From Arcanobacterium phocae (GTDB taxonomy: Bacteria; Actinomycetota; Actinomycetes; Actinomycetales; Actinomycetaceae), in the NCBI RefSeq assembly GCF_900105865.1, contig NZ_LT629804.1, positions 1,426,001 to 1,490,000 on the forward strand: a stretch of DNA of 64,000 nt, read 5' to 3'. Numbering within the stretch: the first letter of the stretch is position 1; each line of letters opens with the position of its first letter. The notes below the pieces were generated by a model, which saw only the letters and a list, made by a program, of their open reading frames with translations, had not been told where the DNA came from and made no database searches. The position numbers were made by a program, and so were the translations under genes. Positions 1 to 64,000 of this stretch are shown piece by piece.

Positions 1-429
1 GGATTTACCGACGCAGTATTGATGTTGCAAAATATGTCAGTTGCAGCAGAATCCATGGGCCTTGGTGCTACGCTGTTAGGGTCGATTCTCAACAACATTC
101 CGGAGCTGATTAAGACGTTAAAACTTCCGCAGTTTACGTTTCCAGTCTTGGGTATTATGCTCGGTTATCCGGCGCAAGAGCCGCAGCTTAAGCCGCGTAT
201 TCCAGCCCGACTTCGAGTAATGGAGGACGTTTATCAAGAGCCCGATTCTTGGATTGATACGTTGACTGGGTACGACAAGCAGATGACCACCTATTACGAT
301 ACTCGTGACATGAATCAGCGCTCAGATACGTTCACCGATCAAGTCGTCCGGAAACTGCAAACAACGCCAGTCAAAGATGCTTTTTTCGAGTACGTAATTG
401 CTCAAGGATTTGGTTCACGTCTGAAATAG
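1..429 (+). CDS. nitroreductase family protein (3' part)
   Basis: This is the C-terminal part of a flavin-dependent nitroreductase of the NfsA/NfrA type, which would reduce nitro compounds, quinones or flavins with NAD(P)H. The reading frame is open from base 1, so the true start lies upstream of the window. The visible 142 residues carry the family pattern LGIMLGYPAQEPQLKPRIP, which corresponds to the conserved GYP..xPxxKPRxP segment of NfsA-like enzymes, followed by a short helical tail ending in FGSRLK. It ends 10 bp from the end of the convergent YkvI-like gene. The family call is fairly safe; substrate and cofactor preference cannot be read from this fragment. Confidence 0.75.
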   Translation, partial: GFTDAVLMLQNMSVAAESMGLGATLLGSILNNIPELIKTLKLPQFTFPVLGIMLGYPAQEPQLKPRIPARLRVMEDVYQEPDSWIDTLTGYDKQMTTYYDTRDMNQRSDTFTDQVVRKLQTTPVKDAFFEYVIAQGFGSRLK

Positions 430-439
430 ACCAAGGAAC

Positions 440-1828
440 TTATAATTCTTGTGGAGACCAAGCGCAATCTTCGTGCTCTGCTTCCAACTCAAGAACTCGT
501 GTCTCGGTAGGGTCAATTTGATCTGTTGGCTTTTCTTCCCACTGTTGAGAAATCGTATCCCATGCCGGTTCGACGTCGGCTTCGTCGTCGTCTTCAATTT
601 CGGCAACGACTTCGGCAGAAACTTCACGATGCTGTTCAAGTGAGTCCACGTTTGATTCTTCTAAAGCGGCGATTAACGCGTTTTGATGCTTGCGTGTAAA
701 TACCCGGGTAACATCCCACTTAACCCGTAACAAACGTCGAATTCGAGCACGAAGTTTGTCTTCGTGACGGATGTCTTCGCGTCGAGTGAACCATGCATAT
801 ACCAAGATGGACATCATAATGATGCCGAAGTATCCAACGATAGGATAGAGCGTCGCAACAAGGGTTTGGAAACCGACGAACGATAGCCCGAACCCCATGA
901 TTGCCAATACAGTGATGGCTGGCAAGAAAAGGCTGGGGCGCGATGCTGTTACTCGTTTGGCTAGTGCGTAGTATAGACCGATTGCAGTATTGAAAATCAT
1001 CCCATAGATAATCACGGCCATTGCGATTCCTGCGACTGGATGAATTTGGTTTACGAGTTCCAGCATGGGCATTGGAGCTTCTTTGACCTTATCTATCTGA
1101 GAGAATATCGCCAGTACCGCAATAACTAAAATGACCCCAAAAATACCTCCGCCGAGTAGCCCACCATAGCCAGCGGCACGGGTATTGAGTAGGTTGCCTC
1201 CCATCACAAGAGCCATTGAAATGGCAAGGGCCATAGACATGCTGACGTAGCTAAGAGTAGAAATCGTAATCGATGGGACGGCAGGCGTAAGAGTAGTAGC
1301 AACTGGCTCTAGAGCATTAATAGATAAAGTCGCGCCGGTGAATGCATGAATTGATGCCATAATGATGAATATCAAGATAAATGGCGTAATTAGGCCAATA
1401 ACTTGTGTTACTCTATCGACGTCGAGCATCCCGGCACAGATGACTAAACCCACCATAACTAAGGATCCAACCCACGGAGGGAGTCCATATTGTTGTTGAA
1501 AGTTAGCGCCAGCTCCCGCAATCATGACGAAGCCCATTGTGAATAGTGTTAAAACTGTGAAAACATCAAGCGCCCTAGAGACTATAGGATGGGACACCTC
1601 GTCGAAAACTGCTGAATGCTCTTTTGCTCGAAAATACGAGCCTAATTGCAACACTATGTATCCAGATATGGCGAACAATACTGCGGCAACCAATGCGCTC
1701 CATACACCGGGTAGTCCAAATGCAATAAAGAACTGGAGTAGCTCTTGGCCAGAAGCAAATCCGGCCCCGATGATTAATCCGATAAAGGCCATTGCCATAA
1801 CTATTGTTTGTCTTAACACGCCATTCAC
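440..1828 (-). CDS. YkvI-like multi-pass membrane transporter
   Basis: A 462-residue integral membrane protein with about ten hydrophobic segments in the first 350 residues and a charged, acidic cytoplasmic tail of roughly 110 residues. The start MNGVLRQTIVMAMAFIGLII followed by GAGFASGQELLQFF is typical of the YkvI family, a branch of the APC/LeuT-fold superfamily related to amino-acid transporters; the substrate is unknown. The glycine-rich first helix (GAGFASGQE) would be the unwound substrate-binding helix of this fold. The start is a GTG with a GAAGG-like ribosome site about 6 nt upstream. The Glu-rich tail is longer than the transporter core needs and may be a lineage-specific extension. 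Confidence 0.72.
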   Translation of the reverse strand: MNGVLRQTIVMAMAFIGLIIGAGFASGQELLQFFIAFGLPGVWSALVAAVLFAISGYIVLQLGSYFRAKEHSAVFDEVSHPIVSRALDVFTVLTLFTMGFVMIAGAGANFQQQYGLPPWVGSLVMVGLVICAGMLDVDRVTQVIGLITPFILIFIIMASIHAFTGATLSINALEPVATTLTPAVPSITISTLSYVSMSMALAISMALVMGGNLLNTRAAGYGGLLGGGIFGVILVIAVLAIFSQIDKVKEAPMPMLELVNQIHPVAGIAMAVIIYGMIFNTAIGLYYALAKRVTASRPSLFLPAITVLAIMGFGLSFVGFQTLVATLYPIVGYFGIIMMSILVYAWFTRREDIRHEDKLRARIRRLLRVKWDVTRVFTRKHQNALIAALEESNVDSLEQHREVSAEVVAEIEDDDEADVEPAWDTISQQWEEKPTDQIDPTETRVLELEAEHEDCAWSPQEL

Positions 1829-2027
1829 TCTTCGCCTTCAATTATCAATTATTCAACAATTTATTTTACCCGTTTGCTGAGGTTCATGGGTGGAGCCGAT
1901 AGCGATGGGAGCTGTTACACATTCCGTAGCCCACACATTGGGAGTCAGAGTTGGAGAGATGATGTTGCTTAGGGCAAAATAGCCTCATAAGTGTGTATAC
2001 ACCTTAGAACGATCGAAAGGAAAATCC

Positions 2028-3287
2028 TTGGCTGACATCCTTGATGAACTCCAGTGGCGTGGGCTTATTGCCCAGCATTCGGATATTGATGAGCTTCGCA
2101 AAGCTCTGAACGAAGGATCGATTTCGTTCTATTGTGGTTTTGATCCAACTGCAGCTTCGCTTCACCATGGACACCTCGTAGCAGTAAAAATGATGCGTCA
2201 TTTGCAGATGGCAGGCCATCGGCCGATTGTTTTAGTTGGTGGCGCCACCGGCCTGATTGGCGATCCACGCCCAAAGGGTGAGCGCTCGTTAAATACTCGC
2301 GAAACTGTTGCACAATGGACCCAAGCCTTACGAGACCAACTTGAGTCACTCCTCGATTTCGAGGGGCCAAATGCTGCGATTACGGTCAATAATCTTGACT
2401 GGACGCAGGGGATGAACACGATTGATTTCTTGCGTGACCTCGGCAAGCATTTCCGGATGGGGACGATGCTCTCGAAAGACATTGTTGCCCGTCGTTTACA
2501 GTCTGATGAAGGTATCTCATTTACCGAGTTCTCTTACCAGATTTTGCAAGCAAATGATTATCTCGAACTTTACCGTCGTTACGGATGCACACTCGAACTT
2601 GGAGGAAACGACCAGTGGGGTAACATCGTCGGCGGAATGGACCTCATCCGTAAGGTCGAAGGTACCAACGTTCATGTGCTGACTAATCAGCTGATTACAA
2701 AGTCTGATGGGACGAAGTTTGGAAAGACTGAAGGGGGAGCGGTCTGGCTCAATCCTCAGATGCTTAGCCCCTACAAGTTCTACCAGTTCTGGCTCAACAC
2801 GGCAGATGCCGATGTTATCCGCATGTTGAAAGTCTTTACTTTCCTTTCGCGCGAAGAAATCGAAAAATTGGAAGTCGAAGTTGCTGAGCGGCCACATGCC
2901 CGTCAAGCACAGCGTGTTTTGGCTGATGAAGTGACAACGTGGGTTCACGGGGCGGAGGCTACTGCTCGTGTCAAGGACGCTTCTTCGGTCCTATTCGGAA
3001 AGAAGGACCCACAAGAGGTGGATGCGGATACGTTACGCGATGCAGTCGCTGAGCTTCCGTCAGTCGAGGCGTCTCTGGGAACGAGTGTACAAGACGTTTT
3101 AGTGAGCCTTGGCTTTGAGAAGGGTCGCGGGGCCGCCCGTCGAACTATCGCTTCAGGTGGCGTAGCTATCAACAATGTCAAAATTACTGATGAAGAGCGC
3201 GCTCTTGAAGCAAGCGATGTCCTTGGAAGCAGCCTGATTCTGGTTCGTAAGGGACGGAAGAATATGGCAGTGATTCGCCTTATCTGA
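2028..3287 (+). CDS. tyrS: tyrosyl-tRNA synthetase
   Basis: Charges tRNA-Tyr with tyrosine in the cytoplasm. The 419-residue length is normal for bacterial TyrRS. The class I signature HIGH appears as HHGH near residue 45, and the KMSKS loop appears as KFGKT near residue 229. Tyrosine-pocket motifs such as YQILQAND and GGNDQWGN are present, and a C-terminal S4-like RNA-binding domain covers the last 70 residues. The start is TTG, chosen because a GAAAGGA ribosome site sits 7 nt upstream and the protein then begins MADILDELQWRG as expected. It is a single-gene unit followed by a strong hairpin. Confidence 0.97.
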   Translation: MADILDELQWRGLIAQHSDIDELRKALNEGSISFYCGFDPTAASLHHGHLVAVKMMRHLQMAGHRPIVLVGGATGLIGDPRPKGERSLNTRETVAQWTQALRDQLESLLDFEGPNAAITVNNLDWTQGMNTIDFLRDLGKHFRMGTMLSKDIVARRLQSDEGISFTEFSYQILQANDYLELYRRYGCTLELGGNDQWGNIVGGMDLIRKVEGTNVHVLTNQLITKSDGTKFGKTEGGAVWLNPQMLSPYKFYQFWLNTADADVIRMLKVFTFLSREEIEKLEVEVAERPHARQAQRVLADEVTTWVHGAEATARVKDASSVLFGKKDPQEVDADTLRDAVAELPSVEASLGTSVQDVLVSLGFEKGRGAARRTIASGGVAINNVKITDEERALEASDVLGSSLILVRKGRKNMAVIRLI

Positions 3288-3359
3288 CACACTCTAAGTT
3301 AGCTTGGATGGACTAATTTAGGCGTTCTAGCGGTATGTGAGTTACTCGAATGTGAGAGA

Positions 3360-3398
3360 AGTTGTGGGAGGTACTCCTGTTGAGTACCTCCCACAACT
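3360..3398 (+). terminator. strong hairpin between convergent genes
   Basis: A perfect 17-bp inverted repeat (3360-3376 with 3382-3398) around a 5-nt loop. It lies between the convergent tyrS and DUF5692-like genes and could terminate both. No clear T-tract follows on either strand, so termination is inferred from position and stability. Confidence 0.7.
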
Positions 3399-3446
3399 AT
3401 GTCTGAACTATAGACAACTAGGACGAGTGCACGAATGCCACAGCAA

Positions 3447-4808
3447 CTATCGCCGTCGTGTTTGCAGATTTACATCCCATTGTGGATCGCTCTTAACACC
3501 TTTAGCATCGAGCAGTGGATCGACTGCCACCGGAGTTCGCAGCTTTGGATAACGTTTATCGTTCTTACCCCACCACGGTAAATGCGTGATAAACCCAGTT
3601 GTTGCAGGTGGCAGTAATGAATCAGGTTCAAATCCGAGCTCTTGCGGGGTCTCCTTGATAAGGTCGCACATCCAGTATTTATCTTCTTCGCTACAGTGCT
3701 CTTTGACGATTGTGCGGTAAGCACCAAAGTCTTGGAATAGGCCTGTTGTGTATGGCTGACGGCGTTTGACGATAACAACGTATACGCAGTAAACAAAGAG
3801 CGCGATATTAGCGATAAGGGCAAGTAATGAGCAGACAATATTTGCTGTTGGATTCATGGTAGCGAAGTTGTTTTGCGCCGGAGAAATGAGTAACTCCGGA
3901 ATAACGTTATTCATTGCGATCCAGAACATGAGTGTATAGCACCTAAACCACAGCCATTGCCCTTTCGCCCACAAAAATGCTGGGACAGTTGCTGCCAGAA
4001 GGAGAGCGAATGTGCAATACCAGGTGTAATCGGCGAGCGCATTGTAGAGAAATGCGTGATTCCACAGATCGTAGGCGATAACCCATGGCCAAATCATATC
4101 TGCCCAAATCAGCCCTTTGACTTTTTGCTCTTTACGCGTAGAGACAGTTATTTTTGCCCAACCTGTCATCGTTATGATGTTGAGTAAGCCTGCAGCTGCC
4201 GAAGCGAGGTTCCACCAGCCTCCGATAGTGCGGAATCCGGTTTCTGGATCGATTCCAACGTTTGTATCGGCAAAGTTCTGTGCTACTTCCTGATACCATT
4301 CATCAGAATGTAGCGCAGCTGTGGTGTTGCGGGTTTCTGGTAAGCCTTCGATCATATCTAGGGCATGGGAATCGTTGACTTCCTTGAGACATTGCCAGTC
4401 AGCGGCGCAAGAATTATAGGATTCGGTATTAAAGTAGATCGCCACATCGCGAATATTAGCTTCCATAATGTTAGTTGCTACGCCTAGCCATGAAACGAAA
4501 CCGATAAGCATAATATTGCGATGGAATTTATGCGGATTGTTGCGTCCGAGCCATACGAGATAGCCATTGAGGATAGAAACACTGACCATGATCATATATT
4601 TGCCCACTGGGAACCAGCCAACAAGTGGGACGGCATGGTAAGCGACGTATGGAATCAGTAGTACACCTCCAACCATCCACATAGCAAAACATGTCCATAG
4701 CCATCGTCGGTTAATCTCGGCTACTGCAACTTGTGCAATAAATACGACGATGAGCATTATCCATAACCGGGGAGTGCCTAGTTCCCACAGACCAAGGAAT
4801 GTCGTCAT
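3447..4808 (-). CDS. DUF5692-like multi-pass membrane protein, large paralogue
   Basis: A 453-residue protein with about nine to ten hydrophobic segments, rich in Trp. I match it from memory to the uncharacterised DUF5692 family; no function is known. It is clearly paralogous to the product of the gene at 6091-7122: shared landmarks are GWFPVGK, NIMEANIRD, GWWNLASAAAGLLNI, a WADMIWPWVIAYDLWNHAF block and RCYTLMFW. Compared with that paralogue it has an insert of about 60 mostly polar residues (about 130-190, with two Cys) between two membrane segments and an extra C-terminal tail of about 80 residues. The ATG has an AGGAG ribosome site 8 nt upstream. It is divergent from the SRPBCC gene across a 164-bp gap. 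Confidence 0.7.
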   Translation of the reverse strand: MTTFLGLWELGTPRLWIMLIVVFIAQVAVAEINRRWLWTCFAMWMVGGVLLIPYVAYHAVPLVGWFPVGKYMIMVSVSILNGYLVWLGRNNPHKFHRNIMLIGFVSWLGVATNIMEANIRDVAIYFNTESYNSCAADWQCLKEVNDSHALDMIEGLPETRNTTAALHSDEWYQEVAQNFADTNVGIDPETGFRTIGGWWNLASAAAGLLNIITMTGWAKITVSTRKEQKVKGLIWADMIWPWVIAYDLWNHAFLYNALADYTWYCTFALLLAATVPAFLWAKGQWLWFRCYTLMFWIAMNNVIPELLISPAQNNFATMNPTANIVCSLLALIANIALFVYCVYVVIVKRRQPYTTGLFQDFGAYRTIVKEHCSEEDKYWMCDLIKETPQELGFEPDSLLPPATTGFITHLPWWGKNDKRYPKLRTPVAVDPLLDAKGVKSDPQWDVNLQTRRR

Positions 4809-4972
4809 TGAGCATTCTCCTCAGAGTGATTGTGCCTTTAGTAAAATAGCATAGACCTCAATCTCCTCCTGAGAGTGGGATTTAAGTCACATTGTAATGG
4901 GTTTTGATACAATATAGTTAAGTTATCGTGGCACAAAGAAGTGTCCAACCGAAACTGACAAAGGCGTGAGTA

Positions 4973-6019
4973 ATGAAAAAGAGTTCTCCACTGAAATTTT
5001 GTAAGAAAGCTATGAAGGTTGGAGGAGTGCTAGGCGTTGGTACGTTCGGTTTTCTCTATGCCTACAGCCAGATGCACGGCAAGGCAACACAAGAAGAACA
5101 AGAATTTCGTTATCCTGCAGACGACTTAATCGATGCGAACTACGATAACGGCTATTCGTCAACGTATGCAATCGACATCGATGCCCCGGCATACGCGGTA
5201 TATCGCTACCTTAAGCAACTCGGGTGTAACCGAACTGGTTCCTTCTCCTCGGAATTCCTTGAGCGCACCTTTGCCCGCCTACCTTTCTTTAACTCTTATG
5301 AGATCCAGGAAGAATTCCAAGTTGAGGATGCGATTGCGCCTGGTGATGTCGCAGCCTTCGATTATCACGGTATGACGATGGAGTGGACTGATATTGTACC
5401 AGGTAAATATTTGGTGTCATGGACTGATACCAAAATGCCGCCGGTTGCGCCTGGATCGTATGCGTTCCGCTTCCCAGGAATGAAACATTTCGCTGCAGCA
5501 TGGTGCTTCTATCTTGTCCCGCTCAAAGGTGAGCGATGTCGCTTAATCAATCATTGGCGCATTGGGTATGAAGACGACAATTTGTTTAACAAAATTGTTA
5601 ACTGGCTCAATATCGAACTTGTTGGCGGATGTATGACGAACATGCAAAACGCTTACCTCAAACGTGTTGCAGAGTTCCGGAAGAAGCCCCAGCTCAGTGG
5701 TCGGATTATGCGTGGTCTTCTTGGTGGTCGGTTCTTCGGTTCGCAAACTCCGGCTGGTCGGTGGGATGGAACACCATTGTTCGAAGAAACAGAGACTCAG
5801 TGGATGCGGTTTGGCCGTCGTAACCCGGCAGTTGCTGAGATCAGACCTCCGGTGACCGATAATCCACACTGGCCACCGTCGGGCCCGGGAACACCGTGGG
5901 ATGGTCGCCTAGACGAAGACTACTACGTCGACTGGGAAGAGCCCGAGTTCTCATGGGATGAGCAGATTCGTCAGAAGAACGAGAAAACATATCTGCATGG
6001 ATGGGGAAAGAAGCATTGA
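4973..6019 (+). CDS. membrane-anchored SRPBCC-like protein
   Basis: A 348-residue protein of unknown function. A basic N-terminus and one hydrophobic segment (about residues 14-32) suggest a signal anchor. Residues 60-235 resemble actinobacterial SRPBCC (START-like, hydrophobic ligand-binding) domains: an IDIDAPAYAVYRYLKQLG helix-grip start, an aromatic segment, a GDVAAFD turn and a C-terminal helix around VNWLNIELVGG. The last 110 residues are Pro/Trp/Asp-rich and look extended. It lies between two DUF5692-like paralogues and is co-oriented with the downstream one, 71 bp away with a hairpin between. A shared role, perhaps with a lipid or isoprenoid, is inference. The fold assignment is from pattern recognition only. 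Confidence 0.6.
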   Translation: MKKSSPLKFCKKAMKVGGVLGVGTFGFLYAYSQMHGKATQEEQEFRYPADDLIDANYDNGYSSTYAIDIDAPAYAVYRYLKQLGCNRTGSFSSEFLERTFARLPFFNSYEIQEEFQVEDAIAPGDVAAFDYHGMTMEWTDIVPGKYLVSWTDTKMPPVAPGSYAFRFPGMKHFAAAWCFYLVPLKGERCRLINHWRIGYEDDNLFNKIVNWLNIELVGGCMTNMQNAYLKRVAEFRKKPQLSGRIMRGLLGGRFFGSQTPAGRWDGTPLFEETETQWMRFGRRNPAVAEIRPPVTDNPHWPPSGPGTPWDGRLDEDYYVDWEEPEFSWDEQIRQKNEKTYLHGWGKKH

Positions 6020-6024
6020 GCACA

Positions 6025-6059
6025 ATGACGGTAGGTGGTTAACCGCCACCTACCGTCAT
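6025..6059 (+). terminator. intergenic hairpin between SRPBCC and DUF5692 genes
   Basis: A 14-bp perfect stem (6025-6038 with 6046-6059) with a 7-nt loop, starting 5 bp after the SRPBCC stop codon. There is no T-run, so it may be a partial terminator or a message-stabilising hairpin that sets the ratio between the two co-oriented genes. Confidence 0.55.
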
Positions 6060-6090
6060 CTGTTCAATACTAGAGAAAGGATTCGTTTCT

Positions 6091-7122
6091 ATGTCTAGTT
6101 TATTTACGATTGTGCCTCCGGATTACCCGACCCTATTTTTCTTCGAAGTTGGCGAGTGGTACGACTATCTTGCGCTTATTGTGACAACGGTTGCACTGGC
6201 AGTAGGAGCCTGGCTGATTATCCGTTATAAGTGGGCAATTGTGTTGTTCTTTATTATTTTGCCAATTACACTTGGAATCTTCTGGTGGCCATATTCAACC
6301 GCAGGGACGACGACGGCGGGCTGGTTCCCCGTCGTTAAGCATTATTCGGCCTTACTGGGTTCGCTTTCACTTGTCGGAATTCAACTTGTGCCACGTCTGC
6401 GTAATAACCGTTGGTATCTTTTATTCCCGCCAATTTTGCTTGCCGGAAATATTTTAGAGGCCGTTGTACGCGACATCCAAGGATATTGGGTTCAAGGAAT
6501 TGACCCCTATCAAGGTGGAATGGTCAACTGGGGCGGATCGTGGAATATTATGAACGCGATCGCAGGTGTTCTCAACCTGCTAGCAATTTCCGGCTGGCTC
6601 GGAATCTTTGTATCGAAGAACCGTGATAGGACGGTCATTTGGGGTGACCTCACAATTTGGTGGATCATCGGTTACGATCTATGGAATTTTGCGTTCGTTT
6701 ACAACTGTATCTCTGACCATGCATGGTATTCAGCTGTCGCACTATTGGCTTCATGTACCGTACCAGCATTTATGAAGATGGGACGCGGGGCATGGATTCA
6801 ATATCGTTCATACACATTGACTTTGTGGACCGGGTTCGTTCTTACCGTTCCGACGTTCACCAATGCCTCTATATTTGAACATCAGTCTTCCCACAACGGA
6901 ACTGCACTGTTCCTTGTGTCGTTAGCTGCACTCGTATGCAATGCAGGTGTTTTCCTCTATCATATTTATTTCTGTGTCTCTCGTCGTCGTAATCCGGCAC
7001 GCCAAGAGGTCTATTTTGACACTGCAGAGTACCAGAAACTGATAGCAACCCATGCCACTGTAGAAACTCAAGCCCAGATCCAGGACCGGGTTTTTAGAAC
7101 AACGGGCAAACGTCAACTCTAA
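6091..7122 (+). CDS. DUF5692-like multi-pass membrane protein, small paralogue
   Basis: A 343-residue membrane protein with about nine hydrophobic segments, close to the length I associate with the uncharacterised DUF5692 family. Conserved landmarks shared with the paralogue at 3447-4808 are GWFPVVK, NILEAVVRDIQGYW, GSWNIMNAIAGVLNLLAISG, IGYDLWNFAFVYN, TVPAFMK and QYRSYTLTLW. The polar insert of the larger paralogue is absent. The ATG follows an AGAAAGGA ribosome site. The many conserved Trp, Asp and Asn residues near membrane segments look like a functional site, possibly enzymatic or for transport, but nothing more can be said. A strong hairpin follows the gene. Confidence 0.72.
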   Translation: MSSLFTIVPPDYPTLFFFEVGEWYDYLALIVTTVALAVGAWLIIRYKWAIVLFFIILPITLGIFWWPYSTAGTTTAGWFPVVKHYSALLGSLSLVGIQLVPRLRNNRWYLLFPPILLAGNILEAVVRDIQGYWVQGIDPYQGGMVNWGGSWNIMNAIAGVLNLLAISGWLGIFVSKNRDRTVIWGDLTIWWIIGYDLWNFAFVYNCISDHAWYSAVALLASCTVPAFMKMGRGAWIQYRSYTLTLWTGFVLTVPTFTNASIFEHQSSHNGTALFLVSLAALVCNAGVFLYHIYFCVSRRRNPARQEVYFDTAEYQKLIATHATVETQAQIQDRVFRTTGKRQL

Positions 7123-7146
7123 AGCTGATGTTGAATTAGTTAGGCA

Positions 7147-7189
7147 CAATTGTTACGGGGGTGAAAAGTGTTCGCCCCCGTAACAATTG
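7147..7189 (+). terminator. hairpin downstream of the small DUF5692-like gene
   Basis: A 15-bp perfect inverted repeat (7147-7161 with 7175-7189) containing a run of five G-C pairs, 24 bp after the stop codon. A T-tract is lacking. Position and stability suggest transcription termination. Confidence 0.6.
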
Positions 7190-8977
7190 CGCGCGAAACG
7201 CGGCCAGTTGTTATACCAGGGCGAATCGCCTAGTATAAGTTATTTTACTCTAAGTTAAAAGTTAAGGCTCCCAACTGCAGCACCGTTCGTACGTAGCGTA
7301 GCGATGATGGAATAAATCTGATCGGTACCAAAATGCTACGTCTACTGGATTTCCCCGGCAGGGGGTTCAGATCGTGCTTGTGTATGAAAGATCAACGAAA
7401 AGCTGCTGACCATGTGAAAAATTTCGCGGGAGTTAAAAGTTTACTTAACTCGATTGAGCGCTCATCATTGGGCAAGTATGACCTCCACCCGCAAGGTCTT
7501 AAGGGCTTAAAAACCAGGGAAAACGACTGATCTTTTGATACTGAACTACGTTCCAGATGGAGGCCGCTGACAATTTGCTTGTGTGCTGGTTTCTATCACG
7601 GCGATTCCGCTGGGTATAAAATCATAGTCTGACTCCCAGATAGGCGATCGACAGCCTCCGATAGACTGGCAAGAGTTTTCCGACTGAATTTGAATCGGTA
7701 TGTCAATGGGTGCAGAGTAACGATGCTCTCAGGATGAAAACAACGCGGTGAATACACCAGTTCTTATCGTGTTTTTGCACCTAGTGGAATACTTCTTGGT
7801 GGGGTGATGGCGGTTGTATTCTCCGGAGCTGCGCTATGAGCCGAAATATCGCCCTTGCTTTCTGAAGATTTGGTTATTTCGTGATGGAAGAAAAGGACCT
7901 GTCCGAACCCAAGGCTAGTTCGCAACTTTATCCAGATGAGTTTTTAACCGTTGCCGATTTTGACGAACATCGCGCTGAGCCGTGTATATCACCGGTAACG
8001 CTAAGGATCTGTGTACACTACCGTCGGCAATGACAAGCGTGTTTTGCAAAGCCTAAATCGGTTGGGGCATCCGTTGACTGGAATGAGCTGAACAATATCG
8101 GTCCTCTTCACGAATCTTAATCAAGAGGCAGGAAGATTAAATTAATGATGAATATCAGGTTCGCTCGGGTTTTGAAACATGTCAAAGCGGTGTTGATAGT
8201 ATCTCCAACACAGAAAATCGGCACGTTTGACTTTATCTTTCGAACGTGAAACTTTAACTGTTGATCTGCGGCTTTAATACTGCTGCAGTTTCTTTATAGG
8301 TTGATACTTGACCTCGGGAGCGTATCTCTCTACTTAAGTTTTGACCACCGGAGTGTTCAAAACTTCGGATAAGGAGAATACGATTGAGGCGAGGAGAATT
8401 ATGCGTGGTTACTTGACTCAAGAGGGGAAAACGTAAACAGAAATCTCGCTCCAAATTGCTATTTAATGACATGATGCGGGCGGGAAGGGCGTGGCCGTCT
8501 ACCGAATTCAAAAAGCTACTTTCATTAAATGAAATCATTTACAGTTGATTCGATTTCACACACTGAACACTGAGAGATCGCTTCGTAGCCTATGGCTTCT
8601 CTAAACAACAATGAAGCGATCAGAGTTGATCGAGGGGCTGTCGAACTAATTGTCTGTGCCAGCGTTGCGAACAGGTGAAACCAGCGTGAGTGGGGCTCCT
8701 CTTGAGTAGCCAAAACGGAAATAGTATGACACGTGGCACAATTTAATTTTTACGGCGCTTGTAGAAAGCGTGTTAAAGCCGATAACCGTCTTCGCAGTGA
8801 AAAGTTCAAATCGGACCCCGAGGGACTTAAGTCTCCCAAATATTTCGTCCTGTAGATCACCGGATGTCGAAGTGTAGTTTCAAAGTGTCGACGCTATCGC
8901 GCGTCAGATAACGCGGTCTCGCATCAAGTGGTGTATCGATCGCCATTCTATGTAAGTTAAGATTATAGGAGGGAAGT
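7190..8977. other. 1.8-kb stretch without a recognisable gene
   Basis: Stop codons are dense in all frames and I recognise no protein family. The largest open stretches are 65 codons at 7333-7530 (+) and 94 codons at 8254-8538 (-), neither with a convincing ribosome site or a familiar sequence. A 49-codon frame at 7884-8033 (+) begins MEEKDLSEPK and is acidic, but has no ribosome site. Base composition is not obviously different from the flanks. The best reading is decayed coding DNA, since a pseudogene and a degenerate insertion sequence follow directly. An undetected RNA gene cannot be excluded. Confidence 0.5.
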
Positions 8978-10339
8978 ATGCTGTCCTGGCTAGCTACTCC
9001 GCCTGCGGCGCCACGGCTGCTTCGGGAAGAGATTGCCCGGAAATATCCACGCTATCGTTTTCAAGTGTTCATGGGAATTTTTCTTGGATATGCAGGTTCT
9101 TATCTGATTCGGAATAATATTTCCACAATCGCTCCGCTCTTACTCGATGAAGGTTGATAGATCGATAAGCCGGCTATCGGAATCATTGCGAATGCTGTGC
9201 TCATTAGTTACGGATTATCAAAGTTTTTTAGCGCCATGGTTTCTGATCGGTCTAATGCTCGTTATTTCTTGCCTTTAGGCCTATCGCTTTCGGCGGTCAT
9301 GAACTTAGTAGTAGCAACAGTGCCGTGGGTATCGGCAAGTGTTGGCGTGTTTGCCACCGTTATGTTCATCAACGGCTGGTTCCAAGGGATGGGCTATCCG
9401 CCTTGTGGTCGAGTTGTTGTCCAGTGGTTTAGTGCGAATGAACGGGGTTGGAAGGGATCGTTATGGAACACCTCGCATAATCTAGGGGCAGGTGCACTTC
9501 CGTTCCTCGTCGCCTTAGGGCTCTATTTAACGGAAAACAATTGGCGTGCAGCGTTCTGGGTGCCTGCAGTTGTTGCATTAGTTGTTGCTATTATTGCATT
9601 TGTGTTGATTCGTGACAATCCTACAGCGGTCGGACTTCCGCCCATCGATGAATATCGGAACGACCCGCCGAAGGTGACAGTCGACTCGCGCTCCGGACAA
9701 GCTGTGTCAACCAAAGCCCTTGTGTTTAAGCATATTTTGACGAATAAAATTATCCTTTTGCTTGCTATAGGAAATGTTTTCGTCTATGCATTGCGTTACG
9801 GGGTGCTGAATTGGGTGACAACCTACCTATCGGAAGTTCATAATATGTCAATTACGAGTGGACTGATTAGTTTTGGTGCATTCGAGATTGCTGGATTCAT
9901 TGGAACTATTCTCTGTGGCTGGACGTCTGATAAAATCTTTAACGGCAATCGTAGTGCCTCGATTATACTTTTCACTATTGGAGCCGGACTTTCTATTGCG
10001 AGATATTGGCTCATGCCGGTCGGTACACCGTTCGCAATAATGGTGACCTTGGTTGCGCTGATCGGTGGTTTCATCTATGGTCCAGTCGGACTAATTGGAC
10101 TGCAGGCGCTTGATCTTTCTCCTGCAAATATTGCTGGAACTGCTGCCGGATTTACCGGATTATTTGGCTATCTTCTAGGTGCCACACTCGCATCTACAGG
10201 TGTAGGTTATCTCATCCATTTTGCTGGATGGAATGTCACGTTTATCGTGTTTCGTGCCTTTGCAATTCTCATTGTCCTCATTTTCCTTATTGTCAAGAGG
10301 GATGAAAATGCAATGTTGGAGCGGCGCCGTCAACAATGA
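8978..10339 (+). pseudogene. GlpT/UhpT-type MFS transporter, interrupted by two stops
   Basis: The intact ancestor would be a 12-helix organophosphate:phosphate antiporter (glycerol-3-phosphate or hexose-phosphate uptake type). It starts with ATG at 8978 behind an excellent AGGAGGG site and reads 59 codons of proper N-terminus including RNNISTIAPLLLDEG. Codons 60-61 are TGA TAG (9155-9160), after which the same frame continues for about 390 codons with family features such as AVLISYGLSKF and FINGWFQGMGYPPCGR. There is no frameshift. A restart at an internal GTG (9197) would lack the first helix. The preserved remainder implies recent inactivation or, less likely, readthrough or a sequencing error. 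Confidence 0.8.
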
Positions 10340-10416
10340 TATTTCGCGAGTTAGTTGACCGGTATTCAAAATAATCCGGGAAAGCTAAACGCTTCCAGTG
10401 CTTCACAATTACTCAT

Positions 10417-10428
10417 GGGGCTGTATCA
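10417..10428 (+). repeat. left terminal inverted repeat of the IS1182-like element
   Basis: GGGGCTGTATCA, the exact reverse complement of 12245-12256; it lies at the transposase 3' side. Confidence 0.8.
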
Positions 10429-10441
10429 GTAGTCTTTTAGG

Positions 10442-10480
10442 AGTGGTCGGGAATTTCTTTGGATGTTCCCGACCACTTTT
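10442..10480 (+). terminator. intrinsic terminator just inside the IS left end
   Basis: A 12-bp perfect stem (10442-10453 with 10466-10477), a 12-nt loop, and TTTT running on from the stem on the plus strand. It would stop transcription entering the element from the upstream transporter, and on the other strand may end the transposase transcript. Confidence 0.7.
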
Positions 10481-10527
10481 GTTTACGTTGCGGGTGGCTA
10501 GGCGGTGGTATGGGCTGGATGTGTGGG

Positions 10528-12099
10528 CTAGTTGTTGGTGTTTTCTTTTTCTTGTTCTGCTTTGGTGTTGTGGTGGTGGACTTTTCTGAGGTTGTGTCCT
10601 GGGGTGATCCACCGGAATTCTGTGGTGACTTTTCGTTTACCTCGTAGTGTGAACCTTGTGAAGTGATAGTTATGTTTAATGTCGCCAAAAACGGTCTCAA
10701 CATCGACAGCTCGTTGTTTACGAAGACGTTTACCGCTATTGGTGCGTAGATCTGTGGTGGCTTTGTCTTTGTAGGCTTTCTTGGTGGGATTGACAGCGAT
10801 GATTTTACAGAATCCGGGTTGTTTTGAGTTTGTGCATCTGATTTGACGGGGCTTTCTTGACACGACAGGCACTGGTATATTCGAGTGCTTGTCGTATATC
10901 CAAGGTCGCTTGTTTCATGTTGAGTGCGTTGATATGTCAGTGTCTGGTGGTTAGGGCATTGATATGTGTCGGTGTTGTGATCATAGGGCCAGTTCGCGCT
11001 CCGGAATGAGGCATCGCGCCATTTCTTAATTTTTCATTAGCCGGTAGAACTCGGCGTGTTTAACTAATGCCCGTACGTTGTGCTGGTCAAGGTAAGCATA
11101 GTTTTGTTCTGAACCGTATCCAGTATTAGCAATAATCGTTGTGGGCAAGGCACCAAGCTGGGATTTCAGGTGCTCGAAATGTTCAATAGCGCAGGGTAGT
11201 ATCGCTAGGACGTTGATGGATCGTGGCGTCGATAATATATTGCCCGGAGGTACCAACTTCGATGTTGTAGGCAGCTTTGAGCTGACCATTTCCCATGTGG
11301 TCATCTTTCATTGGCATGAACGTGGCATCGGTATTTGTTTTTGGATACGATCCGCGCGGGCCAGCGATGCGTTCTTTAGTCTCGTATTCGCTAAGTTTTA
11401 GGCCCCATTGTTTTTCCACAAGACGTTTTGTCTTTTTCAGGGCCCGATCTTTTGGGTGAGTAGTCAAATGCTCATTAATACGAGCTACTGCTTGGTCCAT
11501 CACCACCGAGTCGATCTCAGTTGGTGTTGGTAGAAATCCTCATCAGCGTTAAGCTCATCGATCGCGGCTAGGTGAGCATGGATTTTTCTTGGAGCTTGCT
11601 CTTATACCGTGCTATAGATTTCGACCATACGAAGGAGTACTTATTAGCGTTGGCTTCGATCTTTGTTCCGTCAAGGAAATAGGTCGATAAGTCAATATAT
11701 CCACGTTGAGCTAAAACCATGATTGTTTGGGTGAAAATTTTCTTCAAACACTGGCTCGATACGCGAAGAACGGAAACCGGTTAATCGTGTTATGCGAAAT
11801 CGGTGCCAGCCCAGTGAGCCACATGGCGTGTAAATCTTGCCTAGTGGCCTTAGCGATGTCTGGGGAAGAGTAGATGCCACTGGCATAGCTGTATAAGACG
11901 ACCTTGAGCATCATCACCAGGTCTCATATGCAGGCGCTGCGCCTTGCGGGATGCAACCGATCCAGTAAATCACGATCGACGTGATCGACTAGCTGATCAA
12001 TGACTCGGACAAGACCATCAGGGGCGATCAAGTCACAAACATCTGGGGGTAGCAACAATGATTGATGCTACATCACGGGCTTAAAACGATGGTCCACAT
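10528..12099 (-). pseudogene. IS1182-type transposase, multiply disrupted
   Basis: Reading the minus strand from about 12099, pieces of a DDE transposase appear in order but in changing frames. The N-terminus LLLPPDVCDLIAPDGLVRV is preceded by an in-frame TAG. Next come MMLKV and YASGIYSSPDIAKATRQDL after a frameshift near 11940. TDATFMPMKDDHMGNGQLK follows near 11310-11340, then IIANTGYGSEQNYAYLDQ after another shift, and finally KQRAVDVETVFGDIKHNYHF near 10700. In related transposases the GYGSE block is preceded by IADAGYGSE; here the presumed catalytic Asp reads Asn. At least two frameshifts and one nonsense codon mean it is non-functional. Confidence 0.82.
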
Positions 12100-12244
12100 T
12101 AACCTCCTCCACTACCCTAATTTCACCTTAAAACCCCGAAATATCAACGAAAACAACGGTAGGAAACATGCCCATAAACAACAAAAAGACGAGGGACGAA
12201 TCCCGGAAAATCCGAAATCCATCCCTCGTCAATCACAAGACTTT

Positions 12245-12256
12245 TGATACAGCCCC
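12245..12256 (-). repeat. right terminal inverted repeat of the IS1182-like element
   Basis: TGATACAGCCCC, the exact reverse complement of 10417-10428; it lies at the transposase 5' side. Confidence 0.8.
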
Positions 12257-13149
12257 ATTTCCGGATACATCTTATTTCGCCAGGTTTAAATATAAGCCAC
12301 TTCAGTAGAAAGACTTGAATTCGCTTAAGTAGCTAGATCGGTGAAGGCGATGTCTTTGAATCACAGCATGAGATAGCGACTGAAAAACTAGTAGCAACAG
12401 TGGCGTTTGCACGATGGCGGTCAAGGCTTTTGCTGTTTCCGCGTCTAATTGTGTTAAGAAGTGTGTAGGAAGTCTAGGACAGGTGAAGTTGTAAAGGATT
12501 GATGATAGTCGCTATAGACCTGGGTCTTGCTGGCAGTTAAAGTTTGGTAAGTTATCGGGGCTATGACTGTTAACAACCAAAATCCTCAAAAAGATATATC
12601 AACAATTTGGCTAGGCTGACTGTTTGATGAACGCTTCTTCGGAGGCGACTGTAAAACAATACATGTGCCCGGGTCGCATAGTTAGAGTTCGTAGATAAAG
12701 TTGACCAATTTTGTGTATGCCTCAAAGTTAAAGGATGATTGAGCTGCAATGGTCTGCCTCGAAAACTAGTTAAGATGCCGGAATTCGTACATCAAATAGA
12801 CCGTCGTTACGGACGTAGCCCGTCGTCGTCTTTACAGTGGATTTGGTTCGGTCCGCTATAGTCTCGGTTAAAGTAAATGTGCAACTGTGTCAATTGATTG
12901 ATGTTGTTGTTACTGAGCGATTTGGGAAATCGAGTTCGTCTGCAGCGTCTTTGAACACAATTATCGAAATGTTGCGCTAGAAATTTTCGCTAACTTCCTG
13001 ACGTTGATCCCACAGGGCTCATGTGGAAACAACATAGAAAATCATGGAAAGAACGAATTCGAGTGTACCGTCGGACCATCACGCAAGACTCTAATCGACG
13101 ATGGCCCATATGGGACGACGTCTAGGAGCTCTCTTATCCAATTTGATTC
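12257..13149. other. 0.9-kb stretch without a recognisable gene
   Basis: No open frame with a recognisable product, and stops are frequent on both strands. A short frame beginning MTVNNQNPQKDISTIWLG (from about 12563) ends after 18 codons and is not familiar. No tRNA, hairpin or repeat stood out. Together with the region before the broken transporter it suggests a decayed segment around the insertion sequence. Confidence 0.45.
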
Positions 13150-13779
13150 TTAGCTTTCTCCGAAAAGTCTTTCAAGGCGTGTATCTGGGATGAGCCAGAT
13201 GAGAGCAATAGCGGCATAGATGATATAAGACACGGCAGGTATGAAAACTGCGGTGGTTGTAGCAATCAAATAGGCAATAATTGAAATTCTCCCTTTTAGA
13301 TCACGATCCCATTCCAGCGATCCTGAATCGTCATGACTCAAACGTCGAACGATGTCGCGTTGGAGGAAATGGTACGTCACCGAGCACATGAATAGAATGA
13401 CGCCATAGAACATGGCCGGCATGGGCGCAAAAGGATGAGTTCCTACCCATTCTGTGACCACCGGGATGAGTGTTATCCAAAAAAGCCAGTGTAAATTCTT
13501 TAACAAAGTGGATCCAGAAATAGTTTTTGAAACACCAGCTAAGTGGTGATGGTTGGCCCAGTATATTCCGACGTATATGTAGCTGAGAGCATACGCCAGC
13601 AATGTGGGAGCGGTTAAATATAAGCTTGATATATCGAGGTCGACTGGTAACTCAAGTTTGAGGACCATGATGGTAATGACGATGGCGAGGACACCATCAC
13701 TAAAGGCTTCCATTCGTTGACTGGTCACTGGGTCCCCCATCTCTGTCGAAACGTGTTTCCATAATAATAATAGCCGCAT
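13150..13779 (-). CDS. TMEM175-family potassium channel-like protein
   Basis: A 209-residue membrane protein with about six hydrophobic segments. The motif RMEAFSDGVLAIVITIMVL near residue 23 is the FSD signature of the TMEM175 (formerly DUF1211) family; bacterial members form K+-selective channels. HHHLAGVS in the second region is also typical. The start is uncertain: the ATG at 13779 gives an N-terminus MRLLLLWKHVSTE, while the ATG at 13740 gives MGDPVTSQRMEAFSDG, nearer to the family norm; neither has a good ribosome site. It runs divergently from the rrn operon. Family assignment is confident; ion selectivity is from family knowledge. Confidence 0.85.
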   Translation of the reverse strand: MRLLLLWKHVSTEMGDPVTSQRMEAFSDGVLAIVITIMVLKLELPVDLDISSLYLTAPTLLAYALSYIYVGIYWANHHHLAGVSKTISGSTLLKNLHWLFWITLIPVVTEWVGTHPFAPMPAMFYGVILFMCSVTYHFLQRDIVRRLSHDDSGSLEWDRDLKGRISIIAYLIATTTAVFIPAVSYIIYAAIALIWLIPDTRLERLFGES

Positions 13780-14212
13780 TGAAGAGAGATAGGTTAATGC
13801 TTTTATATATACGCTTCTAAGGTCAGATCATTGTTTCGAGCTATGTGATAGGGGTTACGTTGGTTTGGTTTGACGTGGGGGTGGTTGGTGGGTAAAGTAT
13901 TTATCTGTTGCGAGGCGCTGGTCTGGTTTTCTGGTCTGGTTGTTTTCGCTGGTTTTCCTTCTTGCTTGATTCATTGTTGTGGTGTGTCTTGTGGGTGTGG
14001 GTGTGTTGTTTGATATCTCAATAGTGTGTCAGCTTTTTATTTTGATCATATTTTTTGATGGCAGATGGTGGGCTGGTCTTTTGGGCTGGTTTGTTGTTTG
14101 TTGTTGTTTTTATTTTGGATGAGCTAGTTTTGGTTTGTCTGTTTTTAGAGTCTGTTTTTCGGGCTTTTCGAACGTGTATTGATTGGATGCCCTTTTTGTG
14201 GGGTGTTTGGTT
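13780..14212 (+). other. rrn upstream and leader region
   Basis: A 433-bp G/T-rich stretch between the divergent channel gene and 16S rRNA. It has no credible protein-coding frame. It contains a near-consensus promoter (13870-13898), leaving a leader of about 300 nt before the mature 16S end, a usual arrangement. Short CTGGTCTGGTTTT-like direct repeats occur around 13918-13945. Confidence 0.6.
13870..13898 (+). promoter_or_regulatory. candidate rrn promoter
   Basis: TTGACG (13870-13875), 17-bp spacer, TAAAGT (13893-13898): a good match to the housekeeping sigma consensus with ideal spacing, upstream of the rRNA operon on the same strand. Confidence 0.65.
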
Positions 14213-15748
<1,536 letters not shown>

Positions 15749-15962
15749 AGCTGCCTACATGCCCGTGTTTAATGTTTTGTTTTTTGTGGGTGTGGCTGGT
15801 GTCCCTGTTTTGGGGTGTTGGTTGTGGTGGTTTTTAGTGGAAAATGGTTGAGATGAGAAGTTGGCATGCTGTTGGGGTGTGGGGTAATACTCCTTGTGCT
15901 GCCTGTGATGGGCTGATGACTGTTTGGGTTGTTGGTTTGTTGTGGTGTTGGTGTGGTGGTTG

Positions 15963-15986
15963 AGAATTGTATAGTGGACGCGAGCA
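15963..15986 (+). other. 5' arm of the pre-23S processing stem
   Basis: This 24-nt segment pairs along its whole length with 19122-19145, with three G-U wobbles and no mismatch, bracketing 23S rRNA. It is the expected RNase III processing stalk of the precursor. Confidence 0.75.
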
Positions 15987-16000
15987 TCTTTGGTTTTTTG

Positions 16001-19088
<3,088 letters not shown>

Positions 19089-19121
19089 TAAAAACATGAA
19101 ACATTTCTTGTGTTACAAGCG

Positions 19122-19145
19122 TGTTCGCGTCTACTATACGATTCT
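19122..19145 (+). other. 3' arm of the pre-23S processing stem
   Basis: Complementary to 15963-15986 over 24 positions including three G-U pairs; located between 23S and 5S rRNA. Confidence 0.75.
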
Positions 19146-19187
19146 TGACTCCCACACATAAAGCATGTGTGTTACGTCAACCATTTT

Positions 19188-19303
19188 GACGGTGGTCATA
19201 GTGGCAGGGAAACGCCCGGTACCCATACCGAACCCGGTAGCTAAGCCTGCTAACGCCGATGGTACTGCACTCGAGGGAGTGTGGGAGAGTAGGACACCGC
19301 CGT
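19188..19303 (+). rRNA. rrf: 5S ribosomal RNA
   Basis: A 116-nt 5S rRNA: the terminal helix GACGGTGG pairs with CACCGCCGTC, and the core CCGAACCCGGTAGCTAAGCC is typical. It lies about 100 bp after 23S in the usual order and is followed by a terminator. Confidence 0.93.
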
Positions 19304-19316
19304 CACACATCTGAAA

Positions 19317-19359
19317 AAGCGGGAGGGACCCGGTCACCACGACCAGGCCCCTCCCGCTT
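19317..19359 (+). terminator. rrn operon terminator
   Basis: A GC-rich hairpin with 19-nt arms (AAGCGGGAGGG... with its complement ending CCCTCCCGCTT) that contains two imperfect pairs and a 5-nt loop, 13 bp after 5S rRNA. Confidence 0.8.
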
Positions 19360-19608
19360 ACTATATCTAGGCAAGGGGTTGGGACACCTGTCAGCACCCG
19401 CGAACACCCTCGCCAACAGCCAAACTGGAATCCGCTCACCAACCAGGCGTTGTTGCTGATATCCATTTCGGTGTTTAGTAGATTACATATCGTAAATCAC
19501 TCTGAGCGTGCTCGATTTTAGTGTTTTACTCTGGTGTCTGTGGTGTAAACTGGTTGCAGTATGCGCGACTTACGCATTTGATTTTTTACAGCTTAACTCG
19601 AGGAATAT

Positions 19609-21312
19609 ATGTCAGACTACCGTAATAATAACGATCATCAATCTCATAGTGATACCGATTCCTCGGGTTGGCAATCTGCCCGTTCTAGTGGTCCTCGTAA
19701 GTGGGATAATGATCGTCGTGATGACCGCCGTGGTGGCGAGGGTCGTCGTTGGGATAACGACCGTCGGGATAATCGACGTGATGATCGTGGTCCTCGCAAG
19801 TGGGATAATGATCGTCGTGATGACCGCCGTGGTGGCGAGGGTCGTCGTTGGGATAACGACCGTCGGGATAATCGACGTGATGATCGTGGTCCTCGCAAGT
19901 GGGATAATGATCGTCGTGATGACCGCCGTGGTGGCGAGGGTCGTCGTTGGGATAACGACCGTCGGGATAACGACCGTCGGGATAATCGACGTGATGATCG
20001 TGGTCCTCGCAAGTGGGATAATGATCGTCGTGGTGGCGAGGGTCGTCGTTGGGATAACGACCGTCGGGATAATCGACGTGATGATCGTGGTCCTCGCAAG
20101 TGGGATAATGATCGTCGTGGTGGCGAGGGTCGTCGTTGGGATAACGACCGTCGGGATAATCGACGTGATGATCGTGGTCCTCGTAAGTGGGATAATGATC
20201 GTCGTGATGACCGCCGTGGTGGCGAGGGTCGTCGTTGGGATAACGACCGTCGGGATAATCGACGTGATGATCGTGGTCCTCGTAAGTGGGATAATGATCG
20301 TCGTGATGACCGCCGTGGTGGCGAGGGTCGCCGTGGCTCTGAACACACGCCTGAGGGAAATTACAACTATGAAGATGCGCGGGACTTACTTGCTGAAATC
20401 CCAGAATCTATTACAGCTCAGTCATTAGATGGGGATGTCCGTCGTCGGCTAATGAGTCTTAATAAAGAAAATGGTGAGCGTGTAGCACGACATTTGGCTT
20501 ATGCCGGTGAGATGATGGATATTGATCCGGAAGTCGCCTACCAACACGCGTATGCAGCCTATCAGCGCGCTGCACGAGTGGACGTTGTACGTGAAGCACT
20601 CGGTTTGACCGCATATATTACTGGCCGATATGCGGAGGCACTGCGCGAGCTACGTACGTATCGTCGAATGAGTGATGACTACTCGCATATCCCGATCGAA
20701 GCCGACTCGGAGCGTGGGTTGGGCCGTCCAGAGAAAGCTTTGCGTTTTATCGAAGGTGTGCCGCTAACTAGACTTGATGCTGAAGCTAAAATAGAGCTAG
20801 TCATTGTAATTTCTGGCGCTCGAGCAGAAACGGGCGACCATGAGGGCGGTCTGGCTGTGCTTGAAAAGATTCTGGTTGAGAACCTCGATTCGGAGCTAGC
20901 CGCTCGAGTACAGCTCACCAAAGCAGACCGTCTTGAAGAACTAGGACGTACCGACGAGGCCGAAGAGCTTCGCGCTGAGTGGCAACATTTGCTGGAAGAC
21001 GATGAAGATTTCTCTATGATGGTGGACTTGGACGACGTTCTCGATGACCTGCCTGAGGATGATTCTGCTGATTCCGCTGATGAAGCCTTTGACCATAATG
21101 ACACGGATCTCGAACTTGACGAATCAGAACAGATGCCGTCCTCCGAAGGTTTCGATTCAGACGAATTTGAGGATGAGTTTGGAGACGATTTTATCGATGA
21201 TGACGTTGAAGATGACATTGAAGACACCGATCTTGAACCAGACAGCGAAGTAGACCCTGAGTTCGAAGAAGCTTTTGATGAACTTTTCGACGAAGAAGAT
21301 GCCAATGAATGA
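19609..21312 (+). CDS. protein with Arg/Asp tandem repeats, TPR-like core and acidic tail
   Basis: A 567-residue protein of unknown function in three parts. Residues 28-242 are seven copies of a 33-residue unit rich in Arg, Asp, Gly and Trp, surely disordered. Residues about 250-460 are helical with TPR-like spacing (AYQHAYAAYQRAARVDVVREA, GRYAEALRELRTYRRMS, GRTDEAEELRAEW), suggesting protein-protein contacts. The last 100 residues are extremely acidic (Asp/Glu). The ATG has a GAGGA site nearby. Its stop overlaps the start of the HAD phosphatase gene by 8 bp, so the two are translationally linked. A basic/RGG-like head with an acidic tail suggests RNA binding or condensate behaviour; this is inference only. 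Confidence 0.75.
   Translation: MSDYRNNNDHQSHSDTDSSGWQSARSSGPRKWDNDRRDDRRGGEGRRWDNDRRDNRRDDRGPRKWDNDRRDDRRGGEGRRWDNDRRDNRRDDRGPRKWDNDRRDDRRGGEGRRWDNDRRDNDRRDNRRDDRGPRKWDNDRRGGEGRRWDNDRRDNRRDDRGPRKWDNDRRGGEGRRWDNDRRDNRRDDRGPRKWDNDRRDDRRGGEGRRWDNDRRDNRRDDRGPRKWDNDRRDDRRGGEGRRGSEHTPEGNYNYEDARDLLAEIPESITAQSLDGDVRRRLMSLNKENGERVARHLAYAGEMMDIDPEVAYQHAYAAYQRAARVDVVREALGLTAYITGRYAEALRELRTYRRMSDDYSHIPIEADSERGLGRPEKALRFIEGVPLTRLDAEAKIELVIVISGARAETGDHEGGLAVLEKILVENLDSELAARVQLTKADRLEELGRTDEAEELRAEWQHLLEDDEDFSMMVDLDDVLDDLPEDDSADSADEAFDHNDTDLELDESEQMPSSEGFDSDEFEDEFGDDFIDDDVEDDIEDTDLEPDSEVDPEFEEAFDELFDEEDANE
19690..20334 (+). repeat. in-frame tandem repeat, 99-bp unit, seven copies
   Basis: Six complete units and a 60-bp partial one, nearly identical at DNA level. 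Successive lengths are 99, 99, 114, 87, 87, 99 and 60 bp; the third has a 15-bp internal duplication and the fourth and fifth lack 12 bp. All variants keep the reading frame. The pattern is that of replication slippage or recombination between identical copies. Confidence 0.92.
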
Positions 21313-22330
21313 ACACACCATTCTGTCTTCCTATGACGTTATCTTGTCAGACCTAGATGGTGTTGCATACCGGGGAGCGGATGCTGCAATCGGTGCGGTA
21401 GAGGGGTACCAATCGGCAAAAAACAGCGGTGTGCGCGTCGTCTATATGACAAATAATTCGGCGCGTGTTCCTGCTGAAACCGCTCGTCAGCTGACTCGTT
21501 TAGGTATTCCTACTCAGCCCGAAGACGTGGTTACGAGTGCTATCACTGGTGTGATGCTACTTTCTACATTGGTACCAGCTGGAGCGAAAGTTCTGCCATT
21601 GGGCGCTGAAGGAGTGCGCGTAGCTCTATCAGAAGCTGGATTTCTTCTTGTAGATTCGGCTGACGATAGGCCAGATGCAGTATTGCACGGTTTGAATCCT
21701 GATGCAACATGGGCAGATTTATCTGAAGCGGCTTTGGCTATTCGAGCGGGTGCCACCTACGTAGCAACGAATATCGACGCTACTCTTCCAAAAGAGCGCG
21801 GTGAGTACTTAGGTAACGGGTCTTTGGTGGCTGCAGTATCCCACGCTACCGGAGTTGTTCCTGTCTCATCAGGAAAACCTGAGCCGACAATGTACCAGCT
21901 TGCACTGAAAAAATCAGGCAGGTTGCGTCCATTAGCAGTGGGAGATCGTCTCAATACTGATATTCTCGGTGCTAACCGATCTGGCTATGACTCAGCTCAT
22001 GTGCTGACTGGTGTGACTACCATGAAGCAAGTAATGCTAGCGGAAAAGGATGAACGTCCAACCTATCCAGTTTTTGATTTACGTGACTTAACTCGCTCAT
22101 TTGAGAAGCCGAAAGTAACACACGAAACTGCAACGGTTGGAAGCACAACAGTTAGTATCAGTGATCATTCAATCGTCATTAACAATATGGCACTTGGTAG
22201 AGCTACCGTGGAACTTACTCTGAACGAATATCAAGCTCTCGTTGCGTTGGCGTGGAAACAAGTTGATGCTGGACATGACATGTCCTGGCTACCTGAGTTT
22301 TCACCCCGATGGGGTGAAACTGCTGAATAA
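21305..22330 (+). CDS. HAD-IIA family phosphatase (NagD-like)
   Basis: A cytoplasmic haloacid-dehalogenase-type phosphatase of about 341 residues. Motif I is ILSDLDGVAYRG near residue 13, motif II is YMTNNSARV, and motifs III/IV are KPEPTMYQLAL and VGDRLNTDILGANRSG; the cap between them is of the C2 type. The substrate may be a sugar or glycerol phosphate but cannot be read. About 80 residues beyond the HAD core form an extra C-terminal domain. The start was placed at the ATG at 21305 (protein MNEHTILSS), which overlaps the upstream stop; an in-frame ATG at 21299 is possible. This gene often precedes tlyA in actinobacteria. Confidence 0.88.
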   Translation: MNEHTILSSYDVILSDLDGVAYRGADAAIGAVEGYQSAKNSGVRVVYMTNNSARVPAETARQLTRLGIPTQPEDVVTSAITGVMLLSTLVPAGAKVLPLGAEGVRVALSEAGFLLVDSADDRPDAVLHGLNPDATWADLSEAALAIRAGATYVATNIDATLPKERGEYLGNGSLVAAVSHATGVVPVSSGKPEPTMYQLALKKSGRLRPLAVGDRLNTDILGANRSGYDSAHVLTGVTTMKQVMLAEKDERPTYPVFDLRDLTRSFEKPKVTHETATVGSTTVSISDHSIVINNMALGRATVELTLNEYQALVALAWKQVDAGHDMSWLPEFSPRWGETAE

Positions 22331-22332
22331 TC

Positions 22333-22506
22333 ATGGTTTCCAATATTCCATCGGAGAATCCGCGTTCTTTTCCTAAATCACGCATCGCAATCGATCCAGA
22401 GACAGCTCTGACATCGTTAGCGGAGAAAAGTATTGCTACCCGGATCGATGAATTGGAAAAGATTCACCAGGAACTGACCATCATGCTTGGTCGAGCAAAA
22501 ATGTGA
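22333..22506 (+). CDS. 57-residue conserved-looking small protein
   Basis: A short frame starting ATG two bases after the HAD stop codon and ending 12 bp before tlyA. The product starts MVSNIPSENPRSFP and ends with an amphipathic helix (EKIHQELTIMLGRAKM). Codon use and spacing match the operon. Many actinobacterial genomes have a small gene of this kind between a HAD phosphatase and tlyA, which supports it being real. Function unknown; the helical C-terminus suggests oligomerisation or a partner protein. Confidence 0.65.
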   Translation: MVSNIPSENPRSFPKSRIAIDPETALTSLAEKSIATRIDELEKIHQELTIMLGRAKM

Positions 22507-22518
22507 GGTTAAGTATTT

Positions 22519-23346
22519 ATGGCTAAGCTCATTCGTGTCGATGCAGAACTAGTGCGCCGTGGTTTGGCACGTTCCCGAAACGAAGCAACAGAATTGATCC
22601 AAGCAGGACGAGTGCTACTTGATAAAAATGTTGTTGCCAAACCGTCTCGGCAAATGGACCCGGCGCAGGCCCTGATTGTGGCCGACCATCAGCGCGATGA
22701 CTATGCCTCTCGTGGCGCATACAAGCTTTTGGGTGCGTTAGATTACCTTGGTGATACTGCGCCGCAAATCAAGGGCGTTCGCGCGCTCGATGCAGGAGCT
22801 TCTACCGGTGGTTTTACTGATGTGCTTTTACGCCGCGGCGCAGCTTCTGTTGCGGCTGTAGACGTGGGTTATGGGCAATTAGCCTGGCGGCTACGCGAAG
22901 ACCCCCGAGTTGAAGTGTACGAACGGACAAATGTGCGCACGCTGGCCCCGGACTTAGTTAAGCCTGCCCCTGATCTAGTGGTAGGAGATCTATCTTTTAT
23001 ATCGCTTACTTTGGTGTTGCCTGCTCTGGTCAATTGTGCAAGTCCCACTGCAGACTTTCTGTTAATGGTTAAGCCTCAGTTTGAAATCGGAAAGGATCGT
23101 CTAGGCGCAGGTGGAGTGGTGCGCAATCCGGAACACCATGTGGAAACTGTTATGAAAGTAGCTCACTGTGCACGAGATAATGGTCTCGGCATCCTTGCCA
23201 TAGCTCCTTCGCCGCTACCTGGTCCAGCTGGAAACGTGGAATATTTTATTCATATGAAAGCAGCAGTGGCAGACAGCCTCGGAGATAATTTGGAGTCCTC
23301 TATCCGCGAAGCCGTCGCCGCCGGACCCGCTGGTTCTTCGCTCTAA
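22519..23346 (+). CDS. tlyA: TlyA-type rRNA 2'-O-methyltransferase
   Basis: Methylates ribose 2'-OH of cytidines in 16S and/or 23S rRNA; in mycobacteria loss gives capreomycin resistance. The 275 residues comprise an N-terminal S4 RNA-binding domain (about 1-60, starting LIRVDAELVRRGLARSR) and an FtsJ/RrmJ-like Rossmann methyltransferase domain with SAM motif LDAGASTGGFTDVLLRRG near residue 93 and KPQFEIGKDRLG near 188. Start ATG with a GAGG site. It lies in the conserved actinobacterial order tlyA-nadK-recN. Confidence 0.95.
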   Translation: MAKLIRVDAELVRRGLARSRNEATELIQAGRVLLDKNVVAKPSRQMDPAQALIVADHQRDDYASRGAYKLLGALDYLGDTAPQIKGVRALDAGASTGGFTDVLLRRGAASVAAVDVGYGQLAWRLREDPRVEVYERTNVRTLAPDLVKPAPDLVVGDLSFISLTLVLPALVNCASPTADFLLMVKPQFEIGKDRLGAGGVVRNPEHHVETVMKVAHCARDNGLGILAIAPSPLPGPAGNVEYFIHMKAAVADSLGDNLESSIREAVAAGPAGSSL

Positions 23347-23387
23347 GAACTATGATAGACATTCAAAGTACTATTTAAGGAGTGCCG

Positions 23388-24269
23388 GTGAAACGTACAG
23401 TAGCTTTGTTGTCTCATGACAAAAATCCTGAGATTATTGCATCTGCTTCCCGAGTTGCCCAGGCCCTTAAACTAGCTGGTGTTGATGTGTTTTGGCTTCC
23501 AACGCTTCCATCATCGAGCAACAATGAAGAAACTGAGCTTTTGTCAATTGACGAACTAGCTCGGGTAGAGCTTATTATTGTCATGGGCGGAGACGGTACT
23601 ATCCTCCGGGCTGCGGAGCTGGCTTATGGACACTCAATTCCGATCCTCGGAATAAATTACGGGCACATGGGTTTTCTCGCAGAAGCCGATCCAGAGTCCA
23701 TTGCCCATGTCGTTTCTGCTATCGAACAGGGGCAATGGACAGTAGAGTCAAGAATGGCTGTACAAGTAACCATTGAAACTGCAGATGGAGATGTTACCTC
23801 TAGCTGGGCGCTAAACGAAGCGTCGATTGAAAAGGACCCAGTTTCTCGTATGGTCGAAGCTGATATTGCGATTGACCAAGTGCCTGTGTCAGCGTTTAGT
23901 TGTGACACCGTTTTAGTCTCGACGCCGACAGGTTCGACAGCTTACTCATTTTCTGCAGGAGGTCCAGTAGTTTGGCCCGACGTCGATGCGTTAGTTGTCA
24001 CTCCGGTGGCGGCCCACGCGTTATTCGCTCGACCACTGGTGGTTAGCCCCGATTCGCGGGTATCTGTGACGATTAACAGCAATAATGCCCATGTTTGGTG
24101 TGATGGCCGGCGGCTATTCCCTGCACCTGCTGGCACAAGGGTGACTGTGACTCGTGATTCGCACCGAGTCTCATTAGCTCGGCTAAATGAGATGCCATTT
24201 ACGGATCGGCTTGTACGCAAATTTAATCTTCCAACTCATGGCTGGCGAAACAGTGGAGAAGCATCATGA
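23388..24269 (+). CDS. nadK: NAD kinase
   Basis: Phosphorylates NAD to NADP with ATP or polyphosphate. Diagnostic motifs are GGDGTILRAAEL (near residue 66), LNEASIEKD and TPTGSTAYSFSAGGPVVWP. The GTG at 23388 is preferred to the GTG at 23382 because AAGGAG (23377-23382) then has a proper 5-nt spacing; the product is 293 residues, normal for the family. It overlaps recN by 4 bp (ATGA), indicating translational coupling. Confidence 0.95.
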   Translation: MKRTVALLSHDKNPEIIASASRVAQALKLAGVDVFWLPTLPSSSNNEETELLSIDELARVELIIVMGGDGTILRAAELAYGHSIPILGINYGHMGFLAEADPESIAHVVSAIEQGQWTVESRMAVQVTIETADGDVTSSWALNEASIEKDPVSRMVEADIAIDQVPVSAFSCDTVLVSTPTGSTAYSFSAGGPVVWPDVDALVVTPVAAHALFARPLVVSPDSRVSVTINSNNAHVWCDGRRLFPAPAGTRVTVTRDSHRVSLARLNEMPFTDRLVRKFNLPTHGWRNSGEAS

Positions 24270-25960
24270 TCGAAGAGCTACAGATTAGAGACCTTGGAGT
24301 CATAGAACACGCGAACGTAGAATTAGGCACTGGGCTTAACGCGTTAACAGGCGAGACTGGCGCCGGAAAAACAATGGCACTAACGTCGTTGCTGATGTTA
24401 ATGGGCAACAAGATCGATTCCGCGAAAGTTCGCGTTGGAGCCGAAGCAGCAGTGGTCGAAGGTACATTCGTCGTCGGCATTAATTCGCCAGCAGTAGATA
24501 TCGTGCGTAACGCTGGAGGCGATGTAGATACTGATGATAACCGAGCTATTATATACATCTCCCGTCACTTGCCTGCTTCAGGAAGAACGCGTGCTTATGT
24601 TGGCGGGCACTCTGTTCCGTTGGCTGTCCTCAAAGAGCTGAGTGAATACTTAGTAACTATTCATGGCCAAACTGATCAGTTACGCTTGAAATCTCCCAAA
24701 GCGCAACGAGATGCACTAGATTCTTTTGGTGGCGACGAAATCGCACAACTAGCCGCCCAATACCATGATCAATGGCAGAAATACCACAATCTCGTGACCG
24801 AACGCGAAGAGTTTGCTGTAAAGGTTGCTCAGGCGGGGACGGAACGCCTGGCGTTGGAAGCACTTATCTCTCGAGTCGATGCGGTCAATCCTCAAGAAGG
24901 TGAGGAAGATGAATTGAAATCGCGAGCTATGCTGTTGGAAAATATTGAAGATGTGCGAAATGCCTTGGCTGAGGCGTCTGAGGCTTTAGGATCAGAAGAA
25001 AACGGTGCACTGAAACAGCTTGATCGTGCGGCTAACGCATTGGGTAGGATTGCTGCCAATGATCCTCGTGTTGCTCAGTTAGTCAGTGTTTTGCATGAAG
25101 TAAGTGCTCAAGCTTCGGACATCTCTAATGAAGTCGGTGGGCAACTGTCATCACTCGATGCAGATCCAGCGCAGCTTAACAGCATTCATGAACGTCGCGC
25201 GCAGTTGAAGACGCTGCAACGAGATCTTGGGATGGATATAGGAGAAATACTTTCTCGACGTGCTGCCGCGGATGAACGGTTAGCGGCTATCGCCAATCCG
25301 CAAGAAACATTAGACTCACTCACAGCTCAAGTTGCTCAGGAAAAAGAGAAGCTTAAGCATGCTGGAGCGGCACTGAGTAAATGCAGAGTCAAGTATGCGC
25401 ACTTATTGAGTAAGAATGTGACGAAAGAACTCGCACAGCTCGCAATGAAAGATGCCACATTTTCGGTACTCGTCGAAGCGTCTGAATCGCCACAAAGTCA
25501 TGGGATTGACCATATTGAATTTCAGCTTTCACCCCACCGTGGTAGTCCATTATTGCCGTTAGGGCAAACCGCTTCTGGAGGTGAAATGTCGCGTGTGATG
25601 CTTGCTTTGGAAGTAGTACTTGCATCAAGAATTTCCACCACAGAACACACGTTCATCTTTGATGAAGTTGATGCAGGAATCGGCGGAAAAACAGCACTTT
25701 CTATCGGTGAGCGGCTGGCCGTATTAGGTAAGCAATGCCAGGTTATTGCTGTCACCCATTTGGCGCAGGTCGCAGCTTACTCGTCTCGTCACATAAACGT
25801 TCGGAAGAACGTTACTCAGTCCGGTGGTGATACTAAAGTCTCGGTGTTAGCTGAGACGGAACGCGTCGCAGAACTAGCTCGGATGCTCTCCGGACACTCC
25901 GAATCCGAAGCGGCACTCGCACACGCAGCTGAGCTACTTAGCTCGGCTCATGTGTCATGA
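24266..25960 (+). CDS. recN: DNA repair protein RecN
   Basis: An SMC-like ATPase for double-strand-break repair, 564 residues as usual. Walker A GETGAGKT lies at about residue 29, a coiled-coil region covers roughly 155-370, and the ABC signature (SGGEMSRVMLALE) and Walker B FIFDEVDAGI lie near residues 437-475. It starts inside the nadK stop. No separate LexA box is visible here, so SOS control, if any, would act on the operon promoter. Confidence 0.96.
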   Translation: MIEELQIRDLGVIEHANVELGTGLNALTGETGAGKTMALTSLLMLMGNKIDSAKVRVGAEAAVVEGTFVVGINSPAVDIVRNAGGDVDTDDNRAIIYISRHLPASGRTRAYVGGHSVPLAVLKELSEYLVTIHGQTDQLRLKSPKAQRDALDSFGGDEIAQLAAQYHDQWQKYHNLVTEREEFAVKVAQAGTERLALEALISRVDAVNPQEGEEDELKSRAMLLENIEDVRNALAEASEALGSEENGALKQLDRAANALGRIAANDPRVAQLVSVLHEVSAQASDISNEVGGQLSSLDADPAQLNSIHERRAQLKTLQRDLGMDIGEILSRRAAADERLAAIANPQETLDSLTAQVAQEKEKLKHAGAALSKCRVKYAHLLSKNVTKELAQLAMKDATFSVLVEASESPQSHGIDHIEFQLSPHRGSPLLPLGQTASGGEMSRVMLALEVVLASRISTTEHTFIFDEVDAGIGGKTALSIGERLAVLGKQCQVIAVTHLAQVAAYSSRHINVRKNVTQSGGDTKVSVLAETERVAELARMLSGHSESEAALAHAAELLSSAHVS

Positions 25961-25967
25961 TATTCGT

Positions 25968-27146
25968 ATGGTATTCAAACGGCGTAAGAATGCAGTAGCA
26001 GGTGTTCCGGGTAAGTGTGAGGCACCTGTTAAAGTTGACTCACGGACAAAGAACTTAACGAAGCGTTTAGTGGCGGGCGATATCGCTATTATTGACCACG
26101 AGGACCTCGATCGTGTCTCCGCAGAAGCACTTGTCGAGTGTAAGCCGACGGCAGTGCTTAATGCAGCTAAATCTACCTCGGGCAGATATCCTAACCTTGG
26201 CCCGATTATTCTCAACGAAGCTGGAATCCCGTTAATCGATGATTTAGGGTCAGCAATCATGGATATTCGTGAAGGATCAATGGTTAAGGTAGACTCTCAA
26301 GGGGTAGTGACGCAAAACGGCGATATTATTGCTGAGGGTGTAGTCCAAACTGCGCAAACGATCCAAGAAGACCGTGAAGCCGCACGGGCTGGAATGTCTA
26401 CCCAGCTAAAGGCGTTTGCGACGAACACGATGGAGTACGTCGAACGGGAACAGGATTTGATTCTAGATGGCATCGGCATGCCAGATGTCACTACATCGTT
26501 TACTGGTCGTCATGCGCTTATCGTCGTCCGTGGTTACCGCTATAAAGATGATCTCCAGGCTTTGCGAACATATATTCGCGAGTATCGGCCAGTGCTTATC
26601 GGCGTTGATGGTGGAGCCGATGCCCTAATTGAGGCAGGGTACAAGCCTGACATGATCGTCGGTGACATGGACTCAGTTTCTGATGAAGCACTCAAATCCG
26701 GGGCAGAAGTTGTTGTTCATGCGTATCGTGATGGCAGAGCTCCAGGGCGTAAACGTGTGGAAGACTTAGGTATTGAGCATGTGGTTTTCCCAGCAACCGG
26801 TACCTCGGAAGATATCGCGATGTTGTTGGCTGATGCCAAAGGCGCTAATTTGATTGTGGCATTGGGAACGCATTCCACCCTGATCGAATATTTAGACAAA
26901 GGACGACGTGGAATGGCTTCCACATTCCTCACGCGCTTGCAGGTTGGTTCTAAACTCATCGATGCTAAAGGCGTTAGCCAGTTATACCGGTCGCGTATTT
27001 CCAACTGGCAAATCGCATTTTTACTTATTACTGGGTTGTTCGTTATCGCTGCTTCGTTAGCAGTCACTGATGCTGGACAGATTCTGTTTGGTTTGTTTAA
27101 GGTCTGGTTCTCAGACGCAATTTTCTGGTTTAAGAGTCTTTTTTAG
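25968..27146 (+). CDS. steA: SteA-like cytokinetic ring protein
   Basis: Resembles corynebacterial SteA (Rv1697 family), which with SteB acts at the cell-division ring in peptidoglycan splitting. Residues about 155-330 form a thiamine-pyrophosphokinase-like domain (VLIGVDGGADALIEAGYKPD, GDMDSVSDEAL), and one transmembrane helix lies near the C-terminus (WQIAFLLITGLFVIAASLAV). The start is uncertain: the ATG at 25968 gives MVFKRRKN; the ATG at 25950 overlaps recN. Neither has a clear ribosome site. steB follows 8 bp later. Confidence 0.88.
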   Translation: MVFKRRKNAVAGVPGKCEAPVKVDSRTKNLTKRLVAGDIAIIDHEDLDRVSAEALVECKPTAVLNAAKSTSGRYPNLGPIILNEAGIPLIDDLGSAIMDIREGSMVKVDSQGVVTQNGDIIAEGVVQTAQTIQEDREAARAGMSTQLKAFATNTMEYVEREQDLILDGIGMPDVTTSFTGRHALIVVRGYRYKDDLQALRTYIREYRPVLIGVDGGADALIEAGYKPDMIVGDMDSVSDEALKSGAEVVVHAYRDGRAPGRKRVEDLGIEHVVFPATGTSEDIAMLLADAKGANLIVALGTHSTLIEYLDKGRRGMASTFLTRLQVGSKLIDAKGVSQLYRSRISNWQIAFLLITGLFVIAASLAVTDAGQILFGLFKVWFSDAIFWFKSLF

Positions 27147-27154
27147 GTGGATCC

Positions 27155-28183
27155 ATGGTTGACTTTCGTTATCACCTCGTGTCACTAGGTGCAGTTTTTA
27201 TAGCCTTAGCAGTTGGTATTATTCTTGGTGCCGGCCCGCTACAGAATTCAATTGGTAGCGTGCTGAATTCGCAAGTCCAAGCATTGTCTGATGCCAATGC
27301 AAAACTTAAGACGGAGTCAAGTGATTATAAAACAGCTCTGGCGCACCATGAGGAGGCATGGGCTGATATAGCACCGACGCTTGTCGCGGATACCTTAACT
27401 GGACGCACTGTTGCAATCGTGGCCTTGCCGGGTGTGGAAACTGAGCAGATTACTGCAATCACGGATCGTCTCGATAACGCTGGAGCTTCGGTTAACGTCC
27501 AGATCTCGCTCAATAGTGGATGGACCGCGGCCGATGAAACAGCTTACCGAACAACCTTTGCTAGCCAACTAGCATCATATATCGACGGGGCCAAAGAAGA
27601 CGCAGATGCTAACGAGCTCATGGCAGACGCGCTTCGACAGCTTGCCACTCGTGGCGAGTCTTTTGGACAGAATGCAACGCTTCGCGATATTTTCACTGGC
27701 TCCGAACACCCTATGATGACGATTGCTTCCTCAACGGGAGCTGAAGCTCAGGCTGTCGTTATCATTGCTCCTGACACAGATCAGGTTGAAATTGATACTC
27801 GCGCAGCAAAGGACGCTGAAATACAAGCTCAAGCAACTTATGACGCCCAAACATATGCAGAACTCGCATCTCGATTCGGTCAGCATGTGCCAACCGTTGT
27901 TGTAGGTGCAGCTGATTCACCTGCTGATGTTGCTCGAGTTGTACGCGACGCGGGAAACGTCTCGACCGTTGATAATGTCGCTGATTCGTTGTCCGTGGGG
28001 ACAATGAATGTTGTTATGGCAGTAGCGGCTGAATTAAATGACTCAGTCGTGCAACTTGGTTTCGACGACGGAGCTAGCACTGCGCTATCGCCACGCGTTG
28101 AGTCACCAAAGCCTGACGAAGCTGCACAACCATCGGAATCGAATTCAGAGGAACAACCAGCTGAAGGTCATCCTGCAGCATGA
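27155..28183 (+). CDS. steB: SteB / MctB-like envelope protein
   Basis: A 342-residue protein with one N-terminal transmembrane helix and an extracytoplasmic domain starting with a coiled coil. The start MVDFRYHLVSLGAVFIALAV followed by GIILGAGPL is characteristic of the Rv1698 family, described as the copper-related outer-membrane protein MctB in mycobacteria and as SteB, partner of SteA in cell division, in corynebacteria. Direct linkage to steA favours the division role; this organism type lacks a mycolate outer membrane. The C-terminus is Pro/Glu-rich. The stop overlaps the next start (ATGA). Confidence 0.87.
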   Translation: MVDFRYHLVSLGAVFIALAVGIILGAGPLQNSIGSVLNSQVQALSDANAKLKTESSDYKTALAHHEEAWADIAPTLVADTLTGRTVAIVALPGVETEQITAITDRLDNAGASVNVQISLNSGWTAADETAYRTTFASQLASYIDGAKEDADANELMADALRQLATRGESFGQNATLRDIFTGSEHPMMTIASSTGAEAQAVVIIAPDTDQVEIDTRAAKDAEIQAQATYDAQTYAELASRFGQHVPTVVVGAADSPADVARVVRDAGNVSTVDNVADSLSVGTMNVVMAVAAELNDSVVQLGFDDGASTALSPRVESPKPDEAAQPSESNSEEQPAEGHPAA

Positions 28184-28995
28184 TACGACGAGTTCTTGGG
28201 TGTGCGGTTGGTGCTGCTAGCGTCTACGGAGTAAAACAACTAACAAAGCACCGAATCATGGATTCTTGGGATCGGCAGTCTTTTGATGGGACTATGGTAT
28301 CGCTTACCGGGGGACTGCAAGTTGCTTCCGGGATCGTCGTCGGAACTTTATTCACACGGTCGAACAAGCTACGCCGAGCAAGTTTAATCGCTGGAACTGC
28401 TGGCGCTTTTGCTGGTTATATTGATGATCATTTGGAAGGTGCTTTCAAGTCGCAAGGAAAGGGTTTTCATGGCCACCTTGGTGCCCTGAAATCGGGTCAC
28501 CTGACTTCTGGAATTGCTAAGATTGCGATTATCGGTTTTGGCGCCTTGGCATCAGGTTTGGTGTTAGAGCGTCCCCGAAGCCTACGAGATCTTGCTGCGG
28601 TTGGCATCGATACCGCCCTGATTGCGGGTAGTGCTAATTTGATCAACCTACTTGACCTTCGACCTGGCCGGGCACTAAAGGTTTCCAGCTTACTTGCCGG
28701 ATTTCTCTGCGCAAGTAAAGAAGAAACAGCCGTTCCAGCCAGTGCATTGTTAGGTTCTGGCTTGGCCGGGCTTCCTTCTGATCTGAACGGTGATACGATG
28801 CTCGGCGATCTTGGAGCCAATACATCAGGAGCACAATTGGGAGTTATTCTTTCACGTGTGTTGCCATTGCCTGCACGCAGTGCATGGCTAGCTGGAACTG
28901 TTGGTCTTACATTGGCCTCGGAAAAGATTTCATTTTCGCACGTGATTGAGAGTAACAAGTTCCTCAATGCGATCGATCAATTAGGTCGTCACTGA
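28180..28995 (+). CDS. MraY/WecA-like membrane protein
   Basis: A 271-residue protein with about eight hydrophobic segments. Motifs recall the polyprenyl-phosphate phosphoaminosugar transferase family: an Asp-Asp pair in AGYIDDHLEGAF, a basic KGFHGHLGALKSGHLTSG loop, and NLINLLDLRPGRALKV, which resembles the N-x-x-N-x-x-D-G/R block of MraY. It is smaller than MraY itself. Located between steB and murJ, it may act on or sense a lipid-linked cell-wall precursor; catalysis is not established. Starts within the steB stop; murJ follows 9 bp later. Confidence 0.65.
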   Translation: MIRRVLGCAVGAASVYGVKQLTKHRIMDSWDRQSFDGTMVSLTGGLQVASGIVVGTLFTRSNKLRRASLIAGTAGAFAGYIDDHLEGAFKSQGKGFHGHLGALKSGHLTSGIAKIAIIGFGALASGLVLERPRSLRDLAAVGIDTALIAGSANLINLLDLRPGRALKVSSLLAGFLCASKEETAVPASALLGSGLAGLPSDLNGDTMLGDLGANTSGAQLGVILSRVLPLPARSAWLAGTVGLTLASEKISFSHVIESNKFLNAIDQLGRH

Positions 28996-29004
28996 AGGAA
29001 CCCC

Positions 29005-30564
29005 ATGAAGAGAGTCTCATCAGTTGCCGGAGCTGCTGGGCTCATCGCCTTGTTGACCCTCGGCTCACGTATTATGGGGCTATTGCGCAAACTCGCGCAG
29101 TCATGGGCGATGTCCGATGGTACTATTGCTGGAACATATGACACTGCAAATACGGTGCCTAACGTACTATTTGAGGTCGCTGCTGGTGGCGCATTAGCCG
29201 GAGCAGTAATTCCGATAGTATCGCGCTTTATCGCACGGAACATGCGCAGTGCTGAGTCGAAGACCGTATCTGCGTTGCTCACCTGGATACTTACTGTTTC
29301 AGTGCCGTTGGCTGCTGTTGTTATGCTGACAGCTACTTATATTGTGCAGTTCTTACTGGGTGATGCCCCGATCTCGAATATTGCACTTGGGACTAGCCTG
29401 CTACGAATGTTTGCTTTACAGATTCCGCTTTATGGTTTGTCGGTAGTATTTTCTGGCGTATTACAAGCACATAAACGTTTTGTTCTTCCGGCGCTTGCGC
29501 CATTGCTATCTTCGGTAGTAGTGGTGGGAGTTTTTGTATGGTATGCGCTCACGGTTGGTCCGTATGCTGAGCCTGACGCTATCACTGGATCAGCGACTGC
29601 ATTGCTAGGCTGGGGGACCACCGCTGGGGTTGCAGTCTTTTCCCTTGTGCAGTTCCCTGCGGTTGTCAAGCTGGTAACTATTCGTCCGTCCTGGTCTTTT
29701 CCTGACGGTGTAGGCCGTGCTACAGTCAGAATGGGTGGCGCCGGTTTAGCTGCTCTAGGAGCACAACAACTGGCTATCATCATGATTATGTATTCGACGA
29801 ATGCTTTGTCTGACACCGGAACCTTCGCTGCTTTTAACTATGCCTATGCGATTTTTATGGTTCCATACGCAGTGTTGGCTGTTCCTATTGCAACTGCGGT
29901 ATTTCCGCGTATTGCTGAAGCTCACGAGCTAGGGGAGCATGATAAGGTTCGCGGTTTAGTTTCACATTCGACATTTGTTGTCATCGTAATGGGAGCAACA
30001 GCTGCAGTTTTGATTGCAGTTCTATCGGTGCCAGCAAAAACTGTGGTCGAACTTGGCAATCCAATTTTGGGACTCGATATCGCGCTACAATCAATGGCAC
30101 TTGGTGCGGTAGGCTTTTCTGTTTTATACCATGGTGCTCGCGTTTTATATGCATTGGGCAGACCACGATACGTTGTACGAACCAATTCGCTGGCGTGGGC
30201 ATCGGTGATTGTTGCGCTTGTAGGTGCGCATATTGTGGGGATTTCTGGCCGGGAAGCCACTTTGTTGTGGGTAGGGCTATCGCTATCGATCGGGATGACT
30301 TTCGGGACCGCTACAGTTTTGGTGCTATTGCGCAAAGCAAGTGGAGCACGAGTTTTAAAAGATCATGCAGGTGGGCTTATACGTTCAGTTGTGGTGCTTG
30401 CGGTTATTGGAATACCAGCGTGGTTCGGTGTCCCGTTCATTCAGTACCATTGCGGCGGTGGCATATTGGGATCTTTTATCGCTGCGGGTCTGGGCGGACT
30501 CGTTGTCATTATTCCGATGCTGGTGGTTTTACGTCATGATCTATATGGAAGGACAAAAGCATGA
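29005..30564 (+). CDS. murJ: lipid II flippase MurJ
   Basis: Membrane exporter of the MOP superfamily that flips lipid II for peptidoglycan synthesis. 519 residues with about 14 transmembrane segments; start region SRIMGLLRKLAQSWAMSDG followed by VPNVLFEVAAGGALAGAVIP is diagnostic of MurJ/MviN. It is the compact form without the C-terminal pseudokinase extension of mycobacterial MviN. ATG start after an AAGGAA site. Overlaps the NUDIX gene by 4 bp. Confidence 0.94.
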   Translation: MKRVSSVAGAAGLIALLTLGSRIMGLLRKLAQSWAMSDGTIAGTYDTANTVPNVLFEVAAGGALAGAVIPIVSRFIARNMRSAESKTVSALLTWILTVSVPLAAVVMLTATYIVQFLLGDAPISNIALGTSLLRMFALQIPLYGLSVVFSGVLQAHKRFVLPALAPLLSSVVVVGVFVWYALTVGPYAEPDAITGSATALLGWGTTAGVAVFSLVQFPAVVKLVTIRPSWSFPDGVGRATVRMGGAGLAALGAQQLAIIMIMYSTNALSDTGTFAAFNYAYAIFMVPYAVLAVPIATAVFPRIAEAHELGEHDKVRGLVSHSTFVVIVMGATAAVLIAVLSVPAKTVVELGNPILGLDIALQSMALGAVGFSVLYHGARVLYALGRPRYVVRTNSLAWASVIVALVGAHIVGISGREATLLWVGLSLSIGMTFGTATVLVLLRKASGARVLKDHAGGLIRSVVVLAVIGIPAWFGVPFIQYHCGGGILGSFIAAGLGGLVVIIPMLVVLRHDLYGRTKA

Positions 30565-31187
30565 GGCTCTATCCAACAGTGGCAGGTGACATCGAACTCA
30601 AAGATATTCAGGCGCCCGAACATGTCGCGATGCTTACTTCGGAGCATAAGTTCGGCGGCCCAATTTTTGATATATACGATGATCAGATTAAATTTGCTGC
30701 TGGTGATGTTGCTAACCGACAATATATGACCCATGATGACGCAGTGGCTATTGTTGCGGTTAGACCTTTTGGTCCGTCATGGGAGGTTATGCTTATTAAT
30801 CAATATCGACATGCTCCACGGCAACTGATGTGGGAAGTCCCCGCCGGGCTTTGTGATGTTCCGGGCGAGGAGAAGAAGCGCGCTGCGCGGCGTGAACTAG
30901 CTGAAGAAACTGGTTACGTTGCGAATGGGTGGCTGGAGTTGATCAGTTTTTATGCTTCTGCAGGAGTGAGTGATGAAAAAGTGACAGTTTTCTTAGCTTC
31001 TGACGTTTCGATTGGTAGCAAAAATAATTTTGAAAAAATTGAAGAAGAGCGTGAAATTACCGTCCATTGGGTAGATATCCGCAACATTATTCAGGCAATC
31101 TTTCGCGGCGACCTCACTAGTCCAGCGCTTGTTGCCGGAGTGTTAGCTGCCAATGAGTATCTGCGGAGCCAGACTTTTCGTCCATAG
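30561..31187 (+). CDS. NUDIX hydrolase, ADP-ribose pyrophosphatase type
   Basis: Likely cleaves ADP-ribose or related nucleoside diphosphate sugars. A full Nudix box (G-x5-E-x7-REL-x-EE-x-G) lies at about residues 97-119, after the EVPAGL-like segment read here as WEVPAGLCD. 208 residues is typical for ADP-ribose pyrophosphatases, and the gene matches the position of Rv1700 near steAB in mycobacteria. Start ATG overlaps the murJ stop. It closes the run that starts at 19609. Confidence 0.9.
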   Translation: MRLYPTVAGDIELKDIQAPEHVAMLTSEHKFGGPIFDIYDDQIKFAAGDVANRQYMTHDDAVAIVAVRPFGPSWEVMLINQYRHAPRQLMWEVPAGLCDVPGEEKKRAARRELAEETGYVANGWLELISFYASAGVSDEKVTVFLASDVSIGSKNNFEKIEEEREITVHWVDIRNIIQAIFRGDLTSPALVAGVLAANEYLRSQTFRP

Positions 31188-31241
31188 AATGCTTTAGTGA
31201 CACTTTTCTGTTCGAGTGTGGCATAAATCTGCCTCATCAAC

Positions 31242-31263
31242 TTGCAAAAGTTTAATTTTGCAA
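31242..31263. promoter_or_regulatory. TTGCAAAA-N6-TTTTGCAA palindrome upstream of sufR
   Basis: A perfect 8-bp inverted repeat with a 6-bp centre, 44 bp before the sufR start and overlapping the next palindrome by 3 bp. It may be an additional operator or a binding site for another regulator. Confidence 0.5.
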
Positions 31264-31274
31264 CAAAGATGTTG
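31261..31274. promoter_or_regulatory. candidate SufR operator (CAAC-N6-GTTG)
   Basis: CAACAAAGATGTTG fits the CAAC-N6-GTTG site known for cyanobacterial SufR, with the symmetry extended to five bases per arm. It lies 33 bp upstream of the sufR ATG, suitable for autoregulation of the suf operon by Fe-S status. Confidence 0.65.
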
Positions 31275-31307
31275 TGTAAAGGTTTTTATTAGTTGCGGGA
31301 GGTGGAT

Positions 31308-32039
31308 ATGGCAGACAATGACGATGCCGGAACATGTGAACAGATCTTGCGACTCATCGTAGAACGAGGCCCAATCACTGCCGGTGAACTCGCGAAAATA
31401 CTGGTCCTTACCCCAGCAGCCGTTCGTCGCCACATATCGTCACTTGTTGCTGACAATATGATCGAAATATATGACGGCCACAATTCTGGTCCTGCCCGCC
31501 GTGGGCGGCCTTCGCGGAAGTACGTTGCAACAGCCTCTGGTCAGGAGCTTTTAGGACAAGGATACGCTGATCTAGCCAATCAAGCTTTGGCTTTTTTGCG
31601 AGCTGAACTTGGCGATGAGGGCGTGGATGAATTTGTCCAGGCGCGTATTCACAAGTTAGAAGACCGTTACCGATCTATTCTCAGTCAGTCAGGCACCTCT
31701 ACTGCTGAAAAAACAGCCACACTCGCAGAGGCGTTGTCGAAAGACGGATTTGTGGCGACTTTGCGTCGTGGCGGACCCCACGCATTGGCAATCCAGCTAT
31801 GCCAAGGGCATTGTCCAATTCAAGAGGTAGCTAAAGACTTTCCAGAAATGTGTGAAGCAGAAACTCAGGCTTTTGCACGGCTACTTGGGGTGCCAATTCA
31901 GCGATTGTCTACGTTAGCAAGTGGAGGCCACGTATGCACCACAAATATCTTATTGGGTATTCCACAAAACCTACGCAGTCGTGCTACATCGCAAAACATT
32001 GCGCCAGATAATGCTGGCGATCGGGAAGGAAATAAATGA
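31308..32039 (+). CDS. sufR: SufR-like Fe-S-sensing repressor
   Basis: First gene of the suf operon. 243 residues: a winged helix-turn-helix of the DeoR/ArsR type (about 10-75, [20 protein letters not shown]) and a C-terminal sensor domain with cysteines in [11 protein letters not shown] and a later GGHVC that would hold an iron-sulfur cluster, as in cyanobacterial SufR and mycobacterial Rv1460. The ATG at 31308 is chosen because GGGAGG lies 5 nt upstream; an upstream TTG at 31293 lacks one. It presumably represses the operon when clusters are sufficient. Overlaps sufB by 4 bp. Confidence 0.9.
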
Positions 32040-33478
32040 CCCAAACGGGAACGGGCTCACCAGAACAGATGACCCAAGAAGAAACTATTGATGCGATCGG
32101 TGGCAAGTACCAATACGGGTGGCATGATGCTGATACTGCTGGGGCTACTGCTAAGCGAGGTCTAAATGAGGACGTCGTTCGAGAAATTTCTGCTCGTAAA
32201 GGCGAACCATTATGGATGTTGAAGAAGCGTATAAAAGCTCTAAAACTGTTCGAACGCCGTCCGATGCCACAGTGGGGCGCAGACCTATCTGGTATTGATT
32301 TTGATTCGATCAAGTACTATGTTAAATCCACTGAAGGTCAAGCCGATACATGGGAAGATCTGCCAGAAGAAATTAAGAATACCTATGATAAATTAGGTAT
32401 TCCAGAGGCAGAGAAAGCTCGCCTTGTTGCCGGTGTGGCTGCTCAGTATGAATCTGAAGTTGTCTATCACAAAATTCGGGAGGACCTCGAACAACAAGGT
32501 GTTATCTTCTTAGACACTGACACTGGTTTACGTGAGCATCCGGAAATTTTCCAAGAGTACTTTGGAACAGCTATCCCATTAGGTGATAACAAGTTCGCTT
32601 CCCTTAACTCCGCGGTGTGGTCGGGTGGCTCATTTATTTATGTGCCTAAGGGAGTCCATGTTGATATACCGCTCCAGGCATACTTCCGCATCAACACTGA
32701 AAATATGGGGCAGTTCGAACGAACATTGATCATTGCTGATGAAGATTCCTACGTGCACTATGTTGAGGGCTGTACTGCGCCAATTTATTCGAGCGATTCA
32801 TTACATTCGGCCGTCGTTGAAATCTTTGTTAAAAAGGGAGCTCGGGTTCGTTACACAACAATTCAAAATTGGTCGAATAATGTTTATAATCTCGTGACCA
32901 AGCGAGCTATGGTAGAAGAAGGTGGCACGATGGAATGGATCGATGGAAATATCGGTTCAAAAGTGACTATGAAGTATCCAGCCGTTTACCTTCTGGGCGA
33001 GCATGCTCGTGGTGAGACGCTGTCCATTGCATTCGCCGGTGCTGGCCAGTACCAAGATACTGGCTCCAAGATGGTTCACATGGCTCCGAACACATCATCG
33101 TCGATTGTATCTAAGTCAGTTGCACGTGGGGGTGGGCGGTCAGCTTACCGTGGGCTAGTCCAGATTGACCCGCAAGCGAAGAAATCTAAGTCGAATGTCT
33201 TGTGTGACGCCTTGCTAGTTGATACTATCTCGCGTTCGGATACTTATCCTTATGTCGACGTGCGTGTTGACGACGTCGAAATGGGACATGAAGCAACAGT
33301 TTCAAAGGTTTCCGAAGATCAGTTGTTCTACCTGATGTCTCGTGGCATTGAAGAAACTGAGGCAATGGCGATGATTGTCCGTGGGTTTGTTGAACCAATT
33401 GCACGTGAGTTGCCTATGGAATACGCACTCGAACTTAATCGCCTTATTGAACTTCAGATGGAAGGATCTGTCGGCTGA
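32036..33478 (+). CDS. sufB: Fe-S assembly scaffold SufB
   Basis: Core scaffold subunit of the SufBCD complex on which clusters are built in the cytoplasm. 480 residues, normal length. Recognised by [20 protein letters not shown], the right-handed beta-helix core and C-terminal [20 protein letters not shown]. It overlaps both neighbours (ATGA with sufR, TGATG with sufD), so the operon is translationally coupled. Confidence 0.97.
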
Positions 33479-34608
33479 TGGCACCTGTTATGAATTCACG
33501 CGCAGATCGCGCATTATCATTTGATATTGATTCTTTTCCAGTTCCGAGTGGGCGCGAAGAAGATTGGCGTTTTACCCCGGTTGAGAAACTAGCAGCATTT
33601 TTCGCTCAGGCAGATGGAGCTAAACCGCAAGTTACTGTAACCGGAGAAGCCAACTACGAAGTTGTTGGTCGGGACGACCCACGGTTAGGCCAAGTGTTTC
33701 CTCCTGAAGACCGAACATCTGTGATCGAATGGAATAGTTTTCAGGAAGCTCATGCTATTACGATTCCTTCGGGTACCTCGTTAACTCGTGAAGTGTTGGC
33801 AAACGTAACTGGGCAAGCTTCAAGCAAAGTTTCTCCGCAGCATTTTTACGTGCATGCCGAGCAATATTCAAATGCTACCGTAGTGCTCGCACATCACGGG
33901 TCAGGAAATGTCAACGAAGCGGTCGAGATCGTCGTCGACGACGGAGCTCATCTGACGCTTGTCACAGTCCAAGAATGGGATGACGATGCTGTTCATACGG
34001 CTTCGCACCGGATTAAAATGGGACGCGATGCAATATTGAAACATATCGTTGTTTCACTTGGCGGGAAATTGGTTCGGGTTACTACATCAGTGGAATATAC
34101 TGCGCCGGGAGCAGATATCAATATGCTCGGTGCTTATTTTGTTGATGGTGGCCAGCATATCGAAAACCGGTTGTTAATTGATCACAGTGTTCCAAAAGCA
34201 ATCTCTAACGTGACCTACAAAGGTGCGTTACAGGGCTTCGATGCGCACTCGGTATGGGTTGGCGATGTACTGATCCGCCCAGAGGCAGAAGGCACTAATA
34301 CATATGAGCTAAATAGAAATCTTTTGCTCACTGAGGGGGCGAGAGCAGACTCGGTGCCAAATCTTGAGATTGAAACCGGCGAAATCGAAGGTGCAGGACA
34401 CGCTTCGGCCACCGGCCGTTTCGATGATGAGCAACTTTTCTACCTTATGTCTCGAGGGATTTCAGAAGACGAAGCTCGCCGACTTGTAGTCCGTGGTTTC
34501 TTCGCGGAATTGATTCACCAAATCGGTGTTGAAGCCGTTGAAGATAAGCTTATGGCTGCGATTGAAACGGAGCTGGACCTAACGATGGGAGTCGCGGCAC
34601 ATGTCTGA
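33478..34608 (+). CDS. sufD: Fe-S assembly protein SufD
   Basis: Partner of SufB in the SufBC2D scaffold. 376 residues with an N-terminal segment SGREEDWRFTPVEKLAAFF, a beta-helix core and the C-terminal signature [20 protein letters not shown] shared with SufB. Overlaps the sufB stop by one base and the next gene by 8 bp. Confidence 0.95.
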   Translation: MAPVMNSRADRALSFDIDSFPVPSGREEDWRFTPVEKLAAFFAQADGAKPQVTVTGEANYEVVGRDDPRLGQVFPPEDRTSVIEWNSFQEAHAITIPSGTSLTREVLANVTGQASSKVSPQHFYVHAEQYSNATVVLAHHGSGNVNEAVEIVVDDGAHLTLVTVQEWDDDAVHTASHRIKMGRDAILKHIVVSLGGKLVRVTTSVEYTAPGADINMLGAYFVDGGQHIENRLLIDHSVPKAISNVTYKGALQGFDAHSVWVGDVLIRPEAEGTNTYELNRNLLLTEGARADSVPNLEIETGEIEGAGHASATGRFDDEQLFYLMSRGISEDEARRLVVRGFFAELIHQIGVEAVEDKLMAAIETELDLTMGVAAHV

Positions 34609-34930
34609 TCACAGAGTCTGTGCAGTCTCCGATGTAGCCCCCGGCTCAGTCGCAGGTTTTGAGATCGTGATCGATGATGTTGAGACAATTCCGATAGCTG
34701 TTATTCATGCAGAAAGCGGGAGTTGGTTTGCAACACATGACCGGTGTACTCATGGAAGAGTGAAACTTTCTGAAGGATGGGTAGAGGATGAAACAATCGA
34801 ATGCAGCCGTCACGGTGCGGCATTTGATCTGGCTTCTGGTCAGGTTTTGACGCCACCTGCGTCTGCTCCGATAACTACCTATCCTGTTCGTGTAGACGGC
34901 GACGACGTCTACATCACTGTTCAATCTTAA
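34601..34930 (+). CDS. Rieske-type ferredoxin in the suf operon
   Basis: A 109-residue small Rieske [2Fe-2S] protein. Cluster ligands are visible as CTH near residue 47 and C-x2-H in ECSRHGAAFD near residue 67. Such proteins, annotated as non-haem iron oxygenase ferredoxin subunits, commonly sit between sufD and sufC in actinobacteria and are thought to supply electrons or accept a cluster; the exact role is not settled. Confidence 0.92.
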   Translation: MSDHRVCAVSDVAPGSVAGFEIVIDDVETIPIAVIHAESGSWFATHDRCTHGRVKLSEGWVEDETIECSRHGAAFDLASGQVLTPPASAPITTYPVRVDGDDVYITVQS

Positions 34931-34960
34931 AAGAATGTTTTAAATAGAGAAGAGAAATCA

Positions 34961-35710
34961 TTGTCCACCCTTGAAATTAAGAATCTTCATGTTTCTGTCC
35001 ATACTGCTGAAGGGCCAAAGCCAATTTTGCGTGGCGTCAATCTGACGATTAACTCTGGCGAAATTCACGCTATTATGGGACCGAATGGATCCGGAAAATC
35101 GACACTGTCGTATGCCATCGCAGGTCATCCAAAGTATGACATCACTGAGGGTGAAATTTTGCTTGATGGTCAAAATATTGCCGAGTTGCCTGCAGATGCG
35201 CGCGCTCGAGCCGGTATTTTTCTTGCAATGCAGTACCCGGTTGAAGTAACCGGAGTAACTGTCACTAACTTCTTAAGGTCTGCTAAAACCGCGGTAGACG
35301 GTCAAGCGCCTAAGCTTCGCGAATGGGTCAAATCCATGAAACAAGCGATGCATGATTTAAAGATTGACGAGGGTTTTTCTTCTCGTGATGTCAATGTCGG
35401 CTTTTCTGGTGGCGAGAAAAAACGAGTCGAAGTTCTCCAACTGGAAATGCTTAAGCCGAAGTTTGCTGTTTTAGATGAGACGGATTCTGGCTTGGATGTC
35501 GATGCTTTGCGCCTTGTTTCTGAAGGCGTGAACAGAGTTCATGATAAGACTAACAATGGTGTCCTATTAATTACGCACTACACTCGTATCTTGAATTACA
35601 TCAAGCCTGATTTCGTGCACGTTTTCGTAGATGGGCGCGTAGTAGAGTCTGGCGGTCCAGAGTTAGCTGAGATTCTTGAAGCCCATGGGTATGAGAAGTA
35701 CGAAGGCTAA
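34961..35710 (+). CDS. sufC: Fe-S assembly ATPase SufC
   Basis: ABC-type ATPase that drives rearrangement of SufBD. 249 residues; Walker A GPNGSGKST near residue 39, signature SGGEKKR near 149, and Walker B AVLDETDSGLDVDAL. The start is TTG (34961), preceded by GAGAAGAGA, giving MSTLEIKNLHVSV. It is the only suf gene here with a non-trivial upstream gap (30 bp). Confidence 0.96.
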   Translation: MSTLEIKNLHVSVHTAEGPKPILRGVNLTINSGEIHAIMGPNGSGKSTLSYAIAGHPKYDITEGEILLDGQNIAELPADARARAGIFLAMQYPVEVTGVTVTNFLRSAKTAVDGQAPKLREWVKSMKQAMHDLKIDEGFSSRDVNVGFSGGEKKRVEVLQLEMLKPKFAVLDETDSGLDVDALRLVSEGVNRVHDKTNNGVLLITHYTRILNYIKPDFVHVFVDGRVVESGGPELAEILEAHGYEKYEG

Positions 35711-35713
35711 TTT

Positions 35714-36982
35714 GTGAATACTGCTCTAGCTGCGCGGACAGATTTCCCGATCCTCCAACGTGACGTTCATAGCGGGACTAGGCTTGTCTATTTAGACTCG
35801 GCTGCGACAGCACAACGTCCAGTGTCTGTTATCGATGCGATGGTGGCCCAGGATCAGGTTCATAATGGTGCTGTAAACCGTGGCTCGCATGTTTTAGCAG
35901 CAGAGGCAACGGTTGCTGTTGAAGACGCTCGCGCTGATGTTGCTGCGTTTGTTGGAGCTGATAGTTCTGAGGTATCGTGGACGAAGAATTCTACGGAAGC
36001 CCTAAACTCAGTTGCATATAGTTTTTTGAATGCGACGCTTGCCGAAAAACAATTAGGGATAGCATCTCCGCTTGCACTGCATACCGGTGACAATATTGTA
36101 GTGACCCGCGCTGAGCACCACGCGAATCTTCTTCCATGGCAAGATCTATGCCGCAAAGTTGGTATCGAATTGCGATGGCTAGATATTCTACCTGATGGGC
36201 AGATTGACATAGACACACTGGATGCTATCGATTCGCGTACCCGGATTGTTGCATTCACGCATGTGTCGAATGTTACTGGCGCAGTATCTCCGGTGCCGGC
36301 AATTGTCGAAGCTGCTCGCGCGCATGGTGCTTATACAATTCTTGACGCGTGCCAATCCGTTCCTCATATTCCGGTTGATTTTCATATGCTTGGCACAGAT
36401 TTTGCCGTCTTTTCCGGGCATAAGATGCTTGGTCCAACCGGGATTGGAATCTTGTATACTCGTCGTGATATCGCAGATAGTGTTCCACCATTTCTTACGG
36501 GTGGTTCAATGATTGAAACTGTCACTATGGAAAAGGCAACGTTTGCGATGCCGCCGGCTCGCTTTGAAGCCGGAACTCAACCGGTGACACAGATTGTAGG
36601 CTTGGATGCAGCAGTGCTCTACCTAAGAAATTTAGGTATGGAGAATGTTCAGCGGCACGAACACGAGCTGACAGCTTACGCACTCGAAAGCATAAAAACC
36701 ATCGATGGTATCCGTATCCTTGGACCAGCTGAAGCAAGTGATCGGGTTGGTGTCATTGCGTTCGACGTTCAAGGCGTTCATCCGCATGATGTGGGCCAGG
36801 TTCTGGATGCTCAAGGAATTGCTATCAGGGTAGGACACCACTGTGCGCAGCCAATTCATCAGCATTTTGGAGTTTTCGCTTCGTCGCGTATTTCTTTCGG
36901 GCCATATAATAATAAAGAGGACATCGACGTATTCATAGAAGCGCTTTCTGGAGTGCGCTCGTATTTCGGAGTGAAAGGATAA
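35714..36982 (+). CDS. sufS: cysteine desulfurase SufS
   Basis: PLP enzyme that removes sulfur from cysteine to form a persulfide for SufU. 422 residues. The PLP lysine is in FSGHKMLGPTGIGILY near residue 237 and the catalytic cysteine in RVGHHCAQP near 377. Start GTG (35714), 3 bp after sufC, followed by 2 bp to sufU. Confidence 0.96.
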   Translation: MNTALAARTDFPILQRDVHSGTRLVYLDSAATAQRPVSVIDAMVAQDQVHNGAVNRGSHVLAAEATVAVEDARADVAAFVGADSSEVSWTKNSTEALNSVAYSFLNATLAEKQLGIASPLALHTGDNIVVTRAEHHANLLPWQDLCRKVGIELRWLDILPDGQIDIDTLDAIDSRTRIVAFTHVSNVTGAVSPVPAIVEAARAHGAYTILDACQSVPHIPVDFHMLGTDFAVFSGHKMLGPTGIGILYTRRDIADSVPPFLTGGSMIETVTMEKATFAMPPARFEAGTQPVTQIVGLDAAVLYLRNLGMENVQRHEHELTAYALESIKTIDGIRILGPAEASDRVGVIAFDVQGVHPHDVGQVLDAQGIAIRVGHHCAQPIHQHFGVFASSRISFGPYNNKEDIDVFIEALSGVRSYFGVKG

Positions 36983-36984
36983 AT

Positions 36985-37443
36985 ATGAGTGATCTAGACC
37001 AGATGTATCAGCAAATAATTCTCGATGCTTCTCGAGAACGGCACGGTGAAGGATACCTAGAACACGCTGATGGTGAATCGTTTCAAGTTAATACCACTTG
37101 TGGAGATCAGGCTACAATGCGTGTGGTGCTTTCCGAAGATGGCAAACGATTCGAGCATGTGGCATGGGAAGGCCAGGGATGCTCGATATCTCAGGCATCG
37201 CTATCGATCATGCACGATCTAATAGACGGACACTCAATTGAGGATTTTGATCAGCTCTACGCGGCGTTCCGTAACATGATGGATAGCCGCGGTGTCGAAA
37301 TCGATGACGACGTAGCAGATCTTCTCGATGATGCTTCTGCTTTCCAAGGCGTGTCCAAGTTCCCGATGCGCGTCAAGTGTGCTCTTCTAGGATGGATGGC
37401 ATTACGCGATGCTACGGATCAAGCGTTGCACCATCATTCTTAA
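36985..37443 (+). CDS. sufU: sulfur-transfer protein SufU
   Basis: Zn-dependent sulfurtransferase that accepts sulfur from SufS, the Gram-positive counterpart of SufE, which is not encoded here. 152 residues; the three cysteines lie in TTCGDQ (about 39), GQGCSIS (about 66) and RVKCALLGW (about 132), with the family Asp next to the first. Confidence 0.95.
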   Translation: MSDLDQMYQQIILDASRERHGEGYLEHADGESFQVNTTCGDQATMRVVLSEDGKRFEHVAWEGQGCSISQASLSIMHDLIDGHSIEDFDQLYAAFRNMMDSRGVEIDDDVADLLDDASAFQGVSKFPMRVKCALLGWMALRDATDQALHHHS

Positions 37444-37491
37444 GATTAGTTTATGTACGTTCACTAGCCTGTTTTGCTAAGGAGTAAAAAT

Positions 37492-37809
37492 ATGACCGAC
37501 TCTCCCGTCACCGTTGAAGATCTCGAAGAAGCTCTTCGCGATGTTATTGATCCGGAACTCGGCATCAATATCGTTGACCTTGGCCTGGTATACGGGCTTA
37601 CTATCGACGGCGATTCCGCAGTCGCCGATATGACTTTGACATCGGCAGCTTGCCCGTTGACAGATGTAATCGAAGAACAAGCCGCAGTAGCTGTTGCGCA
37701 CCTGGTTAATGATTTTAGGATCAACTGGGTATGGTTGCCACCGTGGGGCCCGGATCGAATTACCGAAGATGGCCGGGATCAACTTCGGGCGCTTGGCTTC
37801 AACGTTTAA
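37492..37809 (+). CDS. sufT: SufT-like metal-sulfur cluster assembly factor
   Basis: 105-residue DUF59/MIP18-domain protein involved in Fe-S maturation. Signature VIDPELGINIVDLGLVYG near residue 18, a Cys in TSAACPLTD and the WLPPWGPDRI end are typical. The ATG at 37492 follows AAGGAG with 7-nt spacing. Last gene of the suf operon, followed by a hairpin. Confidence 0.93.
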   Translation: MTDSPVTVEDLEEALRDVIDPELGINIVDLGLVYGLTIDGDSAVADMTLTSAACPLTDVIEEQAAVAVAHLVNDFRINWVWLPPWGPDRITEDGRDQLRALGFNV

Positions 37810-37843
37810 AAATCATGTTCTTTCAAAAACATGGCAGTTGTCA

Positions 37844-37876
37844 AGGCGGGTATCAACATGTTGTCGATGCCCGCCT
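37844..37876 (+). terminator. suf operon terminator candidate
   Basis: An 11-bp stem (37844-37854 with 37866-37876, one G-U pair) with an 11-nt loop, 34 bp after sufT. Confidence 0.6.
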
Positions 37877-37982
37877 CGTCTGTTGTTAGGGCTGAATATG
37901 CTCAGCAGAAAGGCTTCGTATTCTGTCTGTTGGTGTGGGGAGCTACACCAACAGTGGCGTAGGGGTAATGATTATGGACGGG

Positions 37983-37988
37983 TAAACT
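37983..37988 (+). promoter_or_regulatory. -10 box of a leaderless promoter (ABC-F gene)
   Basis: TAAACT, 6 nt before the GTG start, so transcription would begin at or next to the start codon. AGGAG touches the start too closely to act as a normal ribosome site. Confidence 0.6.
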
Positions 37989-37994
37989 AGGAGA

Positions 37995-39608
37995 GTGATT
38001 CATACCCAAGATCTTTCCATGAATATCGGCACGCGTACGCTCATGTCTGGAGCCACATTACACGTGGATAAAGGCTCAGCTATCGGACTAGTTGGTCGTA
38101 ACGGTGCTGGTAAAACAACCCTACTCAGACTTCTCGCCGGTGAAGGAACAACATCTGAAGTAGTAGAGCATACCGGTTTGATTAGCCGAAAAGGCTCCAT
38201 TGGTTACTTGGCACAGGATCCGCGCATTGGCGATCCGAACCAGAAGGCACGCGATCGTATCTTGTCAGCTCGCGGAATCGAGCAGATGCTACGTTCTTTA
38301 GAACGTGCCGAACAAGATATGTCCACGCTTACCGGTACGAAGCAGCAAAAAGCTATGGAAAAGTATGTGCGTTTGGATATGCAGTTTACTGCTGCCGGAG
38401 GATACGCAGCAAAAGCTGAAGCCGCGCAGATCTCAGCCTCCCTCGGTCTACCAGAACGTGTGCTCGACCAAGAGCTCCATACTCTTTCAGGCGGTCAGCG
38501 TCGGCGTGTAGAGCTAGCACGCGTCCTTTTTTCTGGCGCAGACACACTTCTTCTTGATGAGCCAACAAACCACCTTGACCATGACTCGATTCTTTGGTTG
38601 AGGGATTGGCTAAAGACATACTCGGGCGGATATATCGTAATTTCTCACTCAGTTGAATTGCTGCGTGAGACTGTTAACCAGATCTGGTATTTGGACGCGA
38701 ATCGTTCCGTTATTGATATTTATTCGATGGGCTGGGATGCCTACCTCAAACAGCGTGAGAGCGATGAAGCGCGTCGTCGTCGAGAACGTGCAAACGCAGA
38801 AAAGAAGGCCGCTGCGCTTACTGCGCAAGCTAACAAAATGCGTGCTAAAGCAACTAAAGCAGTTGCTGCCCAAAACATGCTCAAGCGTGCAGAAAAACTT
38901 GTTAGTAATCTCGAGGAAACACGTGCTGCGGACAAGGTAGCTCATTTGCGCTTCCCAGAGCCAGCGCCGTCGGGGAAAACGCCACTGATGGCTAAGGGAC
39001 TTTCCAAGTCCTATGGTTCACTTGAAATTTTCGCAGGACTTGACCTGGCAATCGATCGAGGGTCAAGAGTGGTAGTGCTTGGCTATAACGGCGCTGGCAA
39101 AACGACGCTGTTACGAATACTCGCTGGAGTAGAACACTCTGATACTGGTGAAGTAGTTGCTGGTCATGGGCTGAAACTTGGCTATTATGCACAGGAGCAC
39201 GAGACTATTGACTCCAAAAAGACTGTTGTCGAAAACTTGCGTTATGTTGCGCCAGAACTTGACGATACTGGCGTGCGATCCGTACTCGGCTCGTTTCTCT
39301 TTTCTGGCGATGATGCAGACAAACCTGCTGGTGTGCTTTCGGGCGGCGAAAAAACACGGTTAGCCTTGGCGATGCTTGTGGTGTCAGCTGCGAACGTTCT
39401 GTTGCTCGACGAGCCGACTAATAATCTTGATCCGGCTTCGCGTGAAGAAATATTGAACGCGCTACGGAAATATGAAGGCGCAGTTATTCTCGTGACTCAC
39501 GACGAGGGTGCCGTTGAAGCTCTTGATCCGGAGCGTGTCCTTATTTTGCCAGATGGGGACGAAGATCTGTGGTCTGATGATTACCTTGAACTGATAGCAA
39601 TCGCTTGA
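37995..39608 (+). CDS. ABC-F family ATPase
   Basis: A 537-residue soluble protein with two ABC domains and no membrane segment, as in translation-associated ABC-F factors (Uup/EttA/ribosome protection group). Walker A motifs GRNGAGKTTLL (near 33) and GYNGAGKTTLL (near 360), signatures LSGGQRRRVELA and LSGGEKTRLALA, and a basic linker rich in Arg/Lys (about 250-310) that would contact rRNA. The GTG start is supported by MIHTQDLSMNIGTRTL, the usual ABC-F opening. Its specific role cannot be read. Followed by a bidirectional terminator. Confidence 0.9.
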   Translation: MIHTQDLSMNIGTRTLMSGATLHVDKGSAIGLVGRNGAGKTTLLRLLAGEGTTSEVVEHTGLISRKGSIGYLAQDPRIGDPNQKARDRILSARGIEQMLRSLERAEQDMSTLTGTKQQKAMEKYVRLDMQFTAAGGYAAKAEAAQISASLGLPERVLDQELHTLSGGQRRRVELARVLFSGADTLLLDEPTNHLDHDSILWLRDWLKTYSGGYIVISHSVELLRETVNQIWYLDANRSVIDIYSMGWDAYLKQRESDEARRRRERANAEKKAAALTAQANKMRAKATKAVAAQNMLKRAEKLVSNLEETRAADKVAHLRFPEPAPSGKTPLMAKGLSKSYGSLEIFAGLDLAIDRGSRVVVLGYNGAGKTTLLRILAGVEHSDTGEVVAGHGLKLGYYAQEHETIDSKKTVVENLRYVAPELDDTGVRSVLGSFLFSGDDADKPAGVLSGGEKTRLALAMLVVSAANVLLLDEPTNNLDPASREEILNALRKYEGAVILVTHDEGAVEALDPERVLILPDGDEDLWSDDYLELIAIA

Positions 39609-39626
39609 CGTTTTAAACTAGATAGT

Positions 39627-39662
39627 CAGTGGCGGTCTCGCAAAGAATCGAGACCGCCACTG
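39627..39662. terminator. bidirectional hairpin between the ABC-F gene and glgC
   Basis: Perfect 14-bp stem (39627-39640 with 39649-39662) and 8-nt loop between converging genes. Confidence 0.75.
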
Positions 39663-39683
39663 AACCTATACAACATGAATGTG

Positions 39684-40943
39684 TTAATCGCGAGTTATAT
39701 GAACACCCTTTGGTACGACGACGATGCCACCTTCGGATATCCAGCATCCACGTGCGCGATCGTGCTCATGGTCAATACCAATCTGTGCTCCTTCGTCAAT
39801 CTGGACGTACTTGTCCACGATTGCGTTAACAACCGTGGCGTTACGACCCACATTAACTCCATCAAATATGACTGAGTTACGTACTGAGGACCATGAATTA
39901 ACCCGCACATGTGGCGAAAGAACCGAAGCAATAACCTCACCACCGGAAATAATCACACCGGGGGAGATGATCGAATCGAGAGCATGCCCTAATCGCTCAT
40001 GGTGTCCATACACGAATTTGGCCGGTGGAAGACCAGTATAGCCGGTGTAGAGTGGCCAGTCTGTGTTATACAGGTTGAAAATTGGGTTAATAGCGATAAG
40101 GTCCTGATTGGCTTCGTGGAACATGTCGATTGTACCGACGTCTCGCCAGTAGTTGCGGTCGCGCTCTGTGGAGCCTGGGATATCGTTGTATGTAAAGTCG
40201 TAGACTCCACAGTCTCCTTTCGAAACAAACATTGGGACGATATCACCACCCATGTCATGATTCGAATCAGTGTTATCCGCGTCTGCATGGAGGGCATTAA
40301 CGAGCGCATCTGCACTGAAAACATAATTGCCCATGGAGGCCAGAAATTCGCCAGGCGAATCAGGAAGCCCATCCACATGCTCAGGCTTTTCGAGAAATTC
40401 GCGGACCTTAGTACAATCTGAGGGGTCGGTGTCGATAACTCCGAATGACGAACACATATGGAGCGGCTGACGCAATCCAGCAATGGTTAATCCGTGCCCA
40501 GAGTCAATGTGCTGCTCAACCATTTGGGAGAAGTCCATCCGGTAGATGTTATCCGCACCTGTAATAACAACGTAATCCGGGCGTTCATCATCCAAAATAT
40601 TGAGGGATTGGAAGACCGCGTCTGCAGATCCGGAGAACCAGCTCTTGCCCACACGTTGCTGTGCAGGAACTGGTGCGATGTAATTGTCCAAAAGGGTGGA
40701 CATGCGCCAAGTTTGAGAAATATGGCGATCCAAAGAATGTGACTTGTACTGGGTGAGTACCACGACTTTGAGGTACCCTGAGTTCACTAGATTTGATAAT
40801 GAAAAATCGATAAGGCGATAAATACCACCGAAAGGAACTGCTGGTTTGGCCCGGTCCTGAGTAAGCGGCATCAGGCGTTTACCCTCACCGCCTGCAAGGA
40901 CAATGGCTAGTACACGAGGTTTTGATCTTTTTCTTCCATGCAT
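39684..40943 (-). CDS. glgC: glucose-1-phosphate adenylyltransferase
   Basis: Makes ADP-glucose from glucose-1-phosphate and ATP for glycogen or maltose-1-phosphate synthesis. 419 residues: N-terminal nucleotidyltransferase domain with [20 protein letters not shown] (near 15) and [12 protein letters not shown] (near 130), then a left-handed beta-helix domain. Divergent from glgA over 189 bp. The start is leaderless-like, with TAAAGT 7 nt upstream of the ATG. Confidence 0.96.
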
Positions 40944-40950
40944 AGGTCTT

Positions 40951-40956
40951 ACTTTA
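40951..40956 (-). promoter_or_regulatory. -10 box of leaderless glgC promoter
   Basis: TAAAGT on the minus strand, 7 nt from the glgC ATG; no ribosome site between them. Confidence 0.6.
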
Positions 40957-41132
40957 GCTGAGAGTTTCGGTGTTGGTGCGGTATTTATGGGTTTTCATTA
41001 TATTTCCCAAAATCTGCAAAAAGTTTCCGTAATCCTGCAACTTTTTACCAGAACATTTTGATTTGCTTTGCCCATTGATCCCAAAATCAGGCTAAGGTTA
41101 GAGCAGAATATTTCTCTAATGAAGGGACAGTC

Positions 41133-42356
41133 ATGCGTGTTGATCTACTGACTCGTGAGTATCCGCCACATATCTATGGTGGTGCTGGTGTCCATGTAGC
41201 TGAGCTATCGAAAGTCCTGTCGGCTCACGCCGATGTGCACGTGCACGCTTTTGACGGACCGCGTCCTGCTACTGGTGATAATTCAATTCATATAGAAGGC
41301 TATGATTATCTTGACGAGTTGGCGCAGACAAACAGTGCGATTAAGACGTTTGGCGTAGATCTTGCGATGGCGCAGAAGACCGCGGGTGCAGATATTGTCC
41401 ATTCGCATACTTGGTATGCAAATATGGCTGGGCACTGGGCGTCTCTTTTACATGAGGTGCCGCACGTTATCTCTGCTCATTCCTTGGAACCGCTACGTCC
41501 TTGGAAGCGTGAGCAACTTGGGGGCGGCTATAACCTCTCATCGTGGGCAGAAAAAACTGCATATGAAGCAGCCGACGGTATCATTGCTGTCTCACACGCC
41601 ATGCGTGAAGACATCATTCGATGCTACCCGGGATTAGACCCGCAGAAGGTTCATGTTATTCACAACGGAATTGATCTTGAGGCATGGAAAGCTCTGCAAA
41701 CTGATGAACATAAGGCTGAAGCTCGAGCGTTCGTACGCTCCTATGGGCTGAATCCTGATGCGCCAACAATTGCTTTTGTCGGTAGGATTACTCGGCAGAA
41801 GGGGGTTCCGGGGTTATTACGTGCGTTGGCTTACGTACCTGCTGATGTTCAAGTTATCCTGTGCGCTGGAGCTCCTGATACGCCTGAAATCTTGGCTGAA
41901 ACGCGTGGGCTAGTTCAGCATTTGCAAGAACGGCGCGATGGCGTTGTATGGATCGATGAGCATTTGTCACGGGATAAGATTCAGCTACTTTTGGCCTGCT
42001 CGACGACGTTTGTCACCCCATCAATCTATGAGCCGCTTGGTATCGTGAATTTAGAAGCAATGGCTATGGGATTACCAGTCGTTGGTACTAATACGGGAGG
42101 CATCCCAGATTGTATTGACGACGGCGTTACCGGAGTCCTTGTTCCCATCGAGCAGGTGAATGATGGTACCGGGACACCAGTAGATCCGGAAACCTTCGAG
42201 CGCGATTTAGGACATGCTCTAGCAGAAATTGTTTCCGATCCGCAACGTGCTGCGCAGATGGGACAAGCTGGTCGGCGTCGGGTAGAAGAGCACTTCTCCT
42301 GGGAAAATATTGCGGTTAAAACTATGGATTTTTACGGCAAGATTTTAGCTCGCTGA
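41133..42356 (+). CDS. glgA: glycogen synthase, GT4 family (GlgA/GlgM type)
   Basis: Retaining glycosyltransferase using ADP-glucose; the actinobacterial family includes the mycobacterial enzyme that makes maltose-1-phosphate. 407 residues with N-terminal LTREYPPHIYGGAGVHVAEL, a VHSHTWYANMAG segment, and the C-terminal nucleotide-binding E-x7-E as TPSIYEPLGIVNLEAMAMG. ATG with GAAGGGA at 6 nt. Its divergence from glgC suggests coordinated control. Confidence 0.94.
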   Translation: MRVDLLTREYPPHIYGGAGVHVAELSKVLSAHADVHVHAFDGPRPATGDNSIHIEGYDYLDELAQTNSAIKTFGVDLAMAQKTAGADIVHSHTWYANMAGHWASLLHEVPHVISAHSLEPLRPWKREQLGGGYNLSSWAEKTAYEAADGIIAVSHAMREDIIRCYPGLDPQKVHVIHNGIDLEAWKALQTDEHKAEARAFVRSYGLNPDAPTIAFVGRITRQKGVPGLLRALAYVPADVQVILCAGAPDTPEILAETRGLVQHLQERRDGVVWIDEHLSRDKIQLLLACSTTFVTPSIYEPLGIVNLEAMAMGLPVVGTNTGGIPDCIDDGVTGVLVPIEQVNDGTGTPVDPETFERDLGHALAEIVSDPQRAAQMGQAGRRRVEEHFSWENIAVKTMDFYGKILAR

Positions 42357-42381
42357 AGCAAATGGAACAGGAAGAACGAAC

Positions 42382-42387
42382 TAGGTT
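42382..42387 (+). promoter_or_regulatory. -10 box of a leaderless promoter (ABC ATPase gene)
   Basis: TAGGTT, 6 nt before the ATG at 42394, only 26 bp after the glgA stop, suggesting a promoter of its own. Confidence 0.5.
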
Positions 42388-42393
42388 AGGACT

Positions 42394-43179
42394 ATGGGAG
42401 AAGTTTTAAACGTATCTAATGTGACTGTCACTCGGCATGGTCAGATAATTTTGGATAATGTTTCGTGGCAAGTTCATGATGATGAGCGCTGGGTTATCTT
42501 AGGTCCGAATGGGGCTGGAAAGACCACTCTCATTGCTTTGGCCACGGGTAGGATGCTTCCAACGGATGGCGATGTAACGTTAATCGGAGCGTCGCCAGCA
42601 ACTGCAGATATGAGTGAATTAAAAGCTTTGATCGGCGTTGCCTCGCAAGTAGTTGATGCAAAGATTAGTGGGCGTGAAACAGTGCTCGACGTCGTTCGAA
42701 CGGCAGCTTATGGGCGCAGCTCCTCGTGGACGGAAGTGTATGAGGAAGAAGATACACGGCGAGCTTTAGGCTTACTAGCTTCATTAGGCGTGGATCAACT
42801 AGCTGATCATCCGTTTAATCGGATTTCTTCCGGAGAACGTAAACGAGTTGGGATCGCCCGAGCGCTTATGTCCGACCCGGAAGTCCTTGTTCTTGATGAG
42901 CCGGCAGCGGGTCTAGACTTTGGTGGTCGAGAACAATTAATGATGACACTCGAGAGATTTAGTCAAGCTCCTTATGCTCCTGTTATTGTGTTAGTAACTC
43001 ACCATGTGGAAGAAATTCCGATCGGGTTTACTCACTCGTTGCTGATGAAAGAAGGTAAAATTTTCGCCAGTGGCCCGATTGACGACGTCTTGACTAACCA
43101 AAATATGACTGAAGTTTTTGGACTCGATACTCACATAAGCAAAGAAAATGGCCGGTATTTTGCTGTTGCTGGTCGATAG
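42394..43179 (+). CDS. ABC transporter ATP-binding protein
   Basis: A single-domain ABC ATPase of 261 residues with Walker A GPNGAGKTTLIAL (near 38), signature SSGERKRVGIARAL and Walker B VLVLDEPAAGLD. No permease gene is adjacent, so it may serve an unlinked transporter or a non-transport task, as ModF-like ATPases do. The partner is unknown. Confidence 0.85.
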   Translation: MGEVLNVSNVTVTRHGQIILDNVSWQVHDDERWVILGPNGAGKTTLIALATGRMLPTDGDVTLIGASPATADMSELKALIGVASQVVDAKISGRETVLDVVRTAAYGRSSSWTEVYEEEDTRRALGLLASLGVDQLADHPFNRISSGERKRVGIARALMSDPEVLVLDEPAAGLDFGGREQLMMTLERFSQAPYAPVIVLVTHHVEEIPIGFTHSLLMKEGKIFASGPIDDVLTNQNMTEVFGLDTHISKENGRYFAVAGR

Positions 43180-43248
43180 CTACTAGGTGCCTTCCATGTC
43201 TAATTCCTGTTAGAATAAAGAATATTAATCGTCCTTAGGAGGGCGCAG

Positions 43249-43668
43249 ATGGCTTGGGGAATTTGGGCAATAATTTCTGCGGTGTTGCTGATCTTAGAAA
43301 TGCTCACAGTTGACTTTACGTTCACAATGGTGGCTGGCGGCGCATTAGCGGCAGCAGCAGTGTCTGCAATCGGTGGGAACCTGGTTTTTCAGGTCATCAC
43401 ATTTGTTATAGTTTCGGCTGTATTGTTGTTCCTTGTCCGTCCGTGGGCACGCCGTCATGTCAATAATTCTTCTGCCGTTGAATCAAACGTATATGCCATG
43501 TCTGGTCAAGAAGCGGTCAGTTTGACGCGGATAGACCGCGCATCTGGGCAAATTAAGATCAATGGCGAAGTATGGAGCGCTAAAACAGGTAGCGATCCAA
43601 TCGAAGCTGGCGTAAACGTTGTTGTTACATCAGTGGAAGGCGCCCAAGCTATCGTGGTTCCTGCCTAA
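43249..43668 (+). CDS. NfeD-like membrane protein
   Basis: 139 residues: two or three N-terminal hydrophobic segments (about 1-65) and a C-terminal OB-fold domain (about 75-139), the short NfeD form. NfeD proteins partner with SPFH/stomatin proteins, and an SPFH gene follows 29 bp later. ATG with AGGAGGG at about 6 nt. Confidence 0.9.
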   Translation: MAWGIWAIISAVLLILEMLTVDFTFTMVAGGALAAAAVSAIGGNLVFQVITFVIVSAVLLFLVRPWARRHVNNSSAVESNVYAMSGQEAVSLTRIDRASGQIKINGEVWSAKTGSDPIEAGVNVVVTSVEGAQAIVVPA

Positions 43669-43697
43669 GGCGGGGCTGACAAAAGGAGGTTTCCACT

Positions 43698-44756
43698 ATG
43701 GGAAACGAAACAGATATCGCCTCTATGGTGTTGCTAGTTGTTCTTGCAATTTTAGCCTTATTTATCGTAGTGGCTATTTGGCGTGCGGTACTTCAGGTGC
43801 ATCAGGGATTCACCGTTATCGTGGAAAGACTGGGAAAGTATCATAAAACACTTAAACCGGGTCTGCACTTTTTGGTACCTTTCATTGATTCAGTTCGTCA
43901 GCGCATCGATATGCGTGAACAGGTGGTTCCATTCCCACCACAACCCGTGATCACCTCGGATAACATTGTGGTCAATATTGATACGGTCATTTACTATCAA
44001 GTAACTCAACCAGAATCTGCTACTTACGAAATCGCTAACCCTATGGCGGCGATCGAGCAGCTTGCAGTAACGACTTTACGCAATATCATCGGCTCAATGG
44101 ATATGGAGCAGGCATTGACTGGCCGTGACCAAATAAATGGCCAGCTACGTGGTGTCCTCGATGAAGCAACTGGCCGATGGGGCATTCGAGTATCTCGCGT
44201 GGAACTGAAAGCTATTGATCCGCCGACGACTGTTCAGTCTGCGATGGAACAACAGATGCGAGCAGAACGTGATCGTCGTGCTGCAATTTTGACCGCCGAA
44301 GGTATTAAGCAATCAGCGATTCTTACTGCAGAAGGCGAAAAACAGTCCCAGATTCTACGCGCCGAAGGTGAAGCTCAGGCCGCAATTCTGCAGGCTCAAG
44401 GCGAATCTCGCGCGATTTTACAGGTCTTTGACGCTATTCATCGTGGTAATGCAGATCCGAAGTTGCTATCGTACGAATACTTGAAGATGTTGCCGCAGAT
44501 TGCGGAATCGTCGTCGTCGAAGCTCTGGATTGTTCCAACTGAACTTACCGCTGCGTTGAACGCAGTGACCGCTGGATTCACTGGAAAAGCCACTGAAGAA
44601 AACACCGAAGTGGATTTCAGCGGACTTGATGACGGTGAATTGGCTACTTCGTTAGCAAATACTATTTTACAAAGCACAGACGAAGCGTTAGCTGATGCGC
44701 AAGGCGAAGCACATAAGGCAACTGAAGTAGCAGAGGAATCTAGCCAAAATAGCTAG
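43698..44756 (+). CDS. SPFH/band 7 (stomatin-like) protein
   Basis: 352 residues: an N-terminal transmembrane helix (about 8-32), a band-7 domain (VERLGKYHKTLKPGLHFLVP) and a helical region with repeated AEGxxQ segments (AEGIKQSAILTAEGEKQSQI) that oligomerises in this family. Thought to organise membrane microdomains and assist proteolysis with NfeD. The acidic C-terminal tail is about 60 residues. AAAGGAGG ribosome site. Confidence 0.93.
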   Translation: MGNETDIASMVLLVVLAILALFIVVAIWRAVLQVHQGFTVIVERLGKYHKTLKPGLHFLVPFIDSVRQRIDMREQVVPFPPQPVITSDNIVVNIDTVIYYQVTQPESATYEIANPMAAIEQLAVTTLRNIIGSMDMEQALTGRDQINGQLRGVLDEATGRWGIRVSRVELKAIDPPTTVQSAMEQQMRAERDRRAAILTAEGIKQSAILTAEGEKQSQILRAEGEAQAAILQAQGESRAILQVFDAIHRGNADPKLLSYEYLKMLPQIAESSSSKLWIVPTELTAALNAVTAGFTGKATEENTEVDFSGLDDGELATSLANTILQSTDEALADAQGEAHKATEVAEESSQNS

Positions 44757-44775
44757 TATTTTGCATAATTTAGTT

Positions 44776-44814
44776 AAGAATCCCCACTGCATGCTGATGG
44801 CAGTGGGGATTCTT
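44776..44814 (+). terminator. terminator after the NfeD/SPFH operon
   Basis: Perfect 15-bp stem (44776-44790 with 44800-44814) with a 9-nt loop. Its end abuts the -10 box of the next gene. Confidence 0.75.
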
Positions 44815-44815
44815 G

Positions 44816-44821
44816 TACACT
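44816..44821 (+). promoter_or_regulatory. -10 box of a leaderless promoter (RNA methyltransferase gene)
   Basis: TACACT, 7 nt before the GTG at 44829. The upstream hairpin occupies the -35/spacer region. Confidence 0.6.
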
Positions 44822-44828
44822 AGTAGGC

Positions 44829-45674
44829 GTGATTATCGAGCTAGATTCATTAGAAGATCCACGGCTAACTGACTACACGTCACTCACTGACGTTGCCCTT
44901 CGTAAAAGTCTTGAAGCGGAGCGCGGGCTGTATATGGCAGAGGGAGATAAAGTTATTCGGCGAGCAGTTGCCGCCGGGCATACGCCACGATCGTTTATTA
45001 TGACCGCGCGTTGGTTGTCCGCAATGCAGCCGATTATTGAACAGGCTACAGGCTCGGTGGATGGTGGCACAGTTCCGGTATATCTTGCTAGTGAAGAACT
45101 GCTTGAGCAACTTACTGGTTTCCATGTCCATCGTGGTGCGTTGGCGGCAATGAATCGGCCAGAATTGTTGCCGATAGAAACCTTTATTGGTAAGCATAGT
45201 TCTGCTCGCCGGATAGTAATTCTAGAAAATCTTGTCAACCACACGAATGTTGGGGCAGTGTTCCGTTCGATGGCTGCGTTAGGATTTGATGCGGTTTTAC
45301 TGACGGATTCGGCGTCTGATCCGCTCTATCGGCGTTCTGTACGGGTATCGATGGGCACAGTTTTCCAAGTGCCGTGGACCCGTATCACTCATTGGCCACG
45401 GTCCATGCAAACTTTGAAGGACAACGGGTGGATTACTGCGTCTTTGGCATTGCGAAAAGATGCGCTGAAGCTTGACGAGTTTGCTCGTCTTCCCGAAGTA
45501 TCAGCTCCAGATTCGAAAGTTGCACTTATTTTGGGTACCGAGGGTGACGGTTTGAACGCGGCGACAATTGCGCATGCCGATCATGCAGTTATTATTCCGA
45601 TGGCAGGCGAAGTCGATTCGCTCAATGTTGCAGCTGCCGGAGCAGTGGCCGCATGGGAGTTGCGGATCTGTTAG
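44829..45674 (+). CDS. TrmH/SpoU-family RNA 2'-O-methyltransferase
   Basis: 281 residues with an N-terminal substrate-binding part and a C-terminal knotted SPOUT domain: NHTNVGAVFRSMAALGFDAV, LILGTEGDGLNAATI and IPMAGEVDSLNVAAAGAVAA are the three family motifs. It methylates ribose in rRNA or tRNA; the exact nucleotide is unclear. The last four bases (TTAG) are shared with the stop of the converging XRE gene. Confidence 0.9.
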   Translation: MIIELDSLEDPRLTDYTSLTDVALRKSLEAERGLYMAEGDKVIRRAVAAGHTPRSFIMTARWLSAMQPIIEQATGSVDGGTVPVYLASEELLEQLTGFHVHRGALAAMNRPELLPIETFIGKHSSARRIVILENLVNHTNVGAVFRSMAALGFDAVLLTDSASDPLYRRSVRVSMGTVFQVPWTRITHWPRSMQTLKDNGWITASLALRKDALKLDEFARLPEVSAPDSKVALILGTEGDGLNAATIAHADHAVIIPMAGEVDSLNVAAAGAVAAWELRIC

Positions 45675-45970
45675 ACTTGCTCCTCATGTGCTTGAGTGTA
45701 GCGATAAGCTGCAATTGCATCTCGCAGGAGAACCTCGACTTCCGTGTCAAGCACGGCAGAGAGCTTGAGCAGCGTGCTCAGCCGCGGATTGAGCGGCGAA
45801 TTACGTTTGCGGTCTGAGCGCCCGTACTCCATTTGTTGGTAGTGTTCCCGGTTGATTTGTGCCTCGTTCGCTACCTGTTCCTGTGTTTTTCCAAGTTCTT
45901 TACGACGGCGAGCGAGCGTTTTACCAAGAACGCTGCCTAGAACTCGTTCTGCATATGAATATTCAGCCAT
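45671..45970 (-). CDS. XRE-family transcriptional regulator
   Basis: A 99-residue DNA-binding protein: helix-turn-helix in GKTLARRRKELGKTQEQVAN, then EAQINREHYQQMEYGRSD (about 15-50). No effector or protease domain. The start lies next to a region with repeated palindromic GGTATACC boxes, which suggests autoregulation. Target genes are unknown. Confidence 0.85.
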   Translation of the reverse strand: MAEYSYAERVLGSVLGKTLARRRKELGKTQEQVANEAQINREHYQQMEYGRSDRKRNSPLNPRLSTLLKLSAVLDTEVEVLLRDAIAAYRYTQAHEEQV

Positions 45971-45984
45971 ACCTCAAGGATTGA

Positions 45985-46020
45985 GGTATACCCGGCTAAA
46001 GTCAGGAGGGTATACCCGGC
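45985..46020. promoter_or_regulatory. paired GGTATACCCGGC boxes, candidate XRE operator
   Basis: Two identical 12-bp boxes (45985-45996 and 46009-46020) spaced 24 bp apart, each containing the palindrome GGTATACC. An ACCTCAA-GGA-TTGAGGT inverted repeat overlaps the first box and reaches the XRE gene start. Placed between the XRE gene and the trmL stop. Confidence 0.5.
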
Positions 46021-46036
46021 ATGACAGAAGATCGGT

Positions 46037-46513
46037 TCAGGAGATGTCAGCTGCGGCTATAAAATTCAGTTGACGCCATGCTTCATAAACTACGATTGAT
46101 GCCGAATTGGCTAAGTTGAGCGAACGGCGGCCGGGGAGCATGGGGATTCGCAGATGCTTAGTAATGAATGGATCATTGAGAACATCGGCGGGAAGTCCTG
46201 TTGGTTCGGTGCCAAAAAGTAGAACGTCTTCGTCTCGGTATCGTTCATCTGCATAGTTGTTTTCGGTGTGTGACGTGAATGCAAAGATGCGTCGATCGTT
46301 TCCGAAGTATTCTTTTGCAGCTTCCCAATTTGAGTGAATGACGACGTCGGCTAGATCGTGATAATCGAGACCGGCGCGGCGTAGATGTGCGTCGTCAAAG
46401 TTGAAAGCGAGCGGTTCGATCAGGTGTAGACGGGCACCGGTGCATGCCGCTAAACGTATGGCATTGCCGGTGTTGCCTGGAATCTTTGGTTCATGGAATA
46501 CAAAATTTAACAC
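46037..46513 (-). CDS. trmL: tRNA (cytidine/uridine-34 2'-O)-methyltransferase TrmL
   Basis: Small SPOUT methyltransferase (158 residues) that modifies the wobble ribose of leucine tRNAs. Motifs HEPKIPGNTGNAIRLAACTG, LLFGTEPTGLP and IPMLPGRRSLNLANSASIV are diagnostic. GTG start, leaderless-like, with TAATCT 6 nt upstream. Divergent from the SOS mutagenesis operon. Confidence 0.93.
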   Translation of the reverse strand: MLNFVFHEPKIPGNTGNAIRLAACTGARLHLIEPLAFNFDDAHLRRAGLDYHDLADVVIHSNWEAAKEYFGNDRRIFAFTSHTENNYADERYRDEDVLLFGTEPTGLPADVLNDPFITKHLRIPMLPGRRSLNLANSASIVVYEAWRQLNFIAAADIS

Positions 46514-46519
46514 CTTTTA

Positions 46520-46525
46520 AGATTA
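46520..46525 (-). promoter_or_regulatory. -10 box of leaderless trmL promoter
   Basis: TAATCT on the minus strand, 6 nt before the trmL GTG. Confidence 0.55.
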
Positions 46526-46571
46526 GCGCAAAAGTGTCATGAATTTTATGTGGGAGCTGTAGGATAATCTA

Positions 46572-46587
46572 TCGAACAGATGTTCGA
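46572..46587. promoter_or_regulatory. LexA (SOS) box upstream of imuA'
   Basis: TCGAACAGATGTTCGA is a perfect match to the actinobacterial LexA site TCGAAC-N4-GTTCGA. It lies 10 bp before the imuA' start and just downstream of a TAATCT -10 box (46565-46570), so bound LexA would block the transcription start. Confidence 0.88.
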
Positions 46588-46597
46588 AAGGGGAGTT

Positions 46598-47239
46598 GTG
46601 AATAATCGTCTTGCATTGGCACAACGTGTTCTTGCTGAAGCGGAGCGTAATGCTGGGGTACGTCCGGTCAAGGAACCTGTGGTGTACCACAATGTTTATG
46701 ATGTTCCGCAGTATCTTCTTCCAGTTTTCCCACATGGAATTGCAAAAGGAAGCATTGTTGAGATTGCTGGATCCATGAGCATTGGCGTGATGCTGGCCGG
46801 CATAGTTGCACGGCAAGGAGCTTGGGTAGCATGCGTAGGAATGCCTTCTTGGGGGTGGTCCCTCGCAAATGCTAGTGGTATATCGTTGCATAGATGCGTG
46901 ACGATTCCTTACGTTTCGCAACATTCTGCACAAGTGATGTCAGCTGTTATCGATGGATTTGATGTTGTTATTGCTCCTAGTACGCTCATTCCGCATCGGC
47001 AACAACGAATTTTAGAACGCAGAGTAAGAGCTCGGTCCGGTGTTTTATTCAGTTTAGGATCTTGGGCTGGGAGCACAGGCCAAGTGCATGGAGTCATGCG
47101 CGATGCCAGCGGTGAAATTTTGAAAAATGAGCGGCATGTTGCAGAGATCGGTCCTATCAGTCATATGGACTATGAAGTTTCGTCATGGTGGGGATCTGCT
47201 TTAGTGAGATTTTCTCATGCCGGATGGGGTGGTATGTGA
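46598..47239 (+). CDS. imuA: ImuA'-like mutasome protein
   Basis: 213-residue RecA-fold-like protein that in mycobacteria supports ImuB and DnaE2 in damage-induced mutagenesis. Sequence is weakly conserved; the PVFPHGIAKGSIVEIAGSMS segment corresponds to the P-loop region and lacks a canonical Walker A lysine motif, as in ImuA'. GTG at 46598 is chosen because AAGGGGAG lies just upstream, while an ATG at 46580 falls inside the LexA box. Assignment rests strongly on linkage to imuB and dnaE2. Confidence 0.82.
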   Translation: MNNRLALAQRVLAEAERNAGVRPVKEPVVYHNVYDVPQYLLPVFPHGIAKGSIVEIAGSMSIGVMLAGIVARQGAWVACVGMPSWGWSLANASGISLHRCVTIPYVSQHSAQVMSAVIDGFDVVIAPSTLIPHRQQRILERRVRARSGVLFSLGSWAGSTGQVHGVMRDASGEILKNERHVAEIGPISHMDYEVSSWWGSALVRFSHAGWGGM

Positions 47240-48795
47240 TGTATGGGGCTATTTGGATTCCACAGTGGAGCGTGGCAGTCATGGCACATAGTAGAGGCTA
47301 TGATGCGACACAACCAATCGCAGTGGTTCACGGTAAAAACGTTACTGATGTAAATGACGCGGCACATAGACAAGGTCTTAAAACTGGCATATCTGCTGCG
47401 TATGCCTCCCGTTATGCAAATGTAAAAATACTCAACAAGGATCGGGCGCTGACTAAGGAAAAATTTGATGATGTCATGGATGTTCTTTGCGCGCATGTTC
47501 TTCATAGCGCGATCCTTGAACCTGGATTGGCTGTATTTATTGTGCCGCGGATAAGCGATAGATCTATTTTGGCAGAGACTCTTATCGGTGAGATAGCAGC
47601 AGAAACTGGGGTAGAGGCCCATATCGGTTTTGCGCCTGGGGTTTATGCATCAGTTCAAGCTGCGTACAAAGATTTGGATGTTGATACGGTATGCGACATT
47701 CTCGATGAGCGCTCAGTAGATACACTTTTATGCTCATATTTTTCGACTGAAAAGCATCATCGTATTGAAAATTTTATTGCTCTGGCGCATCTGTTAGGGC
47801 TTGAACGAATATCTGATATTCGGCGTTTAGACCGGCGCTCTTTTTTCGAAAGATTTGGCAAAACAGCGCAAGAAGTTCTTGATCTTATCGATGGTAAAGA
47901 TGTTTTTCCTCCTGCTTACACTGGTACTCAGACTGAAGTGGTAATCCACGAGTGTGAGGAACCTGTTACTCGGATAGACCATGTTGCGTTTCTTGCGCAA
48001 TCGATGGCACAAAAGTTGGTTGATCAGCTTATTCAGCGGAATGTCATAGCAGAAGAACTAGAAGTAACGATCATGATGTCTAACGGAAATCTGCAAAAGC
48101 GACATTGGCAAATACACGCAGTAGAGGCCAAGGGCATATCTCAACGAGTTCGGTGGCAAATTTCTTCTTGGATACGGCAATGGGAATCTGAGAAACAAAA
48201 ACCAATGGAAGAACCTTTTGGGATTACCTCTATTATTCTACGTGCTCTTCATCTGTTGCCATCGGGTGTTGCGCAAAAACCTCTATGGGGAGACGAAAAC
48301 GCCCAATACCGTGATGCGCAGCGTGCAATAGAACGGGTGCGGAGCCTAATCGGAGAGTCCTCAGTTCTGACGGCTTTTCCTCGAGGCGGACGCTATCCTC
48401 GGGAGGCTTATCTGATAGGACAATGGGGAACAAAACTAGAAGGTGACTCCCACAACGAGTGGATCGGTCAGCTGCCTAAACCATGGCCTACAACTTTGCT
48501 AGAAAAACCCGAAAGAATAGCAGCTAAAGATCGGTTAGGGCATGAGCTTTTGGTGGATAACGATGGTATCTTTGCCTGCGCTGAAAAATGCCAGTCGATA
48601 GAATCCTTTACTTTGCTCTATAAGGAGGACCAATTTGCGATCACAAAAATTGCTGGACCATGGATCCAATGGGAAGGATGGTGGTCTCAGGAAGAAAACT
48701 ACTATCGTGCTTGGATGCAATGCGTGTCTCGCGATTTCGCTTTTTTAATATTTAGGGAAAAAGGGAACTGGTGGTTGGATGGGATATATCAATGA
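47239..48795 (+). CDS. imuB: ImuB, inactive Y-family polymerase-like hub
   Basis: 518-residue Y-family relative that bridges ImuA', DnaE2 and the sliding clamp. The N-terminus MYGAIWIPQWSVAVMAHSRG replaces the catalytic D-x-D of active Y-family polymerases with hydrophobic residues, as expected for ImuB. Little finger region around 230-330. Starts at the ATG overlapping the imuA' stop by one base and ends overlapping dnaE2 (ATGA). Confidence 0.88.
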   Translation: MYGAIWIPQWSVAVMAHSRGYDATQPIAVVHGKNVTDVNDAAHRQGLKTGISAAYASRYANVKILNKDRALTKEKFDDVMDVLCAHVLHSAILEPGLAVFIVPRISDRSILAETLIGEIAAETGVEAHIGFAPGVYASVQAAYKDLDVDTVCDILDERSVDTLLCSYFSTEKHHRIENFIALAHLLGLERISDIRRLDRRSFFERFGKTAQEVLDLIDGKDVFPPAYTGTQTEVVIHECEEPVTRIDHVAFLAQSMAQKLVDQLIQRNVIAEELEVTIMMSNGNLQKRHWQIHAVEAKGISQRVRWQISSWIRQWESEKQKPMEEPFGITSIILRALHLLPSGVAQKPLWGDENAQYRDAQRAIERVRSLIGESSVLTAFPRGGRYPREAYLIGQWGTKLEGDSHNEWIGQLPKPWPTTLLEKPERIAAKDRLGHELLVDNDGIFACAEKCQSIESFTLLYKEDQFAITKIAGPWIQWEGWWSQEENYYRAWMQCVSRDFAFLIFREKGNWWLDGIYQ

Positions 48796-51700
48796 GTCAG
48801 TATGCTGAACTGCATGTTCACTCATCGTATTCTTTTCTCACTGGCGCAGCAGACCCGGAAGAATTAGTCAAGCGAGCTAAAGAACTTGATATTTCTGCAT
48901 TAGCGTTAACAGATTATGATGGATTCCCCGGAGTGATTCGTTTTATCAATGCAGCTAAGAACCATGATATGCCTACCGTTATTGGCTCAGAAGTTCGGCT
49001 AGAAAATGACAACTCACATTTAGTAGTTCTAGCAAAATCTGCGCATGGGTATCGGTCTCTATCACATGCGATTGGCGAATCTTTACTAGCTTCCCAAAAG
49101 AAAAGTGTAGCTACGTATGATCTGCAGTCTCTCGCAACGATAAGCGATGAATCATGGTACGTTTTGACAGGCAGTCGCCACAGTCGTCTTTATCAGACTC
49201 TGGAAAAACGTGAAGGAATTTGGGGTAAAGAGGCCGCTTATCAATCGTTAACTAAGCTGGCAGATCTTTTCGGAAAAGAAAATATCGTTATTGAAATGAT
49301 TGCGTACGGAGACCCACTAGACAGGGAACGACGTAAAATTTTACATGAGATTGCGATTCGTTCCGGGATCGCTTATACAGCAACTGGTGACGTTCATATG
49401 GCGTATCATAGGCAAAAACCATTAGCTGATGTTTTAGCGGCAACTAAGCATAATGCAACGCTGGAGCAGTTGCGCCCGCAGTTATCTCCAACGCCCCAAA
49501 TGCTTCGCTCGTATCAACAGATGATGTCTTTGCACCGCGACTTTCCACAAGCAGTGGAGTACGCAGCTAAGTTAGGCAACGAATGCGCTTTTGATTTTTC
49601 ACTCATCACGCCCAAGCTTCCATTCTTTCCAGTACCGAAAGGGCATACTGAGGAAACCTGGCTACGAGAGCTTGTCACGCGTGGAGCTAAAAAACGTTAC
49701 GGCGATAATAAAGAAGCCTGGCAACTGATCGAGCACGAACTGGATGTTATTAATCATCTCGGTTTTGCTGGATATTTTCTTATCGTCGATGAGATTGTTA
49801 ATTTCTGCCATAATGAGGGTATTTGGTGTCAGGGGAGGGGCTCAGCAGCAAACTCTGCAGTGTGTTTTGCGTTAGGTATAACCGCTGTTGATGCGGTTAA
49901 ACATAAAATGCTTTTCGAACGATTTCTCTCTCCGGACAGGCAAGAACCCCCAGATATCGATGTAGATATTGAGGCTGGGCAACGTGAAAAAGTTATTCAA
50001 CATATCTATCAGCGCTATGGACGCAGGTATGCTGCGCAAGTATCGAATGTTATTACGTATCGTCAAAAATCCGCACTACGCGATTCGGCTCGTGCGTTAG
50101 GTTATGGAGTTATTGATATAACTCGCTGGAGCAGTGGAAAAAATAAGGAAGAACTGTCTACAGCGATACCACGGGAAGTCAACTATATTGCACGGCAGAT
50201 GGAAGATTTGCCCCGGCATTTGGGTATTCATTCTGGCGGAATGGTGTTGTGCGATAGACCGATACTTGATGTTTGCCCAGTTGAATGGGCTACGAAGGCT
50301 GGGCGTACAGTAGTGCAGTGGGATAAAGAGTCTTGTGCAAACGCCGGATTAGTTAAATTCGATCTGCTAGGACTTGGAATGCTCACCGCTTTGCGGATTG
50401 CGTTTACCCAAATACAGCAACAAAAAGTGTATGGTACTAACGGTGAGCCTATCGGCTTACACAATATTGCTCAGGATGATCCACGTGTCTATGATCTTCT
50501 ATGCGCTGCCGATACTGTAGGGGTGTTTCAAGTAGAATCGCGAGCGCAGATGGCAACCTTGCCGCGGTTACGACCCCGTACTTTTTATGACATTGTTATT
50601 GAGGTGGCATTAGTTCGGCCAGGCCCTATTCAAGGTGGAAGTATTCATCCGTATATCGCGAGGCGTCGTGGTCGAGAAAAAGTTACTTATGCCCATCCAC
50701 TATTACGTCCAGCGTTAGAAAAAACACTTGGAATACCGCTGTTTCAAGAACAGCTCATGCGAATCGCAATAGATACGGCAGGTTTTACTCCGGCACAAGC
50801 TGATGAGCTACGGAAGGCAATGAGCGCTAAGCGGAGCCACGAACGCATTGCTCAACTTCGCGATCAACTTATACAAGGAATGCGCCGCCGAGGGATTGAT
50901 AGTCAAACTGCGGAAGAAATTTTCCATAAATTTGATGCGTTTGCTGATTTTGGTTTCCCAGAATCGCACGCATTTTCGTTTGCGTATCTTGTCTATGCAA
51001 GTGCATGGCTGAAAGTCTATTATCCAGAGCATTTTTATGCTGCACTACTTCGTTCTCAGCCATTAGGATTTTATTCGCCGCAATCGCTGGTGGCTGATGC
51101 ACGCTTACATAGTATTAATATCTTGCCAGTAGACGTTTCATTTTCTGCTGAGTATTCTACCGTACAAAAGTATGACGGAACGTTAATCGGTGGTGACCAA
51201 AAGCGAACTGAACTAGTAAATAATCATCCCGATAGTGGGGTCAGGCTAGGTCTCGAACATATTTCCGGGTTAGGAAAGGCTAGTACTCGTATTATTCAGG
51301 CTCGCAAGGAACAACCCTTCACATCTCTAGCTGATTTGTCTTATCGTGCAGAATTGTCGGCAGAACATATTGAATTATTAGCGTCTGCAGGAGCATTAGC
51401 TTCATTAGGGATAACTCGTAGAGAAGGAATATGGGCAGCCAAAAGTAGTGCTTTTTCTGGACTGCGAAGTACCCATTGGTTTCAACCTACTATTCCTGGA
51501 ACTGAAACTGGGATAGATACTAAAGGCTTGCCTCGTATGTCGAGTACAGATGAGTTAGTCGCAGACTTTATATCTACTGGAATAACGCCATTCAGTCATC
51601 CAATAGAAATTTATCGAAAAGAACTAGAAGAAACTGGCATTGTGACGATTAGCAGAGCGGTTCAACAGCCTGTGGGGACTCGAATTTATATAGCGGGATG

Positions 51701-51947
51701 CATAACCCACCGGCAACGACCACGTACTGCTCATGGGGTAACCTTCATTTCTCTCGAAGACGAGACAGGAATGATAAATGTTGTGTGCTCAAAGGGATTT
51801 TGGGCTACATACAAAGACCACCTGAACAGTAACATAGTTGTTATTCGAGGCGTACTTGAAGGACAAGACGGTGCAGTAAATTTTCTTGCAGATAAAGCTG
51901 AAAAACTCCACGCTTTTGCGCCCTTTAGGTCAAGGGATTTTCGATAA
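48792..51947 (+). CDS. dnaE2: error-prone DNA polymerase III alpha, DnaE2 (ImuC)
   Basis: 1051-residue C-family polymerase for lesion bypass during SOS mutagenesis. N-terminal PHP domain starts ELHVHSSYSFLTGAADPEEL; polymerase palm carries PDIDVDIEAGQRE near residue 388; finger/tau region includes GFPESHAFSFAYLVYASAWL; a C-terminal OB fold is followed by the short SRDFR end typical of DnaE2, without the tau-binding tail of replicative DnaE. ATG overlaps the imuB stop. With the LexA box upstream the three genes form an SOS mutasome operon. Confidence 0.96.
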   Translation: MSQYAELHVHSSYSFLTGAADPEELVKRAKELDISALALTDYDGFPGVIRFINAAKNHDMPTVIGSEVRLENDNSHLVVLAKSAHGYRSLSHAIGESLLASQKKSVATYDLQSLATISDESWYVLTGSRHSRLYQTLEKREGIWGKEAAYQSLTKLADLFGKENIVIEMIAYGDPLDRERRKILHEIAIRSGIAYTATGDVHMAYHRQKPLADVLAATKHNATLEQLRPQLSPTPQMLRSYQQMMSLHRDFPQAVEYAAKLGNECAFDFSLITPKLPFFPVPKGHTEETWLRELVTRGAKKRYGDNKEAWQLIEHELDVINHLGFAGYFLIVDEIVNFCHNEGIWCQGRGSAANSAVCFALGITAVDAVKHKMLFERFLSPDRQEPPDIDVDIEAGQREKVIQHIYQRYGRRYAAQVSNVITYRQKSALRDSARALGYGVIDITRWSSGKNKEELSTAIPREVNYIARQMEDLPRHLGIHSGGMVLCDRPILDVCPVEWATKAGRTVVQWDKESCANAGLVKFDLLGLGMLTALRIAFTQIQQQKVYGTNGEPIGLHNIAQDDPRVYDLLCAADTVGVFQVESRAQMATLPRLRPRTFYDIVIEVALVRPGPIQGGSIHPYIARRRGREKVTYAHPLLRPALEKTLGIPLFQEQLMRIAIDTAGFTPAQADELRKAMSAKRSHERIAQLRDQLIQGMRRRGIDSQTAEEIFHKFDAFADFGFPESHAFSFAYLVYASAWLKVYYPEHFYAALLRSQPLGFYSPQSLVADARLHSINILPVDVSFSAEYSTVQKYDGTLIGGDQKRTELVNNHPDSGVRLGLEHISGLGKASTRIIQARKEQPFTSLADLSYRAELSAEHIELLASAGALASLGITRREGIWAAKSSAFSGLRSTHWFQPTIPGTETGIDTKGLPRMSSTDELVADFISTGITPFSHPIEIYRKELEETGIVTISRAVQQPVGTRIYIAGCITHRQRPRTAHGVTFISLEDETGMINVVCSKGFWATYKDHLNSNIVVIRGVLEGQDGAVNFLADKAEKLHAFAPFRSRDFR

Positions 51948-52028
51948 TAATTGACTCAAAAATATACTCAAACAGTAAAAGGTGAACTCACACGATAAGA
52001 TAAAAGCTGTTCAGGAAGGGCAGGAAAC

Positions 52029-52490
52029 ATGGGGAAATTTAAAAAGCTCATTCGTGTTGCAGCGGTTGTTGGCCCAACGGTTGTGAAGTTGGTTCAAACG
52101 TACGGGCCACAGATTCGTCAATTGATAAACTCTAATCCGGAATATTTCAATGTTTTTAAACAACGATTAGGTGTTTTAGCCTCAAGCAATGGTCGAGCTC
52201 TTAAACACTTGGCGGATCGGGTAGATGTCCTTCGCGAACAAGCTGCTTACCTATACGGGGCTGCGAATAAGGCTGATACCGCCCAACAGGCTGCACAGTG
52301 GCGAGATGAATTAGAAAACATTGCCAAAGCAATTCCCGTTCTCCACCATCTTGATCGTAGTAAACGCAAGAAAACACGTAAAAATCTGGAACAACATGTT
52401 GATGATCTTGCGTACAAAATTGTGCAGGCAACACTTGAAGATGATATCGAAGATGCAGAGATCGTTAGTGATAGCGAGCGAGACAAGTAG
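52029..52490 (+). CDS. helical hypothetical protein
   Basis: 153-residue basic protein with no family that I recognise. The first 30 residues (KKLIRVAAVVGPTVVKLVQTYGP) are amphipathic to hydrophobic, the middle is helical (FKQRLGVLASSNGRALKHLADR), and the last 25 residues are acidic. Ribosome site GGAAGGGCAGGA. Stands alone between dnaE2 and the converging MazG-like gene. Confidence 0.7.
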   Translation: MGKFKKLIRVAAVVGPTVVKLVQTYGPQIRQLINSNPEYFNVFKQRLGVLASSNGRALKHLADRVDVLREQAAYLYGAANKADTAQQAAQWRDELENIAKAIPVLHHLDRSKRKKTRKNLEQHVDDLAYKIVQATLEDDIEDAEIVSDSERDK

Positions 52491-52547
52491 ACCGCAAACG
52501 TTACACAAAGCTGGACTCTGTACCGGTTTAGATAAGTTGGGGTCGAG

Positions 52548-52584
52548 ATTCAGTCCTATGCAATGACACTGCATAGGACTGAAT
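52548..52584. terminator. hairpin between convergent genes
   Basis: Perfect 15-bp stem (52548-52562 with 52570-52584) and 7-nt loop, between the hypothetical gene and the MazG-like gene. Confidence 0.7.
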
Positions 52585-52651
52585 TATCTCGAGTTTGTTT
52601 ACACTCCGGCGTATCAGATAGCGAATCTTGTACGCTTACGCGGAGGCCCTG

Positions 52652-53125
52652 TTAGTTTTCAAATCCAAGCGCTCTAGCGATGCGTGGTGGAAAATAGTCT
52701 GGTCCTTTCAGTACTTTCCCGTCTTCTCGGTAGATAGGCTCGCCATCGGCCCCAAGTTTAGACAAATTTGATGCTTGAATTTCTTCGAGTACTTTAGGCA
52801 ACGGAATACCTAGTTCGAGGGCCATACCGTAGATGACGTAAACGAGATCGCCAAGTGCGTCTGCAACCTCGATTGTGTCACGGGATAGATCATCGTGGGA
52901 CTGAGCGCATGCCCAGGCGCTTTCTATATCGGAGCGAGCTTGCTTCCCATAAACGGCACCTACTAATTCACTAAATTCTTCGGCAACCAAAGCCAAGCGC
53001 ATATGCACACGTTCACGATCAGCATTCGGTGCATCGTCAACGATTGGGAGATGATAAACCTCGTGGAACTGCCGAACGAGATCTTCGGGCCGGTGTGGAT
53101 CCGGCATTGAGATTTTAGGAGTCAT
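52652..53125 (-). CDS. MazG-like nucleotide pyrophosphohydrolase
   Basis: 157-residue all-alpha pyrophosphohydrolase of the MazG/phosphoribosyl-ATP pyrophosphatase superfamily. The metal-binding pattern is seen as LVAEEFSELVGAVYG (near 46) and EVADALGDLVYVIYG (near 88). It probably hydrolyses non-canonical or excess nucleotides; the histidine pathway is less likely because no his genes are nearby. ATG start with TAAAGT 6 nt upstream (leaderless-like); an alternative ATG at 53107 exists. Confidence 0.85.
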   Translation of the reverse strand: MTPKISMPDPHRPEDLVRQFHEVYHLPIVDDAPNADRERVHMRLALVAEEFSELVGAVYGKQARSDIESAWACAQSHDDLSRDTIEVADALGDLVYVIYGMALELGIPLPKVLEEIQASNLSKLGADGEPIYREDGKVLKGPDYFPPRIARALGFEN

Positions 53126-53131
53126 AGATCC

Positions 53132-53137
53132 ACTTTA
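53132..53137 (-). promoter_or_regulatory. -10 box of a leaderless promoter (MazG-like gene)
   Basis: TAAAGT on the minus strand, 6 nt before the ATG at 53125. Confidence 0.55.
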
Positions 53138-53305
53138 TATGTACTCACGGATTTTCGCTAACAAGGCCAAAAGCGGAACAAAAAGGAGATAGTATTTCAG
53201 ATCACATCAAAAATGGCGTCGATATTTTGCATCTTGGCTCTGGGAATGATAAATTTTAATCCGTCGCTTGAGGCAAGGCTCCTTGGAGCTGAGTTTCAAC
53301 CACCT

Positions 53306-53390
53306 GCGCGGGTGGCGGAATAGGCAGACGCGCTAGCTTGAGGTGCTAGTCCACGTATAGTGGGTGGGGGTTCAAGTCCCCCTCCGCGCA
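53306..53390 (+). tRNA. tRNA-Leu (anticodon GAG)
   Basis: 85-nt class II tRNA. Acceptor GCGCGGG pairs with TCCGCGC (one G-U); anticodon stem CTAGC/GCTAG with loop TTGAGGT, giving anticodon GAG at 53340-53342; long variable arm; T arm GGGGGTTCAAGTCCCCC. CCA is not encoded. Reads CUC and CUU codons. Confidence 0.95.
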
Positions 53391-53395
53391 CAGAC

Positions 53396-53429
53396 AAGGT
53401 CTCATCTGATTGTTCGGATGAGACCTTTT
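53396..53429 (+). terminator. tRNA-Leu terminator
   Basis: Stem AAGGTCTCATC (53396-53406) with GATGAGACCTT (53417-53427), followed by TT; 5 bp after the tRNA. Confidence 0.85.
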
Positions 53430-53479
53430 CATTATCCCGTTAGCATTGCTAATCATTGTATACAAAGTGAGGCTTGTCC

Positions 53480-54352
53480 GTGGATATCAAACTTGGCCTT
53501 ATTGGGGATCCAATCTCGCATTCGTTATCGCCAGCTATTCATTCGCGTTCGCTATTAGCTCTTGGCATTCACGCCTCATATCAGCTGGTGCCAGTTGGGC
53601 GTTCTGAACTTGCAACAACGTTGAACCGACTAGCTGACGATGGATACACCGGAATTAACGTAACAATGCCGTATAAACGTGATGTCATCGAGTATCTTGA
53701 TGCTGTAACTCCGTCGGCTGCGTTGGCTCAGTCGGTCAACACGATTCTGTTTGATCAGGATAAAAAGATTGGGCATTCGACTGACGGTATGGGAATGCTC
53801 TATCCGTTGATAAAGGCAGGTTATGATCTTAGTACAGCGAGCGTTGCGGTAATCGGTTCTGGGGGAGCTGGCAAGGCGGTTGTTCTAGCGGCAGCAGAAT
53901 ACGGGGCAGGCGCGATTACACTCCTTAACCGCGAAGGTGCCGGGCTACGTAGAGCTCGCGAACTGGCTGATCGTATTGCTAGTCAGCAACCGCAACTTGC
54001 GACCCCTCGGATAGACGTGTGTTCTATGGTCTCCCCAGCGGCTCAGGATGTTATTTCTCGAAGCGATATTGTATTGAACTGTACATCAGTTGGTATGGCG
54101 CCGGCACATACAGGGGTTTCTCCTATCCCGCATGATTGGATTCGCAGTAACCATGTTGTTGCAGATGCGGTCTACTTTCCACGGCGTACCCAGCTAGTCC
54201 AAGATGCGTTGACCGCACAAGCTACCGTCTTTGACGGGGTACACATGCTGGTGGCGCAAGCACTTCTTGCTGAAGAATTTTGGCTTGGAAGGGAGCTTTC
54301 GGCTACACATTTCAGTCGCATCATGGATGAATCTGAGCATTTTTCTCATTGA
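53480..54352 (+). CDS. aroE: shikimate dehydrogenase
   Basis: Reduces 3-dehydroshikimate to shikimate with NADPH in aromatic amino acid synthesis. 290 residues; substrate-site motifs HSLSPAIHS and NVTMPYKRDVI (with the catalytic Lys), the Asp in STDGMGM, and the Rossmann loop GSGGAGKAV near 127. GTG at 53480 is preferred over TTG at 53474 because GTGAGG then has 7-nt spacing. Confidence 0.93.
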   Translation: MDIKLGLIGDPISHSLSPAIHSRSLLALGIHASYQLVPVGRSELATTLNRLADDGYTGINVTMPYKRDVIEYLDAVTPSAALAQSVNTILFDQDKKIGHSTDGMGMLYPLIKAGYDLSTASVAVIGSGGAGKAVVLAAAEYGAGAITLLNREGAGLRRARELADRIASQQPQLATPRIDVCSMVSPAAQDVISRSDIVLNCTSVGMAPAHTGVSPIPHDWIRSNHVVADAVYFPRRTQLVQDALTAQATVFDGVHMLVAQALLAEEFWLGRELSATHFSRIMDESEHFSH

Positions 54353-54377
54353 GGTTTGTTATTTGAGTGAAGAGAGA

Positions 54378-54383
54378 TAGGCT
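54378..54383 (+). promoter_or_regulatory. -10 box of a leaderless promoter (Asp-rich protein gene)
   Basis: TAGGCT, 6 nt before the ATG at 54390, with no ribosome site. Confidence 0.55.
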
Positions 54384-54389
54384 TAACGT

Positions 54390-54728
54390 ATGGCTACTGA
54401 TCCACGTCTTGCTTTCGAAAAACTGCGGTTAGCTCTTGATGAGTTCCACGCTGCTGCCGTCACCTACCGGGATGCAGATGCACCTGAGGTTATGCGCTAT
54501 GCGAACCGGCTTGCGGACGCGTACATCATGTATGACGATTCGTTGTTCACCCATTATGGTATTGAAGCGCCATTTGATACTTTTGACGAAGACGATTTCT
54601 ATGATGATGACTTAGATGACGTCGATGACGAAGACGATTTTGACGACGACGATTTCGACGACGAAGACGATCTCGATGATGAGTTTGATGACTATGATGA
54701 AGACGAGGATGAGGACGAAGAATTGTAA
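54390..54728 (+). CDS. small protein with Asp-rich tail
   Basis: 112 residues of unknown function. Residues 1-60 form a helical domain (PRLAFEKLRLALDEFHAAAV, ANRLADAYIMYDD); residues 65-112 are almost wholly Asp and Glu with interspersed Phe/Tyr. Such tails mimic nucleic acid or bind cations or basic proteins; which applies here is unknown. Flanked by its own leaderless-type promoter and a terminator, so it is a single-gene unit. Confidence 0.7.
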   Translation: MATDPRLAFEKLRLALDEFHAAAVTYRDADAPEVMRYANRLADAYIMYDDSLFTHYGIEAPFDTFDEDDFYDDDLDDVDDEDDFDDDDFDDEDDLDDEFDDYDEDEDEDEEL

Positions 54729-54755
54729 TTCTTCGTTAATATAAAATTCTTAACC

Positions 54756-54790
54756 ATGTGCGGGAGCTAAAATCTTAAGCTCCCGCACAT
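54756..54790. terminator. bidirectional hairpin
   Basis: Perfect 13-bp stem (54756-54768 with 54778-54790), 9-nt loop, between the Asp-rich gene and the converging aldo/keto reductase gene. Confidence 0.72.
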
Positions 54791-54795
54791 ACGTT

Positions 54796-55737
54796 TTATG
54801 CAGTAACTTCGCTCAAAACATCAGCAACCTGTGCTGGGAGCGGACTGAGATCTAGCGCAAGAAGCTGATCGAACTGTGCTACTGTTCGGGCACCGGACAG
54901 AACGCTTGCCACATGCTTTTGCGCTAGCAACCAAGCCAACGACACATCTGATGGTGTTCGCCCAAGACCATCAGCTGCCTTAACAACAGCTTCAACTAGA
55001 CGTCGCGATTCGGCATCAAGATAGCGGTCTACTGTTGCCGATAGATGCTCAGTAGCTGCCCGCGAGGTGGCCGGAATTGTCCGGCGGTACTTTCCAGTTA
55101 ATACTCCGCCAGCCAGCGGGGATTGAGCGATTATGCCGAGCCCAAAGGCACTTGCAACAGCCGTGACATCTTCTTCTATCACTCGGTTGAGCAAGGAGTA
55201 ATCAGCATTAATACTTGTGAGCTCGGGAAGACGCATGTCGGTAAGATACTGGCTTATACGGGAAATCTCCCAAGCTGGATGGTTAGCTAATCCAAGATAT
55301 CGGGTTTTCCCGTCGCGCACCATAGAAGCTAAGGTATCGATGACTTCTCGGAACGGAACATCCGGAGCCGGAGCAGCCAAAGACACGATATCGACGTGGT
55401 CGGTACCAAGCTCGCTGAGGACGTGGTCTAAGGATCGTAGTAGGCCACTACGCGAAGGATCATGATTAACACGGCCGTCTTCTATTGCTAGGCCGAGGTG
55501 TACGGAGATTACGACGTCGTCACGATCAATACTTCCCTGAAGTATCTGCCCAAGTACGCTAACCGCGAGTCCTTCGCCGTAGAGAGGGGAGATGTCAATA
55601 AGATTGCCCCCGGCATCCAGCAATGCTTGGGACATCCGCGCGGCGTCGTCGTATTCGGTGTCTCGTCCCCAGGTAAGAGTGCCGAGCCCGATGTGGCCTA
55701 CGTGTAATCCAGAAAGTCCAACCTTGTTCTTCTTCAC
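54796..55737 (-). CDS. aldo/keto reductase
   Basis: 313-residue NADPH-dependent oxidoreductase with a TIM-barrel fold. GLGTLTWGRD at the N-terminus, catalytic Asp and Tyr in NLIDISPLYGEG (near 47), and late cofactor-binding LSGARTVAQF. Catalytic His may be at SVHLGL. Substrate unknown. GTG start with TAGGCT 7 nt upstream (leaderless-like), divergent from uppP across only 46 bp. Confidence 0.88.
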   Translation of the reverse strand: MKKNKVGLSGLHVGHIGLGTLTWGRDTEYDDAARMSQALLDAGGNLIDISPLYGEGLAVSVLGQILQGSIDRDDVVISVHLGLAIEDGRVNHDPSRSGLLRSLDHVLSELGTDHVDIVSLAAPAPDVPFREVIDTLASMVRDGKTRYLGLANHPAWEISRISQYLTDMRLPELTSINADYSLLNRVIEEDVTAVASAFGLGIIAQSPLAGGVLTGKYRRTIPATSRAATEHLSATVDRYLDAESRRLVEAVVKAADGLGRTPSDVSLAWLLAQKHVASVLSGARTVAQFDQLLALDLSPLPAQVADVLSEVTA

Positions 55738-55744
55738 ATGTGTC

Positions 55745-55750
55745 AGCCTA
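55745..55750 (-). promoter_or_regulatory. -10 box of a leaderless promoter (aldo/keto reductase gene)
   Basis: TAGGCT on the minus strand, 7 nt before the GTG at 55737. Confidence 0.5.
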
Positions 55751-55771
55751 ATAGACTTTCGTGGCGAGCGG

Positions 55772-55777
55772 TAATGT
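55772..55777 (+). promoter_or_regulatory. -10 box of leaderless uppP promoter
   Basis: TAATGT, 6 nt before the GTG at 55784. Its -35 region overlaps the opposite promoter. Confidence 0.55.
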
Positions 55778-55783
55778 TGACAC

Positions 55784-56626
55784 GTGGGTATTTTTGAAGC
55801 AATTATTTTAGGTATCGTGCAGGGACTGACAGAGTTCTTGCCAATTTCGTCCTCTGCGCACTTGCGTATCGTCGGCGATTTGTTCCCCGGCCTTGGCGAT
55901 CCGGGGGTTACGTTTACTGCGGTGACTCAAATCGGAACCGAAACCGCAGTGATTCTATATTTTTGGAAAGATATTGTCCGCATTATTAGCGCGTGGTTCC
56001 AAGCCTTGCCCTTCGGCCCGTGGAAAAACAGAGTCGCACGGACACATCCGGATGTCCGGCTTGGGTGGATCGTCATTTTAGGAACGCTGCCGATTGTTGT
56101 TTTAGGCCTGTTGCTGGAAGATGCGATTGACTCAGTTTTCCGAAATATGTATCTTACTGCTTTGATGCTGGCCCTATTTGCTTTATTCCTAGGACTTGCT
56201 GATCGATTCTCTAAACGACGGCTTGCTTTAACAGATATGTCGTTGCGTGACGGAATCGTCTTGGGTTTTGCACAAGCCATGGCGCTTGTCCCAGGCGTAT
56301 CACGCTCTGGTGGAACTATTACAGTCGGTTTGCTTTTGGGGTACACCCGCAGTGCTGCTGCTCGAGTTTCGTTCTTGCTTGCTATTCCAGCGATTCTTGG
56401 TTCTGGTTTTTATCGTCTTTTTTCCGACGACGGAACCGGCCCGCAAGTCTCCGCAATGCCGTTACTGATCTCAACGGTAACTGCGTTCGCAGTGGGATAT
56501 GCCGTCATCGTATGGTTCTTACGGCTTGTTGAAACGAACTCGTATATGCCGTTCGTCATTTATCGGCTAGTGTTGTCAGGGGCTGTGGTTGTTCTCCTCA
56601 GCCAAGGTTTACTGCATGTCTACTAA
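55784..56626 (+). CDS. uppP: undecaprenyl-diphosphatase
   Basis: Membrane phosphatase (BacA/UppP) that recycles the lipid carrier for peptidoglycan and confers bacitracin tolerance. 280 residues, about eight transmembrane segments; active-site motifs GLTEFLPISSSAHL near 14 and PGVSRSGGTITVGLLLG near 168. GTG start, leaderless-like. Confidence 0.95.
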   Translation: MGIFEAIILGIVQGLTEFLPISSSAHLRIVGDLFPGLGDPGVTFTAVTQIGTETAVILYFWKDIVRIISAWFQALPFGPWKNRVARTHPDVRLGWIVILGTLPIVVLGLLLEDAIDSVFRNMYLTALMLALFALFLGLADRFSKRRLALTDMSLRDGIVLGFAQAMALVPGVSRSGGTITVGLLLGYTRSAAARVSFLLAIPAILGSGFYRLFSDDGTGPQVSAMPLLISTVTAFAVGYAVIVWFLRLVETNSYMPFVIYRLVLSGAVVVLLSQGLLHVY

Positions 56627-56636
56627 GGAGAACCAG

Positions 56637-57296
56637 ATGGGTGTTGCTGCCGCGTTATTCGATATGGATGGGACGCTGACGGATTCGGAGATTCTCTGGT
56701 TTGAGGCGGAAAAAGCCGTTTTTGCTCGGTATGGAAAATCGTGGAATGATGGCGACCAAAATGATCTTATTGGGCGTGCAATCGAGGATTCTTGCCGGCT
56801 GTTAGTATCACGCTTAGATTTACCGTTGACACCAGCGGAACTTGCTCCACTTTTGGTAGATGAAGTTATTCATCAAGCAAAAACTCGCGGAATGCCGTGG
56901 CGTCCTGGCGCCCGTGAGCTCATCGATGAATGCGTACAGGCTGGGATCCCTACGGCTCTAGTGACATCGTCGTACGCCGATTTCGCCCAACTTACGTTAG
57001 ACGCATGCCCAGATCTGACTGTTGCAGTAACCGGGGATGAGGTACCTGCTGGACGAGGTAAACCAGATCCATTGCCATACCGGTTGGCTGCAGAAAAACT
57101 TGGCGTCGATATTCGTGATTGTGTTGCTTTCGAAGATTCAGATCCGGGAATTCGTTCTGCTCATGCGTCGGGAGCGTTAACAGTAGCAATTCCATTCCAA
57201 GTTCCAATCCCGCCACTGGATGGGTTGGTTATTGTAGATTCGCTGGCTGATCTTTCGATTCCACATTTGGAGAAGCTACTGGCCGCTCGGCAGTGA
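56637..57296 (+). CDS. HAD-IA phosphatase / phosphoglucomutase-like
   Basis: 219-residue haloacid-dehalogenase-type enzyme: motif I FDMDGTLTDSE (near 8), motif II TSSYADF, motif III/IV GRGKPDPLPY and AFEDSDPGIRSAHASG. Small helical cap as in beta-phosphoglucomutase-like phosphatases; substrate unknown. The ATG at 56637 follows AAGGAG by 6 nt, and that ribosome site overlaps the uppP stop. The last 68 bp overlap the converging RecB-like gene. Confidence 0.9.
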   Translation: MGVAAALFDMDGTLTDSEILWFEAEKAVFARYGKSWNDGDQNDLIGRAIEDSCRLLVSRLDLPLTPAELAPLLVDEVIHQAKTRGMPWRPGARELIDECVQAGIPTALVTSSYADFAQLTLDACPDLTVAVTGDEVPAGRGKPDPLPYRLAAEKLGVDIRDCVAFEDSDPGIRSAHASGALTVAIPFQVPIPPLDGLVIVDSLADLSIPHLEKLLAARQ

Positions 57297-58104
57297 GGAG
57301 TTGCTTGATGCCGGTCTCATCAATTGGCGGAGCAACATTACCGAAGGCCGGGCACAGCGACGAAAAATGGCACCAGTTACACAACGGACCCTTTTTCGCT
57401 TCGAAATGACCATCGTCGATTCGGCCGCGAATTGCTGACCAAAGTTGGTTGAGCTCGTTCGTCGTCGTCGTGATATCGGCTTCGACTGGGTCGTAAGTAA
57501 GTACACGACGATCTTTAAGGTAAAGCAATTGCGTGCGCAACGGCAGTGTGCCTTGCTCATAAAAAAGTGCGGTGGCATAGAAACGCATCTGGAAAATCGC
57601 GCCGTCTTGGAAGCGAGGAGCAGGGGACTTACCCGTCTTATAGTCCACAATGCGTAGCGCTCCGTTAGGTGCTTTGTCCAGCCGGTCAATAATTCCTCGG
57701 ATTGCCAATCCAGACGGCAAGGTGGCATTAACGAACTGCTCGCGTCCGGCTGGCTGTAAGTATTGCGGATTCTCCAGCGTAAAATAAGATGAAATAAGCG
57801 GTCGGGCAGATTCCAGCCATTGTGCTAGGTGTTCATTGTCTTCAAAGAGCTCGGCATTTTCTGGAGACCGCTCCACGTGCGCTTCCCACGTAGGGATTAA
57901 TGACTCTTGAGCGACTGATTCCTGACGTTCATCAGCCGGCCGATCATATAAATGTTCCAAAACAGCATGTACGATCGTGCCACGTAACGCCTCGCGTGAC
58001 GGTGGCTCTGGCAGCTTATCAATAACGCGGAACCGGAATTTCAGGGGACAGGTACGAAAATCTGATGCCCTGGACGGAGAAATAGCAGCATGATGTGATG
58101 ACAT
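57229..58104 (-). CDS. RecB-family PD-(D/E)XK nuclease
   Basis: 291 residues. N-terminal ISPSRASDFRTCPLKFRFR, nuclease core IRGIIDRLDK and RIVDYKTGKSP (D-x-K), and C-terminal CNWCHFSSLC with a cysteine before the core (CPLKF), suggesting a Cas4/AddB-like iron-sulfur cluster. The actinobacterial Rv2119 family is typically beside trmI, as here. The ATG at 58104 is preferred because TAAAGT lies 7 nt upstream; a longer frame to 58134 is less likely. Confidence 0.88.
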   Translation of the reverse strand: MSSHHAAISPSRASDFRTCPLKFRFRVIDKLPEPPSREALRGTIVHAVLEHLYDRPADERQESVAQESLIPTWEAHVERSPENAELFEDNEHLAQWLESARPLISSYFTLENPQYLQPAGREQFVNATLPSGLAIRGIIDRLDKAPNGALRIVDYKTGKSPAPRFQDGAIFQMRFYATALFYEQGTLPLRTQLLYLKDRRVLTYDPVEADITTTTNELNQLWSAIRGRIDDGHFEAKKGPLCNWCHFSSLCPAFGNVAPPIDETGIKQLLTAERPVASPNVESKDQPANLQ

Positions 58105-58111
58105 AACTGCC

Positions 58112-58117
58112 ACTTTA
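58112..58117 (-). promoter_or_regulatory. -10 box of a leaderless promoter (RecB-like gene)
   Basis: TAAAGT on the minus strand, 7 nt before the ATG at 58104. Confidence 0.6.
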
Positions 58118-58211
58118 CCGTGTAACACCGACATCGTCGACGCTCAGCTGGAGGCGAGAGATCCTAACGTATCCCACATTTTTGGCTCTGCCAGAAAGTT
58201 TTATTGTCACA

Positions 58212-58217
58212 TAAGAT
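58212..58217 (+). promoter_or_regulatory. -10 box of leaderless trmI promoter
   Basis: TAAGAT, 6 nt before the GTG at 58224; this may be the promoter of the whole pupylation operon. Confidence 0.6.
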
Positions 58218-58223
58218 GGAGTA

Positions 58224-59309
58224 GTGAATAATTATCCTCATCCTTTGGGCGCTGAGCGCCGCCGTGGCCCCTTTCGTGCTGGCGAACGTGTACAGCTGAC
58301 CGATACCAAAAACCGGAAATACACCGTTATGCTCACGAAAGATGGGTATTTTCAGTCCCAGCGTGGAAGTTTTCGTCATTCTGAGCTGATTGGCAAGGAA
58401 GAAGGAACAGTTTTAGACACTGATTCTGGACATCGCTTACTAGCGCTTCGACCGCTGATCAATGATTATGTTTTGTCGATGCCGCGCGGAGCAACAGTTG
58501 TCTATCCAAAAGACGCGGGCCAGATCGTTCAGCAGGCAGACGTTTTTCCAGGTGCACACGTGGTGGAGGCAGGTCTAGGTTCGGGGGCATTAGCACTGTC
58601 ATTGCTCTCTGCCATTGGCATGGATGGGCATCTGACATCCGTGGAACGACGTGCTGAATTTGCCGAAATCGCACAAGCTAATGTGGAATCATGGTTCGGC
58701 CCGCAGCTACCACCGTGGGATGTTGTTTTAGGAGATCTCGACGACGTACTTGCCAGCATGGATGAAGGCAGTATCGACACTGTCGTGCTCGACATGCTTG
58801 CGCCATGGGAGAACATTTCATCCGCAGCGCATGCTTTGCGCTCTGGCGGTGTCATTATTGGATATGTAGCTACGACTACCCAGATGTCTCGCTTCGTTGA
58901 AGATCTGCGTGCATCCGAATGCTTCACCGAACCGGAGTCCTCCGAAACAATGGTTCGCACGTGGCATCTTGACGGTCTATCGGTACGCCCAGATCATCGC
59001 ATGGTGGCACATACTGGGTTCCTTGTTGTAGCGCGGCGAATTGGACGCGACTCTGCGCCACTGGTTCCGACGAAACGCCCAGCTCCGGCTGCACATTCGC
59101 AACCTCTAGCTTGGGAAAGTGACGATTTTAAAGAGCGAACTATTTCGGAGAAAAAGCTTCGTAAGGTTCGGCGCGATGTTGCACGGAGGGCAGATACCGA
59201 ATTATCCGGTACCTCGCTTGCTGGGAACCATAGTGTGGCGATGCAAGCCAAGCTGGATGCAGAATCGCAAGCCCGATTGGCCGCTAGGAAACAACAAGCT
59301 GACAACTAG
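58224..59309 (+). CDS. trmI: tRNA (adenine-58-N1)-methyltransferase TrmI
   Basis: Makes m1A58 in the T loop of tRNAs. 361 residues: N-terminal beta domain (RAGERVQLTDTKNRKYTVML), SAM-binding EAGLGSGALALSLLSAIG near 117, and DVVLGDLDDVL and TVVLDMLAPWENI. The C-terminal 90 residues are a charged extension. First gene of the block leading into arc-dop-pup-pafA, as in mycobacteria (Rv2118c). Spaced 8 bp from arc. Confidence 0.93.
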   Translation: MNNYPHPLGAERRRGPFRAGERVQLTDTKNRKYTVMLTKDGYFQSQRGSFRHSELIGKEEGTVLDTDSGHRLLALRPLINDYVLSMPRGATVVYPKDAGQIVQQADVFPGAHVVEAGLGSGALALSLLSAIGMDGHLTSVERRAEFAEIAQANVESWFGPQLPPWDVVLGDLDDVLASMDEGSIDTVVLDMLAPWENISSAAHALRSGGVIIGYVATTTQMSRFVEDLRASECFTEPESSETMVRTWHLDGLSVRPDHRMVAHTGFLVVARRIGRDSAPLVPTKRPAPAAHSQPLAWESDDFKERTISEKKLRKVRRDVARRADTELSGTSLAGNHSVAMQAKLDAESQARLAARKQQADN

Positions 59310-59317
59310 AGAGATGT

Positions 59318-60841
59318 ATGAGTACTCAAGAACCTGATCTACGCACGCTCGCTCAACAGAATCGTGAGCTGAGTAAAGCCTTAGGAAGCGCTCGAGACCG
59401 AATAAAAGAGCTAAGTAATCATCTCGAATCTTTGTCTAAACCGCCGAACACTGTCGCGGTGTTTATATCTGCTAACGTCTCGCAACACACTGCTCTCGTT
59501 TTCCAGTCCGGAAAGCGAATCGAAGTTACTGCAGCGGCATGGATTTCGTTTGATAATATTCGTCCTGGGCAAAATGTTTTGCTCAATGAACGTCAAGTTA
59601 TTGTTGGTGTGGGCTCATATGGCAAGGTAGGGCAGGCCGTAACAATTGACCATCTAATTGGCACGGATCGGGTTTCTGTTACTGCAGCTGGTGGCGAAAG
59701 CCGGATTGTTCAGCTTGCCGGGCGTTTATTCGAGCAAGGTGTGCGCGTTGGCGATCTCGTCCTCGCAGATCTCACATCCGGTTTTGCTCTCGAAAAACTT
59801 GATCGTGCGGATGTATCCCACTTGTTGTTAGAAGAAACTCCAGATGTTTCGTATTCCGATATTGGCGGATTGTCTTCCCAGATTGAACAACTACGGGACG
59901 CGATTGAGCTACCATTCCGCCACCCAGAGCTTTATCGCGAACACGGCTTGAAGCCACCTAAAGGAGTCCTTCTTTATGGCCCTCCTGGAGTTGGCAAAAC
60001 ATTAATTGCGCGAGCAGTAGCGACCTCGTTATCTCGAATGTTTGGCGAAGACAGTGCGTATTTCCTCAATATTAAAGGCCCGCAGCTGCTCGATAAGTAC
60101 GTTGGACAAACCGAGCGGCAGATTAGGGAGATTTTCGATAGAGCACGTCAAAAAGCTACCAGTGGAATACCGGTGGTGATCTTTTTTGATGAAATGGAAG
60201 CGTTGTTCCGCACCCGCGGATCGGGTATTTCGTCCGACGTCGAAACGACTATCGTTCCGCAACTATTAGCTGAAATCGACGGTGTAGAAGCACTCGATAA
60301 CGTCATTATTATCGGTGCGTCTAATCGTGAAGACATGATTGACCCAGCTATCTTGCGTCCCGGGCGTTTGGATGTAAAAATTCATATTTCGCGTCCTACC
60401 TACAATGACGCAATCGATATCTTGGGGAAGTATCTGGTTCCCACGGTCCCGATTCATGAATCAGAACTTGCCCAGTATGGGTCTGTGGAAGCAGCAATTG
60501 CCGGAATGATTCGGGCAACTGTGGATAACTTATGGCATGAGGGTCCGCAAAACGCGTATGTTGATGTTACCTACCAAGATGGCACGAGCGAAACACTGTA
60601 TGTCCACCATTTGGTTTCTGGTGCTATGTTGGCAGCTATTGTTGAGCGTGCTAAAACATTTGCTATTAAAGATGTTTTGGCAACCGGCGAAAAAGGAGTA
60701 CGAACTGAACATCTGCTTAGGGCAGTGCGTGCTGACCTCGCTGAGAATGAGACTCTAGCCCACGTGGATAATCCCCGCGAATGGGCACGAGTACATGATC
60801 GGCACGATGTTGTGGCGGTACACCGCCTGCGGCAAGCGTAA
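59318..60841 (+). CDS. arc: ARC/Mpa AAA ATPase of the pupylation system
   Basis: 507-residue hexameric AAA ATPase that binds Pup through its N-terminal coiled coil and unfolds pupylated proteins. Coiled coil at about 5-45 (LAQQNRELSKALGSARDRI), tandem OB domains about 50-160, Walker A GPPGVGKT near 221, Walker B VIFFDEMEALF near 286, and arginine-finger region DPAILRPGRLDV. The protein ends EWARVHDRHDVVAVHRLRQA: the C-terminal extension with the Gln-Tyr-Leu docking motif used by Mpa to open the 20S proteasome is missing. This suggests function without a proteasome core. Confidence 0.94.
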   Translation: MSTQEPDLRTLAQQNRELSKALGSARDRIKELSNHLESLSKPPNTVAVFISANVSQHTALVFQSGKRIEVTAAAWISFDNIRPGQNVLLNERQVIVGVGSYGKVGQAVTIDHLIGTDRVSVTAAGGESRIVQLAGRLFEQGVRVGDLVLADLTSGFALEKLDRADVSHLLLEETPDVSYSDIGGLSSQIEQLRDAIELPFRHPELYREHGLKPPKGVLLYGPPGVGKTLIARAVATSLSRMFGEDSAYFLNIKGPQLLDKYVGQTERQIREIFDRARQKATSGIPVVIFFDEMEALFRTRGSGISSDVETTIVPQLLAEIDGVEALDNVIIIGASNREDMIDPAILRPGRLDVKIHISRPTYNDAIDILGKYLVPTVPIHESELAQYGSVEAAIAGMIRATVDNLWHEGPQNAYVDVTYQDGTSETLYVHHLVSGAMLAAIVERAKTFAIKDVLATGEKGVRTEHLLRAVRADLAENETLAHVDNPREWARVHDRHDVVAVHRLRQA

Positions 60842-60854
60842 TAATGGAGATTTT

Positions 60855-62381
60855 ATGACGATTAAACGCATCGTTGGTCTGGAAACGGAATTTGGCATTC
60901 TTGATGCCGATGCTCCTATTCAAGATCCATTCAAGCTCAGTGCTGACATCATTGATGCCTACGTCAGAGAATCCGGTCAGCCAGTTGCGGCATGGGATTT
61001 TTACTCAGAAGATCCACTCAATGACGCACGTGGCTTTCGAGTTGGCCCGCACGTGGTTCGCCCTGACCAACTGACAAATAATCCGGTTCCGCCACTGTCA
61101 ACTCTGCCTTCTCATGTTGCCGCAACGAATACGGCGGTGAGTAATGGCGGGCGTTGGTATGTTGACCACGCGCATCCAGAGTATTCCAGTCCCGAAGTTA
61201 CGAATCCTTATGATGCGGTGCTATGGGACCGAGCTGGGGAAGAGATCGCTCGTCGTGCGATGTCGTTGTTGTCTCGTCGTGGCCGCCATATCGTTATGTA
61301 TAAAAATAATGTGGATGGTAAAGGCGCAGCGTATGGGAGCCACGAAAACTATCTGGTATATCGCAACGTACCTTTTAACGACATCATCCGCTATCTCACG
61401 CCGTTCTTTGTGTCTCGCCCAATCCTATGCGGAACTGGCCGGGTCGGTCTGGGACAAAGTTCGCAAGGCGTTGGCTTTCAGATCTCGCAACGAGCCGATT
61501 ATGTAGAAAACGCAGTCGGGCTGGAAACAACGTATAACCGGCCGATTATTAATACCCGCGATGAGCCACATGCGCCGTCGAGCAAATACCGTAGACTTCA
61601 TGTTATCGGTGGTGACGCCAACCAGTTTGATTACTCCACCTTGTTGAAGATTGGTACGACTAATCTTGTTTTGTGGATGCTTGAGCAAGACGCGATGCCG
61701 CTTGATCTCGAGGCGTTAGTATTATTTGAACCGGTTGCGGCGACCTGGGAAATCTCTCATGACCCCACATTACGCAGAGCGGTTGATATGCACGATGGTT
61801 CAACGCGAACTGGACTAGATATCCAAGAAATTTATCTTGATGCCGTGCGAACAACATTAGAACGATGCGGAATTGCTGATCAAGAAACGAATCATTTTAT
61901 TAAGTTATGGCAAGACACCATAGATACTTTGAGGCGGGATCTTTTTGCGGCAGCTTCTCGTATTGAATGGGTAGCGAAGTACCGTATGCTTGACCGAATG
62001 CGGGTTCGTCGTCAGCTGACTTGGGATGCAGACCAGCTACGCGCATTCGATCTGCAATGGCATGATTTACGTCCAGACATATCGATTGTCAACCGTCTTG
62101 ATGCGGCTGGGCAAGTCGATCGGTTGTTTGATCACGACGACGTTCTCCGCGCAATGCACACAGCACCTGTTGATACCAGAGCATTCTTCCGTAGCGAGTT
62201 GCTAAAACATTATGGTTCCGATCTTCTTACGCTGGGATGGACATCAGCACAACTAGCCACTCCTACTGGACCGCAGCGATTGAACTTTAACGAACCGCAG
62301 TATCCGAACCAACATCAGATCCGCGATTTCTTTACCTCGTCGCGAAGTGCTATGTCTACTATTGATACGTTTACTATGTGA
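60855..62381 (+). CDS. dop: Pup deamidase/depupylase Dop
   Basis: Glutamine-synthetase-fold enzyme that deamidates the Pup C-terminal Gln and removes Pup from substrates. 508 residues; N-terminal RIVGLETEFGILDADAPIQD with the catalytic region, DHAHPEYSSPEV, and HMFKNN-like HIVMYKNNVDGKGAAYGSHE. ATG at 60855 with ATGGAGA upstream, 13 bp after arc. Homologous to PafA downstream. Confidence 0.95.
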   Translation: MTIKRIVGLETEFGILDADAPIQDPFKLSADIIDAYVRESGQPVAAWDFYSEDPLNDARGFRVGPHVVRPDQLTNNPVPPLSTLPSHVAATNTAVSNGGRWYVDHAHPEYSSPEVTNPYDAVLWDRAGEEIARRAMSLLSRRGRHIVMYKNNVDGKGAAYGSHENYLVYRNVPFNDIIRYLTPFFVSRPILCGTGRVGLGQSSQGVGFQISQRADYVENAVGLETTYNRPIINTRDEPHAPSSKYRRLHVIGGDANQFDYSTLLKIGTTNLVLWMLEQDAMPLDLEALVLFEPVAATWEISHDPTLRRAVDMHDGSTRTGLDIQEIYLDAVRTTLERCGIADQETNHFIKLWQDTIDTLRRDLFAAASRIEWVAKYRMLDRMRVRRQLTWDADQLRAFDLQWHDLRPDISIVNRLDAAGQVDRLFDHDDVLRAMHTAPVDTRAFFRSELLKHYGSDLLTLGWTSAQLATPTGPQRLNFNEPQYPNQHQIRDFFTSSRSAMSTIDTFTM

Positions 62382-62396
62382 TCTCGAGGAGCAACA

Positions 62397-62576
62397 ATGA
62401 GCGAACAAGAATTTATCCGTCCCCAAACCGAGTCAGTAACCGAGGATGATATCTATGCTGGACAGGGGGAAGCCGCCCCTTTTGATGTCGATGCATTATT
62501 AGATGATATTGACGAGATCCTCGAAACAAACGCCTCGGCTTTTGTCCAAGGTTTTGTACAAAAGGGCGGCCAGTGA
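62397..62576 (+). CDS. pup: prokaryotic ubiquitin-like protein Pup
   Basis: 59-residue protein modifier attached to lysines by PafA. Mostly acidic and disordered, with the helical ARC-binding segment VDALLDDIDEILETNASAFV, and ends GFVQKGGQ. The terminal Gln means it must be deamidated by Dop before ligation. Ribosome site GAGGA; its stop overlaps the pafA GTG by 4 bp. No prcB or prcA follows. Confidence 0.97.
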   Translation: MSEQEFIRPQTESVTEDDIYAGQGEAAPFDVDALLDDIDEILETNASAFVQGFVQKGGQ

Positions 62577-63943
62577 ATCGGCGTATTATCGGCCTTGAGA
62601 CAGAGTACGGATTGGCGTGTTCAGACTCTCAAGGCGCCCATGTTGATATAGATCCGAGCGAGATTGCTCGAAGTCTTTTCGCCGATATGCAACAGGCGTC
62701 CGGTGCTACATCAGCATTTTTAGCTAACGGTGGTCGGTTATATCTAGATGTCGGCGATCATCCAGAATATGCGACGGCAGAGTGTCAGCACATTATCGAT
62801 CTTGCAAGCCAAAATCGTGCTGGCGATCAACTCCTGCGGGATATGGCGGACAAAGCTTCCGCTACCTTGGGCTATCATATCCATCTATTTAAAAATAACG
62901 TTGATACAGCTTCACATTCATACGGATGTCATGAAAATTATCTGGTTCGACGACGGCGCGATTTTCTTGATCGGTTAGCAGAGCTAGTTCCGTTTTTCGT
63001 TACACGCCAGCTGCTAGTTGGTGCCGGCTATGTTCATCGTGAACCGGGCACAGTACGTTTTGAGCTTTCTCAGCGTGCCCGTCATATGCACAATTCCATT
63101 TCGACATCATCCACTCGTACCCGACCAATGATTAACACTCGTGATGAACCGCATGCAGATGCAGATAAATATCGCCGGATGCATGTGATCGTCGGGGATT
63201 CAAATATGAGTGATACGACTACTTTGCTGAAAACCGGAATGACTCATGCAGTGCTCAATGTTATGGAAGATGGTGTTCGGCTACCAGCATTTCCGTTGGC
63301 AGATCCAATGCAAGCAATCAGAAGTGTTGCCCAAGATTTGTCTGGAAATATTTTGCTACCGTTGGCTGACGGCTCTACGATTCGTGCCATTGATATTCAA
63401 CGAAAGATATTCGATACTGTTCTTGAGCACTATACTCGTCAGGGATGGCTCGCTGGTCTCGATAAAACTACACGGTATGTTTTTGACTTATGGGGCCGTG
63501 CTCTTGATGCGTTTGCAACGAGTAATTTTTCAACGGTGCATACTGAAATCGAGTGGATTGCGAAATACGAACTGATCACTCGCTATCGCCACCGGCATAA
63601 CGTTGCCCTCAGTGACGATCGAATTACCCGTCTTGAACTGGCGTGGCACGATATCTCTGCAGGCGGACTACGCGACAGATTAGAACAGATAGGGATTCTC
63701 GCACGTCGAACTACACCCTCGATGATTCAAAGTGCTCTCGATTGGGCACCGAATGATTCGCGGGCGTTTATTCGTGCAAAGTTTATTCAGGCTGCACATC
63801 GTCATCATCGCGACTATGCAGTCGATTGGGGACTGGTGCGTTTGTTTAACGATGGAAGCGGAACGACGATATCTTTGACCGATCCGTTTGCCCCGGAAAA
63901 TGGAGCTGTTGACTCATTAATCGAATCTATGGAGAAGCAATGA
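62573..63943 (+). CDS. pafA: Pup-protein ligase PafA
   Basis: Glutamine-synthetase-like ligase joining Pup Glu to substrate lysines with ATP. 456 residues: RRIIGLETEYGLACSDSQGA, LYLDVGDHPEYATAECQH, and IHLFKNNVDTASHSYGCHEN. GTG start overlapping the pup stop. In mycobacteria prcB and prcA lie between pup and pafA; here the genes overlap directly. The next gene starts in its stop (ATGA). Confidence 0.95.
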   Translation: MNRRIIGLETEYGLACSDSQGAHVDIDPSEIARSLFADMQQASGATSAFLANGGRLYLDVGDHPEYATAECQHIIDLASQNRAGDQLLRDMADKASATLGYHIHLFKNNVDTASHSYGCHENYLVRRRRDFLDRLAELVPFFVTRQLLVGAGYVHREPGTVRFELSQRARHMHNSISTSSTRTRPMINTRDEPHADADKYRRMHVIVGDSNMSDTTTLLKTGMTHAVLNVMEDGVRLPAFPLADPMQAIRSVAQDLSGNILLPLADGSTIRAIDIQRKIFDTVLEHYTRQGWLAGLDKTTRYVFDLWGRALDAFATSNFSTVHTEIEWIAKYELITRYRHRHNVALSDDRITRLELAWHDISAGGLRDRLEQIGILARRTTPSMIQSALDWAPNDSRAFIRAKFIQAAHRHHRDYAVDWGLVRLFNDGSGTTISLTDPFAPENGAVDSLIESMEKQ

Positions 63944-64000
63944 ACAAGGTGTTAGCTGCGGCGATGGCAGTTGTGGCATTCTTCGTCGGCATAGGCATAT
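63940..64000 (+). CDS. start of a probable exported protein (partial)
   Basis: Twenty codons begin MNKVLAAAMAVVAFFVGIGI, a short basic start followed by a hydrophobic stretch, so a signal peptide or lipoprotein leader. The start overlaps the pafA stop. In related actinobacteria an FKBP-type peptidyl-prolyl isomerase is often found in this position; that identity cannot be seen here. Confidence 0.55.
   Translation, partial: MNKVLAAAMAVVAFFVGIGI

Follow-up and report, generated by a model that had tools for sequence, protein, structure and literature searches.

What becomes of proteins tagged with the ubiquitin-like Pup in a bacterium that keeps the enzymes of pupylation but has no proteasome to which its unfolding ATPase, ARC, could deliver them? 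The question is raised by an operon of Arcanobacterium phocae, within the window analysed here, a stretch of 64,000 nucleotides from contig NZ_LT629804.1; A. phocae is an animal-associated actinobacterium. Four genes lie consecutively on the forward strand. The first, arc (59318..60841), encodes an ARC/Mpa AAA ATPase of 507 aa (TIGR03689, 674 bits, cut-off 505) without a C-terminal docking tail. It is followed, 13 nt downstream of its stop codon, by dop (60855..62381), which encodes a depupylase/deamidase of 508 aa (TIGR03688, 538 bits, cut-off 492), and then by pup (62397..62576; 59 aa; TIGR03687, 61.8 bits, cut-off 41.5). A Pup that ends in GGQ, as this one does, requires deamidation by Dop, hence the A. 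phocae protein needs this step. The Pup ligase gene pafA (62573..63943, GTG start, 456 aa) scores 522.8 bits against TIGR03686, below the curated 551.3, yet residues 2-453 of its 456 align with the PafA chain of 4B0T; Dop likewise aligns closely with a solved structure (4B0R). The coordinates bear out the initial annotation, which had described arc, dop, pup and pafA as adjacent, with a 4-bp overlap of pup and pafA and no prcB/prcA between them. Upstream of arc lies a conserved neighbour, a TrmI-like tRNA methyltransferase gene (58224..59309, forward strand; PF14801/PF08704), which served as the rate control in the distance comparisons below.

The mycobacterial order is mpa-dop-pup-prcBA-pafA. 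A. phocae shares the succession arc-dop-pup-pafA and its enzymes with that locus, but differs in having neither prcBA, nor Bpa, nor a GQYL tail, and in an altered 20S-contacting hairpin; the mycobacterial Pup-proteasome gene set is described as including mpa, dop, pup, prcBA and pafA (PMC8223512). The 20S family PF00227 was not found by profile search in the single-contig genome of A. phocae (1,998,242 bp) and had matches in 0/20 and 0/200 genomes of its family, the latter set covering 36 genera, while the same search was positive in 144 of 248 genomes of the order. A hidden or remote 20S core is thereby rejected, and since the sampled family as a whole is without prcBA, this locus is no exception in lacking them. 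Bpa (PF10759) was also absent from A. phocae and from all 20 family genomes searched, whereas 17 of 18 Brevibacterium genomes were positive with this profile. With pup, pafA, dop and arc together and PF00227 missing from genome and family, the earlier proposal of pupylation without a proteasome is supported. Such pupylation is of a known kind, being found in Corynebacterium and bifidobacteria.

The ARC protein is a proteasomal ATPase with coiled coil, tandem OB and AAA domain by all profiles used (TIGR03689, PF17758, PF16450 and PF00004), its closest PDB entries are 7LJF/7PX9, and its N-terminal helix aligns with that of Mpa. Walker A (GPPGVGKT, 59978..60001) and the pore loop (KYVG, 60095..60106) are intact, as are the motor motifs in the ARCs of L001, L086 and L087. 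The chain ends VAVHRLRQA (final codons and stop, 60812..60841), at about the position where the long tail of relatives starts: only 16 residues follow the conserved W-x-R, versus ~43-101 in relatives with a -GLI end. The initial annotation was hence right that the protein terminates in HRLRQA, with no GQYL-type 20S docking motif. Its statement that the whole C-terminal extension is gone holds for the flexible tail past the last conserved strand, but the beta-grasp region is retained. The hairpin of this region, which contacts 20S in ARC/Mpa (PMC8755798), reads QDGTS (60575..60589) in place of the A[NSG]GD[KRST] of most 20S-positive relatives. A sequencing frameshift near 60841 is rejected as the cause of the short end, because the ARCs of L001 (99% identical) and of L086, L087, L288 and L289 from the same genus terminate at nearly the same point, at most a few residues away. 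Among nine genomes read from the GTDB genus of A. phocae, the tail is kept in three and absent in six, each of which has an open arc reading frame.

Other members of the family have lost 20S and retained the ARC tail, namely Trueperella, Ancrocorticia, Peptidiphaga and other Arcanobacterium, and in these -GLI has replaced -GQYL at the tip. The -GLI ARCs of Arcanobacterium, Trueperella and Ancrocorticia share family and operon with A. phocae and likewise have no 20S; they differ in their long tail, in a W or F usually found at position -10 and in a terminal L-I. Across 46 long-tailed ARCs taken as 20S-less, which in the case of sequences known only as proteins and of a few loci outside the genome search is by kinship, L, I, V or M is last in 43 and fills both final positions in 37 (17 from searched, PF00227-negative genomes and 20 known only as proteins). 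L016, P0101 and proteins shorter than 500 aa were left out of tail lengths, tip counts and tree, and L024 out of the tip counts; redundancy reduction at 92% identity brought 180 sequences to 86. On the tree, 37 non-redundant tails require seven, two and four changes at positions -1, -2 and -3, compared with 23-30 at positions -17 to -34, and 28 of 37 tails have W or F at -10. Leucine at -2 is written in five codons (CTG 7, TTG 4, CTT 3, CTC 1, TTA 1, besides one ATA for isoleucine; n=17), so that selection acts on the protein. The 20S-type hairpin is matched in 0/37 of the -GLI clade, where L098 alone keeps G-D, which makes a recent loss of 20S less plausible as the sole cause of the retained tips; for Georgenia-like ARCs and G292, which have a YL tip and an intact hairpin, recent loss is a plausible explanation. 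The pattern of conservation suggests that ARC in the -GLI relatives docks on a putative partner other than 20S.

The three A. phocae-type ARCs are nested inside this tail-bearing LI clade (support 97/96), and because of this position the loss of the tail in the A. phocae subclade is secondary; the -LI label as such takes nine changes on the tree, for example one gain and eight losses. The reading that we consider probable is that of an apparently functional, proteasome-independent pupylation module, in which ARC would dock on a partner in the relatives and act as a stand-alone unfoldase in A. phocae. The 20S core would have been lost in, or before, the family ancestor, and the ARC tail would have persisted, its tip passing from -GQYL to -[GSE]L[IVLM]; this tip may be conserved because it docks the exit face of ARC on a non-20S partner. 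The A. phocae lineage would later have shed the tail, probably in a single event. There, PafA would still tag and Dop would still deamidate and depupylate, alongside an ARC ring whose motor and Pup-binding coiled coil are intact but which could not stack on a protease by way of a tail. Without a tail for stacking, ARC would most likely thread or disassemble pupylated proteins and then release them, Dop recycling Pup; such putative release without degradation, as the initial annotation had also supposed, is plausible. A docking partner was not found among neighbouring genes and extra ClpP genes, which were examined for it, and the target of the tip could also lie within ARC itself.

If ARC instead delivers its pupylated substrates to a different compartmental protease, of which ClpP1P2 is the likeliest, by the tail in relatives and by its body in A. 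phocae, pupylation would still mean degradation. ClpP-family genes (PF00574) are present in 20/20 family genomes, with at least two in 19, a conserved C-terminal tip is what a docking tail requires, and the outer face of ClpP1 is described in PMC10149685 as having no known partner. Two points make this route unlikely. The extra PF00574 genes of the tail-bearing G264, G052, G286 and G159 include two loci that were read (G264, G159), and both are flanked by phage portal- and capsid-like genes, so that these are probably prophage prohead proteases (gene roles assigned by eye) and are rejected as the tail's partner. Known ClpP unfoldases, moreover, dock by internal LGF-type loops and not by their C-termini. 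G297 has a -GLI tail and no extra ClpP copy, and another pair of adjacent ClpP genes is present in G117, whose tip is -ARL. Clustering of the ORFs that surround 27 loci (19 with the tail and 8 without it; some flanks were short) revealed no obvious partner gene beside the operon; a hisF-like cluster downstream, adjoined by his/trp-like ORFs (named by eye), occurs at 17/19 tail-bearing versus 2/8 tail-less loci and is provisionally taken as a difference of clade neighbourhood, not as a partner.

The whole A. phocae module evolves fast, which could speak for decay instead of a stand-alone role. Distances to Georgenia in the three loci of the A. phocae clade, compared with 17 tail-bearing loci, are 0.60-0.63 versus 0.44-0.53 for ARC, 0.64-0.68 versus 0.47-0.61 for Dop and 0.90-0.92 versus 0.67-0.79 for PafA, whereas that of TrmI is not raised. 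When the 17 tail-bearing loci are set against 10 tail-less ones, all of these loci being related, distances differ for ARC (p=0.00015) and PafA (p=0.0097), but not for Dop, TrmI or the ARC/TrmI ratio (p=0.11); a general acceleration of ARC by tail loss is rejected, as only the A. phocae clade shows a clear effect. These distances and the PafA score below the NCBIfam cut-off would fit a module under relaxed selection that is on its way out, tail loss included. We nevertheless regard this as improbable, given that arc is open in all tail-less congeners and its motor motifs are retained where read, that Dop and PafA are present in L001, L205 and L206, and that Pup is present in A. phocae and L001, the two checked.

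It is very unlikely that the -KGLI end is no protein motif and only reflects, at the level of DNA, the Shine-Dalgarno site of dop and its start codon. The start of dop does overlap or abut the arc stop in 11 of the 16 -LI loci that were read (for L013 and L031 by visual inspection), K-G is often encoded by AARGGA, and GGA stands at -3 in 11/17. This would account for K and G, but not for L-I, since Leu and Ile vary mostly synonymously, nor for the aromatic residue at -10, and where dop starts 9-93 nt downstream (L007, L008, L015, L023 and L046) the ARCs nonetheless end in ELI, GLV, SLI, GLI and GLI.

The initial annotation had further suggested that tail and core were lost in concert, and ARC C-termini were compared on this point across the order. 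In total, 157 ends were read from 155 of 223 ARC-matching genomes (two genomes gave two ends each; by our count 82/82 20S-negative and 73/141 20S-positive genomes), one of them, G079, probably in the wrong reading frame. YL ends make up 60/73 in 20S-positive versus 3/84 in 20S-negative genomes, the latter being mostly tail-less, so that across the order sample the loss of the tail is associated with that of the core. For A. phocae, co-evolution is unsupported, because the core is gone family-wide while many relatives retain the tail, and the idea that its own tail went together with the core, for all the order-wide association, is scarcely tenable with A. phocae nested among tail-bearers and three of nine congeners tail-bearing without 20S. 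The same survey counts against a docking tip, as L-phi tips are just 5/84 of the ends from 20S-negative genomes; 76/84 have neither YL nor an L-phi tip, so whatever the tip does is dispensable.

The nearest precedent for the favoured module, in which ARC works without 20S, is Corynebacterium glutamicum, where ARC is reported to drive ferritin disassembly in the absence of 20S (PMC5515868, PMC8223512). A. phocae resembles it in having Pup, PafA, Dop and ARC without 20S, and in the short ARC end. The Corynebacterium loci read (L072, L080) are, unlike the relatives of A. phocae, without a -GLI tail, the ARC of C. spheniscorum (L072) ending in CHARVVN, and the two losses of 20S were probably independent. 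Ferritin proper was not found in A. phocae, and because the one PF00210 protein found resembles Dps (2Z90 being its nearest PDB entry), the C. glutamicum model is not directly transferable. A second comparison is offered by Brevibacterium, whose ARC has a degenerate hairpin like that of A. phocae, but occurs alongside 20S (18/18 genomes) and Bpa (17/18). There, the tyrosine key of ARC is missing in 18/18 genomes and a non-tyrosine hydrophobic tip is present in 15/18; the Brevibacterium tip, -[SP]DL[VL] or -SSLI, resembles that of the -GLI relatives, while Bpa ends in -GNYL. Tentatively, and at somewhat less than even chances, ARC may have switched partner in two separate lineages, the 20S-less Arcanobacterium-Trueperella-Ancrocorticia and the 20S-bearing Brevibacterium, by exchanging -GQYL for a tip of the form -[GSDE]L[IVL], a second dock, as the beta-grasp hairpin decayed in both; the tip would plug ARC into, for example, ClpP1 or a chaperone, and the A. 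phocae lineage would then have lost this second dock, setting ARC free. Pupylated proteins would, if so, be destined elsewhere than the proteasome.

The short conserved tip of the 20S-less relatives provides a handle, as a peptide of it is usable as bait, for which the tip-less A. phocae subclade is a natural negative control. Brevibacterium, with -GNYL on Bpa and -SDLV on ARC in one cell, separates docking to 20S from the present role of the ARC tip.

The pupylation operon runs on the forward strand as arc (59318-60841), dop (60855-62381), pup (62397-62576) and pafA (62573-63943), and re-reading of the coordinates bore out the positions of the initial annotation. ARC, Dop and Pup score above the NCBIfam cut-offs for pup_AAA, Dop and Pup, respectively, and PafA aligns with PafA 4B0T over nearly its full length, although its 522.8 bits lie below the PafA cut-off of 551.3. 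Dop aligns with Dop 4B0R, and in both alignments the segments that we take to be nucleotide-binding and catalytic are retained. The ARC protein is 99% identical to that of Arcanobacterium phocae strain 20171, the nearest named relative. Upstream lie a gene for a TrmI-like tRNA methyltransferase, present at 30/30 loci, and a RecB-like nuclease, whose ORF cluster is present at all 27 loci compared. The next gene (63940-64000 in the window) begins with a 4-nt overlap with pafA and its copy at L001, the locus of a 99% identical relative (L001:14623-15492), encodes a protein resembling FKBP (PF00254, 23 bits) whose N-terminus is hydrophobic, hence the operon probably continues past the window end. 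The small protein encoded at 54390-54728, whose long C-terminal half is rich in Asp and Glu, gave no match in the family search, and similar ORFs occur at 19 of 27 neighbouring loci.

The 20S core family (PF00227) has no match in the window's single-contig genome of 1,998,242 bp, nor in the window's family (0/20 genomes, and 0/200 from 36 genera), and Bpa (PF10759) is likewise absent from the 20 family genomes. The search is effective in this order, since PF00227 was found in 144 of the 248 genomes sampled. Among genomes behind the named ARC loci (50 of 80 loci covered), only 2/50 are PF00227-positive, Auraticoccus and Raineyella, and both of their ARC proteins end in -GQYL. Proteasome-less actinobacteria, likewise devoid of Bpa, are already described in earlier work (PMC8223512, PMC4254994, PMC6017811). 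One 2.5-Mb single-contig genome (G292, locus L153) lacks PF00227 and Bpa, yet its ARC still ends in -GTYL and carries the hairpin ASGDK, which suggests that the 20S was lost recently. Genomes G112 and G224 encode divergent PF00227 proteins (best E 1.8e-27 and 1.7e-25), lack Bpa and the ARC key, and belong to a mostly 20S-less family (f11, 2/18 positive). In draft genome G253, the sole clpP match (G253:C41:1-396) is partial and lies at a contig start; the other copy may be missing because of contig breaks.

Of the 223 genomes across the order in which ARC was matched, 155 yielded 157 ARC ends, a sample that is complete on the 20S-negative side (82 genomes, our own count) and covers 73 of 141 genomes on the 20S-positive side. 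The 20S-positive ends comprise 60 YL, six Leu-plus-hydrophobic (all from one family, f6, Brevibacterium by its closest proteins) and seven others, while the 20S-negative ends comprise three YL, five Leu-plus-hydrophobic (all from the window's family) and 76 others. The earlier proposal that the docking tail is lost with the core thus stands as an order-wide rule, the tyrosine key being generally gone once the 20S is gone (YL in 60/73 versus 3/84 ends), with the Leu-plus-hydrophobic exceptions confined to these two families. Two genomes (G201, G229) have two ARC loci each, and one contig of MAG S5R_St_27 carries two complete pupylation operons (L047, L048), each ARC with its own dop, pup and pafA. 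The records of L030, L037 and L062, titled Sanguibacter keddieii, Xylanimonas cellulosilytica and Trueperella pyogenes, are probably mislabelled, as their ARC sequences disagree with the titles: the ARC end of L030 and L037 is that of Schaalia odontolytica (L038), and L062 falls among Actinomyces/Schaalia.

In Trueperella, Ancrocorticia, Peptidiphaga, A. haemolyticum, A. pluranimalium, A. bovis and many metagenome relatives, the ARC tail is of very variable length and ends in -KGLI, -EGLI, -DELI, -DSLI, -GLV and similar. Among 37 non-redundant ends (17 from genomes searched and PF00227-negative, 20 known only as proteins), Leu occupies position -2 in 35, Gly -3 in 33 and W/F -10 in 28, with only one W across the 24 positions before the -10 site. 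On the ARC-core tree, 7, 2 and 4 changes fall at positions -1, -2 and -3, in line with ordinary core columns (median 2, third quartile 8, n=482), against 23-30 changes at positions -17 to -34. An AARGGA at the arc end may act as the dop ribosome site, which could explain the K and G of the tip, and dop starts overlapping or abutting the arc stop at 11/16 loci; however, the five loci with dop starting 9 to 93 nt downstream keep the ends ELI, GLV, SLI, GLI and GLI, and Leu at -2 is written in five different codons among 17 loci. The -GLI tail, maintained as a protein end, is probably a descendant of the 20S tail, a homology that is our own reading, because Georgenia-like members without 20S end in -IETITPAAGYL, -GGYL and -RDYL and one -GLI-clade member ends in -VETIEPAGTQGRI. 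A second 20S contact, the beta-hairpin (ANGDK in M. tuberculosis), is reported to be well conserved in species with a 20S and not in those without one (PMC8755798). The hairpin A[NSG]GD[KRST] occurs in 9/10 20S-positive rows, 3/3 Georgenia-like YL rows and 1/6 20S-negative rows with other long tails, and in 0/37 -GLI and 0/30 short rows. The -GLI clade has thus kept its tip through the decay of the hairpin, a pattern that would be expected of a tip with another purpose.

Within the window's GTDB genus, ARC stops directly after the last strand in six genomes (G000, G387, G375, G399, G131, G145), and three retain the tail (G264 and G406 -KEGLL, G413 -KKGLI). The window group joins the -GLI rows L002, P0075, P0077 and P0078 with 97/96 support in the ARC tree, and the larger supported groups enclosing it are mostly -GLI rows; from this nesting, tail loss in the window's lineage is secondary and later than core loss, and here the proposed joint loss is not supported. 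Distances to Georgenia in the window clade are 0.60-0.63 (ARC), 0.64-0.68 (Dop) and 0.90-0.92 (PafA), compared with 0.44-0.53, 0.47-0.61 and 0.67-0.79 at 17 tail-bearing loci; the TrmI rate control is not raised (0.42-0.43 vs 0.41-0.56), and the ARC Walker and pore-loop motifs are retained in the subclade. This rapid divergence of the module is taken as a changed or relaxed duty following tail loss.

In Brevibacterium, PF00227 is found in 18/18 genomes (the best match in G220 being partial) and Bpa in 17/18. All 11 Bpa ends read are -GNYL, hence the Brevibacterium 20S pocket presumably still takes the tyrosine key. None of the 18 ARC ends is YL; 15 are -[SP]DL[VL] or -SSLI and three are cut short, and the hairpins found are ANGRR, ADGSK, ATGQR, ADGRR and VSGKK. 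This shows an ARC going its own way and is not proof of departure from the 20S, because a tyrosine is not strictly required for 20S binding in all activators (PMC6017811, on the eukaryotic 11S).

In the window's organism, the tagging and untagging enzymes and an ARC motor with its motifs are present and the 20S is absent. PafA would tag proteins with Pup, Dop would prepare Pup and also remove it, and ARC would pull tagged proteins and then release them. In C. glutamicum, pupylated ferritin is reported in reviews to be opened ARC-dependently without a 20S (PMC5515868, PMC8223512). The sole protein of the ferritin fold family found in the window's genome is Dps-like, hence ARC must act here on a different protein, or on Dps.

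The window locus is a known kind of pupylation locus. Full-text literature searches, mostly outside subscription journals, turned up no earlier description of either the Actinomycetaceae -GLI tip or the Brevibacterium -SDLV tip. The novelty lies in its surroundings, where selection has retained a tip whose only known partner is gone, and where the window's lineage has in turn lost that tip.
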